Positions 1-64,000 of a stretch of 64,000 nt of DNA are shown one piece after another. Position 1 is the first letter of the stretch. The number at the start of each line of letters is the position of its first letter. Where the stretch lies: contig NZ_CP066203.1 of assembly GCF_017310545.1 (NCBI RefSeq), positions 2,046,001-2,110,000 of the forward strand. Direction: 5' to 3'. Source of the stretch: Methylacidimicrobium sp. B4. GTDB lineage: Bacteria > Verrucomicrobiota > Verrucomicrobiia > Methylacidiphilales > Methylacidiphilaceae. Below the pieces are notes generated by a model. That model searched no databases. It worked only from the letters and a program-made list of their open reading frames with translations, and was not told where the DNA came from. The position numbers were made by a program, and so were the translations under genes.

Positions 1-1729
1 TCATGGGAAGCTCCTGGATGGTTTGTGCCTGGACGAAGAGCTCGGGCGGGGTTCCTGGTGGGGTCTGGCTGGAGACGAAGTAGGTGGTGGCCCGGGCTCC
101 AACGAGGAGGGAGAGCTTGTCGGTGATCTGGAGATCGTGCTGATAGAAGGGGGCAAGGGTCCAGTAGTTGGAGTCGGTCGTTCCGGCACTTCCATTGAGC
201 GGCTCGAAGTAGACGCCGGGCATTCCCGGGATCGGCCACTCCCCGCCTCCCGGGGCGCGGGGATTGCGGATCAGGGATTGGAAGAAGGCCGTCTGGGTGA
301 GGTTCCAGCTCGTGGGGTTGGTGCGGAGGATATCCCAGGCGTTTGCGCTGCCGAACCACATTTGGGATTCGTAATCGAGGTTGTGCTCGAATCCCCACTC
401 GACGCCGGTGTCAATCTGGTGTTGGAGCAGAAGCTTGCCGAGGAGCTTGCTTTCCCGGGAGCTGCTTTCCTCGGATTGGCCCAACGGGGTGGCGAACTGG
501 GCGAGGAGCTCGGTGCGGTTGTCGATCTCGTAATCTCCCATGGCGACTTCGGTATAGTAGGAGGCTGGCGCAACCACCGCGTTGCGCCCGTAGTAGGCGA
601 AGGTGTTGTTGCGGAGCTGGAGGCCCTCTCCGAGCTGGAGCCGCTGGACGAGCTGGAGGAAACCCGTGTAGGCACGGCCTTCGGACTCGGGGTTGTTGGC
701 GATCATTCTTCGGCTGATCGGCTCCAGGGGCCCCGCATAGCTGGCGAAGCCGGGGTTATTGACCGTCCCGATCTGGACTTGGGAGAGGGGCAGGGAGCCG
801 GTGTTGTAGAGCCCATCTTGGATGAGAGCGCTGGTCGGCCGGTTCATCCACGACATCATTGGCGTGAAATCGTAGGTGCCGAAATCGGAGTAGAAGTCGA
901 CCGAGTAGTTGTCGGTGGGGCGGGCGCCGAGAGCAAGGTAGACATTCTGCTGGTCATTATGAACGTCGGGCTGGTAGTAGCTTCCGTTCTCGATGCCCAT
1001 GTAGCTCAGCCGATAGGCGACCTTCTGCTCCTTGTCGATCGGACCGCCGATGTCGGCTCCCCACATGTAGTTTTGATACATGCCCGTGGTATCCCACACC
1101 TGCCCGCGGAAGCGGTCGAAATAGGGCTGCTTGGTGATGTAGTTGACCGTACCGCCGGCCGCCTGCTCTTGGCCAAAGACGGCGGTGGCCGGCCCCTCGG
1201 TGATGTCCTCGGACTCGACCATGTTCCAATTGAAGGGGGTCAGGGGCATGCCCGCTTGGAGAGCGGTAAACTGGATGCCATTGATGTAGGGCTGTGCGGC
1301 CATGCCGCGGACGGAGGGGGCGGCCATCATGCCGCCGCTGTTTTCGCTGATGGCACCCGGGATCAGGAAAGCGGTGCTCAAGGGATCGAGGTAGCCTTGG
1401 GCGGTCATGCCCGAGGAGCGCATCAGGGTCTGGTTGACCGGGGTGACCTGCCGCGGGGTGTCGAGGACCGAGAGGTCGAGGCCGTAGACCGAGGAGCTGT
1501 CGGTCGGCAGGACGTCCGAGGCGGGAGGAGGTGCCGCCGTCACGGAGACTTCGGGGAGCGTGGTCGTGGTTTCCATGGCGGGCGTGGACGACTCGAATGG
1601 AGCTCCGTATCCCGCGCTCTCGTAAAGGAGGAGGAGTGAAAGGAGCGCGGCGGAGACGGGGCGAATGCCCCCGCCTCCTCGGCGGGATGGAGGCGAGGAA
1701 GGTCCTGCGCTCCGCCGGTGAGGCCTCAT
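1..1729 (-). CDS. TonB-dependent outer-membrane receptor (C-terminal part outside window)
   Basis: The frame is open from an ATG at 1727-1729 to the window edge, so only about the first 576 residues are present. After a basic start and a hydrophobic stretch ending near AGYGAP (a long Sec signal), the protein has a typical plug domain. Motifs such as VRGMAAQPYINGIQF and GPATAVFGQEQAAGGTVNYI match the plug of siderophore-type receptors. Alternating beta-barrel strands follow (for example LGARPTDNYSVDFYSDFGTY). It should import a chelated metal or cofactor using TonB energy; the ligand cannot be told from sequence. A TonB-like and an ExbB-like gene lie about 10 kb away. It follows the lptF-like gene on the same strand after 124 bp, in which I saw no clear promoter. 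Confidence 0.9.
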   Translation of the reverse strand, partial: MRPHRRSAGPSSPPSRRGGGGIRPVSAALLSLLLLYESAGYGAPFESSTPAMETTTTLPEVSVTAAPPPASDVLPTDSSSVYGLDLSVLDTPRQVTPVNQTLMRSSGMTAQGYLDPLSTAFLIPGAISENSGGMMAAPSVRGMAAQPYINGIQFTALQAGMPLTPFNWNMVESEDITEGPATAVFGQEQAAGGTVNYITKQPYFDRFRGQVWDTTGMYQNYMWGADIGGPIDKEQKVAYRLSYMGIENGSYYQPDVHNDQQNVYLALGARPTDNYSVDFYSDFGTYDFTPMMSWMNRPTSALIQDGLYNTGSLPLSQVQIGTVNNPGFASYAGPLEPISRRMIANNPESEGRAYTGFLQLVQRLQLGEGLQLRNNTFAYYGRNAVVAPASYYTEVAMGDYEIDNRTELLAQFATPLGQSEESSSRESKLLGKLLLQHQIDTGVEWGFEHNLDYESQMWFGSANAWDILRTNPTSWNLTQTAFFQSLIRNPRAPGGGEWPIPGMPGVYFEPLNGSAGTTDSNYWTLAPFYQHDLQITDKLSLLVGARATTYFVSSQTPPGTPPELFVQAQTIQELPM

Positions 1730-1853
1730 GTGGGCCAAGAGTAGAAGAAAGAGGTGAGAATCCGCTATCGCGCTCTTGCGAATTTTTGATGGAAGATTGC
1801 GCGGAGGCACGCTTTCCCGGTGCGTCGGCCTCTGCCCGCGTCTTGGGGAAACG

Positions 1854-2966
1854 CTATGTCGCCAGCAGGCGCCGGGGCTCGATGCCGAAGAGCGGGGCTA
1901 AGCGGAAGAGGCCAAAGATCAGGAAGCCGACGAGCGGCAGGCTCACTGCGACCGGGGCGGGGAGGCGCGCGCCCTGGCCCAGGATGAGGAAGAAGCGATA
2001 GATCAGGAAGAAGGCGATCAGGATGAAGATCGCGTGGAAGACGCCCGCGGTCGGGTGCCTCCGATTGAGCCGGGCTCCTTCCGAGAGCCCGAGCAGGAGG
2101 AGGACGAAGGCGGAGCAGGGCTCGGCGAAGAGGTTGTAGAATTGAATCTTGTAGGGGGCGAGGGTCCTGGGGGAGAGCTGACCCGGCTTTTCGATCAGCT
2201 TCCAGAGCTCGCGGGCATCGAGATCCCGCGGCTTGGTCTGGAGGGCCACCATGCGCTGGGGCGGGGTCTCCCAGGCGGGCAGTGCCAGCTCAGGAAACCG
2301 GGTGGAGCTGCGAAAGTTGCCTGTCGCGTCATAGTCGACACGATTGACGTCGGTCAGGACCCAGTGGCCGTCCTTCCATTGCCCCAGGCGGGCAAAGTAT
2401 TTTCTTTGATCGACCCCGAGTGCGTTCTGCACGATGACCTCGAGGTTGTGTGCCTGCTTCGTCGCAAGGTTGATCTCCTGAAAGTACCAGATCCGGTGTT
2501 GGGCTTCCTCCCGAAAGATCATCCCTCGAACCGAGGTTACGACGGAGCGATTGCCTTTGATCTGCTCCATGATCTGGTCCCGCTTGGCCTGGGAGTTGCC
2601 GCCGGGACCCAGCTGGACGGCGAGGAGCGCGGCGGTCAGCCCGATGCCTACGACCAGGAAGGGAAGGAAGATGCGGCTCAAGGGGACGGAGCAGCTCTGC
2701 ATGGCGATGAACTCGCTGTGCCGCTGGAACTGCATCAGGCAATAGAGGGCGGCGAAGAGGGTCGCCGGGGGCGCCACGATGATCAGTGCCGCCGGCAAGA
2801 AGGCGGTGTAGTAGGAGACGACGATGGCGGTCGGGGTCTTGTTGGTAATGAAGTCTTCGAGCGAGCCGAAGAGGTCGGCCAGGACCAGGAGCGAAAGGAA
2901 TCCCAGGATCGAGAAGAGCAGGGGCCTGAGAAAGGAGGAGTAGAGGTAGCGCGAGAGGATCTTCAC
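1854..2966 (-). CDS. LptF/LptG family permease (YjgP/YjgQ)
   Basis: A 370-residue protein starting at GTG. It has the family's layout: N-terminal membrane segments (residues about 12-32 and 45-80, with a third near 100), a large periplasmic beta-jellyroll region (about 125-260), and a closing set of hydrophobic segments (about 275-365). Members form the transmembrane part of the LptB2FG transporter, which extracts lipopolysaccharide from the inner membrane. LptF and LptG are normally encoded side by side; only one is here, so the partner must be elsewhere. I cannot tell F from G. The upstream Tll0287-type gene ends 31 bases before this start on the same strand, suggesting co-transcription. 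Confidence 0.88.
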   Translation of the reverse strand: MKILSRYLYSSFLRPLLFSILGFLSLLVLADLFGSLEDFITNKTPTAIVVSYYTAFLPAALIIVAPPATLFAALYCLMQFQRHSEFIAMQSCSVPLSRIFLPFLVVGIGLTAALLAVQLGPGGNSQAKRDQIMEQIKGNRSVVTSVRGMIFREEAQHRIWYFQEINLATKQAHNLEVIVQNALGVDQRKYFARLGQWKDGHWVLTDVNRVDYDATGNFRSSTRFPELALPAWETPPQRMVALQTKPRDLDARELWKLIEKPGQLSPRTLAPYKIQFYNLFAEPCSAFVLLLLGLSEGARLNRRHPTAGVFHAIFILIAFFLIYRFFLILGQGARLPAPVAVSLPLVGFLIFGLFRLAPLFGIEPRRLLAT

Positions 2967-2997
2967 GGGATTGGGATCGCGCAGGAGGGATGGGTGA

Positions 2998-3627
2998 TCA
3001 GGGCGAGGTCAGGCCGACGACCACAAGACCACGGAAGTCCCCCTCTTTGTATCCGACCGCCTGATCCTGGGGGTAGCGTTCGCGGAGCACGGCTCTCACA
3101 TCGGGCGACAGGGAGGCCGGGTCCCCGTGGCAGGAGAGGCAGAGCGCGGCGACCCGGATCGGCTGGTAGTAGCGGTAGGTCGTCTTGCCCTCGCTCACCA
3201 CCTTCTGCAGAAGATCTGGCGGGAGCGACTCCTGCCGCGACCCTGCCTCCAGGTAGATCTGGAGAGCTTGCCGTTCAGCCGGGTCGGGTGCATCCGCAGG
3301 ATTGCGCACAAGGTTGGAGGTGCGCTTGAGCAAAAAAATCGTCCCGGCCGGGCGTGCCTGGTCGCGCACCTCGGACGTGAGCTTTGGTGCTTGGATCTGG
3401 CAGACCGAAATGGCATCGACCGGTCCCCCTTTCGTCAGGGCTCGGGTGAGCTCTTCCCGGATTGTCGCCAAGAGCTTCTGCGCCACCGGCCTGGCGATAG
3501 CGCGAATCTGCTCGGTCTTCTCAAGCGACGGTTGCAGGACGAGCGGCTGGGCACTGGCTTGGGCCGAAGATCGCTCGGTCCCGAAGAGGAAGAAGAGTGC
3601 GAGGAGGACCGGAAGAAGAAGGCTCAT
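2998..3627 (-). CDS. Tll0287-like (DUF3365) single-heme c-type protein
   Basis: 209 residues from the ATG at 3625-3627. I chose this start because it gives a clean Sec signal (MSLLLPVLLALFFLFG followed by SSAQA). A longer upstream frame exists but has no signal-like start. Near the C-terminus is a c-type heme site, CLSCH at residues 163-167, set in a Tll0287-like domain (QEIR/AVCQ-like region 'SVCQIQAP', then YRYYQPIRV before the heme site). Such domains occur as periplasmic heme sensors or small redox proteins. Here it stands alone without a kinase or cyclase partner, so its output is unknown. It is divergent from the SYLF gene. Confidence 0.8.
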   Translation of the reverse strand: MSLLLPVLLALFFLFGTERSSAQASAQPLVLQPSLEKTEQIRAIARPVAQKLLATIREELTRALTKGGPVDAISVCQIQAPKLTSEVRDQARPAGTIFLLKRTSNLVRNPADAPDPAERQALQIYLEAGSRQESLPPDLLQKVVSEGKTTYRYYQPIRVAALCLSCHGDPASLSPDVRAVLRERYPQDQAVGYKEGDFRGLVVVGLTSP

Positions 3628-3811
3628 ACGCGATCCCGAGGAGGGCAAAGGTTGCGGAAAGCTTGCCCCGCTTTGGGGCGCAAGAAAAGAAAAAGGAGTG
3701 GAGAACCGTATGCGAAAAGCAACGGGCTCTTGCCTTCGGCGCTCCGGGGAGTCAAAAACGAGGCTACGCTCACGATCGAAAGACCGTTCCGGAAGCGGGG
3801 GGAAGAGGAGG

Positions 3812-4678
3812 ATGGGGAAGAGAGGCGCAACCAGCATTCTGATGCTCGTCCTGCTTTGGATGCTTTTCGGGCCGGGGCGCTCCTTCGCCTGGGATCTCCA
3901 GGATAGCGTCGTGCAATCGGCCGAGATCATCCGGAGGCTCAAGGCGCTCCCCGAGGAGGAGATTCCCGAGGCGATCTTCCGCGATGCAAAGGGCTTGGCG
4001 ATTCTGACGGTGATCAAGGCGGGCTTCCTGGTCAGCGCCCGGGGCGGAAGGGGCCTGGTCGTGGCAAGGACGGGCAAGGGTTGGTCGGGGCCGTCGGCCA
4101 TCGCTACGGGCGGCCTCGGGTTCGGCTTCCAGATCGGTGCCGAGGTGACCGAGTTTGTGCTCGTTCTCAATACCCCGGAGGCGATCCAGGCATTTGCTCG
4201 TGGCGGCAACGTGACCCTCGGAGGGGACATCAGCGCGGCCGCCGGACCCGTGGGCCGCACGGCCGAGGGAGCGGTCACTCCTTTTGCGGCTGTCTATACC
4301 TATAGCCGCAGCCAGGGGCTCTTCGGAGGGCTGTCGCTCGAAGGGACGGTGATCGCCGAAGCCCCGGAGACCAATCGGGAGTACTACGGGCGGGAGGTCA
4401 ACCCGGAGGATATCCTCGCGGGAAAGGCTCGCCCGCCGGCAAAGGCCGGGATCCTTGCCAAAGCGCTGGAGAGGCCGTATAGGAGTGATGCTGCCGAGAA
4501 ACGGACCCCAGGAGAGCCGTACGGCGCCGGGCGAAGCTCCGAGCGCGCCGTTGCCGCGCGAGTAGGGATTGTGGAAGCTCGCCTCCCGAAGGGAAGATCT
4601 TCGCGCAAACCGGGAATCTGGCGCACAGGGGGGGCTGCCTCGGACGAGGAATCAAAGAGGGGCAGGACCAGATGTTGA
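3812..4678 (+). CDS. SYLF-domain (Ysc84-like) lipid-binding protein with signal peptide
   Basis: 288 residues from the ATG at 3812, preceded by a good ribosome site (GGAAGAGGAGG). The N-terminus is a Sec signal (SILMLVLLWMLFGPGRSFA). The SYLF domain spans about residues 35-190, with AIFRDAKGLAILTVIKAGF, GRGLVVART, WSGPSAIATGGLGFGFQIGAE and the TLGGDISAAAGPVGR block, as in phosphoinositide-binding Ysc84 and bacterial periplasmic SYLF proteins. The last about 100 residues are basic and low complexity. The gene overlaps the start of the tolC-like gene by 7 bases, so it heads the exporter operon and may act in envelope lipid handling. That role is inference. Confidence 0.85.
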   Translation: MGKRGATSILMLVLLWMLFGPGRSFAWDLQDSVVQSAEIIRRLKALPEEEIPEAIFRDAKGLAILTVIKAGFLVSARGGRGLVVARTGKGWSGPSAIATGGLGFGFQIGAEVTEFVLVLNTPEAIQAFARGGNVTLGGDISAAAGPVGRTAEGAVTPFAAVYTYSRSQGLFGGLSLEGTVIAEAPETNREYYGREVNPEDILAGKARPPAKAGILAKALERPYRSDAAEKRTPGEPYGAGRSSERAVAARVGIVEARLPKGRSSRKPGIWRTGGAASDEESKRGRTRC

Positions 4679-6060
4679 AGCAACGGCCTTTCGCGCATGG
4701 GCGAGGATGCCTTGGCCGAAGGCGCCTTGCGGCAAGCTTCTCGATTGCGGAGGCGCTCTTGTGGATCTGCGAGGTTCTCGCCATTCTCGGCTTTTCGGCC
4801 TTGCTCCCCTGTCGCGCCGAGGATCTGCTCGAGGTCTTCCGGCAGGCGGCGAGAACGGATCCGATCCTGGCGCGGGAGAAGGACCTCCTTACTGCCAATG
4901 CGGCGGGAGTCTCGGTGGCCCGCTGGGCGCTCGGACCCAAGATGCAGGCCTATGGGGGAGCGGGGGTAGCGAGCCTCAACCTCTCCTTTGGGAACGTCTT
5001 CAGCCTTGCGACCGGCACCACGGCTGAATATTACACGGTACTCCTGACCCAGCCCCTGCTGGACGGGCAGAGCATTGCGGCGTTGCGGGTGGCGAAATCG
5101 CAAGCGCAGGCGCAACATGCGATGGTTCTCTATCAGCAGCAACAGTTGATCCTTCGAATCGTTCAGGCCTACCTGAATGTCCTCCTGGCCGAAGCCAACC
5201 AGCGGGTTGCGGTCGAACAGCGCGATTTGTTCGAGAGCGTCTGGAAGCAGGCGAGCGCCTTTCTTGCGGTGGGCCGGGGCGATGTCATCGCCGCCTCGGA
5301 AGCGAAGGCCCGATTCGATGCCTCGCTATCGTCCTTGACGACGGCGACCAATGCGATTGCGATCGCCCGAAAAGCCTTGGAACGGCTGACCCATTCGCCG
5401 GTGGGAAAGCTCGTGGACGTCGGGGCGGTCAAGCCGCTTGGGCCGCAACCGGACCAGATCGATATCTGGACGAAAACCGCGGTCGACAACCAGCCGCTTC
5501 TCCATCAAGCCCGCTCCCTGCTGACGGCGGCGGTCGGGCAGATCGAGCAGAATCGGCGCGCGCAATGGCCCGTGCTTTCTATCGTGGGATCGTCGGCAGC
5601 GCTCGGGGTGAACGCCGCACCGCTCGACATCCAGAGCCAAGCGGGCTTTCTCACTCTTTCGATGCCCTTCTTCGATGGCCAGATCGGCGCACGGGTCAAG
5701 CAAGCCAAGGCCCAGGCGCGGGCGAGTCAACGCTATCTCGATAATACCGTCGACCAGGTCAGGCTCGATACGGAGGAGGCCTTCCTGAACCTGCAGAGCA
5801 GCGTTCCTCAGCTTCAGAGCTCGGTGACCGCCGTCGAGTCCGCGAAAACGAGCCTCGAGGGGACACGGAAGGGCTATGAGATCGGAACCCGCTCGATCGT
5901 CGACCTATTGACCGTGATCAGCGACTATGCCAGCGCGCGGAGGGACTACTATGTGGCTCTCTACAGCCATCTTCTCAATCGGGTGCAATTGAAGGGAGCG
6001 GCCGGGGTCTTGACGATGGAGGATGTCCGGGCGTTGAACGAGCTGCTCCAGAAGCCGTAA
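4672..6060 (+). CDS. TolC-family outer-membrane efflux channel
   Basis: 462 residues. After an N-terminal hydrophobic signal (about 33-50, ending CRAEDLL) comes the classic TolC/OEP architecture: two helical hairpin repeats with Ala/Gln-rich heptads (for example ALRVAKSQAQAQHAM near 145 and ARVKQAKAQARASQ near 345) separated by strand segments. The C-terminal repeat includes the family-typical LEGTRKGYEIGTRSIVDLL. It forms the outer-membrane exit duct. An HlyD-type adaptor follows 12 bases downstream, then ABC ATPase and two permeases, so together they form one tripartite pump. The start overlaps the SYLF gene. Confidence 0.92.
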   Translation: MLKQRPFAHGRGCLGRRRLAASFSIAEALLWICEVLAILGFSALLPCRAEDLLEVFRQAARTDPILAREKDLLTANAAGVSVARWALGPKMQAYGGAGVASLNLSFGNVFSLATGTTAEYYTVLLTQPLLDGQSIAALRVAKSQAQAQHAMVLYQQQQLILRIVQAYLNVLLAEANQRVAVEQRDLFESVWKQASAFLAVGRGDVIAASEAKARFDASLSSLTTATNAIAIARKALERLTHSPVGKLVDVGAVKPLGPQPDQIDIWTKTAVDNQPLLHQARSLLTAAVGQIEQNRRAQWPVLSIVGSSAALGVNAAPLDIQSQAGFLTLSMPFFDGQIGARVKQAKAQARASQRYLDNTVDQVRLDTEEAFLNLQSSVPQLQSSVTAVESAKTSLEGTRKGYEIGTRSIVDLLTVISDYASARRDYYVALYSHLLNRVQLKGAAGVLTMEDVRALNELLQKP

Positions 6061-6072
6061 AGGGGGTATGGG

Positions 6073-6987
6073 ATGGCGGAGAATCCAGTAAAGGAAAAGG
6101 CGGAGGCCCCGAGCCGAAAACGAGTGCTTGGGCTGGCTCTGGTCGGTGTCGTCCTCCTGGCGGCTGCCGCCGGCCTCTTCCTCTGGCTCCGCGCGGAGCG
6201 GGAGGGCAAGGAGTGGCTCACCTTCTACGGGAACATCGACATTCGCGAGATCCAGCTCGCCTTCTATGATGAGGGCCGAATCGAGCGGATGTTCGTTCAG
6301 GAGGGAGACCGGATCAAGAAGGGGCAGGTGCTGGCGGAGCTGGACATCTCGCGCCTGGACGATGCGGTGCGCAAGGCCGAGGCGACCGTACGGGTCGATC
6401 AGGCGGCGCTTGAGAATGCCGACATTACCTATCGGCGGACGGAGGCGCTGGCCAAGGATCTCTATGTATCGCTCCAGGACCGGGACAACGCGATTGCCGC
6501 CGTGAAGGAGGCGCGGGACCGGCTCAAGGCCGACGAAGCCGCACTTGTCCTGGCCCGGAGGCAGCTGCATGACGGGAGGCTTGTGGCGCCCAAGGACGGG
6601 GTGATCGAAGTACGGATCCTGGAGCCCGGGGATATGATCACGCCTCAGGCTCCGGTCTTTACGGTCGCCCTCGACAATCCGGTCTGGGCCCGCATCTACG
6701 TCCCGGAGCCCGATCTTGGCAAGATCTTCCCCGGGATGCGGGCGGAGATCTATACCGATAGCTACCCGGGACGGGCATTTCCCGGGTGGATCGGGTATAT
6801 TTCGCCGACGGCGGAGTTTACGCCCAAGAACGTCGAAACCCCTCAGCTGCGGACGAGGCTCGTCTACGAGGTGCGGGTCTATGCCTGCAACCCGGATTAC
6901 CGACTTCGGCTGGGAATGCCGACGACCGTGAAGATCCGGAGAAATCAGCCCTATCCACCGCCTCCCCCTCCCTGCGGCTTGGAATGA
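6073..6987 (+). CDS. HlyD/YbhG-type periplasmic adaptor (membrane fusion protein)
   Basis: 304 residues. A membrane anchor at about 17-39 (VLGLALVGVVLLAAAAGLFL) is followed by a first biotinyl-lipoyl-like half (FYGNIDIREIQLAF, DRIKKGQVLAELDISRLDDA), a coiled-coil hairpin (about 95-160), the second lipoyl half (LVAPKDGVIEVRILEPGD) and a beta-barrel region. The C-terminus is Pro-rich. The order and sequence resemble Escherichia coli YbhG. It links the ABC permeases to the TolC duct. A strong AAGGGGG ribosome site precedes the ATG. The stop overlaps the next start as ATGA, indicating translational coupling. Confidence 0.9.
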   Translation: MAENPVKEKAEAPSRKRVLGLALVGVVLLAAAAGLFLWLRAEREGKEWLTFYGNIDIREIQLAFYDEGRIERMFVQEGDRIKKGQVLAELDISRLDDAVRKAEATVRVDQAALENADITYRRTEALAKDLYVSLQDRDNAIAAVKEARDRLKADEAALVLARRQLHDGRLVAPKDGVIEVRILEPGDMITPQAPVFTVALDNPVWARIYVPEPDLGKIFPGMRAEIYTDSYPGRAFPGWIGYISPTAEFTPKNVETPQLRTRLVYEVRVYACNPDYRLRLGMPTTVKIRRNQPYPPPPPPCGLE

Positions 6988-8753
6988 ATACCGTTGGGAG
7001 ATCGAGCGGCTTACCCTGCGTATCCGTCGAGGGGATTTCCAAGAGCTTTGGGAAAGGGGAGAAGGTGGTACCCGCTCTCGATCGGGTCTCGATCGAGATT
7101 GCTTCCGGGCAGATCACGGGACTGGTCGGCCCGGACGGGGCTGGAAAGACCACCCTTCTGCGCATCGTCACGGGCCTTCTCCGGCCGGACGAGGGGCGAG
7201 TCACGGTCCTGGGATTGGATGCGACCCGGCAGCCGCAGGAGCTCGCCGCGCAGCTTGGCTATATGCCGCAGCGCTTTGGCCTCTACGAGGATCTGAGCGT
7301 TTCGGAGAATCTCAACCTTTACGCGGATTTGCAGGGGGCTCCGAAGCCGGACCGTGCGGCTCGGTTTGCGGAGCTTCTGCACATGGCGGGCTTGGCTCCC
7401 TTCACCGATCGGTTGGCCGGTAATCTTTCCGGAGGCATGAAGCAGAAGCTGGGGCTTGTCTGCACGCTCGTGGGGAGCCCGCGTCTTCTTCTTTTGGATG
7501 AGCCGACTGTGGGGGTCGACCCGCTTTCGCGGCGCGAGCTCTGGGCCATCCTCTTCCGGTTGCGAGACGAGAAGGGCCTCTCGATCTTCGTGAGCACTTC
7601 TTATCTCGAGGAGGCCGAGCGCTGCCAGCGGGTCATTCTCCTCTCCAAAGGAAAGCTCTTGAGCGCGGGCGATCCCGCGGAGATCGCCACCCGGGCGGCG
7701 GGAAGGACGTTCGTTGTCTGGTCGGACGCGCTTTCTCCCCGCCCTCTGCATTCCCGGCTCGCGCGGCTCCCGGGAATCCTGAGCGCCTCGATCGAGGGGA
7801 AAGGCGTGCGCGTATTGGTGAAGGTGGAAGGAAGGCCGATTGCGGAACTGCTGGCCGAAGGCCTCTTGGAGGGGTGCCACGAGGAGCCGGTCTCTCCCCG
7901 GTTTTCGGATGCGTTCCTGACCTCCCTCGATGAGGCGGGAGAGGGCCGGGGGGAAGCAAAGGCTCAGGGCGCCGCGACCGTCGACACGAGCGATCGGATC
8001 GGTGAGGACAGGATCGTCGTGCAGGATCTTTCCCGGTTCTTTGGACGCTTCGAGGCCGTCAAGAAGATTGGCTTTCGTGTCCGAGCGGGGGAGGTCTTCG
8101 GGCTTCTCGGACCCAATGGTGCCGGAAAATCGACGACCTTTCGGATGCTCTGCGGCCTGCTCCCCCCTTCTTCCGGCTTGGCGCGGGTGGCGGGAGTCGA
8201 TCTGCGGACCGGTGCTCCTTCCGCGCGGGCCCGGATCGGCTATGTGGCGCAAAAGTTCTCCCTCTACGGCGCTCTGACGGTGCGGCAGAACATGCGATTT
8301 TTCGCCAGGGCCTATGGTCTTTCGCCGCAGCGCCAACGGGAGCGGATCGGGTGGGCGGAAACGGAGTTCCAGCTCGATTCCTACCGCAATGCGAATGCAG
8401 AATCGCTTCCGCTGGGCTTCCAGCAGAGGCTCGCTCTCGCTTGCGCGCTCCTGCACGAGCCGGAGATCCTCTTCCTGGATGAGCCGACTTCGGGAATGGA
8501 TCCCTTTGCTCGAGAAGAGCTCTGGCTTCGGATCGGGGAGATGGCGCAGCGGGGGGTGACGGTGCTGGTGACGACGCATCATCTCGAAGAGGCGGAGTTC
8601 TGTGATCGGCTGATCATCATCGCCGAAGGGAGGATTCTGGCGGAAGGTTCCCCGGACCAGATCAAGGAGCCGTTCCGGACGGAGGAGAGGCCGGAGCCTT
8701 CCATGGAAGAGGCTTTCATCCGGCTCATCGAAAGGAGCAGGGAGGAGAGATGA
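6984..8753 (+). CDS. Fused double ATP-binding subunit of ABC exporter (YbhF-like)
   Basis: 589 residues holding two complete nucleotide-binding domains. Domain 1 (about 15-240) has Walker A GPDGAGKTT, signature LSGGMKQKLGL and Walker B LLLLDEPTVGVD. Domain 2 (about 340-570) has GPNGAGKST, a weakened signature (LPLGFQQRLALACAL) and ILFLDEPTSGMDP. The GPDGAGKTT form and the tandem arrangement are those of YbhF-type multidrug/ion exporters. The start is the ATG at 6984, which overlaps the adaptor's TGA; a longer upstream frame lies inside the adaptor gene. It powers the two permeases encoded next. Confidence 0.92.
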   Translation: MNTVGRSSGLPCVSVEGISKSFGKGEKVVPALDRVSIEIASGQITGLVGPDGAGKTTLLRIVTGLLRPDEGRVTVLGLDATRQPQELAAQLGYMPQRFGLYEDLSVSENLNLYADLQGAPKPDRAARFAELLHMAGLAPFTDRLAGNLSGGMKQKLGLVCTLVGSPRLLLLDEPTVGVDPLSRRELWAILFRLRDEKGLSIFVSTSYLEEAERCQRVILLSKGKLLSAGDPAEIATRAAGRTFVVWSDALSPRPLHSRLARLPGILSASIEGKGVRVLVKVEGRPIAELLAEGLLEGCHEEPVSPRFSDAFLTSLDEAGEGRGEAKAQGAATVDTSDRIGEDRIVVQDLSRFFGRFEAVKKIGFRVRAGEVFGLLGPNGAGKSTTFRMLCGLLPPSSGLARVAGVDLRTGAPSARARIGYVAQKFSLYGALTVRQNMRFFARAYGLSPQRQRERIGWAETEFQLDSYRNANAESLPLGFQQRLALACALLHEPEILFLDEPTSGMDPFAREELWLRIGEMAQRGVTVLVTTHHLEEAEFCDRLIIIAEGRILAEGSPDQIKEPFRTEERPEPSMEEAFIRLIERSREER

Positions 8754-9871
8754 GCCCCCGGGTTTCCCGCTTTCTCGCCCTCTGGCGGAAGGAGTGGATT
8801 CAGATTGGGAGGGATCCGGCGAGCATCGGGATCGGCGTGCTTCTGCCCGCGATCCTGCTCTTGGTCTTCGGCTACGGGATTTCCCTGGACGCTCAGCGCC
8901 TGCCCATCGGTGTCGTCGTCGAAAAGCCCAACCCGCTGACGGCGAGCTTCACGGGAGGGCTCGAGCAGTCGCGCTACTTCTCGCCCCATCCTTATGGGAG
9001 CATTGGAGAAGGGGAAGATGCGCTGCGTCAGAGAGAGGTGGATGCGATTCTCTGGCTTTGGGGGGATTTCACCCGGCGAGGACTGCGCGAGGGCAACGCC
9101 CCGCTTTCCCTGATTGTCAACGGAGTCGATGCCAATACGGCCCGGCTGCTGGAAGGATATTTCCAAGGCGTCTGGAGCCAGTGGCTCGAATGGGAGACGA
9201 AGACCTCCGGACAACCCATCCTCACGCCCGTCGATGTCGAGGCGCGGGTCTGGTTCAATCCCGCGCTCGAAAGCCGCCACTACCTGGCACCGGGTGTCAT
9301 CGTGATCAACATGACCCTGGTTGGAGCGCTCTTGACCGCGCTGGTCATTGCCCGGGAGTGGGAGAGGGGGACGATGGAAGCCCTTCTCTCTACGCCGGTC
9401 TCGGTGGCGGAGATCCTCTGGAGCAAGATTGGCCCCTACTTTGTCCTCGGGATGGGCGGGATGGCGGCTTGCGTGGTCATCGCGGTCGGCCTCTTTGGCG
9501 CGCCCCTCGTCGGCTCGCCGTGGGTCCTTTTCCTGGCGGCCTCGCTTTTCCTTCTCTCTTCTCTCGGGATGGGCCTGCTGATCTCCACTGCGTTCCGGAG
9601 CACCTTCCTGGCGAGCATGGTCGCGGTCGTTTCCACCTTTCTTCCCGCCTTCATCCTCTCTGGCTTCATCTTCGACATCGGTTCGATGCCCGGGCCGATT
9701 CGGGCTTTCACCTATCTCTTTGCCGCCCGCTACTTCGTTGCCTTGCTCCAGACGGTTTTCCTCGCGGGAGATGTCTGGAGTGTCCTTCTGCCGAACCTGG
9801 TCGCTCTCGTCCTGATGGCGGCTTTCTTCCTCGGAATTGCCTGGCGGATGTCGCGGCGAAGCTTGGAATAG
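8750..9871 (+). CDS. ABC-2 type permease subunit (YbhS-like)
   Basis: 373 residues. One N-terminal membrane segment (about 24-44, GIGVLLPAILLLVFGYGI) is followed by an extracytoplasmic domain (about 50-175) with the family motif VWFNPALESRHYLAPGVI, then five C-terminal membrane segments including the LVGALLTALVIAREWERGTME box typical of ABC-2 exporters. It overlaps the ATPase gene by 4 bases with GGAGGAG as ribosome site. It pairs with the next, homologous permease. Confidence 0.9.
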   Translation: MSPRVSRFLALWRKEWIQIGRDPASIGIGVLLPAILLLVFGYGISLDAQRLPIGVVVEKPNPLTASFTGGLEQSRYFSPHPYGSIGEGEDALRQREVDAILWLWGDFTRRGLREGNAPLSLIVNGVDANTARLLEGYFQGVWSQWLEWETKTSGQPILTPVDVEARVWFNPALESRHYLAPGVIVINMTLVGALLTALVIAREWERGTMEALLSTPVSVAEILWSKIGPYFVLGMGGMAACVVIAVGLFGAPLVGSPWVLFLAASLFLLSSLGMGLLISTAFRSTFLASMVAVVSTFLPAFILSGFIFDIGSMPGPIRAFTYLFAARYFVALLQTVFLAGDVWSVLLPNLVALVLMAAFFLGIAWRMSRRSLE

Positions 9872-9882
9872 AAAGAGGAAGC

Positions 9883-10992
9883 ATGGTTCAGCGAATCTTC
9901 GGGCTGATCGTCAAGGAGCTCCTGGCGCTCTTTCAAGACAAGCGGAGCCGGTTCGTGGTGATCGGGCCCCCGCTGATTCAGCTGATCATCTTCGGTTACG
10001 CCGCCACCTTTGACGTCAACCGTGTCGCCTACGCGGTCTACGACGAGGAAAATAGCGGTGCCTCGCGCGACCTGCTCGCCCGCTTCGAGGGTTCTCGCGT
10101 CTTCCGCTGCACCGGGCGCATTCATTCGGATGAGGAGCTCGCCAAGGTGATCGACCGGAAGCAGGCGCTGCTGGTGCTTCACGTCGGGAGGAATTTCAGC
10201 CGGGATCTCTTCACCGCTCCTCCCGCTCGGCTGCAGGCGATCGTTGACGGCAGAAACTCGAATACCGCCGGAATCCTGCTCGGTTACGTCAACCAGATCG
10301 TTCTGGATTTTAACGCGAGCTGGCTCCCCTTACACGGGATCAAGCCGCCTCCCGCCGTCCTTCAGCCACGCTCCTGGTTCAATCCGAACCTGGAATCCCG
10401 TTGGTTCATCGTTCCGGGGCTGCTGGCAACCCTGACACTGGTGGTGTCGATCATGAGCGTCGGCCTTTCCGTCGCCCGCGAACGCGAGGCGGGGACCCTC
10501 GATCAGCTCCTGGTGACTCCCATGAGGTCGTGGGAGATCGTCGTGGGCAAGGTGGTGCCCGGCCTCTTCGTGGCCATGGGGGAGGTGACTTTGATCTTCC
10601 TGGCCGCAATCCTCTGGTTTCGGATTCCCTTTGTCGGGAATCTTTTGGCCCTTTACGTCGGCTTGGCCTTCTACAGCCTGGCGACGATCGGCGTGGGCCT
10701 GACGATCTCCTCTCTGTCGATGACGCAGCAGCAGGCTCTTCTCGGCAGCTTTTTCTTCCTCAGCCCGGCGATCGTGCTTTCCGGCTTCTCGACGCCGATC
10801 CGAAACATGCCCGAGGTCGTGCAGTGGCTCACCCTTCTCAACCCGTTGCGGTACGCTCTGGTCGTCGTCCGGCGCGTCTTCCTGGAGGGGGCCGGCTTCG
10901 CCGAAGTCTGGACCGAGTATATCCCGATGGCGCTGATCGCCCTGGCTACGCTGCTCGGAGCCTGGTGGGTCTTTCGCCGGAGGGTCGGATAG
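9883..10992 (+). CDS. ABC-2 type permease subunit (YbhR-like)
   Basis: 369 residues from the ATG at 9883 (AGAGGAAGC upstream). The architecture is the same as the preceding permease: segment about 24-42, extracytoplasmic domain with SWFNPNLESRWFIVPG, then five membrane segments with VARERETLD-type box (SVAREREAGTLDQLLVTPM). The two permeases probably form a heterodimer driven by the fused ATPase. This is the last gene of the exporter operon; the opposing exbB-like gene ends 29 bases beyond it. Confidence 0.9.
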   Translation: MVQRIFGLIVKELLALFQDKRSRFVVIGPPLIQLIIFGYAATFDVNRVAYAVYDEENSGASRDLLARFEGSRVFRCTGRIHSDEELAKVIDRKQALLVLHVGRNFSRDLFTAPPARLQAIVDGRNSNTAGILLGYVNQIVLDFNASWLPLHGIKPPPAVLQPRSWFNPNLESRWFIVPGLLATLTLVVSIMSVGLSVAREREAGTLDQLLVTPMRSWEIVVGKVVPGLFVAMGEVTLIFLAAILWFRIPFVGNLLALYVGLAFYSLATIGVGLTISSLSMTQQQALLGSFFFLSPAIVLSGFSTPIRNMPEVVQWLTLLNPLRYALVVVRRVFLEGAGFAEVWTEYIPMALIALATLLGAWWVFRRRVG

Positions 10993-11021
10993 GGTCCAGC
11001 CGGTCCGCTCGATAGGGATAA

Positions 11022-11684
11022 TTAATATTCCGGCGCCGGGGCCTCGGTGTAGATCTTGGCGAGCAGATCGGAGCAGAGATTCTCGAGCTCGACGCCGAAG
11101 GCTTCCACCCGACGGGTGTAGATGCTGTGCGCGACCAGGCAGGGGACTGCGATCGCTAGACCCGCTAATGTGGTGTGCAGTGCCTCCGAGATCCCGTGGG
11201 CGATCGCCGCTCCCTGCGTGGCGATTCCGTGGCTCCCCACGTTACCGAAGATCGTGATCAATCCCGAGAGCGTTCCCAAGAGGCCGAGTAGAGGTCCAAT
11301 GCCAGTGATGATCTCCAGGATGACGAGTCCCCGTTCCAGTTGGGCGATCTCCGCGCGTGCCTTTACCTGGAGGGCCTCGGTGTTCTCGAACTTCGACCAG
11401 GTGATGTTTTGCAGGCAGGAGCGCGATAAGCGGCTGAGCACGGTCTTCTCGTTCTGGCAGAGCTTTTCCACGCGCTCGGGACTCTCTCCCCAACCGAGCT
11501 CCTGAATGGCCCGGGCGAGTGGAGAGGGGATGATCCGCGCGCGACGAAGGGCAAAGCCTCGTTCCAGGATCACCGCCAAGCCGATGATCGAGCAGAGGAC
11601 GACCGGATAGATGAAGATGCCGGCGGCGTCGATAAAGCGGCCGATGGAGCCGAACACGTCAGAGATGTCCGCGTAATAGAGCAT
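11022..11684 (-). CDS. MotA/TolQ/ExbB proton channel family protein
   Basis: 220 residues with three membrane segments: about 22-42 (FIYPVVLCSIIGLAVILE), about 130-155 (ILEIITGIGPLLGLLGTLSGL) and about 170-195 (HTTLAGLAIAVPCLVAHSIY). The GPLLGLLGTLSGLI and TTLAGLAIAVPCL blocks are the conserved pore helices of ExbB/TolQ. It should use the proton gradient to energise the TonB-like protein encoded upstream on the same strand. A good ribosome site (GAGGTAAGAGA) precedes the ATG. No ExbD/TolR gene, normally the obligatory partner, is present in this window. Confidence 0.88.
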   Translation of the reverse strand: MLYYADISDVFGSIGRFIDAAGIFIYPVVLCSIIGLAVILERGFALRRARIIPSPLARAIQELGWGESPERVEKLCQNEKTVLSRLSRSCLQNITWSKFENTEALQVKARAEIAQLERGLVILEIITGIGPLLGLLGTLSGLITIFGNVGSHGIATQGAAIAHGISEALHTTLAGLAIAVPCLVAHSIYTRRVEAFGVELENLCSDLLAKIYTEAPAPEY

Positions 11685-11731
11685 TCTCTTACCTCATGGT
11701 GGAATTCGTCTTGCGCCCGTCTCGGGCAGGA

Positions 11732-11757
11732 GGGCACGCTTCCGGGGAAGTGTGCCC
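11732..11757 (-). other. Inverted repeat between the tonB-like and exbB-like genes
   Basis: The bases 11732-11757 form a near-perfect hairpin: a 5' arm GGGCACGCTTCC and a complementary 3' arm with one G-T pair, around a very short loop. It lies in the 222-base gap between two co-directional minus-strand genes. There is no T-run, so it could be an mRNA stability or attenuation hairpin rather than an intrinsic terminator. I see no gene in the gap. Confidence 0.4.
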
Positions 11758-11906
11758 GCAACCATGCGGTTGCAAGCCGGCAAGACTGCTGCCGCAACCC
11801 ATGTAGCATGCTCCATGCCCGGAGGCTAGCCGAAAATCACAAGCTTTCGCGGGGTCGGACGACTCCCCGTGGCGTGCCGAAGAACAATGCCGCGGAAGCC
11901 ATGGGG

Positions 11907-13103
11907 CTAGTAGATCGTAAAGGTGATCTCCTCCCAGAATCCCCCTCCCAGTTGGGTTTTCATGCCTTCGGAAAAGGGTTCGAAGGGGGCGGAAAGCCGG
12001 ACCGAATCGCTCGAGATCGTCCGAAGCACCTCGGTGCGTCCATCCTCGGAGACGATCTGCAGGTTGCGGATGGTGCCGTCAGCCTGGACATAGAAGCGCA
12101 CCTGGACCGCTCCGAGGGCGAGCAGGGCCATGTTCTGCTCGACTTCCAGATACCAGCGCGAGCCGATGGCGCGGTACATCCGGGCCTTGTAGCGGCCGAG
12201 CTCTGTTTCCCGGGTGGCGGGAGAGGCGGGCCCGATCTCGGCGGTGCGCCCGCCGGCGAGCTGCATCCGGTGCCTCGGCAGGGAGGCCGGGGAGGGCGGC
12301 GGAGCGGGAGGGGGGGTGGCTTCGGGCTCGGGCTTCTGCTCGGGTCGCTGCTGACTCTCCTGGTTCGGATCCTGGGTGCGCGGACGCTTGGCTTCGGGCT
12401 GGGAGGACTCCTCGGCGAGCTTCTCCCCTTGCTTTTGGCTTGCGGCCTCATCGGGCTTTTTCGGCTTCTCGGGAGAAAGCGGGAGGAGCGGCTTGGCGTC
12501 CGGGAGATCCCGCGGGAAAACGTCGGGTCGGCGGGGGTCGGCGACTTTCGGGGCCTCCGCTTCCTCCTTGACGATCTTTTTCTCTTCCTGCCTTGGCTTC
12601 TCCGTCGGCTTCTCGGTCGCGGCCTTCGGCTGCTCCGTGGGCTTCTGAACCGGAGTGGGCTTTGATGGGGGAGACTGCGGCGATGGCTGGCTTTGCGGGC
12701 TCGGGCGGGTAGGACGTGACGGGCCGGAAGGATGGGGTGGCGACGGACGGCTCCCCGGCTGGTCCTGGTAGGTCATCGAGGCGCGCGGGTGTCCCTTCAT
12801 CTGAGGGATGGGCGAATCCTTCTGCGTGTTGGACTGCTCGCTGCGCAGAGCCGTGTTCCGTTCCGACTGCAACGGAGTTCGCGGGTCGACCTTGTCGCTC
12901 TTTTGCCACTCCTCGGTGGGCATGAACGTGTCGGGCGAGACCATTTGGAGCATGGTCAGGCTGGGGGGAGGGGGGCTCGGGGGAGGGGACGAGGGGAAGA
13001 GCCGGAGCTTGATGCCCGAGGTGAAGAGAAAGGTCAATAGAAGATGCAAGAGCAGGGAGAGGATCAGGAACCCGCCGATTCGAGATCGCGTCTTTGTCCG
13101 CAT
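11907..13103 (-). CDS. TonB-like energy transducer with long Pro/Lys/Glu-rich spacer
   Basis: 398 residues. One N-terminal membrane anchor (about 11-30, FLILSLLLHLLLTFLF) is followed by a Pro-rich and charged spacer (about 35-290, rich in PSPP, KPTEKP, PEQKPEPE) and a C-terminal TonB/TolA-like domain (about 300-398) with YKARMYRAIGSRWYLEV and VQVRFYVQADGTIRNLQIV. The spacer suits crossing the periplasm. The order TonB-like then ExbB-like, transcribed on the minus strand, suggests one energising unit for TonB-dependent receptors such as the one at the window start. The C-domain is also compatible with a TolA-like role. Confidence 0.8.
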   Translation of the reverse strand: MRTKTRSRIGGFLILSLLLHLLLTFLFTSGIKLRLFPSSPPPSPPPPSLTMLQMVSPDTFMPTEEWQKSDKVDPRTPLQSERNTALRSEQSNTQKDSPIPQMKGHPRASMTYQDQPGSRPSPPHPSGPSRPTRPSPQSQPSPQSPPSKPTPVQKPTEQPKAATEKPTEKPRQEEKKIVKEEAEAPKVADPRRPDVFPRDLPDAKPLLPLSPEKPKKPDEAASQKQGEKLAEESSQPEAKRPRTQDPNQESQQRPEQKPEPEATPPPAPPPSPASLPRHRMQLAGGRTAEIGPASPATRETELGRYKARMYRAIGSRWYLEVEQNMALLALGAVQVRFYVQADGTIRNLQIVSEDGRTEVLRTISSDSVRLSAPFEPFSEGMKTQLGGGFWEEITFTIY

Positions 13104-13372
13104 CGAGCGACACTATACCATCCGGGCTCCCGCTTGCCTACGATAAGAGGGTCTTCTCGCGGCTTGGGCTACCGGACCGGGCGCATCGTACCGCATCGAA
13201 GCTCGCCGGCAAAGAGCGCTTTCCAAGGAGGGGGATTAGCGTAAATTTTTCCCTCGGGCGCCTCGTGCGGAAGTAACAAGCCGCTCCTCCTGGTTTGACA
13301 GAAGAAAAATCGGATGCGTATGGTGATCGGCGCTTTTCAGATGCGAGGAAGGATCCCCGCCGGGGTACGGAG

Positions 13373-14476
13373 ATGATTTTGAAGCTGAGCGACCAGAAGT
13401 GGCAGGAGCATGTGGCGGATCGGCTGGGCGTCGTTGCGGCGTTCCAGGAGACGCTCGAGCAGATCGACCGGGAGGTCGCGCGCCAGGCGGAAGAGATGGA
13501 CCCTTGGATCCGTCCGCACTTTCACTCCCTCCTTGCGAGCCGAGGAAAGCGCCTGCGCCCTCTCTTGGTCGTGCTCGCTGCGGGTGTGAGCGGCGGCGTG
13601 CGGGCCGATCACATCGCCTTGGCCGTGGTTGTCGAGATGATTCACGTGGCGACGCTGGTTCATGATGACATCCTCGACGGAGCCCTCATCCGGCGAGGAG
13701 AGCCAACGGCGACCTCGCGATGGGGGAACGAGGTGTCGGTCTTGTTGGGCGACACGCTCTTCGCACACGCCCTCCGGATTTGCGCCAGGCTGCCGGAAGG
13801 TTCGGTGGAGCGGGTAGCGACCGCGGTCTGCACCGTCTGCTCTGGCGAGATCCTGCAGACGCAGAGGCGGTTCGATTGGGATCTTCGGGAGGAAGATTAC
13901 TTCCGGATCATCGAGCGGAAGACCGGGGAGCTCTTCCGCATGCCCTGCGAAGTCAGCGCCTGGCTCAACGGGGTGCCGGACGATGCGAGCCGTGCCTTGG
14001 GGCGTTATGGCATGGCGCTCGGAATCGCCTATCAGATTTACGATGACTGCCTCGATCTCCTGGGAAAGGAAGAGGTCACGGGAAAGACTTTGGGCACCGA
14101 TTGGGGAGGAGGAAAGCCGACGCTGCCGATTCTCTACCTGCTCGACTCCAAGAACGGGACTTGGCGGAACGAGTTGATCGATGCCTTTCATCGTGGAAGC
14201 TTTACCAGCCGGGAGGATCTGTTGCCGCTTCTCGCCGATAACGGAGTTTTGCCCAGGACGCAGAGCAAGGTGGAGGGAATCCTCCGCGGTGCCCGAAACG
14301 AGCTGGCGGCGCTCGCTCCGGGGGATTCCAAGCAAGCGCTGGAAGAGGTCGTGGATCTCCTCGGCAGCCAGGTGGACCGCCTGATCGAAGGGATGTTGGC
14401 GGGGCATCGGGCTCCGGACGCGTTCCCGAGCGGAACCGACGGAGAGGACCGAGTGAAAGTGAGGGAAAACGAATGA
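13373..14476 (+). CDS. Polyprenyl diphosphate synthase (trans-isoprenyl transferase)
   Basis: 367 residues from the ATG at 13373; an in-frame TTG at 13295 would add 26 residues, and neither start has a clear ribosome site. Both Asp-rich motifs are present: HDDILD (first DDxxD) and YDDCLD (second DDxxD), plus [10 protein letters not shown] and the GDTLFAHA block. These enzymes elongate farnesyl diphosphate with isopentenyl units, giving the side chain of quinones or undecaprenyl-type carriers. The family is trans-type, so a quinone-chain (octaprenyl/heptaprenyl) role is more likely than undecaprenyl synthesis. It overlaps rpmH by 4 bases. Confidence 0.9.
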
Positions 14477-14646
14477 AGCGAACATATCAACCTTCGAAAC
14501 GGTGCCGCGTGCGGCAGCACGGGTTTCTCGAACGGACCCGCTCACGCACCGGGCGAATCGTGCTCCGGCGCCGCCGGGCAAAAGGCCGATATCGGCTTGT
14601 TCCCAAGAGTGTAGAGCGCAAGTTCGCCCGCCACACGGGTGCCTAG
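14473..14646 (+). CDS. rpmH: 50S ribosomal protein L34
   Basis: 57 residues beginning [20 protein letters not shown] and ending in the very basic tail usual for L34; the [19 protein letters not shown] core is diagnostic. It is slightly longer than the usual 44-46 residues because of the C-terminal [12 protein letters not shown]. The ATG overlaps the stop of the polyprenyl synthase gene (ATGA) and its stop overlaps the GTG of rnpA. Confidence 0.95.
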
Positions 14647-14998
14647 CCGAATACCGGTCGATCTCCTTCCCACGAAGACGATCCGAAAGCGGCGCGCTAT
14701 CCGCCTTTTCTTCGCGTCGGGAAGACGCCTGAACGATGCTGCCCTACTCCTGCTTGTCCTGCCGCGAGATCCGGAGCTCGAAGGCGACGCATTTTTCGCC
14801 ACGCCGCGGAAGATCGGCAATGCCGTCGTCCGGAATCGAGTTCGACGGCGAATGCGCGAGGCATTTCGGCGCTGGATCTGTCAGGCCGACGATCCTTGGG
14901 TGTATGGTTGGATCGCCCGGCGATCCGCAGCTTCACTCGACTTCTGGCGACTAAAAGAGAAAATGGTGAGGTTGTCGGCACGGGCTCGGGAAAGGTGA
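14639..14998 (+). CDS. rnpA: Ribonuclease P protein component
   Basis: 119 residues starting at GTG inside the last codons of rpmH. The family hallmark (R/K-N-R/K-x-R-R-R) is seen as [17 protein letters not shown], within a protein of normal RnpA length. It binds the catalytic RNase P RNA (not in this window) for tRNA 5' maturation. The rpmH-rnpA-yidD-yidC order is the conserved bacterial arrangement near the replication origin, although no dnaA or origin is visible here. Confidence 0.93.
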
Positions 14999-15375
14999 AG
15001 CGAGGCATTCATTGGGTCTTGGCGATCTATCGCGGGGTGCTGACCCCGTTGCGACAGACGTTCGGATTGTACGGCTGTTGTCGACACGTGCCCACCTGTT
15101 CGGAATATTGCCGGCAGGCTGTAGAGAGGCACGGCTACGGGGCTGGGCTTCTGCTCAGCCTCCGTCGCATCCTCCGGTGCCATCCGTGGGGCACCTCGGG
15201 GTGGGATCCCGTTCCCGGGTGCGAGCGGACGCTTCCCAGGACGGAGAGGTGTGGCACCGGAGCGGAGGAGGCTCTGCCGGCAGCGCCCCGGGAGGGCGAC
15301 CGCATTGTTGCCCTGCCAGCGGCTGGTTCTGAGCTGCCCGAGCGAATGGGGAGGGAGACGCGAGAGGCCCGCTAG
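14995..15375 (+). CDS. yidD: Membrane protein insertion efficiency factor YidD
   Basis: 126 residues from the GTG at 14995, overlapping the rnpA stop (GTGA). It shows the YidD pattern: an amphipathic N-terminus, then [16 protein letters not shown] (CRxxPTCSxY), [14 protein letters not shown] and [10 protein letters not shown]. The C-terminal about 45 residues after the family core are low complexity and probably not conserved. It is thought to assist YidC-dependent membrane protein insertion and is encoded 30 bases upstream of yidC. Confidence 0.9.
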
Positions 15376-15405
15376 AGGAAACTCGGCGGATCGGGAAAGG
15401 AGACG

Positions 15406-17145
15406 ATGGATCGAAAGGGATGGCTCGGGCTGATCTTGTGCGTGATCGGCCTCTTCGCGTGGCAATGGTATGTGATCTCTCACTACGGGCCGCGCCACGC
15501 GCCAAAAACGACGCAGGCGACGGAACCCGTGGAGGGGCTCAAGCTGCCCACGACCGGGTCGGGAGAGGGGGCGAACGGAGGGGTCGGGGAGATTGGGCCC
15601 GGAGAGCCGTTGTCGAGCCGGGGGTCTCTCCCTCCGGAGGAGACGGCGGTGCTCGAAAATGCGGAGATCAAAGTCCTCTTTACGTCCTGGGGAGGGGCCA
15701 TCCGCTCGATCGAGCTCAAGACCCAGCGTGCTCATGGAGAGGAGATGCTCGTGCTCAATCGCTTTGGCCGCGAACCCATATTGAATTTGACCATAGGGGA
15801 CGAGGGAGACTCCTTGGCCGCGTATCGCTGCGACCGGGAAGGCAAGGACGTCGTCTTCTCCCGAACGCTCCCGAACGGCGTGGAGCTCCGGCGGCGCTAT
15901 CGGCTGAGTGGGGAGCATGAGGTTCGGCTCGAGCAGCAGTGGGCCAATCCGGCGACTCGGGAGATCGCCCTTCCCCGATGGAAGCTCTGCGTCGGACTGG
16001 GCGAGCCGATCCATCGGCAGGACCCTCCGGCCAGCGTTGCGGCAAACTGGCTTTCCGTTCAAGGGAAGCTCGGTCGAATCAGCCTTCCGGACTTTGGCTC
16101 TGCGGGCTTCCTGGGCATGCAATGGAGGGGGCCTCGCTCGCTGATCGATAGCCCGAAGGAGCCCATGCGCTGGGTTGCGGTAAAAAGCCAGTTCTATGCG
16201 ACGATCCTGCTTCCTCCAGGAACTCTCCCTCCCGACCGTCTTGTCTGCGTTCGCGAACCGCTGCTCGACTTTCCCGGGGGAGGCAAGGGCCAGCCTCCCG
16301 CGGGCTTGAAAGCTTGGGCGTCCTTTCCCGACATCGTTCTTCCGCCCGGCTCCTCGCTTGCGACGACGTTTGCGGTCTTTGCCGGACCCAAGGAATATAG
16401 CCTGCTCAAGAACCTGGGATCGGGGACCGACCGGATCATGGATTACGGCTTCTGGGGTTGGATCGTGAAGCCCCTCCTCTGGTGCATGGTCCACTTGCAT
16501 CAGATTCTTCCGAACTACGGAGTCGTCATCATCGTCTTCACGCTCTGCATCAAGGCGGTCTTCTGGCCGCTCCAATCGGCGGCGAACCGGCACATGAAGG
16601 AGATGCAGGCGCTCAGCCCCCGGATGAAGGAGCTGCAGGCCAAGTACAAGGACCAGCCCGACAAGATACAGGCGGAGACGATGAGGCTCTACCGCGAGTT
16701 CGGGGTGAATCCGGTCGGAGGCTGCCTGCCCGTAGTCGTACAGGTGCCCATTTTCATCGGCTTCTACACGATGCTGCAAAGCGCGGTGGAGCTGCGGCAT
16801 CAATCCTTCTTGTGGATCCACGATCTGACTCGGCCTGACACGGTGGCGACCCTGCCGGGCATCGGCCTGGACATCAACCCCTTGCCGCTCATCATGGTGG
16901 GGACGCAGATCATTCTCGCCCGGATGAGCTCGCCTCCCGCCGAGAATCCTCAGACGCGCATGATGCAGTGGATGCCCGTCTTCTTCCTTGTCTTCTTCTA
17001 CAACTTCGCCGCAGCGTTGCCGCTCTACTGGACGGTGAATAACCTCGTTTCGATGGGACAGACCTATTGGAATCTGCGGAAGCCGGTGCCGACGCTCCAT
17101 CGGGTCAAGAAGCAGAAGGCATCGGGGATTTCGCTCCGGAAATGA
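15406..17145 (+). CDS. yidC: Membrane protein insertase YidC (Oxa1 family, long Gram-negative form)
   Basis: 579 residues with AAGGAG before the ATG. Residues 5-25 form the N-terminal anchor (GWLGLILCVIGLFAWQWYV). The periplasmic P1 beta-super-sandwich domain follows (about 60-350), then the conserved insertase core from about 360 on: membrane helix with LPNYGVVIIVFTLCIKAVFWPL (the conserved Arg of many YidCs is replaced by Lys here), cytoplasmic hairpin with MKEMQALSPRMKELQAKY, and GGCLPVVVQVPIFIGFY. It inserts and folds inner-membrane proteins with or without SecYEG. Its position after yidD is the conserved one. Confidence 0.95.
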   Translation: MDRKGWLGLILCVIGLFAWQWYVISHYGPRHAPKTTQATEPVEGLKLPTTGSGEGANGGVGEIGPGEPLSSRGSLPPEETAVLENAEIKVLFTSWGGAIRSIELKTQRAHGEEMLVLNRFGREPILNLTIGDEGDSLAAYRCDREGKDVVFSRTLPNGVELRRRYRLSGEHEVRLEQQWANPATREIALPRWKLCVGLGEPIHRQDPPASVAANWLSVQGKLGRISLPDFGSAGFLGMQWRGPRSLIDSPKEPMRWVAVKSQFYATILLPPGTLPPDRLVCVREPLLDFPGGGKGQPPAGLKAWASFPDIVLPPGSSLATTFAVFAGPKEYSLLKNLGSGTDRIMDYGFWGWIVKPLLWCMVHLHQILPNYGVVIIVFTLCIKAVFWPLQSAANRHMKEMQALSPRMKELQAKYKDQPDKIQAETMRLYREFGVNPVGGCLPVVVQVPIFIGFYTMLQSAVELRHQSFLWIHDLTRPDTVATLPGIGLDINPLPLIMVGTQIILARMSSPPAENPQTRMMQWMPVFFLVFFYNFAAALPLYWTVNNLVSMGQTYWNLRKPVPTLHRVKKQKASGISLRK

Positions 17146-17171
17146 GCGCGTAGGGAACCACAGGGGACCGC

Positions 17172-18785
17172 ATGGAATCCCCGAAGCAATTCGACTTCCT
17201 GGTCATCGGTAGTGGGCTGGCGGGACTCTTCTATGCGCTCGAGGCATCGAAGGCCGGGACAGTGGCAATTCTGACCAAGGGCGCCGCGCGGGAGTCGAAC
17301 ACCCTGCATGCGCAAGGCGGCGTCGCTTGCGTCGCCTCGGCGACCGATACCTTCGATCTGCACATTCAAGACACGCTCAATGCCGGGGGTGGACTGTGCA
17401 AGGAAGCGGTTGTCCGCAGGATCGTCGAGGATGGGCCCGACAGAATCCGGGACTTGGCTCGATTGGGAGTCCGCTTTGCCACTCGTCCAGGGGAGGAAGG
17501 CGAAATCTGGGATCTGGGGAAAGAGGGGGGCCATAGCCGCCGCCGGATCTTTCACGTGGACGATGCCACGGGCAAGGAAATCGAGCAGGTCCTGCTGCAA
17601 GCGGTTTCGGCCAATCCCCGAATTCAGCTCTTGGAGGAGCATCAGGCGGTCGATCTGATCACGCTCGGAAAGCTGGGCTATTCCTCCGAGAACCGGTGCG
17701 TTGGCTGTTATGTGCTTGACCGTGCCTCGGGCAGGGTCGAGGTCTTCTGCGCTCACCATACCTTGCTTGCGACGGGCGGCTGCGGAAAGGTCTACCTCTA
17801 TACCTCCAATCCGGATGTGGCTACCGGGGATGGGGTGGCCATGGCCTTCCGGGCCGGGGTGCCGGTCGCCAACATGGAGTTCATTCAGTTCCATCCCACC
17901 TGCCTCTATCACCCGCGGGCGAAGAGCTTCCTGATCAGCGAGGCCTTGCGAGGAGAGGGAGCTCTGCTCGTGAACCACCAGGGAGACCGATTTTTGCCCG
18001 ATGTCGATCCCCGGGGGGAGCTTGCGCCGCGGGACATCGTGGCGCGTGCGATCGATGCGGAAATCAAGCGGAGCGGGCATCCCTGCGTCTATCTCGATAT
18101 CCGTCAGAAGGGGAAGGAGTTCCTTCTGGGGAGGTTTCCAACGATCTACTCCGCCTGCCTTCGCTACGGCATCGACATGGCCGCGGATCTCATTCCTGTC
18201 GTGCCGGCGGCCCATTACCAGTGTGGAGGGGTGGTCACGGACATCGACGGGCGGACGGAGCTACCGGGTCTCTGGGCGGCGGGGGAAGTGGCATGCACAG
18301 GCTTGCACGGGGCCAATCGGCTGGCGAGCAACAGCCTCCTGGAGGCGGTCGTCATCTCCTATCGCGCGGCCCGAGCGAGCAGCATCGGGAAGCCGCCTTC
18401 GCGGAAGGTCACCATTCCCCTGTGGGATGAGGGATCGGCGGCCGATCCGGACGAGCTCGTCGTCGTGGCGCACAATTGGCGGGAGATTCGCGAGCTCATG
18501 TGGGATTACGTCGGAATCGTCCGCACCAGGAAGCGGCTACGTCGCGCCGGGGTTCGCCTCCGGAACCTGGCGAGGGAGATCCGGGAGTACTACTGGAGTT
18601 ATCGTCTCAATGCGGACTTGATCGACCTGCGGAATCTTGCCCTCGTTGCATCCTTGATCGTCGACTCGGCGCTCGAGCGCCGGGAGAGCCGCGGGCTACA
18701 CTACATTCTCGATTTTCCCGGACCCGACGATACGCGCCCCCCCGCGGATACGATCCTTCGATTCTCCGAGGCTCCGATCGACTGA
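17172..18785 (+). CDS. nadB: L-aspartate oxidase
   Basis: 537 residues. The N-terminal FAD site (FLVIGSGLAGLFYALEA), the ESNTLHAQGGVA segment, the substrate region FIQFHPTCLYHPRAKSFLIS and EALRGEGALLVN, and the HGANRLASNSLLEAVV block are those of NadB in the succinate dehydrogenase/fumarate reductase flavoprotein family. A C-terminal helical domain follows. It oxidises L-aspartate to iminoaspartate, the first step of NAD synthesis; nadA and nadC are not in the window. An AGGGGA ribosome site precedes the ATG. It lies 26 bases after yidC and is probably the last gene of this operon. Confidence 0.94.
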   Translation: MESPKQFDFLVIGSGLAGLFYALEASKAGTVAILTKGAARESNTLHAQGGVACVASATDTFDLHIQDTLNAGGGLCKEAVVRRIVEDGPDRIRDLARLGVRFATRPGEEGEIWDLGKEGGHSRRRIFHVDDATGKEIEQVLLQAVSANPRIQLLEEHQAVDLITLGKLGYSSENRCVGCYVLDRASGRVEVFCAHHTLLATGGCGKVYLYTSNPDVATGDGVAMAFRAGVPVANMEFIQFHPTCLYHPRAKSFLISEALRGEGALLVNHQGDRFLPDVDPRGELAPRDIVARAIDAEIKRSGHPCVYLDIRQKGKEFLLGRFPTIYSACLRYGIDMAADLIPVVPAAHYQCGGVVTDIDGRTELPGLWAAGEVACTGLHGANRLASNSLLEAVVISYRAARASSIGKPPSRKVTIPLWDEGSAADPDELVVVAHNWREIRELMWDYVGIVRTRKRLRRAGVRLRNLAREIREYYWSYRLNADLIDLRNLALVASLIVDSALERRESRGLHYILDFPGPDDTRPPADTILRFSEAPID

Positions 18786-18844
18786 GCGAGCTTCCTCTTG
18801 CTCCGAGCCCGCGGAGGAAAATCCGAGGGGCGGTTTCGTCGGAT

Positions 18845-20632
18845 TCATTGCGGCTTCGGTGGAATCCCCTCCGAACCCGGGCGAGAGCGAACTTCCAAGT
18901 CGACCCAGGAAAAGCGGGCCGAATCAAAACCCTCGATTCGGCTTGCGCCGAGCCAGCCGCCGTTGGATGGAGCGGGAGGGGCGTAGAAGGGAGAGGAATC
19001 GCGCAGGGCCGGGCGTCCGGAGAAGAGCCATCGGAACGCATCCTGCAAGGTTCGTTCCCGCTGGAGGCGAACGGAGAACGAGGGTGCCCTCTCGCTCGCG
19101 GAGGAGCCTGGCCCTTCCTCCTCCGCATCCATGACCCATCTTCGCCCGGAATAGAACACCAGGCTCGGCTCCGTATAGCCGTTCGCCCGGAAAACGGTGT
19201 CTTGCGGAAGGCTTTTCCATAGGGGGCGGAGGGCGAGCGCTGGCTCGACCGTTCGCAAGCTGGCTCCCAGCAGCCAGAAGCACCCTGCGAGGGCGAAGGG
19301 GGAAACGATGCCCAGACCGAGGGGGAGAAGCCGGGACGGCCGAGGCCTGGGCGAGCTCGTGCCATCGGAGAAAAGGGTCGCCTTTGCTGCGAGCGCCAGC
19401 AAGCAGAGGGAGAAGAAAATCCCGCCGAGTGCCCAAAGGGCGAGCCGGAGCGCCGCCAAGCGCGGCTCCCACGGGCGCGTGAGCGTCGCCAAGAGAGCAA
19501 GGCAGCCCCCAAGGAACCCGATGCTCCAGACGAACCAGAAAATGGTCAGGCGCAGCGGCCGAGATCGGGTCGGCGTTGTCGCCGCTTGCCCTAAGAGAAG
19601 AAAGAACGCGGGAAATCCGGGCAGAAGATAATGGGGGAGCTGGGTCGCGTAGGGGGTGAAGAGGAGAAAGGGAGCGAAAAACCAGGCGACGAGGAAGGCG
19701 GAGCGGGAGGAGTAGCGCTCCCGAAGCGAGACCAGAATCCAGCCGAGAAAGGCTGACCAGGGAAAAAGGCTCACGAGAGAGGAAACGAGGTAGTAGCCCC
19801 AGAAATGGGGTCGGCCGTCGAAGGCCTCCACGCCTCGGCGGAGCACATGCTCGCCCATCCCCTGAGTCCAAAAGGCACCGTGCGTCAAGAGCAGAGCGGG
19901 GATCCCCCAGAGAGCCACGATCCCCGTCGCGACCAGTGCGCCTTTGAAAAGATGGAGTCGGCCCCAGGGAGCCGATTGTCTCCAGAGAATGAGGCGCCAG
20001 AGAACAACGGTCATCAGGGGCACGGCCCAGGCGATCGGGCCCTTCGCAAGGAAGCCGAGCCCGAGGGAGATCCAGAGCGTCCAAAACCAGCACGATTTCC
20101 CCCCCTCCAGAAGCCGAAGAATCGCCCATTGGGCCAGGGTGGTCGCTACAACCATCGGCATGTCGGCAACGGCAAGGCGACCGTGAATCAAGACCTGAAG
20201 GCAAGTGGAGGCCGACAGGGCGGCCACGACTCCGCCGCGAAGCCCGTAAAAGGATCTCCCGATCCGGAAAAGGAGGAGGCAGAGAAGTGCGTCGAGGGCG
20301 ATCGATGGCATGCGAGCCCCGAGCTCGTTCTCGCCGAAGGCGCGGAAGCTGATCCCCATGAGCCAGTAAATCAGCGGAGGCTTGTCGAGCCGATAAGCGC
20401 CGTTGAAGTAGGGCACCCACCATTCCCCGCGCTCGGCCATCTCCCGAGCGGCTTCGGCGAAGCGGGGCTCATCGCGGTCGATCAGGGGAAGAAGAGCGGA
20501 GCCGGAAATGCAGAGCAAAAACGCGAGGAGCGGGAGAAGCAGGGAAAGCCACCGGGCCAAAAAAAGCTCGTCCCCGGAACGGAAAACGACCGAGGATCGG
20601 GCGCCGGGCAATGGGCCGAAGGAGTCGCTCAC
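18845..20632 (-). CDS. ArnT-like glycosyltransferase (GT-C fold, polyprenyl-phosphate-sugar dependent)
   Basis: 595 residues from GTG. Many membrane segments occupy residues about 25-430, and the first loop carries the GT-C signature DRDEPRFAEAAREMAERGEW with its acidic pair, followed by YFNGAYRLDKPPLIYWLM, as in ArnT and related transferases. A soluble periplasmic C-terminal domain follows. Such enzymes move a sugar from a polyprenyl phosphate donor to lipid A or another envelope acceptor; the substrate is unknown. It is convergent with nadB (59 bases between, no obvious terminator). Confidence 0.85.
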   Translation of the reverse strand: MSDSFGPLPGARSSVVFRSGDELFLARWLSLLLPLLAFLLCISGSALLPLIDRDEPRFAEAAREMAERGEWWVPYFNGAYRLDKPPLIYWLMGISFRAFGENELGARMPSIALDALLCLLLFRIGRSFYGLRGGVVAALSASTCLQVLIHGRLAVADMPMVVATTLAQWAILRLLEGGKSCWFWTLWISLGLGFLAKGPIAWAVPLMTVVLWRLILWRQSAPWGRLHLFKGALVATGIVALWGIPALLLTHGAFWTQGMGEHVLRRGVEAFDGRPHFWGYYLVSSLVSLFPWSAFLGWILVSLRERYSSRSAFLVAWFFAPFLLFTPYATQLPHYLLPGFPAFFLLLGQAATTPTRSRPLRLTIFWFVWSIGFLGGCLALLATLTRPWEPRLAALRLALWALGGIFFSLCLLALAAKATLFSDGTSSPRPRPSRLLPLGLGIVSPFALAGCFWLLGASLRTVEPALALRPLWKSLPQDTVFRANGYTEPSLVFYSGRRWVMDAEEEGPGSSASERAPSFSVRLQRERTLQDAFRWLFSGRPALRDSSPFYAPPAPSNGGWLGASRIEGFDSARFSWVDLEVRSRPGSEGIPPKPQ

Positions 20633-20666
20633 GACGGGACTATCCCATGGAGTTCGGATGAGATCT

Positions 20667-20672
20667 TGTCAA
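20667..20672 (-). promoter_or_regulatory. Candidate -35 box of the glycosyltransferase gene
   Basis: A perfect TTGACA on the minus strand lies about 35 bases before the GTG start. The best -10 candidate (TGGGAT, 19-base spacer) is weak. If used, the mRNA would be nearly leaderless, which is a reason for doubt. Confidence 0.2.
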
Positions 20673-20938
20673 ATCTCCGGGCAGATGTTGATTGCGAAAA
20701 GCTCGAAGAAGGAAGCCAGCGCCCCCGGGAAGCGAATTTTTCAGGAAAATGGCTTGCCAATCGGAGTGGCTTTCAGCATATTCGTTCTCCTTCGCCGGAA
20801 ATTCGGCGGCTCCGCGCGAAAAGGCGCGGAAGACGATCTTTGAAAATGGTTTCGCCAAAGCGAAACAGAATTGAATTGTGCGGGACGCCCAAATTTCGCA
20901 AAGAGCTTTGTGACGCTGCCCGGACTCCGGTAACGGAG

Positions 20939-20958
20939 GCCGGGATAGCAATCCCGGC
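20939..20958 (+). other. Hairpin in the 16S rRNA leader
   Basis: A perfect 8-base-pair stem (GCCGGGAT and its complement) around the loop AGCA, about 30 bases before mature 16S. It is probably part of the pre-rRNA leader fold. Confidence 0.5.
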
Positions 20959-20962
20959 TTGA

Positions 20963-20973
20963 CCGGGAAAGTC
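20963..20973 (+). other. 5' arm of the 16S processing stem
   Basis: CCGGGAAAGTC here can pair, with one bulged G, with GACTTTCCGG at 22563-22572 after 16S. This would enclose the 16S sequence in a long helix of the kind cut by RNase III. Base pairing is seen directly; processing is inferred. Confidence 0.5.
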
Positions 20974-20987
20974 AGCATCATCTCTTC

Positions 20988-22526
<1,539 letters not shown>

Positions 22527-22715
22527 TAGGTCCGGGTCGGAGAAGGGCATCAGCCGTTCGACGACTTTCCGGACTAGGTCGACTTCCCTCGAAAGGAAAC
22601 TCGAGAGGGAAGCGGGATTCCGCAAGGAGTTCCATGGGCGTCACGCACAATTCAATTCTGCTTCGTGAGAAGTCATCCGCCGCTTGATGGCGCCAGGTAT
22701 GCTCGTCCGTAGGAA

Positions 22716-22788
22716 GGGGGCATAGCTCAGTTGGTAGAGCGACAGCTTTGCACGCTGTAGGTCAGGGGTTCGAATCCCCTTGCCTCCA
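22716..22788 (+). tRNA. tRNA-Ala(TGC)
   Basis: 73 bases with a full cloverleaf: acceptor GGGGGCA pairing with TGCCTCC (one G-T), D-loop AGCTCAGTTGGTAGAGC, anticodon loop CTTTGCACG reading TGC, and T-loop GGTTCGAATCC. CCA is not encoded. It lies in the 16S-23S spacer, the standard place. Confidence 0.97.
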
Positions 22789-22820
22789 GGGTGCAGCAAC
22801 CTTCGTTCGTTACTGCCCAG

Positions 22821-22894
22821 GGGCCTGTAGCTCAGTTGGTTAGAGCATGCGCTTGATAAGCGCAGGGTCACTGGTTCGAGCCCAGTCAGGCCCA
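22821..22894 (+). tRNA. tRNA-Ile(GAT)
   Basis: 74 bases: acceptor GGGCCTG pairing with CAGGCCC, D-arm AGCTCAGTTGGTTAGAGC, anticodon stem GCGCT/AGCGC around TGATA with anticodon GAT, and T-arm CTGGTTCGAGCCCAG. CCA is not encoded. It is the second spacer tRNA of the rRNA operon. Confidence 0.97.
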
Positions 22895-22981
22895 GCGATC
22901 GGGATGGCAGCGGCATGGAGGCGGGAGCTCATGACGGGCGCTGGCCTTCATGCCCTTGCCATTGAGGCGAAGCCGTTCTTT

Positions 22982-23002
22982 GAAAACTGCAGGCAACAGA
23001 AG
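22982..23002 (+). other. 5' arm of the 23S processing stem
   Basis: The 21 bases at 22982-23002 (start GAAAACTGCAGG) are nearly complementary to 25958-25979 after 23S, with a G-U pair and one extra T. The pair brackets the whole 23S gene, as expected for an RNase III processing helix. The rest of the 22895-23077 spacer shows a further short inverted repeat (CTGCGCGTAAGCGCAG) and no gene. Confidence 0.6.
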
Positions 23003-23077
23003 AGAAGCCATTATAGCTTCTGCCGGTGTCTTGAAGAGACCTGCGCGTAAGCGCAGACGCTCCAAAGAGACGGCGAC

Positions 23078-25934
<2,857 letters not shown>

Positions 25935-25957
25935 CGCGGCAGGGCTATGCGGCTAAT

Positions 25958-25979
25958 CTTCTGTTTGCCTGTAGTTTTC
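25958..25979 (+). other. 3' arm of the 23S processing stem
   Basis: Complements 22982-23002 upstream of 23S (see that entry). Confidence 0.6.
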
Positions 25980-26027
25980 AGGGAACGGCTGTCGCCAGGC
26001 GTCTGCGAAGCGGCAATGACCGGCAGA

Positions 26028-26145
26028 GGCCTGGTGATCGTAGAGACGTGGAACCACCCGTTCCCATCCCGAACACGGAAGTGAAACGCGTCATCGCCGA
26101 TGGTAGTGCGCCGGTAGGGCGTGCGAGAGTAGGTCATTGCCAGGT
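26028..26145 (+). rRNA. rrf: 5S ribosomal RNA
   Basis: About 118 bases. CCTGGTGAT at the 5' end pairs with ATTGCCAGG at the 3' end (helix I), and the body contains the universal CCCATCCCGAACACGGAAGT, GCCGATGGTAGTG and GCGAGAGTAGG blocks. The ends are approximate. Confidence 0.95.
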
Positions 26146-26148
26146 TCG

Positions 26149-26186
26149 CCCCCCTTCCGCTCCTCGGAGTGGAAGGGGGGCTTTTT
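26149..26186 (+). terminator. Intrinsic terminator of the rRNA operon
   Basis: A 15-base-pair GC-rich stem (CCCCCCTTCCGCTCC with one G-T pair), a 2-base loop, then CTTTTT. It lies directly after 5S rRNA. Confidence 0.9.
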
Positions 26187-26300
26187 GCTTGGGAAGCGAC
26201 CGGGCGGGCTTGGCCTGCGGTGCGTTCGGGTGTCGGGAAGCCGGCTGCCCGGTAGGCTGGGCGGGAGGCGGAGGGATCGGCGGTAGGGAACCGCTGGCGG

Positions 26301-27326
26301 TCAGTCGTCCTCGGGGCGGCGGGTGGCAGGGGCATCCCCGATCGAGGGTGAGGAAGAAGGGCCGAGGGGGCGGCGAGCGAGGACGATATTGTACGCGTTG
26401 CCGAAGACGAATGCCTTCGAAGTGCTCCAAATGATCCGTTCCAGGTGGACCATTGTGCGCATCCGGAGCCGAAACTTCCAGAGCAGGAGGCGGCGGATGA
26501 AGCTCCAGGTCAGGCCCCAGGCCCAAAACGGGAGTTGGCGGTAGCGGATCGGGGCGAACCCGAGTTGGCGCATCTTGAGGACAAGGAGATTGGCGCCGAA
26601 GAAGTTGTAGTGCCAATTCTCAAAGAACGCCGTAACGTTTCGGTAGTCCTGCTCTCGGCGACAACCATCCAGGGACCCGGGAGAGAGAATCAAGAGTCGG
26701 CCTCCCGGCTTGAGCAGTCGCCAGCAGCGCGCCAGCCAGGCATCCAGATCCTTCGTATACCCGATCGATTCCAAAGAGTAGATGGCGTCGAAGGTGCATT
26801 CCGGGAGGCTCAGGTCGTCGAAGTCGGCGACGGTCGCCTTTACACGCCCCTCGAAGCTCTTGGATTTCCGTCGGCAGATCTCCGCTTGCACAGGAGAGTT
26901 GGTGACGCAGAGCACTTCGATGGCGCAACGACCGGCAAGGTAGCGGGCGGCCGCGCCCGAACCGCATCCTAGGTCCAGGAGGCGCATTCCGGGCTCCGGC
27001 TCCAGGAGGGTGTAGACGGCCTGGTAAGGAGGCGCGAAGATCGTGGGAGGAAAGACGCAGGTGCAGTAGTTCTCGTTCTCGCCGAGATAGAGACGAAAGA
27101 CATCGTCGTAGGTGCGATTCTGATCGTCGTGCTGGAGAAGGTTGTCGAGCCTGGGTGTCCACTCGACCAGCTGCCGCCGTTCGAACTCGTTGAGCTCATG
27201 GCCGATCTCTTCGGCGCTCTTGAGGTGAGTGACGAGAAGGAAGAGTAGGCAATGGAACAGGGTATAGGCGGCAAAGAGCGCAGCGACGAGTCCGGCGGCC
27301 AGCAGCACGATTGAAACGGGGGTCAC
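26301..27326 (-). CDS. Membrane-anchored SAM-dependent methyltransferase
   Basis: 341 residues from the GTG at 27324-27326, chosen because it overlaps the upstream lipoprotein stop (GTGA) and gives an N-terminal membrane anchor (VSIVLLAAGLVAALFAAYTL). A Rossmann methyltransferase core follows: motif I LLDLGCGSGAAARYLAG near 130, VADFDDLSLPECTFDAIYSL, and LLKPGGRLLILSPG. The layout resembles cyclopropane-fatty-acid-synthase-like and tocopherol/sterol-type methyltransferases. The substrate is probably lipophilic, but that is inference. A longer upstream frame would overlap the lipoprotein gene. Confidence 0.8.
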   Translation of the reverse strand: MTPVSIVLLAAGLVAALFAAYTLFHCLLFLLVTHLKSAEEIGHELNEFERRQLVEWTPRLDNLLQHDDQNRTYDDVFRLYLGENENYCTCVFPPTIFAPPYQAVYTLLEPEPGMRLLDLGCGSGAAARYLAGRCAIEVLCVTNSPVQAEICRRKSKSFEGRVKATVADFDDLSLPECTFDAIYSLESIGYTKDLDAWLARCWRLLKPGGRLLILSPGSLDGCRREQDYRNVTAFFENWHYNFFGANLLVLKMRQLGFAPIRYRQLPFWAWGLTWSFIRRLLLWKFRLRMRTMVHLERIIWSTSKAFVFGNAYNIVLARRPLGPSSSPSIGDAPATRRPEDD

Positions 27327-27946
27327 GGCTGTTGGGCGTTCGGAGCATTGGAGGCTTGGGCGGAGGGGGGCTGCGGGGCAGCGAGAGTCGTGGCTTGGTT
27401 CGGAACCGACGTAGACCGGGGCTTGCCGCCGGAAAGGGAGGCCTTGGGCTTCTCGGGGAGGTATTTTGCTACCCACCAGCGGGATTGCCCGCCTTGCGTG
27501 GCCGAAAGGACGGCTGCGGCGGGACCGACGAACGTAATGGCCGGGCCACTGGCCAGGGCACCGAGCATGAGGGCGTTCTGGGTGGCCGCGGCGGCGCCGG
27601 CGGTTACTCCACCGGCGGTGGCTCCGTAGTCTTGATAGGTGAGGATCGCATCCCCATGCATCCTTTTGGCCGCCTTGGCGACGTCCTGGAGGAGATCTCC
27701 TTTGCGGAGCGCGCTTCGGCGATCGTGAATGACGCCGATGATCTGATAAGGGCGAGGTGGCTGGCCGTCACTCCAGAGATCGATTCCGTTCACCTTGCGG
27801 AGAACGGCTCCCTTCCCCACCATCCTGGTGCCATTCTCCACAGGGATGTACGTCGTGTTGGCGCAAGCGGTCAGGAAGACAAGGCAGGGGAGGAAACAAA
27901 GAGCATGGCCGGCGGAAGCCCTGATCCACGCCAGAAAGGCTTTCAT
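27323..27946 (-). CDS. Putative lipoprotein, type A member of a four-paralog cluster (downstream copy)
   Basis: 207 residues with a signal ending in a lipobox-like LTAC (Cys near residue 28). The core is shared with three neighbours: a tyrosine-rich start (TTYIP), VGKGAVLRKVNGIDLWSDG, PPRPYQIIGVIHDRRS, a helical stretch ending AKRMHGDAILTYQDY, a Gly/Ala-rich hydrophobic section, and GGQSRWWVAKYLPEKP. The tail is Pro/Gln/Ala-rich, like that of the gene at 28702-29277. I cannot assign a function. Its stop overlaps the methyltransferase start, so the two are translationally coupled. Confidence 0.7.
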   Translation of the reverse strand: MKAFLAWIRASAGHALCFLPCLVFLTACANTTYIPVENGTRMVGKGAVLRKVNGIDLWSDGQPPRPYQIIGVIHDRRSALRKGDLLQDVAKAAKRMHGDAILTYQDYGATAGGVTAGAAAATQNALMLGALASGPAITFVGPAAAVLSATQGGQSRWWVAKYLPEKPKASLSGGKPRSTSVPNQATTLAAPQPPSAQASNAPNAQQP

Positions 27947-27968
27947 AAGGAGTTGAGAGGCATCGTCG

Positions 27969-28523
27969 TCATCTCGCTTTCATTGTACCCGACTTTGCGC
28001 CTCTTGGCAGGTAGCGGATCACCCACCAGCGGGATTGGCCGGTTCCAGCCGAAGAGAGGCCTCCGGCGGCCGCCCCGCCGTATGCGGCACTCGTAGCGAT
28101 TCCCGTGCCGAATTGGGACGAGTTACCCATGTTGCCCGATGCGCCGCTCACCGCGGCCACTCCGGCGCTCGAGGTCGCTGCGTAACCTTGGTATTCGAGG
28201 ATGCCCTGTCCGCCCATTTGTTTTGCCTTTCTGGTGACATCCTTGAGGATCGAGTCGCGGAAGAAGCCGCTTCGGCTGTCGTAGACGACCCCAATCACCT
28301 CGTACTTGCGAGGAGGGGTGCCGTCGCTCCAGACGTCGATCCCGTTGACGATCCGTCGGGCCGCAATGCCCTTCCCTTGCTGTTCGTTGGCGCCAACGAA
28401 GGGATAATATCGCGTCTGCGTGCATGCACCAAGGAGGAGGACACCGCTGGCCGCGAGAAGGGAGCGGACGTAGGTTAGGCGAATCGGTGGGTTTCGGGGA
28501 GTGGCTCGTGGATGAGGTCTCAT
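27969..28523 (-). CDS. Putative lipoprotein, type B member of the paralog cluster (downstream copy)
   Basis: 184 residues from the ATG at 28521-28523 (GGAG upstream). The signal leads to a lipobox LLGAC, then TQTRYYPFVGANEQQGKG, IVNGIDVWSDGTPPRKYEVI, GVVYDSRSG, an AKQMGGQGILEYQGY helix, a Gly/Ala/Ser-rich section and GQSRWWVIRYLPRG. The closest relative in the window is the gene at 29274-29909, which shares the YYPxVGAN opening and Gly/Ser-rich middle. It lies 22 bases upstream of the type A gene. Function unknown. Confidence 0.7.
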   Translation of the reverse strand: MRPHPRATPRNPPIRLTYVRSLLAASGVLLLGACTQTRYYPFVGANEQQGKGIAARRIVNGIDVWSDGTPPRKYEVIGVVYDSRSGFFRDSILKDVTRKAKQMGGQGILEYQGYAATSSAGVAAVSGASGNMGNSSQFGTGIATSAAYGGAAAGGLSSAGTGQSRWWVIRYLPRGAKSGTMKAR

Positions 28524-28701
28524 TTGTTCTTGTCGTCTCCCCGTTGAGCCTTTCGGCCGGAGCCAACGGGTGCTGGCGCACGAAGGCGCTCCAGGGATAG
28601 TCGAGAGGGAACGCCCTGTCAACCGGAGGATGAACCCAGAAGTAGATCTATAGGGCCGGAAGGAGGTTGCCCGGGGGAGAACGCGTGTCGGCAGCGGCTC
28701 C

Positions 28702-29277
28702 CTATGGGGCCGCTGCGTTCGTGCTCATCGGTCCGGGCGTAGGCTGCGGTGTGGCGGAAGATGGCGTCTTCGAGGAGGCCGTGTTGTCGTCAGCCTTCTC
28801 CGGGAGATACTTGGCGGCCCACCAGCGCGAGGTGCCCCCTTGGGCGGCACCGAGGGCGATGACGGCCGGTCCGGCGACGAGCAGGCCCGGGCCGGTTGCT
28901 GCGACGAGCGAGCCTACCCAGATCATGTTGCCCGCGGCCGCACCGGCTGCGGCAGTGGCGCCTCCCATCTGCAAGGAGTAGTCGTGATATTCGAGGATCG
29001 CGTCCGCCCCCATCTTCTTCGCCACCTTGGCCAGATCGTCTTGCAATGTGCTCTTCCGGAGGCCGCTTCGGTTGTCGTGGATGACGCCGACGATCTGGTA
29101 AGGTCGGGGAGGGAGGCCATCGGTCCAGAAGTCGATGCCTTTGACCCGATGGAGACTGGCTCCCTTGCCGACGGTGCGGGCTCCCCCTTGGTAAGGAATA
29201 TAGGTCGTGGTCGCGCAAGCGGTGAAGAAGAGCGGGAGAAGCAGGCAGCCGGGGCAGAGGAGATGCCGGACGTTCAT
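28702..29277 (-). CDS. Putative lipoprotein, type A member of the paralog cluster (upstream copy)
   Basis: 191 residues from the ATG at 29275-29277, which overlaps the stop of the gene upstream (ATGA). The lipobox is FTAC, followed by ATTTYIPYQGG, VGKGASLHRVKGIDFWTDG, PPRPYQIVGVIHDNRSG, AKKMGADAILEYHDY and GTSRWWAAKYLPEKA, then a Pro/Ser/Thr-rich tail. It is closest to the gene at 27323-27946. A longer frame exists upstream but overlaps the neighbour heavily. Function unknown. A 178-base gap with no gene separates it from the next paralog. Confidence 0.7.
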   Translation of the reverse strand: MNVRHLLCPGCLLLPLFFTACATTTYIPYQGGARTVGKGASLHRVKGIDFWTDGLPPRPYQIVGVIHDNRSGLRKSTLQDDLAKVAKKMGADAILEYHDYSLQMGGATAAAGAAAGNMIWVGSLVAATGPGLLVAGPAVIALGAAQGGTSRWWAAKYLPEKADDNTASSKTPSSATPQPTPGPMSTNAAAP

Positions 29278-29909
29278 GAATGATGGGCTGATCCTGGGTC
29301 CTGATCCTTTGCCGGGCGGACTTTCGGCGGCTTCGTCTCGCTGGAAGAAGAAGCTTGGTAACGAAAGACCCACCAGCGGGAAGCGCCCGCCCATCCTCCT
29401 CCGAGTCCTGCCGAGGCGGGCCCTGCGAAGGCGAGCCAGGAGGAAGCGGTCGGGCCGTATGCTTGCGGCAGCTGGTCGGCATTGCTGCCGAAGCCGCTGG
29501 CGGAAGCGGCGAAGGAGCTCATGGCGGTCGAGTAGGCTTTGTACTCGATGACGCCCTGAGCCCCCATCTTCTTTGCCTTCTTGACCACGTCCTTGAGGAG
29601 TGCGGCATGCAGGACGCCGCTCCGATGATCGTGGATCACGCCCACGATCGTGTAGCGGCGGGTCGGGAGGCCATCGCTCCAGACCTCGATCCCGTCGATT
29701 ACCCGCTCGCCGCCCCCTCCTTTGCCCAACTGCGTGTTCGCCCCGACGTAGGGATAGTAGTGGGTCTGGGCGCAGCCTCCCAGCAAGACAAGGGCCGCCG
29801 CGCGCAGAAGGGCATGGATCGGGAAGAGGCGGGCGGACTGGCAGTGCGGCTTGAGCGTCACGTTAACGGGGACCCCCTTCTGCCCTACGCAGCGATCTCG
29901 GCTTTTCAT
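29274..29909 (-). CDS. Putative lipoprotein, type B member of the paralog cluster (upstream copy)
   Basis: 211 residues from the ATG at 29907-29909; a GTG about 15 codons inside is an alternative start. The lipobox is LGGC (near residue 46 for the longer start), followed by AQTHYYPYVGANTQLGKGG, VIDGIEVWSDGLPTRRYTIV, GVIHDHRSG, AKKMGAQGVIEYKAY, a Ser/Ala/Gly-rich section and GASRWWVFRYQ. It is the first gene of the cluster, divergent from isocitrate dehydrogenase (191 bases between). Function unknown. Confidence 0.7.
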   Translation of the reverse strand: MKSRDRCVGQKGVPVNVTLKPHCQSARLFPIHALLRAAALVLLGGCAQTHYYPYVGANTQLGKGGGGERVIDGIEVWSDGLPTRRYTIVGVIHDHRSGVLHAALLKDVVKKAKKMGAQGVIEYKAYSTAMSSFAASASGFGSNADQLPQAYGPTASSWLAFAGPASAGLGGGWAGASRWWVFRYQASSSSETKPPKVRPAKDQDPGSAHHS

Positions 29910-30100
29910 GCAACAAGGAAGAGGCGGTGGGAGGTCTTATATCGTTCAGAAAGAGTAAAGAATACTCGCACCCCCTCTGTCAACTACCTTGGCCTGCGGC
30001 CCGAAAACGGGAAAAAAGTGGCAATCCGTCAAAGAATCTCTTTGCCAACGCCGATCCACGGAGTGAACTAACCAGATGCATCGGGAAGGACGGAGAAACG

Positions 30101-31546
30101 ATGAGTAAGGTGCCCGTTACGGTTGCGTATGGGGATGGGATCGGCCCGGAGATCATGGCGGCGACGCTGGCGGTTCTGGAGGCGGCGGGTGCCGAGCTGG
30201 AGCTGGAGACGATCGAGATCGGAAAGGAGGTCTACCTCCGGGGGAACTCGAGCGGGATTGAGACGAAATCTTGGGAGAGCTTGCAGCGGACCAAGGTCTT
30301 CTTGAAAGCGCCGATCACGACACCGCAGGGTGGAGGATACAAGAGCCTCAATGTCACGGTGCGAAAGGCGCTGGGACTTTACGCCAATATCCGTCCCTGC
30401 ATGTCCTATGTCCCCTTCGTAGAAAGCAAGCATCCCGGCCTGGATGTCGTGATCGTCCGGGAGAACGAGGAGGATCTTTATGGCGGGATCGAGCACCGGC
30501 AGAGCGTCGACTCCTTCCAGTGCCTCAAGATCATGACGCGACCGGGGACCGAGCGGCTCATCCGCTATGCGTTCGAGTACGCCCGCTCCTACCGGAGGAA
30601 GAAGGTCACCTGCTTCACGAAGGACAACATCATGAAGCTGACCGACGGGATGTTCCACAGGGTCTTCGAGGAAGTCGGCGCGCAATATCCCGAGATCGAG
30701 AAAGAGCATTGGATCGTGGACATCGGGGCGGCCAAGCTTGCCGATACTCCGCAGATCTTCGACCTCGTCGTCGTCCCGAATCTCTATGGCGACATTCTGT
30801 CGGATGTCGTCGCCCAGATCGCCGGTTCCGTTGGGCTGGCGGGCTCCTCCAACATCGGCGCCCGATACGCCATGTTCGAGGCGATCCATGGCTCCGCTCC
30901 TCGTCGAGCCGGGCAAAACCTGGCGAATCCCTCCGGGCTTCTCCTGGCGGCGGTGCAAATGCTCCTCCACATCGGGCAGCGAGGCGTGGCCGAGCGGGTG
31001 CACAACGCCTGGTTGCGCACGCTTGAGGAAGGAGTCCATACCTACGATATTTTTCGTGCCGGGAAGAGCCGCCAAAAGGTGGGCACCAGGGAGTTCGGGT
31101 TGGCGGTGATCGCCAATCTCGGAGCAGTGCCGGAGACGCTCGCTCCGGTCCAATACGGGGAGGACGGGCTCAACCCTCGATCCGATTTTCCCTACCACCG
31201 TCCCGAAGAAAGAAAGGTCCTGGTCGGCGTCGACATCTTCGCCGAGTTTTCGGGAAGAGTCGAGGAGCTGGCTGCGGCGCTCCGGGAGGTCGGCCGCCAA
31301 GCAGTGGCGCTTGAGTCGATCGCAAACCGCGGAATGAGCGTCTGGCCTTTCGGGCTGGGCGAAACGCTGCTTGCGGGACCCTTCCAGTGCCGGCTTCTGG
31401 CCAAGGACCGGTCCTTGGGGCTTTCGCAGCGGGCGATCGTCGAGCTTCTCGGGTCGGTCGAGGCCGCGGGAATTGAGTTCACAAAGGCAGAGCTCCTGTA
31501 TACGTTTAACGGCGCCGAAGGGTTTTCCCGAAGCCAAGGAGCCTAG
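30101..31546 (+). CDS. icd: Isocitrate dehydrogenase (isocitrate/isopropylmalate family, Thermus-type length)
   Basis: 481 residues from the ATG at 30101 (GGAG upstream); an upstream in-frame extension has no coding character. The catalytic domain shows VAYGDGIGPEIMAATL, KAPITTPQGGGYKSLNVTVR, the Arg pair region LGLYANIRPC, RENEEDLYGGIEHRQ, the metal site DVVAQIAGSVGLAGSSNIG and the cofactor loop HGSAPRRAGQNLANPSGLL. About 140 extra C-terminal residues match the elongated Thermus-type isocitrate dehydrogenases. It converts isocitrate to 2-oxoglutarate in the TCA cycle. NAD versus NADP preference is not certain by eye. Confidence 0.85.
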   Translation: MSKVPVTVAYGDGIGPEIMAATLAVLEAAGAELELETIEIGKEVYLRGNSSGIETKSWESLQRTKVFLKAPITTPQGGGYKSLNVTVRKALGLYANIRPCMSYVPFVESKHPGLDVVIVRENEEDLYGGIEHRQSVDSFQCLKIMTRPGTERLIRYAFEYARSYRRKKVTCFTKDNIMKLTDGMFHRVFEEVGAQYPEIEKEHWIVDIGAAKLADTPQIFDLVVVPNLYGDILSDVVAQIAGSVGLAGSSNIGARYAMFEAIHGSAPRRAGQNLANPSGLLLAAVQMLLHIGQRGVAERVHNAWLRTLEEGVHTYDIFRAGKSRQKVGTREFGLAVIANLGAVPETLAPVQYGEDGLNPRSDFPYHRPEERKVLVGVDIFAEFSGRVEELAAALREVGRQAVALESIANRGMSVWPFGLGETLLAGPFQCRLLAKDRSLGLSQRAIVELLGSVEAAGIEFTKAELLYTFNGAEGFSRSQGA

Positions 31547-31558
31547 CCCGTCGGATTT

Positions 31559-31629
31559 TGCCCGGTGGTGTAACGGTAGCACAGAGGTCTTTGGAGCCTT
31601 TAGTCATGGTTCGAATCCATGCCGGGCAG
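31559..31629 (+). tRNA. tRNA-Gln(TTG)
   Basis: 71 bases: acceptor TGCCCGG pairing with CCGGGCA, a short D-arm (GGTGTAACGGTAGCAC), anticodon loop CTTTGGA reading TTG, and T-arm CATGGTTCGAATCCATG. CCA is not encoded. It starts 12 bases after the isocitrate dehydrogenase stop. Confidence 0.95.
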
Positions 31630-31714
31630 GGGGGAAAGCGCCTTCCCTGGATAGGAGGGCGGTAGTGCGGAAATCAGGTCCTGTTTCACCCTGCTCGCAC
31701 AAGGGGGATGCTTC

Positions 31715-32707
31715 GTGTTCAAGCCGGAGGCGAAAAGCGGGTTTCGCTCGGGGAGCTGTCTTTATGGATCGCTAACGAATTCGGGGCCATCGGGCTGTAT
31801 TTGCGCTCTCTTGCCTTCTCTCGCTCTCGTTCTGGTTCTTCAGGGATTCTCTTCCCTCAGGGCCGATCCCGTCTTTTACCCGGGGGTCGAGGTTGCCGCC
31901 CAAGATCTCGTCGAAGGAATGAACGAGGAGGATCCCGGTAAAGACTGGCTTGGCCGTTGGCGCCGGATGACGATCGAGACGCGCGAAAAGCAGACGCACT
32001 GGTTGACGCCGCTCGTCACGGAAACCCCTCGCTTGGAGCAGCGTATCCGCTATGACGTCTACGACGAAACCTTGCCGAACGGAAACAAGAAGTGGAATTT
32101 CGGGGCCGGCAAGGGAGTCAACTTCATCATCGCTCCGACGATGGAGGCGGCAGTGGCTTTACCGCAGTATCTCTACTATCCGGGAGCCGGAGGCCTGGAC
32201 GGATTCCGGGGAGAAAGCTTCATGATCAAGAATCGCATCATGGCTTCTCCGGAGGGCCAGAAGAACTACGTCTTTTCCGTCATGCTCGAATCGCTTACGC
32301 CGACCGGGACGCTGCCGGGAGCCGCCGAGCATTGGATCTGGACGCCAATTGTGACCTTTGGCAAAGGCTGGGGAAACTTCGACTTTATGGTGAACCTGGG
32401 GACCTCCTGGGCCGACGCGGACAACAAGCAACTGGGCACTCCGCTCGTCTGGGGCTTGGCCTTGCAGTATCGGTTCGGAGTGATCTGCCCCACGATTGAG
32501 TTGAATTCGCACCCATCGATAAGCCAATTCTTTTTTTTCGGCCAGCCGGGACTCTTCCTGACCCCCGAGCTCTTGATCGGGCGCTTCCACTTCCGCGATA
32601 ACTACTCGCTCTATTTCGGCTTTGGCTACCAGATGGCGCTCGATGCCGCGACGGTGGAGGAGCAGTATGCGAATGCGCTCGTCGTCAAGTTCCATCTTCT
32701 CTTTTGA
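31715..32707 (+). CDS. Outer-membrane beta-barrel protein, paralog 1
   Basis: 330 residues from GTG with a strong AAGGGGGA ribosome site. The signal peptide has a long polar n-region, then LLPSLALVLVLQGFSSLRA and cleavage before DPVFYPG. The mature part alternates aromatic and polar residues as in a barrel: RLEQRIRYDVYDE, WIWTPIVTFGKGWGNFDFMV, FGFGYQMALD. It ends in Phe, the C-terminal outer-membrane assembly signal. The next gene is a clear paralog. I do not recognise a named family; a porin or transport channel is plausible. Confidence 0.7.
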   Translation: MFKPEAKSGFRSGSCLYGSLTNSGPSGCICALLPSLALVLVLQGFSSLRADPVFYPGVEVAAQDLVEGMNEEDPGKDWLGRWRRMTIETREKQTHWLTPLVTETPRLEQRIRYDVYDETLPNGNKKWNFGAGKGVNFIIAPTMEAAVALPQYLYYPGAGGLDGFRGESFMIKNRIMASPEGQKNYVFSVMLESLTPTGTLPGAAEHWIWTPIVTFGKGWGNFDFMVNLGTSWADADNKQLGTPLVWGLALQYRFGVICPTIELNSHPSISQFFFFGQPGLFLTPELLIGRFHFRDNYSLYFGFGYQMALDAATVEEQYANALVVKFHLLF

Positions 32708-32964
32708 GAGACGACAGGTGCCCACAAGACTTTGCTCACAACTTCGGCCCACCCCTCGGGTTTAACGTTAGGAAAGGGCTTGTGCTGGATGCACGGGTCA
32801 CCTGGGGGCTTTCGAAGTCGGCGGTCCTGGATCCTCGAATCGAAAAGAACTTGCCAAGTTGGCGTGCGAATTGCTTATCGGAGTCTGCCTTTGCTCAACC
32901 GCCGGATGCTCGCCTTCCCTCCTTCATGAGCCTGCGAGGATCCCATCTCTTCCGACAGGCTAGC

Positions 32965-33903
32965 ATGTCGGCTCAGGGCAACCGCTCCGCGGCCTCACTC
33001 CGCCTTGTGCTTCTGGTTGTGGGTTGGATTCTTGCCCTTTATTCGCGGTCCGCTCACGCCGATCCGATTTTCTATCCAGGCGAGGAGATCGCGGCGCAAG
33101 ACCTGGTGGAAAGCATGAATGACCAGCCTCCCGGCCCAAGCTGGTTCGAGCAGTGGTACCACATGACTGCAGCGACCAAGCAGCGCCAGGCGAACTGGAT
33201 GACTCCCCTGGTTACGACGACCGCGCGGCTCGAGCAGCGGATTCGGTACGACGTCTACGACGAGACGAAGGGAAACGGGAACAAGGAGTACAATTTCGGG
33301 AGCGGCAAGGGCGTGAGCCTCATTGTGACTCCCACCGACGAATTCACCTTTTCTCTCCCGAACTATATCGACGAACCCGGGGTGCCGAGCGCGACGGGAT
33401 TTCAGGGTGAAGTGCTCCAACTCCGGCATCGACTCATGGCCTCTCCGGAAAACCAGAAGAACTACGTCTTTTCGGTCCAGCTTGCCGCGCTCACTCCGAC
33501 GGGGTTGATTCCGGATAAGCAGAACCACTGGGTCTGGACGCCAATGATCCTTTTCGGAAAGGGATGGGGCAATTTCACCTTCATGATCAATCTCGGCACC
33601 CAGTGGGCCGACGGAGACAATCAGCAGCTTTCCGCTCCGATTATCTGGAATGCGGCGTTCGAATACCGGTTCGGCTATCTCACTCCCTGCGTGGAGCTGA
33701 ACAGCCAACCGAGCGTCACCCGCTTCCTGGCCTTCGGGTCGCCGGGACTCTTCGTCACGCCGGAGCTTTTGATCGGCCGCTTCCCGATGACCGAGGAGCT
33801 TCGCTACTACTTTGGAATCGGCTACCAGATTGCTCTCGATCACGCTACGATCGAGTCGAAGTATGCGAACGCCCTCATCGCGAAGTTCCATATTCTTTTT
33901 TAA
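32965..33903 (+). CDS. Outer-membrane beta-barrel protein, paralog 2
   Basis: 312 residues from the ATG at 32965; an ATG 13 codons upstream is the alternative. The Sec signal (LRLVLLVVGWILALYSRSAHA) is cleaved before DPIFYPG. It matches the previous gene block by block: AAQDLVESMN, RLEQRIRYDVYDETKGNGNK, MASPENQKNYVFSVQL, WVWTPMILFGKGWGNFTFMI, FVTPELLIGRF, and a C-terminal Phe. The 257 bases between the two paralogs are open in this frame but look non-coding. Function unknown. Confidence 0.7.
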   Translation: MSAQGNRSAASLRLVLLVVGWILALYSRSAHADPIFYPGEEIAAQDLVESMNDQPPGPSWFEQWYHMTAATKQRQANWMTPLVTTTARLEQRIRYDVYDETKGNGNKEYNFGSGKGVSLIVTPTDEFTFSLPNYIDEPGVPSATGFQGEVLQLRHRLMASPENQKNYVFSVQLAALTPTGLIPDKQNHWVWTPMILFGKGWGNFTFMINLGTQWADGDNQQLSAPIIWNAAFEYRFGYLTPCVELNSQPSVTRFLAFGSPGLFVTPELLIGRFPMTEELRYYFGIGYQIALDHATIESKYANALIAKFHILF

Positions 33904-33921
33904 GGGGAGGATGAGGGACGA

Positions 33922-35244
33922 ATGAGGAGGCTCCTCCGGCTGGGATCCATTGCTCTCGGGCTGGCTTTTTTGGGCCTGCCGCACTCCTCGGCTGGCCCTT
34001 CGCCTCGCGCAACGGTGGAAGCATGCCTGGAAAACAGCGACCTGGTCGGCGCCGGGGAGGCGACACGGGAGTGGGTGCGGGCACAACCGGATGCCGCAGC
34101 ATCCTGGAAGAAGCTCGGCTGGTTCGAGCTCATGGAGAATCGCCTTCCGGAAGCGCGCACCCATCTTCATCAGGCGCTTCGGCTCGACCCGTCGGATCGG
34201 GAGACCAAGGCGCTCCTCTCCCTTGCCTGGTATCGGACGGGAGAGCTGAGCCAGTCCTCGGCAGATCTCGACGCTCTCGGCCTCGATGCGCTGGCCGAGC
34301 TCGTTGCAACGCTTGAGCCCGGAGCCTATACGGTGAGCGGAGCGACTTCGGTCCGGATCGGCCTGCTCCCGGGCTCCTTGCGGCCGAAGTTCCCGGTGCG
34401 GGTCAACGGAAAGGAGGCCCAATTCTACCTCGACACCCGCGGTGGGATGAGCGCCATCAACGACACTGTGGCGCGCGCGGCGAAGGTCGAGCGGCAGCGG
34501 AGCAACTTCCTTCAGTTCTGGTTCTGGGCCGCCGGGAAATGGACGGTCAAGAATCGTTTCGGGCGGATGGAAAGGCTTGATTTAGGACCGATGCAAGTCG
34601 GACGGGTTCCCGTGCTCTTGCCGAACTGGAAGGGGTTGGTGGACGGCTTGCTCGGGACCGATTTCCTTTCCCATTTCCAGACGGTGGTCGATTACCCGCG
34701 GAAGGAGCTCCTTCTCCGCAAAGCCGAGCCGGGATCAGCAAAAGATCCGCGTCCGGAGAAAGGCTACGAGGATGGGCGGATCGTCCTCCCCTTCTTTTGG
34801 ACGCCCGGAGGGCAGATCGTGCTGCAAGGACAGGTCAATGGCAGGGACGTGATCTTTCTATTGGATACCGTCGCCGCCGGGAGGCCGATTACGCTCTCCC
34901 GGAGATTGATCCACCGGGCCCACCTTCCCGCGCACGGCGGCTACATCATCAGCCTTCGGCGAGCGGGTCTTTTTCCCCGGGTTTATACGGAGTTCCGGGA
35001 ATTGCAGATCGGACCGATCGTGCAGAGCGATCAGAAGGCGGACATCGGCACGATGTACGACTTTCCGCCCTCCATCGATCATATGCAGGGGTTTCCGATC
35101 GATGGCATCCTGGGGAATGCCTTCTTCCAGTCCTATCGGCTAACCTTGGATTTCCATCGCATGCGTGTCATGCTCGAGCCCTCGAAGCGTATTGGAGCGA
35201 TGCAGGACCGGGTGCGCACCGCGAACCCGGTTGCGGAGCGGTAG
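33922..35244 (+). CDS. Periplasmic TPR plus double retropepsin-like domain protein
   Basis: 440 residues with a Sec signal (ALGLAFLGLPHSSA). Residues about 30-125 are TPR-like helices. Two retroviral-protease-like folds follow. The first has FYLDTRGGMSAIN at about 169-180 and DGLLGTDFLSHF at 241-252; the second has IFLLDTVAAGRPITLS at about 311-326 and a closing DGILGNAFFQSYRLTLDF. The D-T-G triad is degenerate in both (DTRG and DTVA), so active protease function is uncertain. It starts 18 bases after the second outer-membrane protein, suggesting one transcription unit. Confidence 0.7.
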   Translation: MRRLLRLGSIALGLAFLGLPHSSAGPSPRATVEACLENSDLVGAGEATREWVRAQPDAAASWKKLGWFELMENRLPEARTHLHQALRLDPSDRETKALLSLAWYRTGELSQSSADLDALGLDALAELVATLEPGAYTVSGATSVRIGLLPGSLRPKFPVRVNGKEAQFYLDTRGGMSAINDTVARAAKVERQRSNFLQFWFWAAGKWTVKNRFGRMERLDLGPMQVGRVPVLLPNWKGLVDGLLGTDFLSHFQTVVDYPRKELLLRKAEPGSAKDPRPEKGYEDGRIVLPFFWTPGGQIVLQGQVNGRDVIFLLDTVAAGRPITLSRRLIHRAHLPAHGGYIISLRRAGLFPRVYTEFRELQIGPIVQSDQKADIGTMYDFPPSIDHMQGFPIDGILGNAFFQSYRLTLDFHRMRVMLEPSKRIGAMQDRVRTANPVAER

Positions 35245-35268
35245 CTCGGAATCGAGAGGCGGAGGAGG

Positions 35269-36300
35269 ATGGAGCGGGAGGGAGCGTCCCAAGGGCGCCG
35301 TGGCCCATGGAGGACGAGCACCTGGAAGTGGACGGCGCGAGCGGCGGTTTCTGCGATCCTCCTTGGATGGATCGCCACGCGGGTGGATTGGCGACAGATC
35401 GGCAAGCTGGCGGCATCGGCGAGACCAAGCTGGCTCGGGATGGCCGTCCTCTTTGCCGGGCTGTCGACGCCCATCACTTCGGTTCGCTGGCGCATCCTGC
35501 TTCAGGTGTTGGAGCTCCCCCTTTCCTTTGGGCAGGCGCTGGCGTTGGGGTTCGTTGGAAAGTTCTTCAACGCGATCCTGCCGGGTTCGACCAGCGGCGA
35601 TTTCGTCCGGATCTACTATGCGACGCGCGCTTTCCCAGGAAAGGGAGCCATGGCCGGATTCTCGGTCCTCTACGATCGCTTTCTCGAAGGGGTCGTGCTT
35701 CTCGTGCTGGGCTCGCTGCTCGCGGCAGCCTTTTATCCGCAACTGGCCGCCCGTGCGGTGCTTCGGAATGCGGCCCTCGCGCTCTTTCTCTTGACGCTCG
35801 CTACCTTGGCCCTGGTCCCCATTCTCCTCCACTACCTTGCGCGCGGACGGCTCCGGCTTCCGGGCCTTGGGAAGACGGCAGCGCGCTTCGAAAAAGCGTT
35901 GCAAGAGATCCTGACGGCGGTTCAGCTCTATCGGAAGGCCGCGCGGGCCAATTCGATCGCCGCCGGGCTCTCAGTCCTGGCGCACGGGAGCTCTGCGGCC
36001 TTGCTCTGGGCGCTCATGCAGGCCCTCCGCCTGGAGCTGCCGTTCTGGCTCCTGGTGACGACGATGGTCGTCGTGAATGTGGCGGTCGCACTACCGGTCA
36101 GCATTTCGGGACTGGGGATTCGGGAAGGGGCGCTTCTCTACCTTCTCGGCTCCTTCGGAGTGAGCCGAGAAGAGGCGGTGGCCTTCTCCCTGCTCCTGTT
36201 TGCCGTGGGGCTCGTCTGGAGCCTGGTCGGCGGAATCGTCTATCTCTATTATCGAGCGAACCCCGCGGACGCGGAATGTGGGAGAAGGCACAATCGGTAA
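35269..36300 (+). CDS. Flippase-like (UPF0104/AglD, LPG synthase TM-domain) integral membrane protein
   Basis: 343 residues with about eight membrane segments and the family motifs TSVRWRILLQ, GFVGKFFNAILPGSTSGDFVR and YDRFLEG, plus LPVSISGLGIREGALLYLL near the C-terminus. These proteins share the membrane domain of lysylphosphatidylglycerol synthase and are suggested to flip or handle polar lipids or prenyl-linked sugars. The exact substrate is unknown. It is 24 bases after the retropepsin-like gene and overlaps the SAM hydrolase start by 23 bases. Confidence 0.82.
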   Translation: MEREGASQGRRGPWRTSTWKWTARAAVSAILLGWIATRVDWRQIGKLAASARPSWLGMAVLFAGLSTPITSVRWRILLQVLELPLSFGQALALGFVGKFFNAILPGSTSGDFVRIYYATRAFPGKGAMAGFSVLYDRFLEGVVLLVLGSLLAAAFYPQLAARAVLRNAALALFLLTLATLALVPILLHYLARGRLRLPGLGKTAARFEKALQEILTAVQLYRKAARANSIAAGLSVLAHGSSAALLWALMQALRLELPFWLLVTTMVVVNVAVALPVSISGLGIREGALLYLLGSFGVSREEAVAFSLLLFAVGLVWSLVGGIVYLYYRANPADAECGRRHNR

Positions 36301-37156
36301 GCTTTTTTGGGTGTTAGGGTTTGCCATGGTCCTGGCCGGTTGCTCACCGAAGGAGCCGCAGAGCGAGCCTGTGATTGGGCTGATCACCGATTTCGGGCTA
36401 CGCGACCCCTACGTGGCGGAGGTGAAGGGGGTCATCTATTCGATCCATCCGAGCGCCCGGGTCGTGGATCTGCTCCATGAGGTCGAGCCCTTCCAGATCT
36501 GGCAGGCGGCTTATCTGGTCGAGGAGTCTGCACGGGAGTTCCCGAAGGGGTCGATTTTTCTTGCCGTAGTGGATCCGGGCGTGGGAACCGTGCGGCCGCC
36601 GATCCTGCTCGAGACTCGCTCGGGCAAGTTTTTTTTTGCGCCCGATAACGGGATCCTCTCGCTCGTGGTCGAGCGGGAAGGGATGCGGCGGGCCTGGAAG
36701 CTCGACAAGCCCGCGTTTTATCGAGCGGGAACGCCTTCGCGCACCTTTCACGGGAGGGACATCTTCGGGCCGGGAGCCGCCCACTTGGCTGCCGGCGTCG
36801 ATCCGGAGCAACTCGGCTCCCGAATCGAGAAGATGGAGTCCCTCAACCTGACGCCGGCTGGCGTTCTCGGCCAGGGCGTTCAGGGACAGGTGATTTCGAT
36901 CGACCGTTTCGGCAATGTGATTACCAATATTCCTCGCGATCTCTCTTCCCGCTTGCAGGAAGGGATCCTGCTGCGGATCTCCGTCGGGGATCAGACGATT
37001 CGCGCACCCCTTGTCGGGACCTACGCGGACATTCCGTCCGGAAAGCTGGGAGCTCTGTTCAACAGCTCGGGCTACCTCGAGCTCGTCATGAACAAGAGCT
37101 CGGCGGCCCGCCTGATCCAGATCACGGAAGGAGCCCGGATCCTGGTGCGGCCGTAG
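36278..37156 (+). CDS. SAM hydrolase (S-adenosyl-L-methionine hydroxide adenosyltransferase, DUF62) with lipoprotein signal
   Basis: 292 residues from the GTG at 36278. The enzyme core has ITDFGLRDPYVAEVKGVIYS, the VVDPGVGT loop, FFAPDNGILS, FHGRDIFGPGAAHLAAGV and IDRFGNVITNIP, all typical of the fluorinase/SAM hydrolase family that splits SAM to adenosine and methionine. Unusually, the N-terminus is a lipoprotein signal: K8, a hydrophobic core, and lipobox VLAGC with Cys22. This implies export and membrane anchoring of a normally cytosolic enzyme. The ribosome site is weak. An earlier start would lie deeper in the flippase-like gene. Confidence 0.8.
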   Translation: MGEGTIGKLFWVLGFAMVLAGCSPKEPQSEPVIGLITDFGLRDPYVAEVKGVIYSIHPSARVVDLLHEVEPFQIWQAAYLVEESAREFPKGSIFLAVVDPGVGTVRPPILLETRSGKFFFAPDNGILSLVVEREGMRRAWKLDKPAFYRAGTPSRTFHGRDIFGPGAAHLAAGVDPEQLGSRIEKMESLNLTPAGVLGQGVQGQVISIDRFGNVITNIPRDLSSRLQEGILLRISVGDQTIRAPLVGTYADIPSGKLGALFNSSGYLELVMNKSSAARLIQITEGARILVRP

Positions 37157-37216
37157 ATGCCGCGGCCCGCTCGCCCGCCACGCTTGTGCCGCACGGGAGA
37201 CCCTGCTATCTTCCCC

Positions 37217-39049
37217 ATGCTCATGGCTCAGATAAGAAATATCGCGATCATCGCGCACGTCGATCACGGAAAGACGACTCTCGTCGATCAGCTCCTCCGG
37301 CAGTCCGGTACGTTCCGAAGCAATCAGGCGGTAGCCGAACGGGTCATGGACTCGATGGACTTGGAAAAGGAGAAGGGAATCACGATCCGGGCCAAGAACG
37401 CCTCCTTCCATTACAAGGACTATAAGATCAATCTGGTCGATACGCCCGGCCATGCCGATTTCGGAGGCGAGGTGGAGCGAAGCCTTCGCATGGTGGACGG
37501 GGTTCTCTTGCTCGTCGACGCGGTGGAGGGACCGCAGGCGCAGACGAAGTTCGTTCTCAAGAAGGCGCTGGCCGCCGGTCTTTCCCCGATCGTTCTTCTC
37601 AACAAGGTCGATCGGGAGAACGCCAGGCCCGACGAAATTCTTGATCAGGTGTTCGAGCTCTTCCTGGAGCTCGAGGCGACCGACGAGCAGCTCGACTTCC
37701 CCGCTCTCTACGCGTCAGGCAAGGCGGGCTTTGCCTGTCGCGAATGGCGCGGCGTGGAGGAGGCGCAAAAGCTCGGGATGGAGCCGCTGTTTGAAACGAT
37801 CCTGGAGAAAGTCCCCCCTCCGAAGACCGATGCCACCGCTCACTTCTCGCTCCTGGTCGCCAATCTCGATTACAGCGACTACCTCGGGCAGCTCTCCATC
37901 GGGAAGGTCTACGGAGGACGAATCCGGGTGGGAGATCCCGTGGTCTGCCTTCCGCGAGAAGGAGACCCGCGCAAGGCGCGCGTGACCCAGCTCCTCGGCT
38001 ATCATGGCCTGCAGCGCCAGGAACTCGAGGAGGCGATCGCCGGAGATATCGTTGCCGTGGCCGGGCTCGAAGAGGTGGAAATCGGCGACACTCTCTGCGA
38101 CCAGGAGGATCGGCAGCCACTGCCGCGGATCGAGGTCGATCCGCCCACGGTCCGGATGCGCCTGCTCGTCAACAACTCTCCTCTGTCGGGTCGCGAAGGG
38201 AAGTTTCTCACGGCTCGACATCTTCGGGATCGGCTCCTTCGAGAAATCCGCACCAATGTGGGGCTGCAGGTGGGAGACAATGGCACGGGCTCCTTCGAAG
38301 TCAGCGGCCGAGGCGAGATGCAGATCGCGGTCCTCGTGGAGCAGATGCGGCGGGAGGGCTTCGAGCTCATGGTCTCGCGGCCCGAGGTGATCTACCGAAA
38401 GGACGAGACGGGCCGCGTCCTGGAGCCGCTCGAGACGCTTTACGTCGATCTGCCTCAGGCCTCGTTGGGTTCTCTCCTGGAATCCCTGGCTCGACGCGGG
38501 GCGGAGGTGGAAAACATGCGCCATCTGCGGGATACGGTTTTCGTGGAAGCCGTGATTCCGACGCGCGGGCTGCTCGGCTTCGAGACCGAGCTGGTCAACT
38601 TGACCCGAGGAGAGGGGATCGCGAGCCATCTCTTTCGCGAGTACGGCCTCAAGAGAGGGGAGATCATTCTTCGAGGGAACGGTGTCCTGGTTTCGATGGA
38701 GAAGGGAACGACGACCTCGTTCGCCCTGGAGAACCTCCAGGAGCGGGGGTTGCTCTTCGTGGGCCCTGGGGAAGAGGTCTACGAGGGGATGATCGTTGGG
38801 GAGAATGCGCGGCCCGACGACCTGCTGGTGAATCCCTGCAAGGCCAAGCACCTGACCAACATGCGCTCCCAGGGAGATGGCAAGGGAATCCTGTTGGAGG
38901 CGCCGCGGAGCCTGAGCCTGGAGCAGGCGATCGAGTACATTGGTCCCGACGAGTATGTCGAGGTGACTCCGAGCAAGCTTCGGCTGCGCAAGAAGATCCT
39001 GAGCGCAATCGAGAGGCGGAGAGCCGAAGCCACGGCGAGCGCGTCGTAG
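37217..39049 (+). CDS. typA: Ribosome-associated GTPase TypA/BipA
   Basis: 610 residues from the ATG at 37217; an ATG two codons later (MAQIRN) is equally good. G1 AHVDHGKTT, the switch region around [13 protein letters not shown]3 DTPGHADF and G4 LNKVD are intact, followed by the elongation-factor-like domains and the TypA C-terminal domain ([13 protein letters not shown]). It is a ribosome-binding translational GTPase involved in stress and 50S assembly. No clear ribosome site precedes it. A frame running back to the SAM hydrolase stop is open but lacks family similarity. Confidence 0.94.
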
Positions 39050-39081
39050 CGCTCTCTCGCCGGCTCGCCCCGGAGAGGAGC

Positions 39082-39645
39082 ATGGAAGCCGTGATCGTGG
39101 TCGACATGCTCATCGACTTCGTTCGAGGAAAGCTCTCCACAGGTCGGGAGAGGTCGGTGATCGAGCCGCTGGCGCGGCTCCTTTCCGCCGCACGGAAGGC
39201 TGGAAGACCCGTGGTCTATGTGGGCGATGCGCATCTTCCCCATGATTTCGAGATGCGGGTTTGGGGAGAGCACGCGATGCGGGGAAGCGATGGAGCCCGC
39301 ATCGTCGCGGAGCTCGCTCCGGAACGGGACGATTACCTTCTCGAGAAGCGGAGCTACAGCGCTTTCTTCGAGACTGGGCTCGATTCGCTGCTCCGTTCAC
39401 GGGGAGTGGATGCGGTCGTCCTGACGGGGCTCCACACGCATATCTGCATCCGCCACTCCGCCGCCGATGCATTTTTCCGGGGGTACCGGATCGTCGTCCC
39501 GATCGATTGCGTGACCGCTTTTACGGAGGCAGAACAGGGGTCAGGCCTGGAGTACCTCCATCGCATCTACGGGGCGGAGTTGACCACCGGCGCTCAGTGG
39601 GCACAACGTCTTGGTTCCGGACCGGATGCGCACCCGTCTCCTTGA
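39082..39645 (+). CDS. Isochorismatase-like cysteine hydrolase (nicotinamidase-type)
   Basis: 187 residues with GGAGAGGAGC before the ATG. The catalytic triad is visible: Asp9 (VDMLIDF), a Lys in LEKRSYSAFFETGLD, and Cys in GLHTHICIRHSAADAFFRGY. A metal-site-like DAHLPHDFEMRVWGEHAMRG segment supports a nicotinamidase-related hydrolase, which could deaminate nicotinamide for NAD recycling. The specificity is not certain. Confidence 0.85.
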   Translation: MEAVIVVDMLIDFVRGKLSTGRERSVIEPLARLLSAARKAGRPVVYVGDAHLPHDFEMRVWGEHAMRGSDGARIVAELAPERDDYLLEKRSYSAFFETGLDSLLRSRGVDAVVLTGLHTHICIRHSAADAFFRGYRIVVPIDCVTAFTEAEQGSGLEYLHRIYGAELTTGAQWAQRLGSGPDAHPSP

Positions 39646-39671
39646 GGCCGGAGCTGAGGCCGAAGCCTCGG

Positions 39672-40622
39672 CTATTTCCAGAAGAGCACGAGAAGCCCCA
39701 GGAGCAGGGGCAGATAGGCGATCGAGGCGAAGAAGAGGGCGCGTGCCGTGGCCCGATCGGGTCCGTTGTGGAACCGAATCGCCGTCCAGAGGAAGAGGGA
39801 TCCAAGCACCGTCGCTCCCAGGGAGTAGGGAAGGGAGGTCGTTCCCGCCGCCATCGGCCAGAGACTGACGAGAAGGAGAACCGAGGTAAAAAAGACTGTC
39901 TGGGAGGTGAGCTTTCGTCCAGTCGCATCGACTACGACGAGCATCCGGAAGCCAGCCCGTTCGTAGTCGTTGCGGTAGAGCCAGGCGATGGCAAAGAAAT
40001 GGGGCATTTGCCAGAGAAAGAGCAGGGCGAGGAGGAAAAGGGCGGTCTCGTCCACGGCATTCTTGGCGCTCACATATCCGATGACCGGAGGCAGCCCACC
40101 CGAGATCGCACCCACCCAGGTGTTCCACGGGCTGAGCAGCTTGAGCGGGGTGTAGACGCAAACGTAGGTTGCCAGGGTGGCGGCGGCAACCAGCGCGGCA
40201 AGGAAGTTCGTGAACAGGGCGAGATAGGCGACCCCGGCGGCGGCGGAAGCCACGGCGGCTCCCGCCGCATGAAGTCCGTCGACGCGGCCCGCAGCAATCG
40301 GACGATTCCGGGTTCGAGCCATCTGTGCGTCCTGACGGCGCTCGATCACCTCGTTGAGAACGGCCGCGGCGGCTGCCACGAGTGCCGTCCCCACAACCGC
40401 GTGGAGCGCCCGGAGGCCGTCGATCGGATGGCCAGATCCGAGGCAATAGCCGATCAAGGTCGTCAGGAGGACGAGGAGGGTCAGCCGGAACTTGATCAGC
40501 TCCGAAACCTCCTGCCACCAGCGAATCGGAGCCGGCAGCATCCGCGGCGCCGATACGGCGAGAGCTTGCCGCGCGTCGGACGGAAGCGAAGGAGAAGCCG
40601 GATTATGGACGACGTCTTTCAC
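39672..40622 (-). CDS. ctaB: Protoheme IX farnesyltransferase (heme O synthase)
   Basis: 316 residues from the GTG at 40620-40622, 19 bases after the heme A synthase stop. It is a UbiA-type prenyltransferase with about nine membrane segments. The first Asp-rich motif is NEVIERRQDAQMARTRNRP, and the second region has YTPLKLLSPWNTWVGAISGGLPPVIGY and DETALFLLALLFLWQMPHFF. It adds a farnesyl group to heme b, giving heme O for cytochrome oxidase. The N-terminus before LPAPIRWW is not conserved, so the true start could be later. Confidence 0.93.
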   Translation of the reverse strand: MKDVVHNPASPSLPSDARQALAVSAPRMLPAPIRWWQEVSELIKFRLTLLVLLTTLIGYCLGSGHPIDGLRALHAVVGTALVAAAAAVLNEVIERRQDAQMARTRNRPIAAGRVDGLHAAGAAVASAAAGVAYLALFTNFLAALVAAATLATYVCVYTPLKLLSPWNTWVGAISGGLPPVIGYVSAKNAVDETALFLLALLFLWQMPHFFAIAWLYRNDYERAGFRMLVVVDATGRKLTSQTVFFTSVLLLVSLWPMAAGTTSLPYSLGATVLGSLFLWTAIRFHNGPDRATARALFFASIAYLPLLLGLLVLFWK

Positions 40623-40641
40623 CGGAACCCAGGCGAAGCCT

Positions 40642-41721
40642 CTAGACCGGGCATTCCTTTCCTGTACCGCCGATCGGGCTCTTTCGACCGGCAAGAGCCT
40701 CCTTGCTGGCGAGCCAGCGATGGCGATAGGCGATTCCCGTGCCCAGGACCGCGAGAAGGAAGAGGCCGGCACCCAGCAGGACGTGAAGCGAGGTCGGCAC
40801 GACCGATTTTCCGCTCCAGATCACGAACGCACCGAGTGCGACTTGCACGACGGTGAGAGCCAGGAACCAGGCCATCGTTCGGCGGAGCGCGCCTGGCCGA
40901 TCCTTGCCGGCGACGCCGGAAGCGATCGCCAGGGCGAAGAGGAAGATCAGGAGCGCCAACCCGCGATGGACCAGCTGCAAGTGAATCTGGAAAAGCGAGG
41001 TGGGCGCGATGCTTCGCGCCATTCGCTGCGCGTTGATTTGCGCGAGGTCGGCCTCGGTGATGTGCGGCCAGAGATGGCCGTAGGCGGTCGGGAAATCGGG
41101 GATGGAGAGCCAGGCATGTGCATGGCGCATAGCGGCGGCGACGAGGAGCTGCAGGTAGAGAAGCAGGCAGAGGCTCAGCAGGGCGCCGGGAATCCAGGAG
41201 GGCAGGTGCGAAGAGGCGGATTTCCGGGGAAAGTTCCCGCCGCCGGGATGCCACAGTGGGGCCGAGGTCGCGAGCCAGATGACCGCGACCAGAGCGAGAA
41301 AGCCCTGAGCGAGGGCGGCATGAAGAATGCCCAGTCGATCAGCTACCCAGACGACACGGAGTCCTCCCACTACGCCTTGCAGGACGACCAGAAGCAGGGC
41401 AGACGCCCCCGCCCACCGGAGCCACGACCGGCCTTCCCGCAGCCAGATCCAACCAACCAGCACGATCGTAAGCAAGCCGACCGCCGACGCGGCCAAGCGA
41501 TGGCTATGCTCGTAGAGCACGCCCCCCGCCCAGCGAGCGAAGGGGAGGGAGAACATGTTGTAGCCGAAGCTGGTCGGCCAATCGGGAACCGACATCCCCG
41601 ACTCGGTGCTCGTCACGAGCGCCCCGACGCCGATCAGCACAAGCGTCGCGACGACCAGAACACCGGCAAACCAGTGAAGGGCTTGAGAGGGGGAAAGACG
41701 TTGCGTTTCCAAGGAAAGCAA
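40642..41721 (-). CDS. ctaA: Heme A synthase (COX15/CtaA family)
   Basis: 359 residues with eight predicted membrane segments. Family blocks include VLIGVGALVTSTESGMSVPDWPTSFG, YEHSHRLAASAVGLL (the paired heme-ligand His region), LQGVVGGLRVV, and the second-half LQLVHRGLALLIF and PTSLHVLLGAGLF with His. It oxidises the heme O methyl group to give heme A, and is paired with ctaB downstream. It is divergent from the moxR-type gene. Confidence 0.92.
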   Translation of the reverse strand: MLSLETQRLSPSQALHWFAGVLVVATLVLIGVGALVTSTESGMSVPDWPTSFGYNMFSLPFARWAGGVLYEHSHRLAASAVGLLTIVLVGWIWLREGRSWLRWAGASALLLVVLQGVVGGLRVVWVADRLGILHAALAQGFLALVAVIWLATSAPLWHPGGGNFPRKSASSHLPSWIPGALLSLCLLLYLQLLVAAAMRHAHAWLSIPDFPTAYGHLWPHITEADLAQINAQRMARSIAPTSLFQIHLQLVHRGLALLIFLFALAIASGVAGKDRPGALRRTMAWFLALTVVQVALGAFVIWSGKSVVPTSLHVLLGAGLFLLAVLGTGIAYRHRWLASKEALAGRKSPIGGTGKECPV

Positions 41722-41927
41722 TCCTTACCCCTTCTACCTACTCCGATTCTTTGGTAGCTGTCACGCCCGATCTGATCGAGGGATGGCTTACGGGAACCCC
41801 CGGGGGAAAGACGGAAAATCCCCGCAAGGGGAAAATGCTCGCAGCGGAGCCTTGTCGAGCGCCCCGGCCGAAAAAGAGCCTCGCGTCGCAAAAGGGACTC
41901 CTGGCTATACTGATCGCGGGAGCCATC

Positions 41928-42899
41928 ATGATCAAGGGACCGGAATGGGCGCAGCGGATTCTCGACGAAGTGCACAAGACCGTGCTCGGTCAGGACAAGG
42001 TCATCGAAAGGCTGCTGATCGCCCTTCTTTCGGGCGGCCATGTCCTGATCGAAGGCATGCCGGGATTGGCGAAGACGCTCCTGGTGAAGAGCCTCTCCGC
42101 GGCGGTGGGGGTGCAATTCGAGCGGATTCAGTTTACTCCGGATCTTCTTCCCAGCGATGTCGTCGGAACGATGGTCTTCCAGCCGCAGGAGAGCAGATTC
42201 TACCCCCATCTCGGCCCGATTTTTGCCAATATCGTCTTAGCCGATGAAATCAATCGGGCGCCGGCGAAGGTGCAGAGCGCCCTGCTGGAAGCGATGCAAG
42301 AGAGACAGGTGACCCTGGGAGGTGCTGCTCACCGCCTCCCCGATCCCTTTCTTGTGCTGGCGACGCAGAATCCCATCGAGCAAGAGGGGACCTATCCCCT
42401 GCCGGAGGCGCAAGCGGACCGGTTTCTCTTCAAGGTCCTGGTGGATTATCCGTCGGCAGACGAAGAGCGCTCGATGTTGCGGCTGTGGGGGAGGCTAACG
42501 GAGACGCCCGAGGTTTCCGGGGTCTCCTCCGCCGAGGAGATCCGCCAGCTTCGGTCCCAGATCGATCAAGTCTATGTGAGCCCGGCGATCGAACGCTACA
42601 TCCTGGAGCTGGTGCGGTCGAGCCGGCGCGAGGAGCTCGTTGGCGGCCAAAAGCTTCTTTCCTACGGAGCGTCGCCGCGTGCATCCCTGGCCCTCTTTCT
42701 GGCCGGACGCACGATGGCCTGGTTGCGGGGGCACGATTATGTGAGTCCCGGGTTCATCCGGGAGATTTTTCCCGATGTCCTCCGCCACCGGGTCGGCTTG
42801 AGCTATGAAGCGGAAGCTCAAGGAATCCAGGTGGGGCGGGTCCTGGATCAATTGCTCGAATGCACCGCGGTCCCCGAGGCGGATCAGGGGGAGGCGTAG
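41928..42899 (+). CDS. MoxR-family AAA+ ATPase
   Basis: 323 residues from the ATG at 41928. Walker A GMPGLAKT, Walker B VLADEINRAPAKVQSALLEAMQE, sensor LVLATQNPIEQEGTYPLPEAQ and the arginine-rich C-terminal lid are those of MoxR. MoxR proteins act as chaperones for metalloenzymes or VWA proteins and typically precede DUF58 and VWA genes, exactly as here. TATACT at 41906-41911 could be a -10 box, but there is no good -35. A frame extending upstream to 41751 is not family-like. Confidence 0.92.
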   Translation: MIKGPEWAQRILDEVHKTVLGQDKVIERLLIALLSGGHVLIEGMPGLAKTLLVKSLSAAVGVQFERIQFTPDLLPSDVVGTMVFQPQESRFYPHLGPIFANIVLADEINRAPAKVQSALLEAMQERQVTLGGAAHRLPDPFLVLATQNPIEQEGTYPLPEAQADRFLFKVLVDYPSADEERSMLRLWGRLTETPEVSGVSSAEEIRQLRSQIDQVYVSPAIERYILELVRSSRREELVGGQKLLSYGASPRASLALFLAGRTMAWLRGHDYVSPGFIREIFPDVLRHRVGLSYEAEAQGIQVGRVLDQLLECTAVPEADQGEA

Positions 42900-42910
42900 A
42901 GCGGCCATTT

Positions 42911-43819
42911 GTGGACTCGCCCAAGGATCTTTCCCGGATTGTCGCGGCATGCGGGCTTTTGCGTCGCCTGGAATGGCGGGTGCGCCGCTCCTCGAGATCC
43001 CTCCTCGAAGGCGGCTATCGCTCGGCCTTCCGGGGAAAGGGCATGGAATTCGAGCAAGTGGTTCGTTACGAGTTCGGCGATGACGTGCGGGACATCGATT
43101 GGAATGTTACGGCGAGAAAGGGAGAGCCCTATCGCAAGAAGTTCGTGGAAGAGCGTGAGCTCTCGATCCTTCTCCTGGTCGAGGATAGCCCGTCGCTCTG
43201 CTTTGGCTCTGAGGGCAGGACCAAGCGGGAGGTGGCCTTGGAGGCTGCCGGCTTTCTGGCGGTGCTCTCTGCCGACAATCGCGATCGCGTAGCCATTCTG
43301 CACGTCTACGCCGGCGGCTACGCTCTCTATCCCTCGAAGCGGCAACGCCGCGGAATCCTGGGCTCGCTCTTGCGGCTTTTGAGCAGCCGTCCTCCCGAGC
43401 GGTGGCCTCTGCCGGAGCTGGAGATCCCATGGAGAGTGGTGCATTCGGCCTTGGTGCGGGGCGGGATTCTGGTTTGGGTCGGGGATTTTGCGGGAGAGAC
43501 CAGGCCTGCGGATTGGGCGGGATTGCGATCGAAATTCGAGCTGGTGGGCGTGCGGATCGACGATCCCTGGGAGAGGAGGCTGCCGGACATGGGTGTGGTG
43601 GATGTTGTGGATCCGACCTCCGGAGAATTCCTTTCCCTGGACACCTCTTCGCGCGGCGTTCGCCGGCGCCAGGAAGAGTGGCTCCGGGAGCGGGAGCAGC
43701 GGTGGAGGGAGCTCTTTCCCTCCACACGATCGGCGTGCGTGCTGAGCACCGACCGTCCGGTCGCCTCGGGGCTCGCGCAATTCCTGCTTGCGCGCAGGCG
43801 CGAAATGCCCCTTGCTTAG
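42911..43819 (+). CDS. DUF58 domain protein
   Basis: 302 residues from the GTG at 42911; an ATG at 42860 inside moxR would add 17 residues, and neither has a strong ribosome site. It carries the DUF58 motif GMEFEQVVRYEFGDDVRDIDW followed by NVTARKGEPYRKKFVEERE, then a VWA-like fold. It sits between moxR and a VWA gene, the standard trio. Its role is probably in assembling a complex with the MoxR ATPase. Confidence 0.88.
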   Translation: MDSPKDLSRIVAACGLLRRLEWRVRRSSRSLLEGGYRSAFRGKGMEFEQVVRYEFGDDVRDIDWNVTARKGEPYRKKFVEERELSILLLVEDSPSLCFGSEGRTKREVALEAAGFLAVLSADNRDRVAILHVYAGGYALYPSKRQRRGILGSLLRLLSSRPPERWPLPELEIPWRVVHSALVRGGILVWVGDFAGETRPADWAGLRSKFELVGVRIDDPWERRLPDMGVVDVVDPTSGEFLSLDTSSRGVRRRQEEWLREREQRWRELFPSTRSACVLSTDRPVASGLAQFLLARRREMPLA

Positions 43820-43871
43820 CCGGGATGGCTCGATTGCGGTGAGGAGCGGATCGGGCATTCCCCTTTCGATC

Positions 43872-44879
43872 ATGGGTCATCTGCGACTGGGACACCCCTT
43901 CTTCCTGTTCCTCCTCGCGCTTCTCCCGCTGCTGATCTGGGCGAGAAGCCGAAGGAAATCGCCCGTCTGGATGCTTCCGTTCTCCGGAAGATGGAAAGGC
44001 AAAGGCGAGGCTCGATCCGAGAAGGCAGCGATCCTCTGCGCGTACGGAGGGCTCCTGTTGGCGATCTTCGCTCTGGCGCAGCCGCTCAAGGAGATGGGGA
44101 TCTTTCAGATTCCGCGCGAAGGCTACGACATCCTGCTCGTTCTCGACCTCTCCGGGAGCATGCTGGCCGAGGATTACGAGCGGGGCGGTCGAACGGTGAG
44201 CCGGTTCGAGGCGGTCCAGGGCGTGGTGAAGTCTTTTCTGGACAAGCGCGTCGGCGACCGGATCGGCCTGGTGGCCTTTTCCGGGAGGGCGTATACCGTG
44301 AGCCCTTTGACCTTTGACCATCGATGGCTCGATCGGCAAATCGATCGATTGGAAGTGGGAATGATCGAGGATGGGACGGCGATCGGGGATGCGGTCGGGC
44401 TCGCCCTTACGCGCTTGATCGGAAAAGGAGCGACCGAGGCGGGGAAGAGAAAGGGCAGGTTTTTGATTCTGCTGACCGACGGAGGGAATAATTGCGGAAC
44501 GCTCTCCCCGGATGAGGCGATCGATCTGGCGGCCCAGAAGAGGGTTCCGATTTTTACGATCGGGGCCGGACGCCTGGGCGATGCGGGCGCTTCGGTCCTT
44601 GACGAGGGAGGGCAGACCGTGGGGACGGAAATCGCACCTTCGGACCTCGACGAAGCGCTGCTGCGCCGGATGGCGCAGCAGACCGGCGGGCGCTACTTTC
44701 GGGCGCTGGATGAGGGAACGATTCGGGAGGCCTTTGCCGCGATCGATGCGGAAAAGAAGGTTTCCTTCTCTGATCGTCCCGGGCGGATGACGGAAGACCT
44801 CTATCCCTACTTCCTGGCACCCGCCCTTCTGCTGTGGGGGCTGGCCCTCTTCCTGGCTCGCCGCCGTCTGCTTGCGTGA
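43872..44879 (+). CDS. VWA-domain membrane protein (BatA-like)
   Basis: 335 residues. Membrane segments lie at about 10-24 (FFLFLLALLPLLIW), about 54-70 and 310-330, with a von Willebrand A domain between them. The MIDAS motif is LDLSGSM (DxSxS), with FLILLTDGGNN as the later metal-site strand. It completes the MoxR-DUF58-VWA set. A second VWA gene (BatB) and the TPR BatC, common in Bat clusters, are absent here. A long upstream frame overlaps the DUF58 gene and is not used. Confidence 0.88.
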   Translation: MGHLRLGHPFFLFLLALLPLLIWARSRRKSPVWMLPFSGRWKGKGEARSEKAAILCAYGGLLLAIFALAQPLKEMGIFQIPREGYDILLVLDLSGSMLAEDYERGGRTVSRFEAVQGVVKSFLDKRVGDRIGLVAFSGRAYTVSPLTFDHRWLDRQIDRLEVGMIEDGTAIGDAVGLALTRLIGKGATEAGKRKGRFLILLTDGGNNCGTLSPDEAIDLAAQKRVPIFTIGAGRLGDAGASVLDEGGQTVGTEIAPSDLDEALLRRMAQQTGGRYFRALDEGTIREAFAAIDAEKKVSFSDRPGRMTEDLYPYFLAPALLLWGLALFLARRRLLA

Positions 44880-44907
44880 CGGGGTCGCGATCGGCCGCTG
44901 GTTGCTC

Positions 44908-45612
44908 CTATCGCCCGGCGGAGGGATCTTCGACGACGATCGGCCGCGCTGCTGCCTTGGCGACCGCCCCTTCCGGGAGATAACCGCTCCAGGCCAGGCC
45001 CGGATGGATCAGAGACCCTCGGCCGAGGATGGATCCGGGATTGAGGACCGCGTTGCATCCGACCTGTGCGCGGTCTCCCAGGATGGCGCCGAACTTGCGG
45101 AGGCCGGTGGAGAAGAGGGTCTGTCCGAGACGGACTCGCACCTCGTCGCCGCGGAGGCGCAGATTCGAGAGGATCGCCCCCGCACCCAGATGGGCGTGAG
45201 CTCCCAGGATGGAATCGCCCACGTAGTTGAAGTGAGGAACTTGAGCGCCATTGAAGAGGAGCGCATTCTTGAGCTCGCAAGAATTGCCGAGGACGCAGCG
45301 GTTCCCGACGATGACGTCCTGGCGCACGAAGGCTCCCGGTCGAATCGTGCAGCCTTCGCCGATCCAGGCCGGTCCGAGAAGCACGGCTCCAGCCTCGACG
45401 ACGCATCCTTTTTCGATCCGAACCCGGGGGCCGACCGTGGCTCGCGGAGAGACCTCCCCCAAGATGGCCGGCTCCAGCCGTTCTTCCAAGTAGCGCGCAA
45501 TGTGAGGCAGCACCTCCCAGACCCGAGTGATTCCCAGGAAGAGAGAGGCGTGGCCCGTCTCGGAGAGATCCAGGAGAGATTCCGGCGCAAAAGGGGAAGA
45601 CCGTGCGTCCAT
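44908..45612 (-). CDS. Left-handed beta-helix (hexapeptide-repeat) transferase, GlmU C-terminal-like
   Basis: 234 residues. After about 50 residues without a recognised fold, hexapeptide repeats run from about 50 to 220: ILGEVSPRATVGPRVRIEKG, AVLLGPAWIGEGCTIRPGAF, VIVGNRCVLGNSCELKNA, VGDSILGAHAHLGAGAILSN. This resembles the acyltransferase half of GlmU and related sugar-nucleotide acyltransferases, but the nucleotidyltransferase half is missing. The likely role is N-acylation of an amino sugar; the donor and acceptor are unknown. It is divergent from mraZ. Confidence 0.75.
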   Translation of the reverse strand: MDARSSPFAPESLLDLSETGHASLFLGITRVWEVLPHIARYLEERLEPAILGEVSPRATVGPRVRIEKGCVVEAGAVLLGPAWIGEGCTIRPGAFVRQDVIVGNRCVLGNSCELKNALLFNGAQVPHFNYVGDSILGAHAHLGAGAILSNLRLRGDEVRVRLGQTLFSTGLRKFGAILGDRAQVGCNAVLNPGSILGRGSLIHPGLAWSGYLPEGAVAKAAARPIVVEDPSAGR

Positions 45613-45718
45613 GGGCGCTCCCTATGAGATTTTTCGACCCTCGGGCAAGCAGAATCGCTCACAACGCGCGACGATCCAGGAAATCCCGTGAGAAAGCCAG
45701 GGAAAAACGGGTTGACGA

Positions 45719-45752
45719 GTGGTAAGAAATGGAGGAAAGTGGAGCGCAACGG
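45719..45752 (+). promoter_or_regulatory. Probable MraZ-binding repeats upstream of mraZ
   Basis: TGG triplets recur exactly every ten bases at 45720, 45730 and 45740 (GTGG, ATGG, GTGG), with a weaker CGG at 45750. MraZ of other bacteria binds direct TGGGN-type repeats with this ten-base spacing ahead of its own gene. TTGACG at 45712-45717 may be a -35 box, but the -10 is unclear. Autorepression of the dcw cluster is inferred from these repeats. Confidence 0.55.
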
Positions 45753-45768
45753 GGGAGTGGGTGCCCCG

Positions 45769-46197
45769 ATGAGCGCAAATTATACCGATGCCTTTGAGCA
45801 TGCCTTCGATGATAAGGGACGGATCACTATCCCCTCGGAATGGAGGCAGGAGGGTTACGAGGCGCGCCTCTTTGCCTTTCCATCCCGTTCGAAGTGTCTC
45901 AAGGTCTACCCCGAGAGCTGGCTTGGCCGGCTCCGAGAACGCGTAACCGGCCTATCCTTTCAGGATCCCTTGCGGCAGCAGCTCGAGGCCTTGGCTCGCA
46001 TCGCTCAGATGGTGGGCTGGGACCAGCAGGGGAGGATGGGGGTCAAGGAGCGCCTGCGTCGCCAGGCCGGGTTGCACCGCGAGGCGGTGCTCGCGGGCTG
46101 CTTCGATCATTTTGAAATCTGGAGCGCTGAGGCGTGGCGGGCGCTGCAGCTCGGACCGACGACCTTGGAAGACGTGATGGAAAAGACGGGCTTTTGA
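45769..46197 (+). CDS. mraZ: Transcriptional regulator MraZ
   Basis: 142 residues from the ATG at 45769, with GGGGGAG upstream; an earlier in-frame start would add unconserved residues. It has two AbrB-like swapped-hairpin domains: DAFEHAFDDKGRITIPSEWR at the N-terminus and MVGWDQQGRMGVKERLRRQ in the second half, ending FDHFEIWSAEAW. MraZ binds its own promoter and represses the dcw cluster. It starts the cluster in the usual position, 38 bases before rsmH. Confidence 0.93.
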   Translation: MSANYTDAFEHAFDDKGRITIPSEWRQEGYEARLFAFPSRSKCLKVYPESWLGRLRERVTGLSFQDPLRQQLEALARIAQMVGWDQQGRMGVKERLRRQAGLHREAVLAGCFDHFEIWSAEAWRALQLGPTTLEDVMEKTGF

Positions 46198-46235
46198 GAT
46201 GTGGAGTGGAGCGGGTGTGGGAAGAAGGGAGAATC

Positions 46236-47195
46236 ATGCGCAATTCTCTGCCGGAAGAGGAGGTCATGGACGGACGGCGACATGAGCCGGTCCTGCGAGG
46301 CGAGCTGTTGGAGGCAACTGCACCGAAAGAAGGGGAGCGTTGGATCGACGGCACCTTCGGGTTTGGGGGACATGCGACCGCATTGTTGGAGCGCGGCTGC
46401 CTCGTCCTGGCGATGGATCGTGACCCAGAGGCCGCGCAACGGGCGGATCTCCTTCGGAAAGACTGGGGCGATCGGTTTCGCTTCATTCCGGGCAATTTTG
46501 CCGCCATGGCAGAGGTTGCCGGAGAGGCCGGTTGGGAGTCGGTGGACGGGGTCCTCCTCGATCTGGGGATCTCGTCGGGACAACTGGACGACCCGTCCAG
46601 AGGCTTCAGCTTCCGCTGGGATGCGCCGCTCGACATGCGGATGGATCCATCGGGGATGCGGACCGCGGGCGATCTCTTGCACGAGCTCGATGAGGCGGAT
46701 CTGGCGCGGCTCTTTGCCGTAGCGACCTACCCGGGTGAGAGCCGGCGGCTGGCTCGTGCCGTGGTGCGCGCTCGCGGAGCACGGCGTCTGCAGACGACGG
46801 GGGACCTCGTGGCGGCGATCGGGGCGGCTCGACCGTCCCGGAAACGCATTCATCCGGCGACTCGGGCCTTCCTGGCTCTCCGGATGGCGGTCAACGACGA
46901 GCTAGGCTCTCTGGAGCGAGCGTTGCCGGCGGCACTGCGCCTGCTGGGTCCCGGGGGAAGGCTGGCGGTCATCAGCTTCCATTCGGAGGAAGATCGCCGG
47001 GTCAAGCAGTTTCTTCGGGAGCACGTGAGGCGAGAGCCCGCGGCGCGATCCGGAGTCGAGGAGAAGCATTCCCCCATGGAGGGGTTTGTGCGGCAGGCGC
47101 GGTTCCTTCCCTCGAAAGAGGAGATTGTGAGGAATCCACGCTCGCGGAGCGCCCGCTTACGGGTGGGCTGGAAGGAAAGCAGGAGGGATGGATGA
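46236..47195 (+). CDS. rsmH: 16S rRNA m4C1402 methyltransferase RsmH
   Basis: 319 residues from the ATG at 46236. The SAM-binding start RWIDGTFGFGGHATALLERG, MDRDPEAAQRA, the DGVLLDLGISSGQLDDPSRGF signature, FRWDAPLDMRMD and VISFHSEEDRRVK are diagnostic. It methylates N4 of C1402 in the 16S rRNA decoding centre. It overlaps ftsL by 4 bases. Confidence 0.95.
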   Translation: MRNSLPEEEVMDGRRHEPVLRGELLEATAPKEGERWIDGTFGFGGHATALLERGCLVLAMDRDPEAAQRADLLRKDWGDRFRFIPGNFAAMAEVAGEAGWESVDGVLLDLGISSGQLDDPSRGFSFRWDAPLDMRMDPSGMRTAGDLLHELDEADLARLFAVATYPGESRRLARAVVRARGARRLQTTGDLVAAIGAARPSRKRIHPATRAFLALRMAVNDELGSLERALPAALRLLGPGGRLAVISFHSEEDRRVKQFLREHVRREPAARSGVEEKHSPMEGFVRQARFLPSKEEIVRNPRSRSARLRVGWKESRRDG

Positions 47196-47554
47196 GTGGA
47201 AACCAGATGAGGCATCTCGAGCCGTTCCCGTTGAGCACGCTCGGGGGGTGGATTGTTGCGGTTCTGTTTCTCGCGGGAGTCGGCATTGCTTTTCTTTCCT
47301 TCAAGAACCAGGTCGCCCGACTCTCCCTCGAAGTCGCGCGTGCGGAAAAGGACCTGAGCCAGTGGAAAAAGCGGAACATGCGGGTGCAGGTGGGGATTGC
47401 CCGAGCGAGCTCTGCCGTGGAGCTGGAACGAAGAATCGCCGCTTGGCGCCTCGGCCTGGTCAAGACGAGCGAGCTCGAAGTGGTCCGCATGGAGGAAGGG
47501 AAACGTTCTGATGCCCTTGCGGACACGACGAAGAGAGAACGACCACTGCCGTGA
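47192..47554 (+). CDS. ftsL: FtsL-like small septal protein
   Basis: 120 residues: a short cytoplasmic part, one membrane segment (about 20-36, WIVAVLFLAGVGIAFLSF), then a coiled-coil-like stretch (QVARLSLEVARAEKDLSQWK). FtsL proteins are poorly conserved, so the call rests on topology and on position between rsmH and ftsI. FtsL links FtsQ/B to FtsWI in the divisome. It overlaps both neighbours by 4 bases. Confidence 0.75.
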   Translation: MSGNQMRHLEPFPLSTLGGWIVAVLFLAGVGIAFLSFKNQVARLSLEVARAEKDLSQWKKRNMRVQVGIARASSAVELERRIAAWRLGLVKTSELEVVRMEEGKRSDALADTTKRERPLP

Positions 47555-49305
47555 AAACCCGTCAACGATCCCTATGGGTCCTGGTCCTGCTCGCCTTCGG
47601 CTTCACGGTGGTTTCGCACCGGCTCATCCAGCTCCAGCTCGTCGAGCACCCGAAGTATGCACGGTTGGCGATGCTCAACCACTGCGCCCGAGTCGAGCTT
47701 CCGGCCCATCGAGGCATGATCGTCGATGTTCATGGAACTCCGCTCGCTCAGAGCCAGGCCGTCTACGAGGTGCGCCTCGACGGAAAGAACCTCCTCGATC
47801 CAGAGAGCGCCCTTCCGAGGCTGGAAAACCTGCTCGGTCTGGAGCCGGGAACGATTTCCCGCAGTTTCCGCCCGGGCGAGAGATATCGGCTGCTGGCGAA
47901 GCGGGCGGGGGAGGAAGTCGTTCAGAAGCTGAACGGCTTCGAGCAGGAAAAGCTGCGGGAGTGGCGTGCGCAGGGCAAGAACCCGGAACCCTTCCTTCTT
48001 TTCCATGAGGATTTCCTCCGCGTGTATCCCAACGGGCGAGAGGGTGCCGCTCTCGTCGGGCTGATGGACGCGGAAGGCAAGGGAGTTGCGGGAGTCGAGC
48101 GCGCCTTTGACCGACAGCTTCGCGGCTCCCCGGGGGAGCGGTGGATTGAAAAGGATGTCCTGGGCAGGGAAATTCCGGTATATCGTGGCTTCAACGCGGC
48201 TCCCGTCGACGGCGCGACGGTTCGACTGACCATCGACCTGACGATCCAGCACATTCTGGAGAAAGGACTGGACGATCTCGATCGGGAGTATCGGCCCAAG
48301 GCGATCTGCTCGCTCGTGATGCGGCCCTCCACGGGGGAAGTGCTGGCCATGGCCGTCCGGCCGACCTTCGATCCCAACGACGGAGAGCATGTGCGGCCGG
48401 AGCTGCTTCGCAACCGGTGCCTGACCGATCCTGTGGAGCCCGGCTCCATCTTCAAGATCGTCACGCTCGCGGGCGTCTTGGAAGAAAAGCAGGTGACTCT
48501 CAACTCGCTTCTCAACTGCGAGAATGGTGCGTTTTCCTACGCCGGGTACGTATTGCACGACAGCCATCCCTATGGGACCCTCACCGTTCGGGAAGTGACC
48601 GCCAAATCGAGCAACATCGGTTTCGCCAAGCTGGGGATCGGCCTGGGTTCGGCCCGGCTCTATCGCTTCGCCCGCGCTTTTGGGATCGGCTCCCCCACGG
48701 GGATCTTGCCATCGCAGGGAGAGTCGGGGGGGCTCCTCCGTCCTCCGTGGCAGTGGTCGAAGCTTTCCATCAGCCGGATTCCCATGGGACAGGAGGTGAT
48801 GGTCACCCCGATCCAGATGACGCAGGCGATGGCGGTCATCGCCAATGGGGGGCTTTTCATGAAGCCCCAGCTGGTCCGGGGGTGGATCTCCCCCGAAGGC
48901 AGGCCCACCGCGTACGTCGCGCCACAGCAGGTGCGCCGCGTCATTTCGGAGAAGACGGCGCGCTGGGTCTCGCTCGCCCTCGCCAGCGTGGTCGCCAAAG
49001 GGGGTACCGGGACGAAGGCGGCCGTGCCCGGCTATACGGTGGCGGGAAAGACAGGGACAGCGCAAAAGGCGGTCGGCGGGAGCTACGGTCACAACCGTTA
49101 CGTCTCTTCTTTCATCGGCTATCTGCCGGAGGAGGATCCCCAGTTCGTGCTCCTCATCATGGTGGATGAGCCCAAAGGGGGACACTACTACGGCGGAGAG
49201 GTGGCCGCCCCCGCGTTCAGCTCGATGGCTGCCCAGATTGCCGAAGCCTTGGGTGTCGTGCCCAGGAGCGCGCCGGCACGGGCGGCACACGTAGGATCGT
49301 TGTGA
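47551..49305 (+). CDS. ftsI: Septal transpeptidase FtsI (PBP3, class B penicillin-binding protein)
   Basis: 584 residues from GTG. It has an N-terminal membrane anchor (about 8-28), a dimerisation/pedestal domain, and a transpeptidase domain with the active Ser in PGSIFKIVT (SxxK), the SSN motif in AKSSNIGFAKLG, and KTGTAQK. It crosslinks peptidoglycan at the septum together with FtsW. It overlaps ftsL (GTGA) and murE (GTGA). Confidence 0.95.
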   Translation: MKTRQRSLWVLVLLAFGFTVVSHRLIQLQLVEHPKYARLAMLNHCARVELPAHRGMIVDVHGTPLAQSQAVYEVRLDGKNLLDPESALPRLENLLGLEPGTISRSFRPGERYRLLAKRAGEEVVQKLNGFEQEKLREWRAQGKNPEPFLLFHEDFLRVYPNGREGAALVGLMDAEGKGVAGVERAFDRQLRGSPGERWIEKDVLGREIPVYRGFNAAPVDGATVRLTIDLTIQHILEKGLDDLDREYRPKAICSLVMRPSTGEVLAMAVRPTFDPNDGEHVRPELLRNRCLTDPVEPGSIFKIVTLAGVLEEKQVTLNSLLNCENGAFSYAGYVLHDSHPYGTLTVREVTAKSSNIGFAKLGIGLGSARLYRFARAFGIGSPTGILPSQGESGGLLRPPWQWSKLSISRIPMGQEVMVTPIQMTQAMAVIANGGLFMKPQLVRGWISPEGRPTAYVAPQQVRRVISEKTARWVSLALASVVAKGGTGTKAAVPGYTVAGKTGTAQKAVGGSYGHNRYVSSFIGYLPEEDPQFVLLIMVDEPKGGHYYGGEVAAPAFSSMAAQIAEALGVVPRSAPARAAHVGSL

Positions 49306-50780
49306 CGCTGCGGGACCTGCTGGTTGCTGTCGAGCCTTGCGAGGTGGCAGGGAAGGCGGATCCCTTGGTTCTCGGTCTCTGCTACGATTCGCGGATCGCA
49401 AAGCCCGGAGATCTGTTTTTTGCTTGGCAGGGTTCAAAGGTTGACGGACATCAGTTCCTCGCGGATGTGATGCGCAAGGGAGTGGTCGCCATCGTGGGGG
49501 AAAGGAATCCAGCGACGCTCTCCCTCAGTATCCCCTACGTTCGCGTCGACAACGCACGCGAGGCGCTGGCTCGGATGGCGGATCGCTTTTTTGGCCATCC
49601 GAGCGGCTCGATGGAGCTCGTGGGCATTACGGGGACAAACGGAAAGACGACGACCGCTTTCCTCATCCATCATATTCTCGAATCGATGGGCCGAAAGACC
49701 GGTCTCCTCGGCACGGTTCGCTATTCGCTTGGGGGCCGGACCCTGCCGGCGCGCCGGACCACACCCGAAGGAAGCGACTTGCAGAAGCTGCTCGCCGAAA
49801 TGCGGGAGATTGGTTGCCGGGCCGCCGTCCTGGAGGTGTCTTCCCACGCGCTGGCGCAGGGGAGGGTGGCCGGTCTGGATTTCGCGGTCGGAGTCTTCAC
49901 CAACCTGAGCTCGGACCATCTGGATTTCCACGGGAGCCTCCAAAGCTACGGAGCGGCCAAGGCGTTGCTCTTCGAGCAGCTCGCCGCTTCGGACGACCCT
50001 GCAGCCGCGGTGCTCAACGCGGACGATCCCGCTTGGCGCGCCCTTGGTTCGAGCGCTCGACGGCCGAAGAGGATGTTCTTCTACAGCATGCGGGGTGCGC
50101 CCGAAGCCGATTTCCGGGCAAAGGACCTTCGCATGGACGCTTCCGGAAGCTCCTTTCTCTTGACTTATCCAGGGGGATCCCTTTCCGTCGCCATTCCGCT
50201 GCTGGGATCCTTCAATGTCGAAAACGCGTTGGGTGCCTTTGCCACCGCATTTGCTCTTGGCGTCTCTCCCCACGAGAGCGCCGGGGTGCTGGCGAGCTTT
50301 CCTGGGGTGCCGGGCCGGATGGAACGTTTCTGCTCCGCCGACGGAGTGGTCGCCGTGGTCGATTATGCCCATACGGAGGACGCGCTGCGGAAGACGCTGG
50401 CGGTTCTCCGGGAGCTGGCTCCGAAACGGCTCGGGCTCGTCGTCGGCTGCGGAGGAGACCGGGACCGGACAAAGCGGCCGAAGATGGCTGCCGCGGCCTG
50501 CAAGCTGGCCGATCGGGTGTTCTTCACCTCCGACAATCCACGAAGCGAATCGATCGAGCGGATCTTCGCGGACATGTCGGAAGGGGTTCCTGCCGGTCGT
50601 CACCCGGTCTGGATCCCGGATCGTCGGCTCGCGATCGAGCAGGCTCTGTGCGGGGCCGAACCGGGCGACCTGGTCTGTGTCGCCGGCAAGGGACATGAAA
50701 CGACGCAGGAGGTGCAAGGCGTCTTCCATCCCTTCGACGATCGGAGCTTGGTAAGCAAGGTCTTGTCGGCGAGAGGATAG
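49302..50780 (+). CDS. murE: UDP-MurNAc-tripeptide synthetase MurE (meso-DAP type)
   Basis: 492 residues from GTG. P-loop GITGTNGKTTTAFLIH, VLEVSSHALAQGRV, and the substrate motif DNPR in FFTSDNPRSES, which marks meso-diaminopimelate-adding MurE (lysine-type enzymes differ here). The N-terminus has the CYDSRIAKPGDLFFAWQG UDP-binding block. It adds the third amino acid to UDP-MurNAc-dipeptide, so Gram-negative-type meso-DAP peptidoglycan is expected. Confidence 0.94.
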   Translation: MTLRDLLVAVEPCEVAGKADPLVLGLCYDSRIAKPGDLFFAWQGSKVDGHQFLADVMRKGVVAIVGERNPATLSLSIPYVRVDNAREALARMADRFFGHPSGSMELVGITGTNGKTTTAFLIHHILESMGRKTGLLGTVRYSLGGRTLPARRTTPEGSDLQKLLAEMREIGCRAAVLEVSSHALAQGRVAGLDFAVGVFTNLSSDHLDFHGSLQSYGAAKALLFEQLAASDDPAAAVLNADDPAWRALGSSARRPKRMFFYSMRGAPEADFRAKDLRMDASGSSFLLTYPGGSLSVAIPLLGSFNVENALGAFATAFALGVSPHESAGVLASFPGVPGRMERFCSADGVVAVVDYAHTEDALRKTLAVLRELAPKRLGLVVGCGGDRDRTKRPKMAAAACKLADRVFFTSDNPRSESIERIFADMSEGVPAGRHPVWIPDRRLAIEQALCGAEPGDLVCVAGKGHETTQEVQGVFHPFDDRSLVSKVLSARG

Positions 50781-50786
50781 AACCAT

Positions 50787-52163
50787 ATGGAGCCTTGCTC
50801 TCTTGGGAGGATCGAGGAGTGGAGCGGCGGATGCCGCAAGCGCGGAGATGCGGGAATCATGCTTTCGCGGGTGCATACCGACTCGCGGACCGTTCAGCCC
50901 GGCGACTGTTTCTGGGCTCTTTCGGGAGCAAGCTTCGATGGCCATGATTTCGTAGAGGAGGCCTTTCGCCGAGGCGCTCGCGCGGCCGTCGTCGCTCGGC
51001 CGATCGATGGTCTTTCGGTTCCCGCCGATGCGGGCCTCGTGGTCGTCGCGGACACGCTGGCGGCCCTGCAGCAGTTCGCCCATCGGTACCGCCGCGCTCT
51101 CCCCGCAAAAATTGTTGCGGTGAGCGGCAGCAGCGGGAAGACGACGACCAAGGAGCTGATCCTGAACGTCTTGAGGAGCCGCTTTCCCGTGATCGGAAAC
51201 GCGGGGAATCGAAATAATCAAATCGGCTTGCCCTTGGCGATTCTCGATTTTCCCCCGGAGATCGCCTTCGGCATCCTCGAAATGGGAACGAACCATCCCG
51301 GGGAAATCGCTTGCCTTGCCGCCATTGCCGCTCCGGACATCGGCGTTCTCACGAACATCGGCTTGGCCCATATCGGATTTTTCGGAAGCGATGAGGCCAT
51401 TGCCGAGGAGAAGACCGCCCTTTTGGCGGCTCTCCCTCCGGACGGATGGGCCGTTCTCCCAGATGGGGACCCATGGATTCGCCGCAGGGTCGGTCGCTGC
51501 CGGGCGAGGGTGCTCTGGGTCGGCTCAGGCCCCGAGGCATCTTGGCGGGCGCGGCAAATCAAGATGCGGGAAGCCGGGATCCACTTCCTGCTTCAAGGGG
51601 ATGGGGAGGAGTTGCCGGTGCAGCTGCGGACGGCCTCCCGGGCGGTCGTCACGGACGCTCTGCTGGCGGCGGGAGTGGGAAGCTTGGCCGGGTTGCCGGC
51701 CCGGGAGATCGCTCAGGCATTGGAAGGTGCGGTCTACCCGGGACATCGAATGGAGATTCGCACTCTTCCGGATGGTTGGGTCATCGATGACAGCTACAAC
51801 GCCAATCCGGATTCGGCGCTGGCGGCCCTCCAAGCCCTGATGGAATTTCCGAAGGGCGAGCGCAAAGGGGCCGTCCTCGGCTCCATGGGAGAGCTCGGGG
51901 CCCAATCAACCGAGCTGCATGAACGATTGGGACGAAGCGCGGGTGAGCTGCCGATCGCGTTTCTGATTGCGGTGGGACCCGAGGCGGAAAGCCTGGCTCG
52001 AGGAGCGGCGGCCGGAGGCCTTCCGGAGGAACGGATCTGCCGATGCGCTACCGCCGACGAGGCGGTGCGGGAGTTACACGCCTTGCGGCGGGCGGGCGAT
52101 GTGATCTTGGTGAAAGGCTCCCGATTTCTTGGGCTCGAGCGCGTGGTGGAAGCGCTGATGTAG
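50787..52163 (+). CDS. murF: UDP-MurNAc-pentapeptide synthetase MurF
   Basis: 458 residues with GAGAGGA before the ATG. The N-terminal HTDSRTVQPGDCFWALSG block, P-loop VSGSSGKTTTKELILNVL, TNIGLAHIGFFGS and DSYNANPDSALAAL are all MurF features. It adds D-Ala-D-Ala (made by Ddl downstream) to the tripeptide. It lies 6 bases after murE. Confidence 0.94.
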   Translation: MEPCSLGRIEEWSGGCRKRGDAGIMLSRVHTDSRTVQPGDCFWALSGASFDGHDFVEEAFRRGARAAVVARPIDGLSVPADAGLVVVADTLAALQQFAHRYRRALPAKIVAVSGSSGKTTTKELILNVLRSRFPVIGNAGNRNNQIGLPLAILDFPPEIAFGILEMGTNHPGEIACLAAIAAPDIGVLTNIGLAHIGFFGSDEAIAEEKTALLAALPPDGWAVLPDGDPWIRRRVGRCRARVLWVGSGPEASWRARQIKMREAGIHFLLQGDGEELPVQLRTASRAVVTDALLAAGVGSLAGLPAREIAQALEGAVYPGHRMEIRTLPDGWVIDDSYNANPDSALAALQALMEFPKGERKGAVLGSMGELGAQSTELHERLGRSAGELPIAFLIAVGPEAESLARGAAAGGLPEERICRCATADEAVRELHALRRAGDVILVKGSRFLGLERVVEALM

Positions 52164-52230
52164 CGGTGGCGAAGAAGAACGATGAGGGAACGGGAGGCGA
52201 CCGCAAGGGCGGAACGAAAGGAGTTTCGAG

Positions 52231-53331
52231 GTGCTCTACTACCTACACTTGCTCTCAGGAAGCTTTATCGGGTTTAATGTATTCCGCTACATCACGTTCC
52301 GATCGGTCGGCGCGGCGCTGACGGCTCTCTTCATCTCTTGGATCTTCGGGCGTCCCACGATCGGCATGCTCCGGCGCCTCAAGATGGGTCAGCCGATTCG
52401 AGGGAAGGAAGAAGTGAGGCATTTGGCCGATCTGCACGGAGCCAAGGCGGGAACCCCCACGATGGGAGGATTGCTGATTCTCTCGGCACTCCTCGGAAGC
52501 TGTCTGCTCTGGGCCGTCCCAACGAATCGCTTTCTCTGGATCTGCCTCGGCGGGACAACCGCGCTCGGGGCTCTGGGCTTCTGGGACGACTATCTCAAGG
52601 TGGTGCAGAAAAAGTCGGCCGGCATTCCTGGACGCGTCAAGCTCCTGGTCCAGGCTGCCGTCGCGCTGGTCGCCGGCGTGCTCCTCCTCGGGAATCCCGA
52701 GACGGGACGGGAAGCGAGCAAGGTAGCGGTGCCGTTCTTGAAATCGATCTCTCGAATCGAGCTCGGATGGGCGGCCTTGCCCTTCTTCCTTCTCGTCGTG
52801 ATGGGCTCCTCGAATGCGGTGAATCTCACCGACGGCCTCGACGGGCTGGCGATCGGCTGCTCGATCGGAGTCGCACTCGTCTTCGCCGTCTTCTCCTACG
52901 TGGCTGGGCGTCCGGATTGGAGCTCCTACCTCTTCGTGCCCCATGTGCGGGGTGCGGACGAGCTGGCCGTCTTCTGCGCGGCGCTTCTCGGAGCCAGCAT
53001 CGGATTCCTCTGGTACAACTGCCATCCGGCCGAAGTCTTCATGGGCGACACCGGTTCCTTGGCGCTCGGCGGGGCTTTCGGACTGCTCTCGATTTCGATC
53101 GGACAAGAGCTTCTCCTGGTCGTCGCCGGCGGCATCTTCGTGCTCGAGGCGCTTTCGGTCATGATCCAGGTCGCGTCGTTTCGATTGACCGGAAAGAGGG
53201 TATTCGCCATGGCCCCCTTGCATCACCACTTCGAGCTCAAGGGCTGGGGAGAATCGAGGGTGACGGTCCGTTTCTGGATATTGAGCCTGCTTTGCGGGCT
53301 TCTGGCTCTTTCGAGCCTGAAGTTGAGGTGA
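52231..53331 (+). CDS. mraY: Phospho-MurNAc-pentapeptide translocase MraY
   Basis: 366 residues from GTG with AAAGGAG upstream. About ten membrane segments with KAGTPTMGGLL, the Asp pair in LGFWDDYLKV, NAVNLTDGLDGLAIG, GFLWYNCHPAEVFMGDTGSLALGG and APLHHHFELKGWGE. It transfers phospho-MurNAc-pentapeptide to undecaprenyl phosphate, giving lipid I. The 67-base gap after murF has no gene. Confidence 0.95.
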   Translation: MLYYLHLLSGSFIGFNVFRYITFRSVGAALTALFISWIFGRPTIGMLRRLKMGQPIRGKEEVRHLADLHGAKAGTPTMGGLLILSALLGSCLLWAVPTNRFLWICLGGTTALGALGFWDDYLKVVQKKSAGIPGRVKLLVQAAVALVAGVLLLGNPETGREASKVAVPFLKSISRIELGWAALPFFLLVVMGSSNAVNLTDGLDGLAIGCSIGVALVFAVFSYVAGRPDWSSYLFVPHVRGADELAVFCAALLGASIGFLWYNCHPAEVFMGDTGSLALGGAFGLLSISIGQELLLVVAGGIFVLEALSVMIQVASFRLTGKRVFAMAPLHHHFELKGWGESRVTVRFWILSLLCGLLALSSLKLR

Positions 53332-53355
53332 GGGCATCCGAGGAGAAAACGGCGA

Positions 53356-54168
53356 ATGAGAAGGAAAGTTCGATCGTCGGCCAGGGTGCTGCGCTGGAAG
53401 GCTTCGGGTCTCCCGAGCGGAGTGGCGGCAGCTCCCTCCCCGGGAGCATCGGATCTCGTGCAGCAAGAGCTCCCGCTCAAGGAAAGTACGGCGGGACTGC
53501 GGGTGATCACGGTCATCCTCGCCGTCATGCTCCTTCACGTGCTCTTCATCGGAGGCATCGCCCTCTACAATCTCCTGGGCGGGGGAGGAAAATCGGCTCG
53601 AGGCGGAAGCGCGGGACCGAAGAGCCCGGCGGTCCTCGATGAGTCGCGCGAGCGACCGGTGCAAAAGCCGCGGGAGGAAGTGTCGGCAACGGTCGCGCCC
53701 CCGTCCTCGCCCTCCGTGCGTTCCCGCCGGGGCGGAGGGAAGGGGCAGGGCGAGGCTTCTCCGTTGTCGAACGCCGAGGAGACGGGGCGGAAGAAGGGAG
53801 GCAAGAGGCGGCTCCGGCGGGTCTCCGCCGAAGAGGACGGGGAGGAAGCCAACCCCTCGAAGATGGCTCCTGCGAACCGGCAGCGGACGGAGGAAGCTCG
53901 CGATGCGGCGCAGACGTCCTTGCCTGCCCGATTGCAGGACCCGTCGGCGGAGCCGTCCGCTTCCGCTGCGGGTGGTTCCGGCGTTTACCACGTGGTCCGC
54001 GGCGATACCCTCTGGCGGATCGCTCGCCGCTTCCACGTCGGGCTCGACGATCTGATGACCCTCAACCGGCTGACTCTCGCCAGCAAGCTCCACATCGGAC
54101 AGGAGCTTCGGATCCCTGCGGCGAAGGCGAGCCGTGCTCGCCGCAGCGGCGAAGCTGCGGGCGGATAA
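53356..54168 (+). CDS. LysM-domain single-pass membrane protein in the usual murD position
   Basis: 270 residues with GAGGAG before the ATG. One membrane segment (about 51-72, VITVILAVMLLHVLFIGGIALY) is followed by a long low-complexity charged linker (about 75-200) and a C-terminal LysM domain (about 212-260, YHVVRGDTLWRIARRFHVGL and LHIGQELRIP). It probably anchors in the inner membrane and binds peptidoglycan. In most dcw clusters murD sits between mraY and ftsW; this gene is there instead and has no ligase motifs. It may be a divisome or cell-wall accessory factor; that is inference. Confidence 0.82.
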   Translation: MRRKVRSSARVLRWKASGLPSGVAAAPSPGASDLVQQELPLKESTAGLRVITVILAVMLLHVLFIGGIALYNLLGGGGKSARGGSAGPKSPAVLDESRERPVQKPREEVSATVAPPSSPSVRSRRGGGKGQGEASPLSNAEETGRKKGGKRRLRRVSAEEDGEEANPSKMAPANRQRTEEARDAAQTSLPARLQDPSAEPSASAAGGSGVYHVVRGDTLWRIARRFHVGLDDLMTLNRLTLASKLHIGQELRIPAAKASRARRSGEAAGG

Positions 54169-54199
54169 GGGACGGGAAGGGGGACGAAAGGATAAGGGG

Positions 54200-55357
54200 G
54201 TGAGGGAAAGAAAGCTTCACCGCTGGGTCGGATACGCGCTGATCCTCGTTGCCTTCGCGCTCATGGGACTCGGCTTGATCGCCCTGTACAGTGCGGCCGG
54301 TCGCTTCGTGGGCGAGAGGGATACCTCGCTCCTTCCCCTGGTCGAGAGGCAGCTCTGCTGGATCGGGATGGGGATCGGTGCGGGTGCGCTCCTGACGCGC
54401 ATCGACTATCATTGGTTCTTGAAGCATTCCTGGGCGCTGCTCGGCGTCGGGCTCTTTCTCCTCGTGCTCTGCTTTCTTCCCGGAGTTGGCCATACCGTGC
54501 ACGGATCCTCCCGCTGGATCTCCCTTGGTCCTTTGACCTTGCAACCCTCGGAGCTCATCAAATGGTTCCTCTGCCTCTTCGCCGCGGCACAGTTAGGCAA
54601 GCCGGTTCGCCGGCCAGGGGAGAGATGGCGGCGCTACGCGGCGGTCCTGGCCGTGACGGTGGCATTCGCCGGGCTGCTGCTCCTTGCCCGCGATCTGGGA
54701 AGTGCGGCTCTTTACCTCGCCCTGGCCATGGTAGTTCTGGTAATTGGGGGGATGCCGCTCTGGCTCATTGGACCGGGCTGCCTGACGGCCGCAGGCGTGA
54801 TTCTCGGAGTGGCTTTGAGCATTCCTGAGCGGAGGGCTCGATTGCTCGCCTTCTGGAACATGGATAGCGATAAGCAGGGCAAGGCCTATCAGGTCTGGCA
54901 GGCGCTCGTGGCTCTCGGCTCCGGAGGGGTCACGGGCCTTGGGTTGGGGAACAGCCGGCAGAAGATGTATTATCTCCCGGAAGCCACGACCGATTTCATC
55001 TTTCCGATTCTTGGGGAAGAGCTCGGACTTTGGGTAACGCTGGGCGTGGTGCTGGCCTACCTTGTGCTTGCCCTCTGTGGGGGGTGGATCGCGCTTTTCG
55101 CTCCCGACGGCGAAGGCCTCTTGCTTGGCATGGGGCTGGTCACGCTGATCGCCGTCCAGGCAATCGCGAACCTGGGAGTCGTTACGGGCCTCCTGCCGAA
55201 CAAAGGCCTCCCTTTACCCTTCATCAGCTATGGCGGCTCGAATATCCTCTTTTGCCTGATGGCGCTGGGCACCCTTCTCAACATCCATCGGCAGGGAGGG
55301 AAAGGATCGGCCTTTTCGGTGGAGTCCCAAGGCGCGCAGCGCAGCGTCCGACTATGA
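54200..55357 (+). CDS. ftsW: Septal peptidoglycan polymerase FtsW (SEDS family)
   Basis: 385 residues from the GTG at 54200 (AAGGATAAG upstream); a start 22 codons earlier would overlap the LysM gene. Ten membrane segments with the SEDS blocks HGSSRWISLGPLTLQPSELIK, ATTDFIFPILGEELG, and GLLPNKGLPLPFISYGGSN. It polymerises lipid II at the septum with FtsI. It overlaps murG by 4 bases. Confidence 0.95.
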   Translation: MRERKLHRWVGYALILVAFALMGLGLIALYSAAGRFVGERDTSLLPLVERQLCWIGMGIGAGALLTRIDYHWFLKHSWALLGVGLFLLVLCFLPGVGHTVHGSSRWISLGPLTLQPSELIKWFLCLFAAAQLGKPVRRPGERWRRYAAVLAVTVAFAGLLLLARDLGSAALYLALAMVVLVIGGMPLWLIGPGCLTAAGVILGVALSIPERRARLLAFWNMDSDKQGKAYQVWQALVALGSGGVTGLGLGNSRQKMYYLPEATTDFIFPILGEELGLWVTLGVVLAYLVLALCGGWIALFAPDGEGLLLGMGLVTLIAVQAIANLGVVTGLLPNKGLPLPFISYGGSNILFCLMALGTLLNIHRQGGKGSAFSVESQGAQRSVRL

Positions 55358-56454
55358 GCAAGCAACGCGTCGTCATCGCCTGTGGCGGCACGGGCGGGCA
55401 CCTCTTGCCGGGCCTTGCCGTCGCCGAAGAATTGCGGCGACGGGGCAAGGAGATTTGCCTGCTTCTTTCCGAAAAGCGAATCGACCGGACTGCCTTGGAG
55501 GGAGAGGGTGACTTCCCTTGGGAAACCCTTCCGACCATGGGATGGCCCGGAGCCCTTTCGGCGAGAACGCCGGCATTTTTTGGGAAGCTCGCGCTCAGCT
55601 GGTGGAACTGCCGGGCTCTCTTCCGCCGGTTGGCCCCGGAGGCGGTTCTCGGGATGGGGGGCTTTTTGAGCGCAGTCCCCATTCTGATCGCCAGGGGGCA
55701 GCGCATCCCGACCTTGCTTCACGAATCGAACGCCGTCCCCGGCCTGGTCACCCGCCTCTTTTGTCGCAAGGTCGACCGGCTCCTCCTCGGTTTCGAGGGC
55801 TGTCAGGAGCGTTTGCCGGGAGTCCCCTCGGTCGTGACGGGAACTCCGCTTCGCGCGAGGCTCCAGAGGGTTCCACGGGGCGAGGCGGCGGAGGCGCTCG
55901 GGCTTGCGTCCAATTGCTCGACCATTCTTGTCCTGGGGGGGAGCCAGGGCGCGCGGGCCTTGAATCGTCTCTTGCGAGAAGCGGCACCCGCCTTGGCCCA
56001 GGCCGTGAACCCGGTCCAGATTCTCCATCTTTCCGGTCCGGCGGAGCGCGAGGCTTGCTTGTCGGCCTACCGGGCACAGCGGATTCCCGCGCTCGTCGAG
56101 GGCTTCTCCCATCGAATGGATCTCTTTTACAGCCTGGCGGATGTCGCGGTGGCTCGCTCCGGAGCCGCAACCCTGGCGGAAGTCGCCTTCTATGGCCTGC
56201 CGACCATCCTTGTCCCCTTTCCCTTCGCCGCCGACGATCATCAACGCATCAACGCGAAAGCTTTCGTGGCGGCGGGAGCGAGTTTGGCCTACGATCAGGC
56301 CGCTTTGTCCGGAGAGACGTTGGCCCAGGCGCTCGGGGAGATCTTGAGCGACGAGAGGAGGCGGCGAGCGATGGGCGCCGCGGCGGCGGGCTTGGCGCGA
56401 CCGGACGCGGCCAGGATGGTCGCGGAGGAGGTGGAGCAATGCATGCAACAGTGA
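55354..56454 (+). CDS. murG: UDP-GlcNAc transferase MurG
   Basis: 366 residues from the ATG at 55354 (ATGA overlap with ftsW). The GT-B motifs are ACGGTGGHLLPGLAVAEEL, LHESNAVPGLVTRLF, LGGSQGARALN, and RSGAATLAEVAFYGLPTILV. It adds GlcNAc to lipid I to make lipid II at the inner face of the inner membrane. Its end overlaps the murC-murB start. Confidence 0.95.
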   Translation: MSKQRVVIACGGTGGHLLPGLAVAEELRRRGKEICLLLSEKRIDRTALEGEGDFPWETLPTMGWPGALSARTPAFFGKLALSWWNCRALFRRLAPEAVLGMGGFLSAVPILIARGQRIPTLLHESNAVPGLVTRLFCRKVDRLLLGFEGCQERLPGVPSVVTGTPLRARLQRVPRGEAAEALGLASNCSTILVLGGSQGARALNRLLREAAPALAQAVNPVQILHLSGPAEREACLSAYRAQRIPALVEGFSHRMDLFYSLADVAVARSGAATLAEVAFYGLPTILVPFPFAADDHQRINAKAFVAAGASLAYDQAALSGETLAQALGEILSDERRRRAMGAAAAGLARPDAARMVAEEVEQCMQQ

Positions 56455-58739
56455 CGGGTTCCTGGACCGGCTGCCTGAGCCGGCCGGCCCGAATTCATCT
56501 TGTCGGCGTGGCGGGCTCCGGGGTGGGGCCGCTCGCCCGCCTCCTGCTGCTTCAGGGACATCATGTCTCCGGATCGGATCGGCGCAGGACTCCCGCCGTC
56601 GCGGATCTCGAGGGGCTGGGACTGCACTTCTCCTTCGGTCACGACGGTGATCTTCCCGATGGGGTCGAGCTTCTGGTCTATTCGTCGGCCGTTCGGGAGG
56701 ACAACCCCGAGCGCCGGGTTGCCGCCGCCCGGGGGATTCCGACCGCGCGAAGAGCCGATCTGCTCCAGGAGCTTTGCCGGGCGAAGAAGTCCATCGTCAT
56801 TGCGGGAATGCACGGAAAGACGACGACGACGGCCCTCCTCGCCCACATCCTGCGCCGGAGCGGATGGGAGCCCTCCTACTACGTCGGAGGCGATGCGCCT
56901 GTTCTGGGCGCGAGCTCGGATTGGGGCCGAGGGGACTATATGGTCGTCGAGGGCGACGAGAGCGACGGCACGCTCGCTTCCTTTGAGCCCTCGCATGCCG
57001 TGCTGTTGAACGTGGAGGAGGAGCATCTGGATTTTTATCCGGGCATGGAAGCCATCCTCAATGTCTTTGCGGCCTTCCTCGACCGCTGCGTGGGCAAGAT
57101 CGTCTATTGCTCGGATGATCGGCATGCTTCGGCGCTTTGCGCCCGGCGAAGGAATGCGGTGAGCTACGGCCTGGGCTCCGAGGGTCGGTACCGCGCCGAG
57201 CGGGTCGAGCTAGGGCCCTTCGAGAGCACGTTTCTCCTGGTCGTCGGCGGAGAGCCGCTCGGCGAGGTCCGCGTGCCGCTCCCGGGAAGGCAAAATGTCC
57301 AGAACGCTCTGGCCGGAATCGCCCTGAGCCTGGAGCTCGGGCTTCCTTTTGCCGATATTGCTCTGGCCATGGCGGGCTTCCGGGGCGTCAAGCGGCGCTT
57401 CGAGGTGCTCTTCGCCGGCCCTTCTTTTCTGGTTGTCGATGACTACGCGCATCATCCCACGGAGATTCGCGCCACGCTTGCTGCCGCCCGGGGGGCAGGC
57501 CGGCAGCGGGTGGTGGCCCTTTTTCAGCCCCATCGCTATTCCCGGGCGCATGGGCTAAAACGGGAATTCGCGACGGCCTTTCGAGGGGCGGATCTGGTCC
57601 TGGTAACGGATATCTATGGCGCGGGTGAGCCGCCGATCGAAGGGGTAAGCTCGGAGCGGCTGGCGCGAATGATCGCCGAGGGCAGCGCAGTGCAGGCGCT
57701 CTCGGCCCGCAGCGTCTCGGAGGCCAAGAAGGTAGCGGCCGCGAGCCTCCGCCCGGGCGACCTCTTCCTGGCGCTGGGAGCCGGCGATGTGCACCGGGTG
57801 GCTCGAGCGCTCGCTACGCAATGCTCCCTTTACGAGGAGCTGCGGCGATCCCTTTCGCCATCGGCTCTGCTCTCCCTCTCGGAAAGCCTGGGCGCTCATA
57901 CGGCCTCCGGTTTGGGAGGGCCTGCAGAACTCTGGTGTGAGCCGGCAAGCCGGGAAGACCTCTGTCGCGCAGTTGAGCTTGCCGATCGCCAGAGGCTACC
58001 CCTCACGGTCATCGGCAGCGGTGCGGGCTGCTTGATTGGCGATGGAGGGGTGCGCGGCCTCTGCGTGAGCCTGCGCCATCCTGCCTTCTGCCAAGTGATC
58101 GCCGACTCGGGACCGGGACGGGTCACGGTCGGTGGCGGGGCTCTCCTGGGTCAAGTCGCCACCGAAACCGCTCGCCAAGGAGTAGAGGGATTTTCCTTTC
58201 TCGCGGACGCCACTGGCACGATCGGCGCTTTGCTGGCCCGTGGGGCGTGCGCGCTGAAGCAGCGCCTCCTCGATCGCCTCGAGGAGGTGGTTCTGGTCGA
58301 TCGAAAGGGAGAGTGGCGGACCCTTTGTCGAGGGGAAAGCGATGCCTGGCCGGAAGACGGAGCCTGGGGCCCGCTCGGCATCATTGTCGGCATGAAGCTG
58401 CGGCCCATTCCTTTCCGGAAGGGGGAAGCTCCTTGGGCGCCGCTTTCGGACTCCGGGAGGGATGCGGCTTTCGGGATGAGCGACCGCTGGCTCGACCGAG
58501 TCTTCCGGGATCCGGGGGGAGAGGGGATTCGCCAGCTTTGGAAGGGATTGGGCCCGGATCCGATCGAGATCGGAGGGGCTTGGAGCGAGCCGTTGGTTCC
58601 GAACCGGATTTGGTTGCGGGAGGGAGCGAGGACCGCGGATGTGCTCGCCCTCGTGGAGGAAATTCGAAAGCGCTTGCGGGAAGGGAATGGTGTCGAGCTG
58701 GTTCCCGACCTTGTCATCGTCGGAGAGGAGGAGTGGTGA
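56439..58739 (+). CDS. murC: MurC ligase fused to a degenerate MurB-like domain
   Basis: 766 residues from the ATG at 56439, which has a near-perfect AGGAGGTG site; a GTG at 56451 is an alternative. The MurC half (1 to about 480) is intact: GVAGSGVG near 23, P-loop GMHGKTTTT at 123-131, EGDESDGTLASF, DDYAHHPTEI, and LFQPHRYSR. It ligates L-Ala to UDP-MurNAc. The remaining about 280 residues follow the MurB fold order (SGAGCLIGD near 526, GTIGALLARG near 592) but lack catalytic residues: the usual Ser in GSxFKNP is Arg687 (DRVFRDP), and the C-terminal LEPEV is LVPDL. The reductase function is therefore doubtful. Confidence 0.88.
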   Translation: MHATVTGSWTGCLSRPARIHLVGVAGSGVGPLARLLLLQGHHVSGSDRRRTPAVADLEGLGLHFSFGHDGDLPDGVELLVYSSAVREDNPERRVAAARGIPTARRADLLQELCRAKKSIVIAGMHGKTTTTALLAHILRRSGWEPSYYVGGDAPVLGASSDWGRGDYMVVEGDESDGTLASFEPSHAVLLNVEEEHLDFYPGMEAILNVFAAFLDRCVGKIVYCSDDRHASALCARRRNAVSYGLGSEGRYRAERVELGPFESTFLLVVGGEPLGEVRVPLPGRQNVQNALAGIALSLELGLPFADIALAMAGFRGVKRRFEVLFAGPSFLVVDDYAHHPTEIRATLAAARGAGRQRVVALFQPHRYSRAHGLKREFATAFRGADLVLVTDIYGAGEPPIEGVSSERLARMIAEGSAVQALSARSVSEAKKVAAASLRPGDLFLALGAGDVHRVARALATQCSLYEELRRSLSPSALLSLSESLGAHTASGLGGPAELWCEPASREDLCRAVELADRQRLPLTVIGSGAGCLIGDGGVRGLCVSLRHPAFCQVIADSGPGRVTVGGGALLGQVATETARQGVEGFSFLADATGTIGALLARGACALKQRLLDRLEEVVLVDRKGEWRTLCRGESDAWPEDGAWGPLGIIVGMKLRPIPFRKGEAPWAPLSDSGRDAAFGMSDRWLDRVFRDPGGEGIRQLWKGLGPDPIEIGGAWSEPLVPNRIWLREGARTADVLALVEEIRKRLREGNGVELVPDLVIVGEEEW

Positions 58740-59644
58740 ACCAGGAGCTTCGGGTGGCGATACTGGAAGGGGGTCCTTCGCACGAAAGGGAAGTTTCCTT
58801 GCGAACGGGAGAGGCCGTGACGGCCGCTTTGCGGCAATTGGGCTACCCGGTCGAGGAGATCGATCCGCGGGATGGGGACGTCCTCCTTCCGGAAGGCACC
58901 GACATCGTCTTTCTCTGCTTGCATGGAACCTTCGGGGAGGACGGACAGGTCCAGAGGCTGCTCCTGCGACGGGGGCTCCCGTTCACGGGCAGCGGTGCCG
59001 ACGCGAGCGAGCGGGCCTTCGATAAGTCGTGGAGCAAGGAAATCTTCCGAAAAGCCGGCGTTCCCACTCCGGATTGGACCCTGGCGCGCTCATCGGTCGA
59101 GCTCCCGCTTGCCCTTCCTTTCGTGATCAAGCCGGCGCGGCAGGGGTCGAGCATCGGGGTCAGCCGGGTTTTCGAGGAGAAGGACTATCCGGAAGCCCTC
59201 GCGCGGGCGACGGCCGAAGATCATCTCGTGGTGGCGGAAGCCTATATCGAGGGACGAGAGCTCACAGTGGGCATCCTGGGGGAAAACGTCCTGCCGATCG
59301 TCGAGATCCGGCCCAAGGCGGGCTTTTACGATTACCGCAACAAGTACACATCCGGGGCTAGCGAATATCTCTGTCCGGCCCCTCTCCCGTCCGACGCGGC
59401 CCAATCGGTCGCCGCAATCGCCCGCGCTGCCTATCGATCGCTCGGTTGCTCGGTCTACGGGAGGGTGGATGTGCTTCTGGACGGAGCCGGGAATCCCTGG
59501 GTTCTGGAGGTGAACACGATTCCCGGAATGACGGAGACCAGCCTCTTCCCGAAAGCGGCCCAGGCGGCCGGAATCGACTTTCCGCAGCTCTGCGAAGAGG
59601 TCCTCCAGCTTTCGTGGATCGAACGGAACCGTCAATCGAGATGA
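58736..59644 (+). CDS. ddl: D-alanine--D-alanine ligase
   Basis: 302 residues from GTG overlapping the previous stop (GTGA). The ATP-grasp enzyme motifs are present: EGGPSHEREVSLRTG, CLHGTFGEDGQVQ, FVIKPARQGSSIGV, and metal-binding VLEVNTIPGMTETS. It makes the D-Ala-D-Ala used by MurF. It overlaps ftsQ as ATGA. Confidence 0.94.
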   Translation: MNQELRVAILEGGPSHEREVSLRTGEAVTAALRQLGYPVEEIDPRDGDVLLPEGTDIVFLCLHGTFGEDGQVQRLLLRRGLPFTGSGADASERAFDKSWSKEIFRKAGVPTPDWTLARSSVELPLALPFVIKPARQGSSIGVSRVFEEKDYPEALARATAEDHLVVAEAYIEGRELTVGILGENVLPIVEIRPKAGFYDYRNKYTSGASEYLCPAPLPSDAAQSVAAIARAAYRSLGCSVYGRVDVLLDGAGNPWVLEVNTIPGMTETSLFPKAAQAAGIDFPQLCEEVLQLSWIERNRQSR

Positions 59645-60501
59645 ACCACTTCCGCAAGCCCAACCGGAGAAGGCCCTCGACCCGGAGCGTCCTGCAGACG
59701 AAGGCGGGAGCGCAGCAGCGAAGGCGACTCTTCCTGCGGCGCATCGCCTCGCTTGTGCTGATCCTGGCAGGCCTGGTCAGCATCGCCGGCGGGGGTTACT
59801 ACGTGGGAACCCGATTGGCGCTCCCGTTTTTGTCGACAGACTCGCGCTTTGCCTTGCAGGAAGTCGTGCTCGAGGGCACCGAACGCCTTCCTCGCAAGGA
59901 GATCCTGGCCGCTTCCGGGCTGCGCCTGGGTCAAAACCTGCTGAGCATCTCGCTGCCGGAAGTCTACAAGGCCGTTTCGTCGCTCCCCTATGTGCAGCGA
60001 GCGTCGGTTCGCCGGGAGCTTCCCAATCGCATTGAGATTACCATTGAGGAGCGGGTCCCGCTCGCAAAAGTCTGGACCAAGGCCAAGCGATTTTCCGGCC
60101 AGAGCTTGTGCGTCGATTTCCAAGGGGTGGTCTTCGTAGCGCGCAGGGGTGAGGTCGTTGCCCTTCTCCCCGAGCTCGAAGGCGTGCCGTCCGATGATCT
60201 GGAGATCGGGAATCGGTTGCATACACCGGAATGTCGGGCGGCGCTGCACCTGCTCCGCCTGTTGCAAGGGACCCCTTCCTTGCGCAATCTCCTGGATCCG
60301 GCGAGCCTCGACGTCTCGGGTCATCTCTGCCTGAGGGTTGTCACCCGAGATGGGGTGGGCATCGTCTTGCGTCTGGACCATCTGGAGAGACAGATGAAGA
60401 GGCTGCAAAAGATTTATGTTTTTTCGCAGAGCCGCGGTCGCAAGGTGGCTTCCGTCGATCTGACGCCGGAGCAGAATGTTCCGGTGATTTTCGAGTATTA
60501 G
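59641..60501 (+). CDS. ftsQ: Divisome protein FtsQ
   Basis: 286 residues from ATG. A basic cytoplasmic tail (about 1-33, many Arg) is followed by a membrane segment (about 36-55, IASLVLILAGLVSIAGGGYY) and a POTRA domain (FALQEVVLEGTERLPRKEIL, ending RELPNRIEITIEERVPLA), then the FtsQ beta domain. It bridges cytoplasmic and periplasmic divisome parts. The position between ddl and ftsA is canonical. Confidence 0.9.
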   Translation: MNHFRKPNRRRPSTRSVLQTKAGAQQRRRLFLRRIASLVLILAGLVSIAGGGYYVGTRLALPFLSTDSRFALQEVVLEGTERLPRKEILAASGLRLGQNLLSISLPEVYKAVSSLPYVQRASVRRELPNRIEITIEERVPLAKVWTKAKRFSGQSLCVDFQGVVFVARRGEVVALLPELEGVPSDDLEIGNRLHTPECRAALHLLRLLQGTPSLRNLLDPASLDVSGHLCLRVVTRDGVGIVLRLDHLERQMKRLQKIYVFSQSRGRKVASVDLTPEQNVPVIFEY

Positions 60502-60511
60502 GAGAGCTTCG

Positions 60512-61747
60512 ATGTTCGGCCACAAATCTCGGTCGGTCCTCGTCGGGCTGGAGGCGGGAACCAGCAAGATCAAGGCGGCCGTCGCGGAGCTCAATGGCCA
60601 AGGATCCCTGATTCTCCTCGGAGTGTCCGAGAGCCCTTCGACGCATATTCGGAAGTGCGAGATCACCGACTTCGAGATGACGCAGAAAGCGATCCACCAG
60701 GCGATCCTGGACGCGGAGGCAAAAATGGACGTCTCGATCGGAGAGGTCTACCTGGCGATCTCGGGCGCTCATATTCGCTCCTTCCAAAGCCGCCTTGCCC
60801 TCGATTTGGGGCAGGAAGGGGGGATGATCGAGGAGGGCCATTTGCGCGAGCTGCGCGAGCTGGTGCGGCAGCAAGTCCTGCCGCAGGGGCAGATCTTGCT
60901 CCATTATCTTCTGCAGACCTACATCCTGGACGACGGAACAGCGACGGCGAATCCCGTCGGCCTCTTCTCCCGCCGCCTCATGGCGGACTATCACCTGGTT
61001 TCCGGGATCGCAACGCGTCTCCAGACTACGGTTCACTGCGTGAAGGAGCTCTCGCTTCGGGTGAAGGGGTATGCCCTGTCGAGCTACGCGACCGCCCAGG
61101 CGCTCCTGACCCCGGAGCAGAAGAGCTTCGGATCGGTCGTCATCAACTGCGGAGCGGGAATCACCGATTACATCGTCTACCGGAATGGGTTTGTCGCCCA
61201 TTCGGGAACGCTCGGGGTAGGAGGGGACCACCTGACCAACGATCTCGCGGTCGCCCTGAAGATTCCGTTTCCCCGAGCCGAGGAGCTCAAGAAGGCTCAT
61301 GGCACGGTGGATTTGCGGGAAGAAGTGGCGTATCGCCGTGTCGGCCTGACGGCCGAGGGACCCTACGAGCAGCGATTCGCCCCGATGTCCTTGATCGCGG
61401 AAGTGCTTCAGGCGCGGCAGGCGGAGATCTTCGAGATCATTCGGGAAGACTTGGAAGATCAGCCGTTCTGGGAGGGCTTCTCGGGAACGATCTTCTTGAC
61501 GGGCGGAGGATCCCGGCTCGACGGCATCCAGAAATTGGCGACAAGGATCTTCGACCGGCCCGTGGAGGCCGCAAAGCCACTCGCCTTCGGCGGAGAGGTC
61601 TCCTGCGAGGGGAGGGAGGATTGGACGACCGTGCTGGGTCTGCTACGCTATGCGCGGATCGTGGAAATGCAGGAGAGCGGGGGCGGTCGATGGGACCGTA
61701 TGGGTCGGTCGCTACGTCGATTCCTTTCAGGGATCCGGTTCTTTTAG
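60512..61747 (+). CDS. ftsA: Cell-division ATPase-like protein FtsA
   Basis: 411 residues with GGAGAGC before the ATG. The actin-like fold is clear (AISGAHIRSFQSR, the subdomain 1C region, FLTGGGSRLDGIQKLATRIF), and the C-terminal SLRRFLSGIRFF is the membrane-binding amphipathic helix. Two nucleotide motifs differ from most FtsAs: phosphate loop 1 is GLEAGTSK (residues 12-19) instead of GLDIGTSK, and loop 2 is NCGAGITD (212-219) instead of DIGGGTTD. FtsA tethers FtsZ to the membrane. Confidence 0.9.
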   Translation: MFGHKSRSVLVGLEAGTSKIKAAVAELNGQGSLILLGVSESPSTHIRKCEITDFEMTQKAIHQAILDAEAKMDVSIGEVYLAISGAHIRSFQSRLALDLGQEGGMIEEGHLRELRELVRQQVLPQGQILLHYLLQTYILDDGTATANPVGLFSRRLMADYHLVSGIATRLQTTVHCVKELSLRVKGYALSSYATAQALLTPEQKSFGSVVINCGAGITDYIVYRNGFVAHSGTLGVGGDHLTNDLAVALKIPFPRAEELKKAHGTVDLREEVAYRRVGLTAEGPYEQRFAPMSLIAEVLQARQAEIFEIIREDLEDQPFWEGFSGTIFLTGGGSRLDGIQKLATRIFDRPVEAAKPLAFGGEVSCEGREDWTTVLGLLRYARIVEMQESGGGRWDRMGRSLRRFLSGIRFF

Positions 61748-61838
61748 ATGGGGCTCCGTGTCGATTCTTGTGGGAGACCTCCGCGTGAGAGAGCCGGAAA
61801 CTCATTGATGGACCCCTGAAAACGATCGAGGAGAGAGG

Positions 61839-62981
61839 ATGAGCGCGCGCATCGTGGGAGCGGGGGCGGTGGGGATCGATGTGGTCGACGAGTGGATCCT
61901 GCTCTCGGATGGCCCGACGGGGAGCCTTGCCTGCGACGGGGAGGCTTCCGCGGTCGAGGGGTCGCTCGCGTTGGAAAAGCTCCTCCTTGCCCCCGACCTC
62001 GCGAGCGGGCTCGGCTGCTTCGGCGGCCGCGATCTTGCTTGGCGGATGGTGGGGCAGGAAAATCAGAGGCTCGAAGCGCTGCTCAAGGACTGTTCCCGCT
62101 TGTTGATCGTGACCGGGCTTGCCGGAGCAACCGGCGCCACGGTCACGGAAGCCCTCGCCCTGAAAGCCGTGGAGCGGGAGATCTCGACTACGGTTTTTGC
62201 GATCCTCCCCTTTCCTTTCGAGACGGAGGAGCGACAGGCAGCGGCGCAGGCGACCCGTGACGCGCTCCCGGCCGAGGCTTCCCTCTTCCTTTTTCCACCA
62301 CCGACGCCCTCAGAAGAGCCCACCCCGGACGTCACCGCGGTGCGGCGAAGGTTGCGCGAATTCCAGAGTGCGCTCGCCCAATGGGTCGATGTCTGGTCGG
62401 GGATGGCTCGCGGGGTCGTTTCCCCTGCCCATTGGGGAGGCAGGGCGGAGACTTCTCCATTTACCGTCGCCGGGGCGATCGAGGATTGCCAGCTTTTCGC
62501 CGGAGCCGGACCGCGGCTCGACCTCTCCCTGCTGGGATTCCTGGAGGCGAGCGGATTCCGGCAAGCGGCCGAGAAGGCCGATCGTTGCCTGGCTTCCATT
62601 GAGGCACACGACGAGGTTTCTGGCGGGGAGGAGGAGCTCGCCAACCGCCTGCAAAAATTTCTCCCGAAGCGAGCACACCTCGACGTTCTCCGTCGAACCG
62701 CGGCTCGCTCGACAGAAAGCCGGATCTTGCTTCTCGTGGGACGAGACGCTTCCCGGCATCCGAAGGCGGTGTACCCGGAGCGGGATGAGCGGGAGCCGGC
62801 CCCGGAGCCGGAGCGAGCTCCGATCCGGCGCGTCTTGGCGGAACCGGAGGGGCGGCTTGTCCCTGCCTCCCAGGACGGCACCCCCTTTGCGAAAACCGCA
62901 GCTACCCTGCACAAAGGCGAAAATCTCGATATTCCTGCGTTCCGGCGGAGGAAGAGGGAGCCGGGCCTGGCGAGGGAATGA
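61839..62981 (+). CDS. ftsZ: Highly divergent FtsZ-like protein
   Basis: 380 residues with GAGGAGAGAGG before the ATG, 91 bases after ftsA. The FtsZ layout can be followed by eye: T1-like VGAGAVGIDVVD (6-17), GLGCFGGRDLAWRM (58-70), T4 region IVTGLAGATGATVTEALALK (90-109), PFPFETEERQAAAQ (124-137), a variable linker (about 300-360) and a C-terminal LDIPAFRRR (363-371), matching the FtsZ peptide that binds FtsA. Yet the tubulin signature GGGTGTG reads GLAGATGA, and the T7 loop (NLDFADV in normal FtsZ) appears as SPAHWGG near 195-201, without the catalytic Asp residues. GTP hydrolysis is therefore in doubt. No other ftsZ is present. Confidence 0.75.
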   Translation: MSARIVGAGAVGIDVVDEWILLSDGPTGSLACDGEASAVEGSLALEKLLLAPDLASGLGCFGGRDLAWRMVGQENQRLEALLKDCSRLLIVTGLAGATGATVTEALALKAVEREISTTVFAILPFPFETEERQAAAQATRDALPAEASLFLFPPPTPSEEPTPDVTAVRRRLREFQSALAQWVDVWSGMARGVVSPAHWGGRAETSPFTVAGAIEDCQLFAGAGPRLDLSLLGFLEASGFRQAAEKADRCLASIEAHDEVSGGEEELANRLQKFLPKRAHLDVLRRTAARSTESRILLLVGRDASRHPKAVYPERDEREPAPEPERAPIRRVLAEPEGRLVPASQDGTPFAKTAATLHKGENLDIPAFRRRKREPGLARE

Positions 62982-63064
62982 TTTTCGAAGGACGGAAAGC
63001 CGGTTTGGACCTTGCTTGCAGAGATGGGGGATCGTGCCAGAGAGGGGAGCGCGGCGGATTGAGT

Positions 63065-64000
63065 ATGGGAAGCAATCGGTGGCGAGACGCAGGGAGGGAA
63101 GGGGGGCTGCCGTCTTTCGAGAAGCCGGTCCGCCAAAAACGACTCGAAAAAGGTCTTTCGCAAAAAGAAGTGGCCGGCCGGGTCGGGATCACTCGGCAGG
63201 CTCTTCATTCGATCGAAACGGGCCGCTACGTGCCGAATACCTTGGTTGCGATCCGGCTTGCCCGGACGCTCGGAAGCCGGGTGGAGGAACTCTTTCCCTG
63301 CTGGGAGGGGATCGATCTTCCTTTTTCGCCGGGTCCGTTTCCCCAGGTGGAAGGCGGCAGGCGCGTGGTCTTGGCGGATGTGCGTGGCCGTCTGATCCCT
63401 TACCCGGTGGAGCGGCTCGAAGAGGGCTCCGGCACCTTCGTGGCAGCGGACGCGCTCCTCCCAGGGGGAGATCGGGGGGGCCAGTGGACTCTTCTCTCCT
63501 CCTCCACCGCCATTCAGAGAAGCGCCCTGTTCCTTGGCTGCGACCCGGGCATCGGCCTTCTCGTCGAGAAAATCGCCACCGTGAGCCGGGATCGACTCCG
63601 CTGGATCTCCTGCGCCAGCGAAACGGCGGCGGCCGCGCTTGGCGCCGGGCAGGCGCATCTGGCGGGCTGCCATCTTCCCGGAGGGGAGCTGCGCAACAAC
63701 CGGGTGCTCGCCCGGGAAGCCTTGCAGGGATTCGGCGGAATCTTGATTCGCTTCGCGCAGTGGGAGGAAGGACTGGCTGTGGCGCGAGGGAACCCGCTGG
63801 GCATTCGCTCGGTGGAGGACCTGGCTCATCCCGGCTTGCGGTTCCTCAATCGGGACGCCGGATCCGGGAGCCGGGCTCTTCTGGACGACCTGCTCCGCAA
63901 GCGGGGGATTCCCGGAAGTGCGATTCCGGGATATGAGAAATCGGCCCGCAACCCGGTGGCGGCCGCGCGCGCCGTGGCTTTCGGGGTGGCGGATGCCTCC
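63065..64000 (+). CDS. XRE-type regulator fused to a molybdate-binding-like (COG1910) domain, 3' end outside window
   Basis: 312 residues are visible from the ATG at 63065; no stop before the window end. Residues about 23-77 form an XRE helix-turn-helix (KRLEKGLSQKEVAGRVGITR, IETGRYVPNTLVAIRLARTL). A substrate-binding-protein-like domain follows, with LFLGCDPGIGLLVEKIA, GQAHLAGCHL, RGNPLGIRSVEDL and FLNRDAGSGSRALLDDLL, as in ModE-like or COG1910 regulators that sense molybdate or tungstate. It likely controls metal-oxyanion uptake or molybdoenzyme genes. Promoters and targets are not visible. Confidence 0.8.
   Translation, partial: MGSNRWRDAGREGGLPSFEKPVRQKRLEKGLSQKEVAGRVGITRQALHSIETGRYVPNTLVAIRLARTLGSRVEELFPCWEGIDLPFSPGPFPQVEGGRRVVLADVRGRLIPYPVERLEEGSGTFVAADALLPGGDRGGQWTLLSSSTAIQRSALFLGCDPGIGLLVEKIATVSRDRLRWISCASETAAAALGAGQAHLAGCHLPGGELRNNRVLAREALQGFGGILIRFAQWEEGLAVARGNPLGIRSVEDLAHPGLRFLNRDAGSGSRALLDDLLRKRGIPGSAIPGYEKSARNPVAAARAVAFGVADAS

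Follow-up and report, generated by a model that had tools for sequence, protein, structure and literature searches.

The minus strand of the window, by which we mean the whole 64,000-nucleotide stretch analysed from the single-contig genome (2.37 Mb) of Methylacidimicrobium sp. B4, carries four tandem lipoprotein genes, transcribed in the order B2-A2-B1-A1, which represent a genuine duplication of a two-gene unit whose products have a probable known fold. It is a familiar kind of finding, relevant to the biology of acidophilic methanotrophs. As judged by profile searches, the four proteins belong to a real lipoprotein family for which Pfam, NCBIfam and PADLOC hold no model, and this uncatalogued family is conserved across two genera of acidophilic methanotrophs and is linked, through its probable fold, to enterobacterial envelope-stress proteins. 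Beyond what an earlier note on this DNA had described, the second unit is accompanied by a methyltransferase gene, the split between the A and B types predates the duplication, and four more distant paralogs were found.

All four lipoprotein genes lie on the minus strand. The first pair consists of the type-B gene B2 (29274..29909), which opens the cluster, and the type-A gene A2 (28702..29277), the two overlapping by 4 bases (29274-29277) in an ATGA motif. A gap of 178 bases (28524-28701) separates A2 from the second pair, in which the type-B gene B1 (27969..28523) and the type-A gene A1 (27323..27946) are 22 bases apart (27947-27968). These open reading frames and all three spacings are those given in the earlier note. 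A gene for a SAM methyltransferase with an N-terminal hydrophobic segment (26301..27326, minus strand) comes next, its GTG start overlapping the A1 stop codon (GTGA). The conserved neighbours on the two sides, both on the plus strand, are the isocitrate dehydrogenase gene (30104..31546) and a 16S-tRNA-tRNA-23S-5S rRNA operon (20988..26145). Since the B2 ortholog in strain LP2A, which with Methylacidimicrobium tartarophylax makes up the nearest named relatives of this acidophilic methanotroph of the Verrucomicrobiota, begins 17 residues nearer the lipobox than the ATG at 29909, the true start of B2 is probably downstream of this ATG, the GTG at 29861 being the better fit. Relative to strain LP2A, dN/dS was 0.24-0.30 across all four lipoprotein genes, which indicates that the four reading frames are real genes under purifying selection.

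The homology of the four proteins was verified by local alignment, in which all six protein pairs scored 274-487, against at most 64 in shuffled sequences (100 shuffles per pair). The sequence blocks previously described as shared were also present, with 29 invariant columns in an alignment of 16 sequences. Regarding the proposal of two alternating types, the pairwise comparison and the tree suggested as checks both agreed with it. The two highest identities were A1-A2 (56.4%) and B1-B2 (45.5%), with the A-B pairs at 38.2-44.0%. The B1-B2 value is only 1.5 points above the best A-B pair, and the tree split is stronger evidence for two types than this identity margin: in a tree of 28 proteins, the 14 A and the 14 B sequences were separated at 100/100, and each half holds both genera. 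A and B therefore diverged before the two genera did, and the second B-A pair is a later duplication of the whole unit. Identity, gene order and trees together support such a unit duplication, which the earlier note had described as that of an A+B unit; the order needs amending, since the unit is transcribed B then A.

The distribution of the family was established by a protein search over 13 Methylacidiphilaceae genomes (G000-G012), in which G007 and G009-G012 form a second genus (g2) that we putatively label Methylacidiphilum-like. Four copies were present in 4 of the 13 genomes (G000, G001, G002 and G006) and two copies in 6 (G005, G007 and G009-G012). G004 has an A-type fragment at a contig end, after which comes the rRNA operon, and neither a second pair nor the methyltransferase was found in this genome; in G003 (83% complete) and G008, the protein search found no copies at the isocitrate dehydrogenase/rRNA locus. 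In every one of the 14 complete pairs read, which come from 10 genomes, the B gene precedes the A gene. Isocitrate dehydrogenase and the rRNA operon flank single B-A pairs in the Methylacidiphilum-like genomes and in one Methylacidimicrobium, and the arrangement of isocitrate dehydrogenase, pair(s) and rRNA operon was found in all 8 loci checked among the 10 genomes that have complete pairs (the window, L007-L009 and L070-L073). Within this conserved neighbourhood, the pair of L072 is inverted.

The methyltransferase follows the second pair closely. In the other three four-copy loci, a same-frame GTG lies 2 bases beyond the A1 stop, and among the 13 genomes orthologs (at least 79%) occur only in the four that have four copies, with one remote match in G010 (109 residues at 37%). 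The methyltransferase and the second pair thus have an identical distribution (4 of 13 genomes), being gained or lost jointly. The enzyme has a class I methyltransferase domain of generic type, and its nearest matches include phosphoethanolamine N-methyltransferases and cyclopropane-fatty-acid-synthase types, from which we would guess at a lipid-like substrate. A role as a defence gene was also considered on account of a PADLOC match to mad2 (E 1.8e-24, 161 of 492 positions), and this lead was dropped as a match to the methyltransferase domain in a shorter, membrane-anchored protein.

None of the four lipoproteins had a Pfam match at E ≤ 1 or a PADLOC match at E ≤ 0.01, and their best NCBIfam score, 17.9 bits, fell far short of the cut-off of 550. 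Likewise, ten more distant relatives had no credible Pfam or NCBIfam match, the best lead being YbjQ at E 0.073 (L044), and querying the solved structures with a sequence profile of the family returned chance-level rows only (best E 0.062). As for the profiles of families with a related fold, that of RcsF (PF16358) had no match at the locus, its best score in the genome being 14.5 bits elsewhere against a cut-off of 29; that of DUF1471/YdgH_BhsA (PF07338) had no match at the locus either, all its matches in 6 genomes being below the cut-off and elsewhere; and that of YbjQ (PF01906) matched 0 of the 13 Methylacidiphilaceae genomes and 12 of the 60 genomes searched. By sequence profile, the proteins are therefore outside the RcsF, DUF1471 and YbjQ families. 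The earlier statement that no described family is known for this core holds for Pfam, NCBIfam and PADLOC, where no match to a well-described family was obtained; it does not hold for wider kinship, since the core most probably has the RcsF/DUF1471/YbjQ fold and so has known kin. A profile built from 20 sequences gave 8 matches at E ≤ 0.001 in the genome of the window, namely the four cluster proteins, one shorter lipoprotein paralog without the insert described below (G000:C1:2311356) and three remote paralogs (2342563, 204347 and 174800). In a phylum sample of 387 genomes, 11 had a profile match, 7 of them in Methylacidiphilaceae.

Each of the four proteins has a lipobox (LTAC, LGAC, FTAC and LGGC) behind a hydrophobic leader, and by leader and lipobox all four are predicted to be lipoproteins. 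The lipobox cysteine is invariant in the alignment of 16 sequences. Between the last two core strands of B2 lies a Gly/Ala/Ser-rich insert (29382..29531, minus strand), and similar inserts are found in B1 (28035..28181, minus strand) and, as hydrophobic Gly/Ala-rich stretches, in A2 (28831..28977, minus strand) and A1 (27485..27625, minus strand). They are 47-52 residues long, with 58-82% G/A/S/T and at most one charge, and together with the C-terminal tails they are the most variable regions of the 16-sequence alignment. The best 19-residue hydropathy of the insert, measured in 27 of the 28 sequences (one A sequence was left out), was 1.48-1.91 in 13 A sequences and 0.62-1.26 in 14 B sequences, with no overlap. 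By this measure, the A and B types differ systematically in the insert, which is the part absent from the short paralog.

Models of full-length B2 and mature A2, obtained with AlphaFold2 from 16 sequences each, had mean pLDDT values of 64 and 60, respectively. The two agree on the core: a short hairpin is followed by a long strand, a helix and a further strand, then by the poorly modelled insert (pLDDT below 50 in both) and a last strand with SRWW. In structural alignments, the B2 model was matched best by YahO (Z 6.3, 3.0 Å over 75) and twice by FvfA (6.2 and 6.2), the next row being at 3.5, and the A2 model by an archaeal Se-binding protein (5.9), FvfA (5.9 and 5.8) and the C-terminal domain of YdgH (5.3, 2.5 Å over 60), the next being at 2.7. 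All these Z values are below 8, and neither model had a Foldseek match at E ≤ 0.001, for which reason the RcsF/DUF1471/YbjQ fold, an antiparallel sheet overlain by a long helix between strands 2 and 3, is kept as the probable fold of the core. RcsF and YbjQ were absent from the structural rows returned, which is no evidence against them. Additionally, a core profile from which the insert columns had been removed and to which distant relatives had been added was aligned with YbjQ (UPF0145) over the helix and a GA(D/N)A strand with a probability of 50.6 and a score of 26.5 across 24 columns, against at most 0.98 and 14.2 in 40 column-shuffled controls; this probability drops to 12.5 with the close family alone. 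An excerpt of PMC4092069 assigns DUF1471, RcsF, the Se-binding protein, YbjQ and DUF74 to one common fold and describes the loop between strands 3 and 4 as longer in RcsF. The position of the Gly/Ala-rich insert corresponds to this strand 3-4 hairpin, before the last strand (SRWWxxKYL).

The DUF1471/YhcN-BhsA family (YahO, YdgH/SssB; PF07338) thus supplies some of the closest structural counterparts of the core, and the present family resembles it in consisting of small periplasmic domains that occur in several paralogs. Unlike DUF1471 proteins, however, these lipoproteins combine a long insert between strands 3 and 4 with an N-terminal hairpin, and lack a profile match. The Francisella lipoprotein FvfA (PDB 5evf and 5evg), which resembles RcsF, reached Z 5.8-6.2 across both models, although with only 13-17% identity over the aligned part. 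RcsF itself is comparable in being a lipoprotein with a long strand 3-4 loop and in sharing its fold class with DUF1471 (excerpt of PMC4092069). For YbjQ and the Se-binding protein, that excerpt does not mention a lipid anchor, whereas the proteins described here are predicted by their lipobox to have one. Within the same bacteria, WP_009060351, an abundant lipoprotein of Methylacidiphilum fumariolicum described in an excerpt of PMC10260701, is likewise a lineage-restricted envelope protein, but it has 139 residues, another signal peptide and other neighbours (amylase, galT).

The model that we infer for the co-transcription, membrane location, oligomeric state and role of these proteins starts from the B-A pair of envelope lipoproteins, ancestral to Methylacidiphilum and Methylacidimicrobium, which was duplicated as a unit. 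An N-terminal lipid would anchor each protein, leaving a small periplasmic alpha/beta domain with, probably, the RcsF/DUF1471/YbjQ fold. B and A, made together from one message, would probably form a mixed oligomer on the periplasmic side of the outer membrane. The A insert, which is more hydrophobic, would reach into the membrane or lie against it, and the B insert, which is more polar, would point away from it. In acid, the likely role of the oligomer would be to lend structural support to the outer membrane or to monitor it. The genes of the second pair would probably be co-transcribed with the membrane-anchored methyltransferase, acting perhaps on a lipid or small molecule, a link that suggests an envelope-modification variant of the B-A device. 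Taken as a whole, this model of a duplicated pair of oligomerising lipoproteins that support or monitor the outer membrane is tentative, having in our judgement slightly less than an even chance of being right. LolA and LolB are reported to be absent from these genera (excerpt of PMC10260701) so that the E. coli +2 rule cannot be used to tell in which membrane the proteins end up. Should the A-B pair serve the outer membrane as a structural or a sensing unit, it would offer a handle on how the envelope is kept intact at low pH, as well as on lipoprotein sorting without LolA and LolB. A bolder version would make it a lineage-specific outer-membrane device, built of A-B hetero-oligomeric rings on an RcsF/YbjQ-type scaffold with the A inserts in the membrane and a second, methyltransferase-coupled form, taking the place of systems that stabilise the outer membrane or sense its state in bacteria from which LolA and LolB are reportedly missing; we consider it a long shot.

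The composition of the insert also admits a reading in which it is itself the active part, a glycine-zipper-like membrane hairpin making rings or pores, with the core serving only as an assembly domain. The richness in G/A/S/T, the near absence of charges and an A-type hydropathy of up to 1.91 agree with it, as do the pentamers reported for YbjQ and the Se-binding protein (excerpt of PMC4092069). However, the B-type insert is fairly polar for a transmembrane segment (1.26 at most), prolines break the A-type hydrophobic stretch, and the insert has a pLDDT below 50 in the models; we regard this reading as unlikely. It is less probable still that each pair is an RcsF-like signalling set, in which the core would sense damage and touch an inner-membrane regulator. 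The RcsF-like fold family, the lipid anchor and the long strand 3-4 loop would suit it, but RcsF has redox-active disulfides (excerpt of PMC4092069), and the mature part of each of the four proteins contains no cysteine beyond that of the lipobox, which makes redox sensing of the RcsF type unlikely; moreover, the RcsF profile finds no match at the locus and, in the immediate neighbourhood, no phosphorelay gene was observed. Lipoprotein genes for surface variation or adhesion typically occur as tandem paralogs, and the variable inserts and tails would fit a set of old lineage-specific surface lipoproteins without common assembly; nevertheless, purifying selection on all four genes, the strict B-A order and the fixed genomic place in two genera render this very improbable.

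Returning to the preferred unit duplication, tree tests did not reject the grouping together of the A copies of the genus (p 0.37), nor the placement of A1 (p 0.20) or B1 (p 0.31) outside, so that the event may have occurred either on the Methylacidimicrobium stem or earlier. These trees do not fix the timing of either duplication, which would also suit an independent origin of A1/A2 and of B1/B2 with no unit event, but the alternating gene order and the similar place of the A and B splits in the trees, for which one event is simpler, make this the least credible of the alternatives. Regarding species relationships, the TypA+NadB tree does not place G004 and G005 with respect to the genomes that carry four copies, nor does the isocitrate dehydrogenase tree place G005. 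With TypA+NadB, a one-clade test rejects the group of four-copy genomes, a result to which at least the draft genome G003, whose locus was not seen, contributes by joining one member; we attach no weight to this rejection. We lean towards an early duplication of the B-A unit followed by loss of the second pair in G005 and G004, which is favoured by the fact that A1 and A2, as well as B1 and B2, differ far more than orthologs do.

More distant relatives of the lipoprotein core were found both in the second genus of the family and in the window's own genome. In the second-genus genomes, the loci L061-L064 encode a related core followed by a low-complexity G/F/Y/P-rich stretch (GYGMFGYPFGFGDPFWGPMMYPG), which stands where the Gly/Ala-rich insert would be in the window lipoproteins. 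The window's own genome carries three remote paralogs (L067, L068 and L069), which share the core pattern P-RPYV-(I/L)G-I ... GSPRTRAV..A(K/R)..GADA and had no match in Pfam or NCBIfam. YbjQ (PF01906), a family with the probable fold of this core, was present in 12 of the 60 genomes searched and in none of the 13 genomes of the window's family.

Among the neighboring genes, the methyltransferase at 26301-27326 (-) matched PADLOC mad2 (E 1.8e-24, 161/492 positions), which probably reflects the common methyltransferase domain only. Two tandem paralogs at 31778-32704 (+) and 32908-33900 (+), neither matched by Pfam or NCBIfam, share an FYPG-E-AAQDLVE start, read by eye, and by their appearance we would guess at outer-membrane barrel proteins. 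The product of 33922-35244 (+) combines a TPR-like start with two DT-containing stretches, presumably resembling a periplasmic aspartyl protease of the retropepsin type.

Follow-up and report, generated by a model that had tools for sequence, protein, structure and literature searches.

Methylacidimicrobium sp. B4 keeps a single, selected FtsZ that has lost the T7 catalytic motif and retains its C-terminal tail

Nearly all bacteria are believed to rely on GTP-powered FtsZ dynamics for division. The gene at 61839-62981 of the window (the whole stretch of 64,000 nucleotides analyzed here) encodes the only FtsZ of its host, an acidophilic methanotroph of the Methylacidimicrobium type within the Verrucomicrobiota; the gene has been inherited vertically, and its product has no NxDxxD motif in the T7 loop. 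Purifying selection and its presence in every genome of the family show that ftsZ is kept as a functional gene. Judging from the residues lost and kept, the best reading, and one we consider probable, is that the protein acts as a non- or barely hydrolyzing FtsZ scaffold recruited by FtsA.

The gene and its immediate upstream neighbors are:

59446..60501, + strand: ftsQ, the next gene upstream of ftsA (the listed ORF opens in-frame upstream; true start uncertain)
60512..61747, + strand: ftsA, conventional, 411 aa (TIGR01174, 268 bits)
61839..62981, + strand: ftsZ, sole FtsZ of the genome, 380 aa (profile searches, fold match)

By ORF inspection the 380-aa frame runs from an ATG to a stop codon; it starts 91 nt beyond the ftsA stop codon, behind a purine-rich ribosome-binding sequence (gaggagagagg) rated good. 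The ftsA product carries a basic/hydrophobic C-terminal tail that resembles a membrane-targeting helix. On the + strand, the dcw cluster in the window is intact and runs murF, mraY, a LysM protein, ftsW, murG, a murC-murB fusion, ddl, ftsQ, ftsA and then ftsZ (upstream names were given from inspection, the V. spinosum order and matches among relatives). The order murG-murCB-ddl-ftsQ-ftsA-ftsZ is common to the window and its relatives, and ftsA adjoins ftsZ at 162 of 167 loci of the class. The gene thus occupies the dcw position of ftsZ, behind ftsQ-ftsA, and the original prediction of a 380-residue FtsZ at the canonical site behind ftsA agrees with the frame, with this gene order and with the profile comparison described below. 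Inspection also placed a LysM-domain protein at window positions 53356-54168, between mraY and ftsW in the usual place of murD, and, 3' of ftsZ at 63068-64000 (running off the window), a frame that joins an XRE-type helix-turn-helix to a downstream domain resembling a substrate-binding protein.

The host genome is closed (a single contig of 2,371,269 bases, rated 99.96% complete) and contains one PF00091 gene, namely this ftsZ. A second, weak match is a Tubulin_2 (FtsZ-like 1, PF13809) protein with a 1047-residue frame outside the dcw cluster; the check for a second ftsZ proposed with the original prediction turned up just this remote protein, so a canonical ftsZ elsewhere in the closed 2.37-Mb genome is ruled out. 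A pseudogene or wrong frame is ruled out by the open frames, the conserved start and a dN/dS of about 0.25 in five genus members; a single-strain sequencing artefact by the agreement of all relatives; and horizontal replacement or an unrelated protein by locus, profile and fold. Two strong MreB homologs are encoded at genome positions 978580 and 1754737, and no MinD above cut-off was found in the genome.

The product matches PF00091 with an E-value of 1.7e-9 (38.7 bits against a curated cut-off of 33) and solved FtsZ in phmmer with an E-value of 1e-8. Alignment of the family profile with a canonical FtsZ profile (hhalign) gave an E-value of 6.7e-30 over 360 columns, tail included, and with a profile of the genus alone the E-value was 1e-17 for canonical FtsZ and 3.8e-35 for the rest of the order; the assignment to FtsZ made from the letters of the gene is borne out by these searches. 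The score with the FtsZ equivalog TIGR00065 is 24.4 bits, far under the cut-off of 295.2, and FtsZ_C (PF12327) is above cut-off in none of the 13 family genomes. We read both failures as the divergence of a true ortholog, because the locus, the profile-profile alignment and the fold all identify the protein as FtsZ. Fold was assessed with AlphaFold2 models of low confidence, which serve for fold alone. All 50 of the top 50 solved structures matched by the low-confidence window model (seven-sequence input, pLDDT 57.7, pTM 0.60) in Foldseek are FtsZ (best E-value 1.1e-13, about 315 columns), and the top 50 for the likewise low-confidence model of Methylacidiphilum FtsZ (pLDDT 55.0 overall, the N-domain better modelled) comprise 48 FtsZ and 2 CetZ (best E-value 3.1e-17). 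A two-subdomain FtsZ fold was recovered in the low-confidence window model, contrary to the refuting outcome named at the outset (no tubulin/FtsZ fold), with a predicted strand-helix order in the C-terminal half (S7-H9-S8-H10-S9-S10) that follows FtsZ; the protein most likely folds as FtsZ still.

Against this background of a recognizable fold, the parts of the protein have fared very differently (region boundaries were guided by the model and the alignment):

61845..61880, + strand: residues 3-14, strand 1 and T1 loop (RIVGAGAVGID), with the phosphate-loop glycines G9 and G12 kept
62115..62138, + strand: residues 93-100 (GLAGATGA), the T4 "tubulin signature", with G96, T98 and G99 kept
62208..62234, + strand: residues 124-132 (PFPFETEER), T5/H5, with E128 and R132 (E. 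coli E138 and R142) kept
62415..62474, + strand: residues 193-212, T7-loop equivalent, with no N/D catalytic residues and fast evolving
62475..62747, + strand: residues 213-303, degenerate C-terminal subdomain, its sequence near random between genera
62748..62882, + strand: residues 304-348, unstructured linker
62883..62951, + strand: residues 349-371, conserved C-terminal tail with the putative FtsA-binding peptide

The T4 and T7 letters had been reported correctly, GLAGATGA at 93-100 and SPAHWGG at 195-201 without NxDxxD; aligned to relatives, the T7 equivalent widens to residues 193-212 or so. The loss of NxDxxD in the window protein is independent of any alignment, since residues 185-215 hold no Asp at all. 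Every genus member lacks the motif: in E. coli numbering N207 has become P or S, D209 and D212 are absent, and the T2 residues that face T7 are replaced as well (N43D, D45E, Q47S/C). T4 reads AGATGAT in place of GGGTG[TS]G, with A95, A97 and T101 standing for glycines and the equivalents of G106, T108 and G109 retained. Further losses in the genus are G71 (to F), G105, G107 (5/6) and G111, and nucleotide-contacting positions have changed at N165, F182 (to L) and N186 (to Q/H). Kept in the genus are G19, G22, L68, G69, the G at 72, G103, G106, T108 (5/6), G109, P134, F135, E138 and R142. The assignment of residues to base and ribose contacts (with F182 and N186, for example, recognizing guanine) follows FtsZ structures in general. 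The claim that the protein had "lost GTPase signature residues" holds, then, for the T7 catalytic loop and for base recognition; the phosphate and ribose positions (G19, G22, G106, T108, G109, E138, R142) are largely kept.

The earlier reading did not notice that the T7 loss is family-wide and lies within a wider erosion. An open ftsZ is present in 13/13 family genomes, Methylacidiphilum included, save for a contig-end truncation in one of them. A nine-sequence alignment searched against the genome collection found six named loci, and the named relatives are Methylacidimicrobium cyclopophantes, M. tartarophylax, strain LP2A (FtsZ 80% identical) and, more distantly, Methylacidiphilum. NxDxxD occurs in 0/12 of the family sequences tabulated for the T7 region; one Methylacidiphilum FtsZ has an Asp in the D212 column, but the loop around it cannot be aligned, and we therefore do not count this Asp as a catalytic residue that has been kept. 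Elsewhere in the order (class and order follow the taxonomy of the collection, in which families carry codes) N207 is lost throughout, D209 is lost in all families but f8, and D212 remains in f2, f3, f4, f7 and f8. Across 167 FtsZs of the class (loci within L003-L192), both aspartates are found in 29, D212 only in 65, D209 only in 40 and neither in 33, a tally that is alignment-dependent for the most divergent rows. The Akkermansia-like and Prosthecobacter-type families have lost D209 (GLDDL) and the large family f19 has lost D212 (LDFATL), and variation in T7 extends to a few loci in other classes of the phylum. Outside the order, family f32 (L066-L070, L072, L073) shows a parallel degradation, with T4 GLGGETGS, T7 GPVKITRTD or GPVRINRSH, a shortened T3 and an intact tail; the tail motif is conserved nearly everywhere among the relatives. 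On an FtsA tree (a quick tree with many weak branches) there are at least 13 changes to the state in which both aspartates are lost, so that T7 aspartate losses have probably been repeated within the class. The family-wide loss of T7 stands at the far end of an erosion that runs through the order and the class.

Selection along the gene is uneven. Ten pairwise comparisons among five genus members put dN/dS of ftsZ at about 0.25 (range about 0.24-0.34; Nei-Gojobori, with some pairs near saturation at dS up to 1.3), and that of ftsA, which is 85-91% identical within the genus, is about 0.06-0.18. By region, pN/pS (ratios of uncorrected proportions) is 0.20 in the N-domain (residues 1-130), 0.42 in residues 131-192, 0.56 in the T7 region, 0.54 in the C-domain, 0.83 in the linker and 0.07 in the C-terminal tail, the most constrained part of ftsZ. 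Among pairs matched at an FtsA identity of 0.50-0.62, FtsZ identity in N-domain, C-domain and tail is 55%, 47% and 69% for class pairs, 37%, 34% and 69% for other within-order pairs and 37%, 12% and 50% for between-genus pairs of the family. From this pattern we conclude that ftsZ is functional, with the N-domain and tail maintained and the C-domain sequence and catalytic loop not. The peptide LDIPAFRRR lies at residues 363-371 as first reported and, by sequence and by the pN/pS of the tail, is consistent with an FtsA-binding type; selection for divisome interaction, which had been proposed from it, agrees with the tail and accounts for only part of the constraint, as the N-domain is also strongly conserved.

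How might such a protein work? The T1/T4 phosphate loops, together with E128 and R132, may still bind a nucleotide. With the trans-acting residues of T7 (N207, D209, D212) and the T2 residues opposite them (N43, D45, Q47) all replaced, the protein would be unable to hydrolyze GTP by the FtsZ mechanism. In S. aureus FtsZ the composite active site is formed by T7 N208, D210 and D213 with D46, Q48 and R143, and D46A, N208L, D210N and D213N suppress assembly (PMC8936486); E. coli FtsZ D212G has less than 1% GTPase, forms static rings (PMC7320174) and supports division only with genomic suppressors (PMC5405962). The window FtsZ would most likely be a slow, static or non-polymerizing scaffold that docks through its conserved tail onto membrane FtsA, and so docked it could mark the division site or recruit the septal peptidoglycan machinery (FtsQ, FtsW and partners); dynamics, if any, would come from FtsA or the wall-synthesis enzymes and not from GTP-driven treadmilling. 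Since the hydrolyzing machinery is erased, the tail almost frozen and the gene the sole copy, the host may divide without GTP-powered dynamics, in which case treadmilling would be absent. A functional FtsZ of this kind would need compensation elsewhere, because the T7 mutants of S. aureus do not polymerize in vitro and E. coli D212G depends on suppressors. A broader proposal, which we put forward tentatively as a serious candidate, is that the whole family divides with an FtsZ devoid of any GTPase cycle, as a static filament or scaffold, with FtsA and the wall synthases supplying positioning and dynamics.

A nucleotide cycle that still runs, with its catalysis rearranged, would likewise explain why the N-domain is so strongly conserved. 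It is conceivable, if unlikely, that an assembly-dependent NTPase persists whose active site has been rebuilt from other acidic residues (e.g., E204 or D216 near the former T7) or with a partner protein, possibly for a different nucleotide, because the guanine-recognizing F182 and N186 have changed too. Besides the N-domain (pN/pS 0.20), the invariance in the genus of the E138 and R142 equivalents, R142 being Arg finger-like, speaks for such a site, as does the retention of just one of the two aspartates in other Verrucomicrobiota; against it, the T7-equivalent region ranks with the parts that evolve fastest, the genus has no invariant acidic residue at any N-x-D-x-x-D-like position, and D45 and Q47 of T2 facing T7 are replaced as well.

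We regard it as improbable that ftsZ is a remnant on its way to loss, in a cell whose division no longer depends on it (being led by MreB or FtsK, as it is in Chlamydiae and Planctomycetes), and that the gene retains no more than a minor accessory role connected with FtsA. The strong acceleration of ftsZ in the family, two MreB genes with no MinD above cut-off in the genome, and the complete loss of FtsZ in neighboring PVC phyla (PMC5147048, PMC12283558) would suit such a history, but the frame is open in 13/13 family genomes apart from the one contig-end truncation, purifying selection is evident and, on the tail, almost absolute, and ftsA is well conserved in the genus, whereas Chlamydiae and Planctomycetes have mostly lost ftsA along with ftsZ. 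The selection pattern and the conserved FtsA lead us to disfavor it. A nucleotide-free structural derivative, either a pure FtsA-binding adaptor or a regulator of FtsA polymers, is quite unlikely: the genus has lost its counterparts of F182, N186 and N165 along with several positions in T2 and T4, which points that way, but G19, G22, G106, G109 and the ribose-region E138 are invariant, beyond what a pure adaptor would need.

We return to the scaffold recruited by FtsA and to its place among known proteins. Like canonical FtsZ (TIGR00065; PF00091 plus PF12327), the window gene follows ftsA and its product has the two-subdomain fold overall, the T1/T4 phosphate glycines, E138, R142, a flexible linker and an LDxPxFxRR C-terminal peptide; unlike it, the product lacks the T7 NxDxxD, has a replaced T2 and a C-domain unrecognizable to PF12327, and reaches only 24 bits with TIGR00065. 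Methylacidiphilum FtsZ (M. infernorum) is the nearest described relative, from the same family and locus, with the same tail and an equally degraded T7 and C-domain; identity is only about 26%, and in the window genus the changes in T4 (AGATGAT) and in base recognition (F182L, N186Q) go further. The FtsZs of the Verrucomicrobium/Prosthecobacter and Akkermansia type (Yee et al., 2007, PMC1845146) share tail and locus and show a partial T7 erosion with one Asp lost, but keep an intact T4 (GGGTGSG), usually one T7 Asp, and a recognizable C-domain. The laboratory GTPase mutant E. coli FtsZ D212G also misses a T7 Asp, as a single substitution in an otherwise normal protein that complements only with suppressors (PMC5405962).

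That verrucomicrobial FtsZs are among the most divergent bacterial ones is already known (PMC9871819; PMC1845146). Hou et al. (2008, PMC2474590) noted "accelerated evolution" of M. infernorum ftsZ without showing the data, and a referee's comment on that paper refers to an FtsZ homolog of Lentisphaera as non-functional. In the open literature searched, we found no description of T7 loss or of a pseudo-GTPase FtsZ in Verrucomicrobia. Work on whether division needs FtsZ GTP hydrolysis and treadmilling has so far relied largely on mutants from a handful of model species. In the closed genome studied here, and throughout its genus and family, a single selected FtsZ with an erased loop has been kept, which makes a natural protein set for biochemistry, and within the class the steps in between can be seen: loss of one aspartate, then of the second, and finally of the C-domain. 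If the family does divide without hydrolysis, nature would have shown that FtsZ can do without hydrolysis and treadmilling, by way of a stepwise erosion readable across living relatives. These proteins may also represent a stage between division driven by FtsZ and the division without FtsZ seen in Chlamydiae and Planctomycetes.

An FtsZ without a canonical T7 can be essential, to go by family f33 (Prosthecobacter-type), in which D209 is absent from 6/6 sampled FtsZs and to which V. spinosum, placed there indirectly, probably belongs; its ftsZ is essential by TraDIS (PMC12283558). Four f33 genomes (L017-L020) also carry tandem BtubA/BtubB-like bacterial tubulin genes, with two sets in one of them (G126).

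The other tubulin-superfamily protein of the B4 genome, the Tubulin_2 (FtsZ-like 1) protein, differs from the window FtsZ in locus, size (1047-aa frame) and family, and the window FtsZ has no PF13809 match. The FtsZ-like 1 family was described by Makarova and Koonin (2010, PMC2875224), with M. infernorum among its members. In B4 the match lies at genome positions 1729367-1730386, and it is conserved in Methylacidimicrobium and most Methylacidiphilum genomes.
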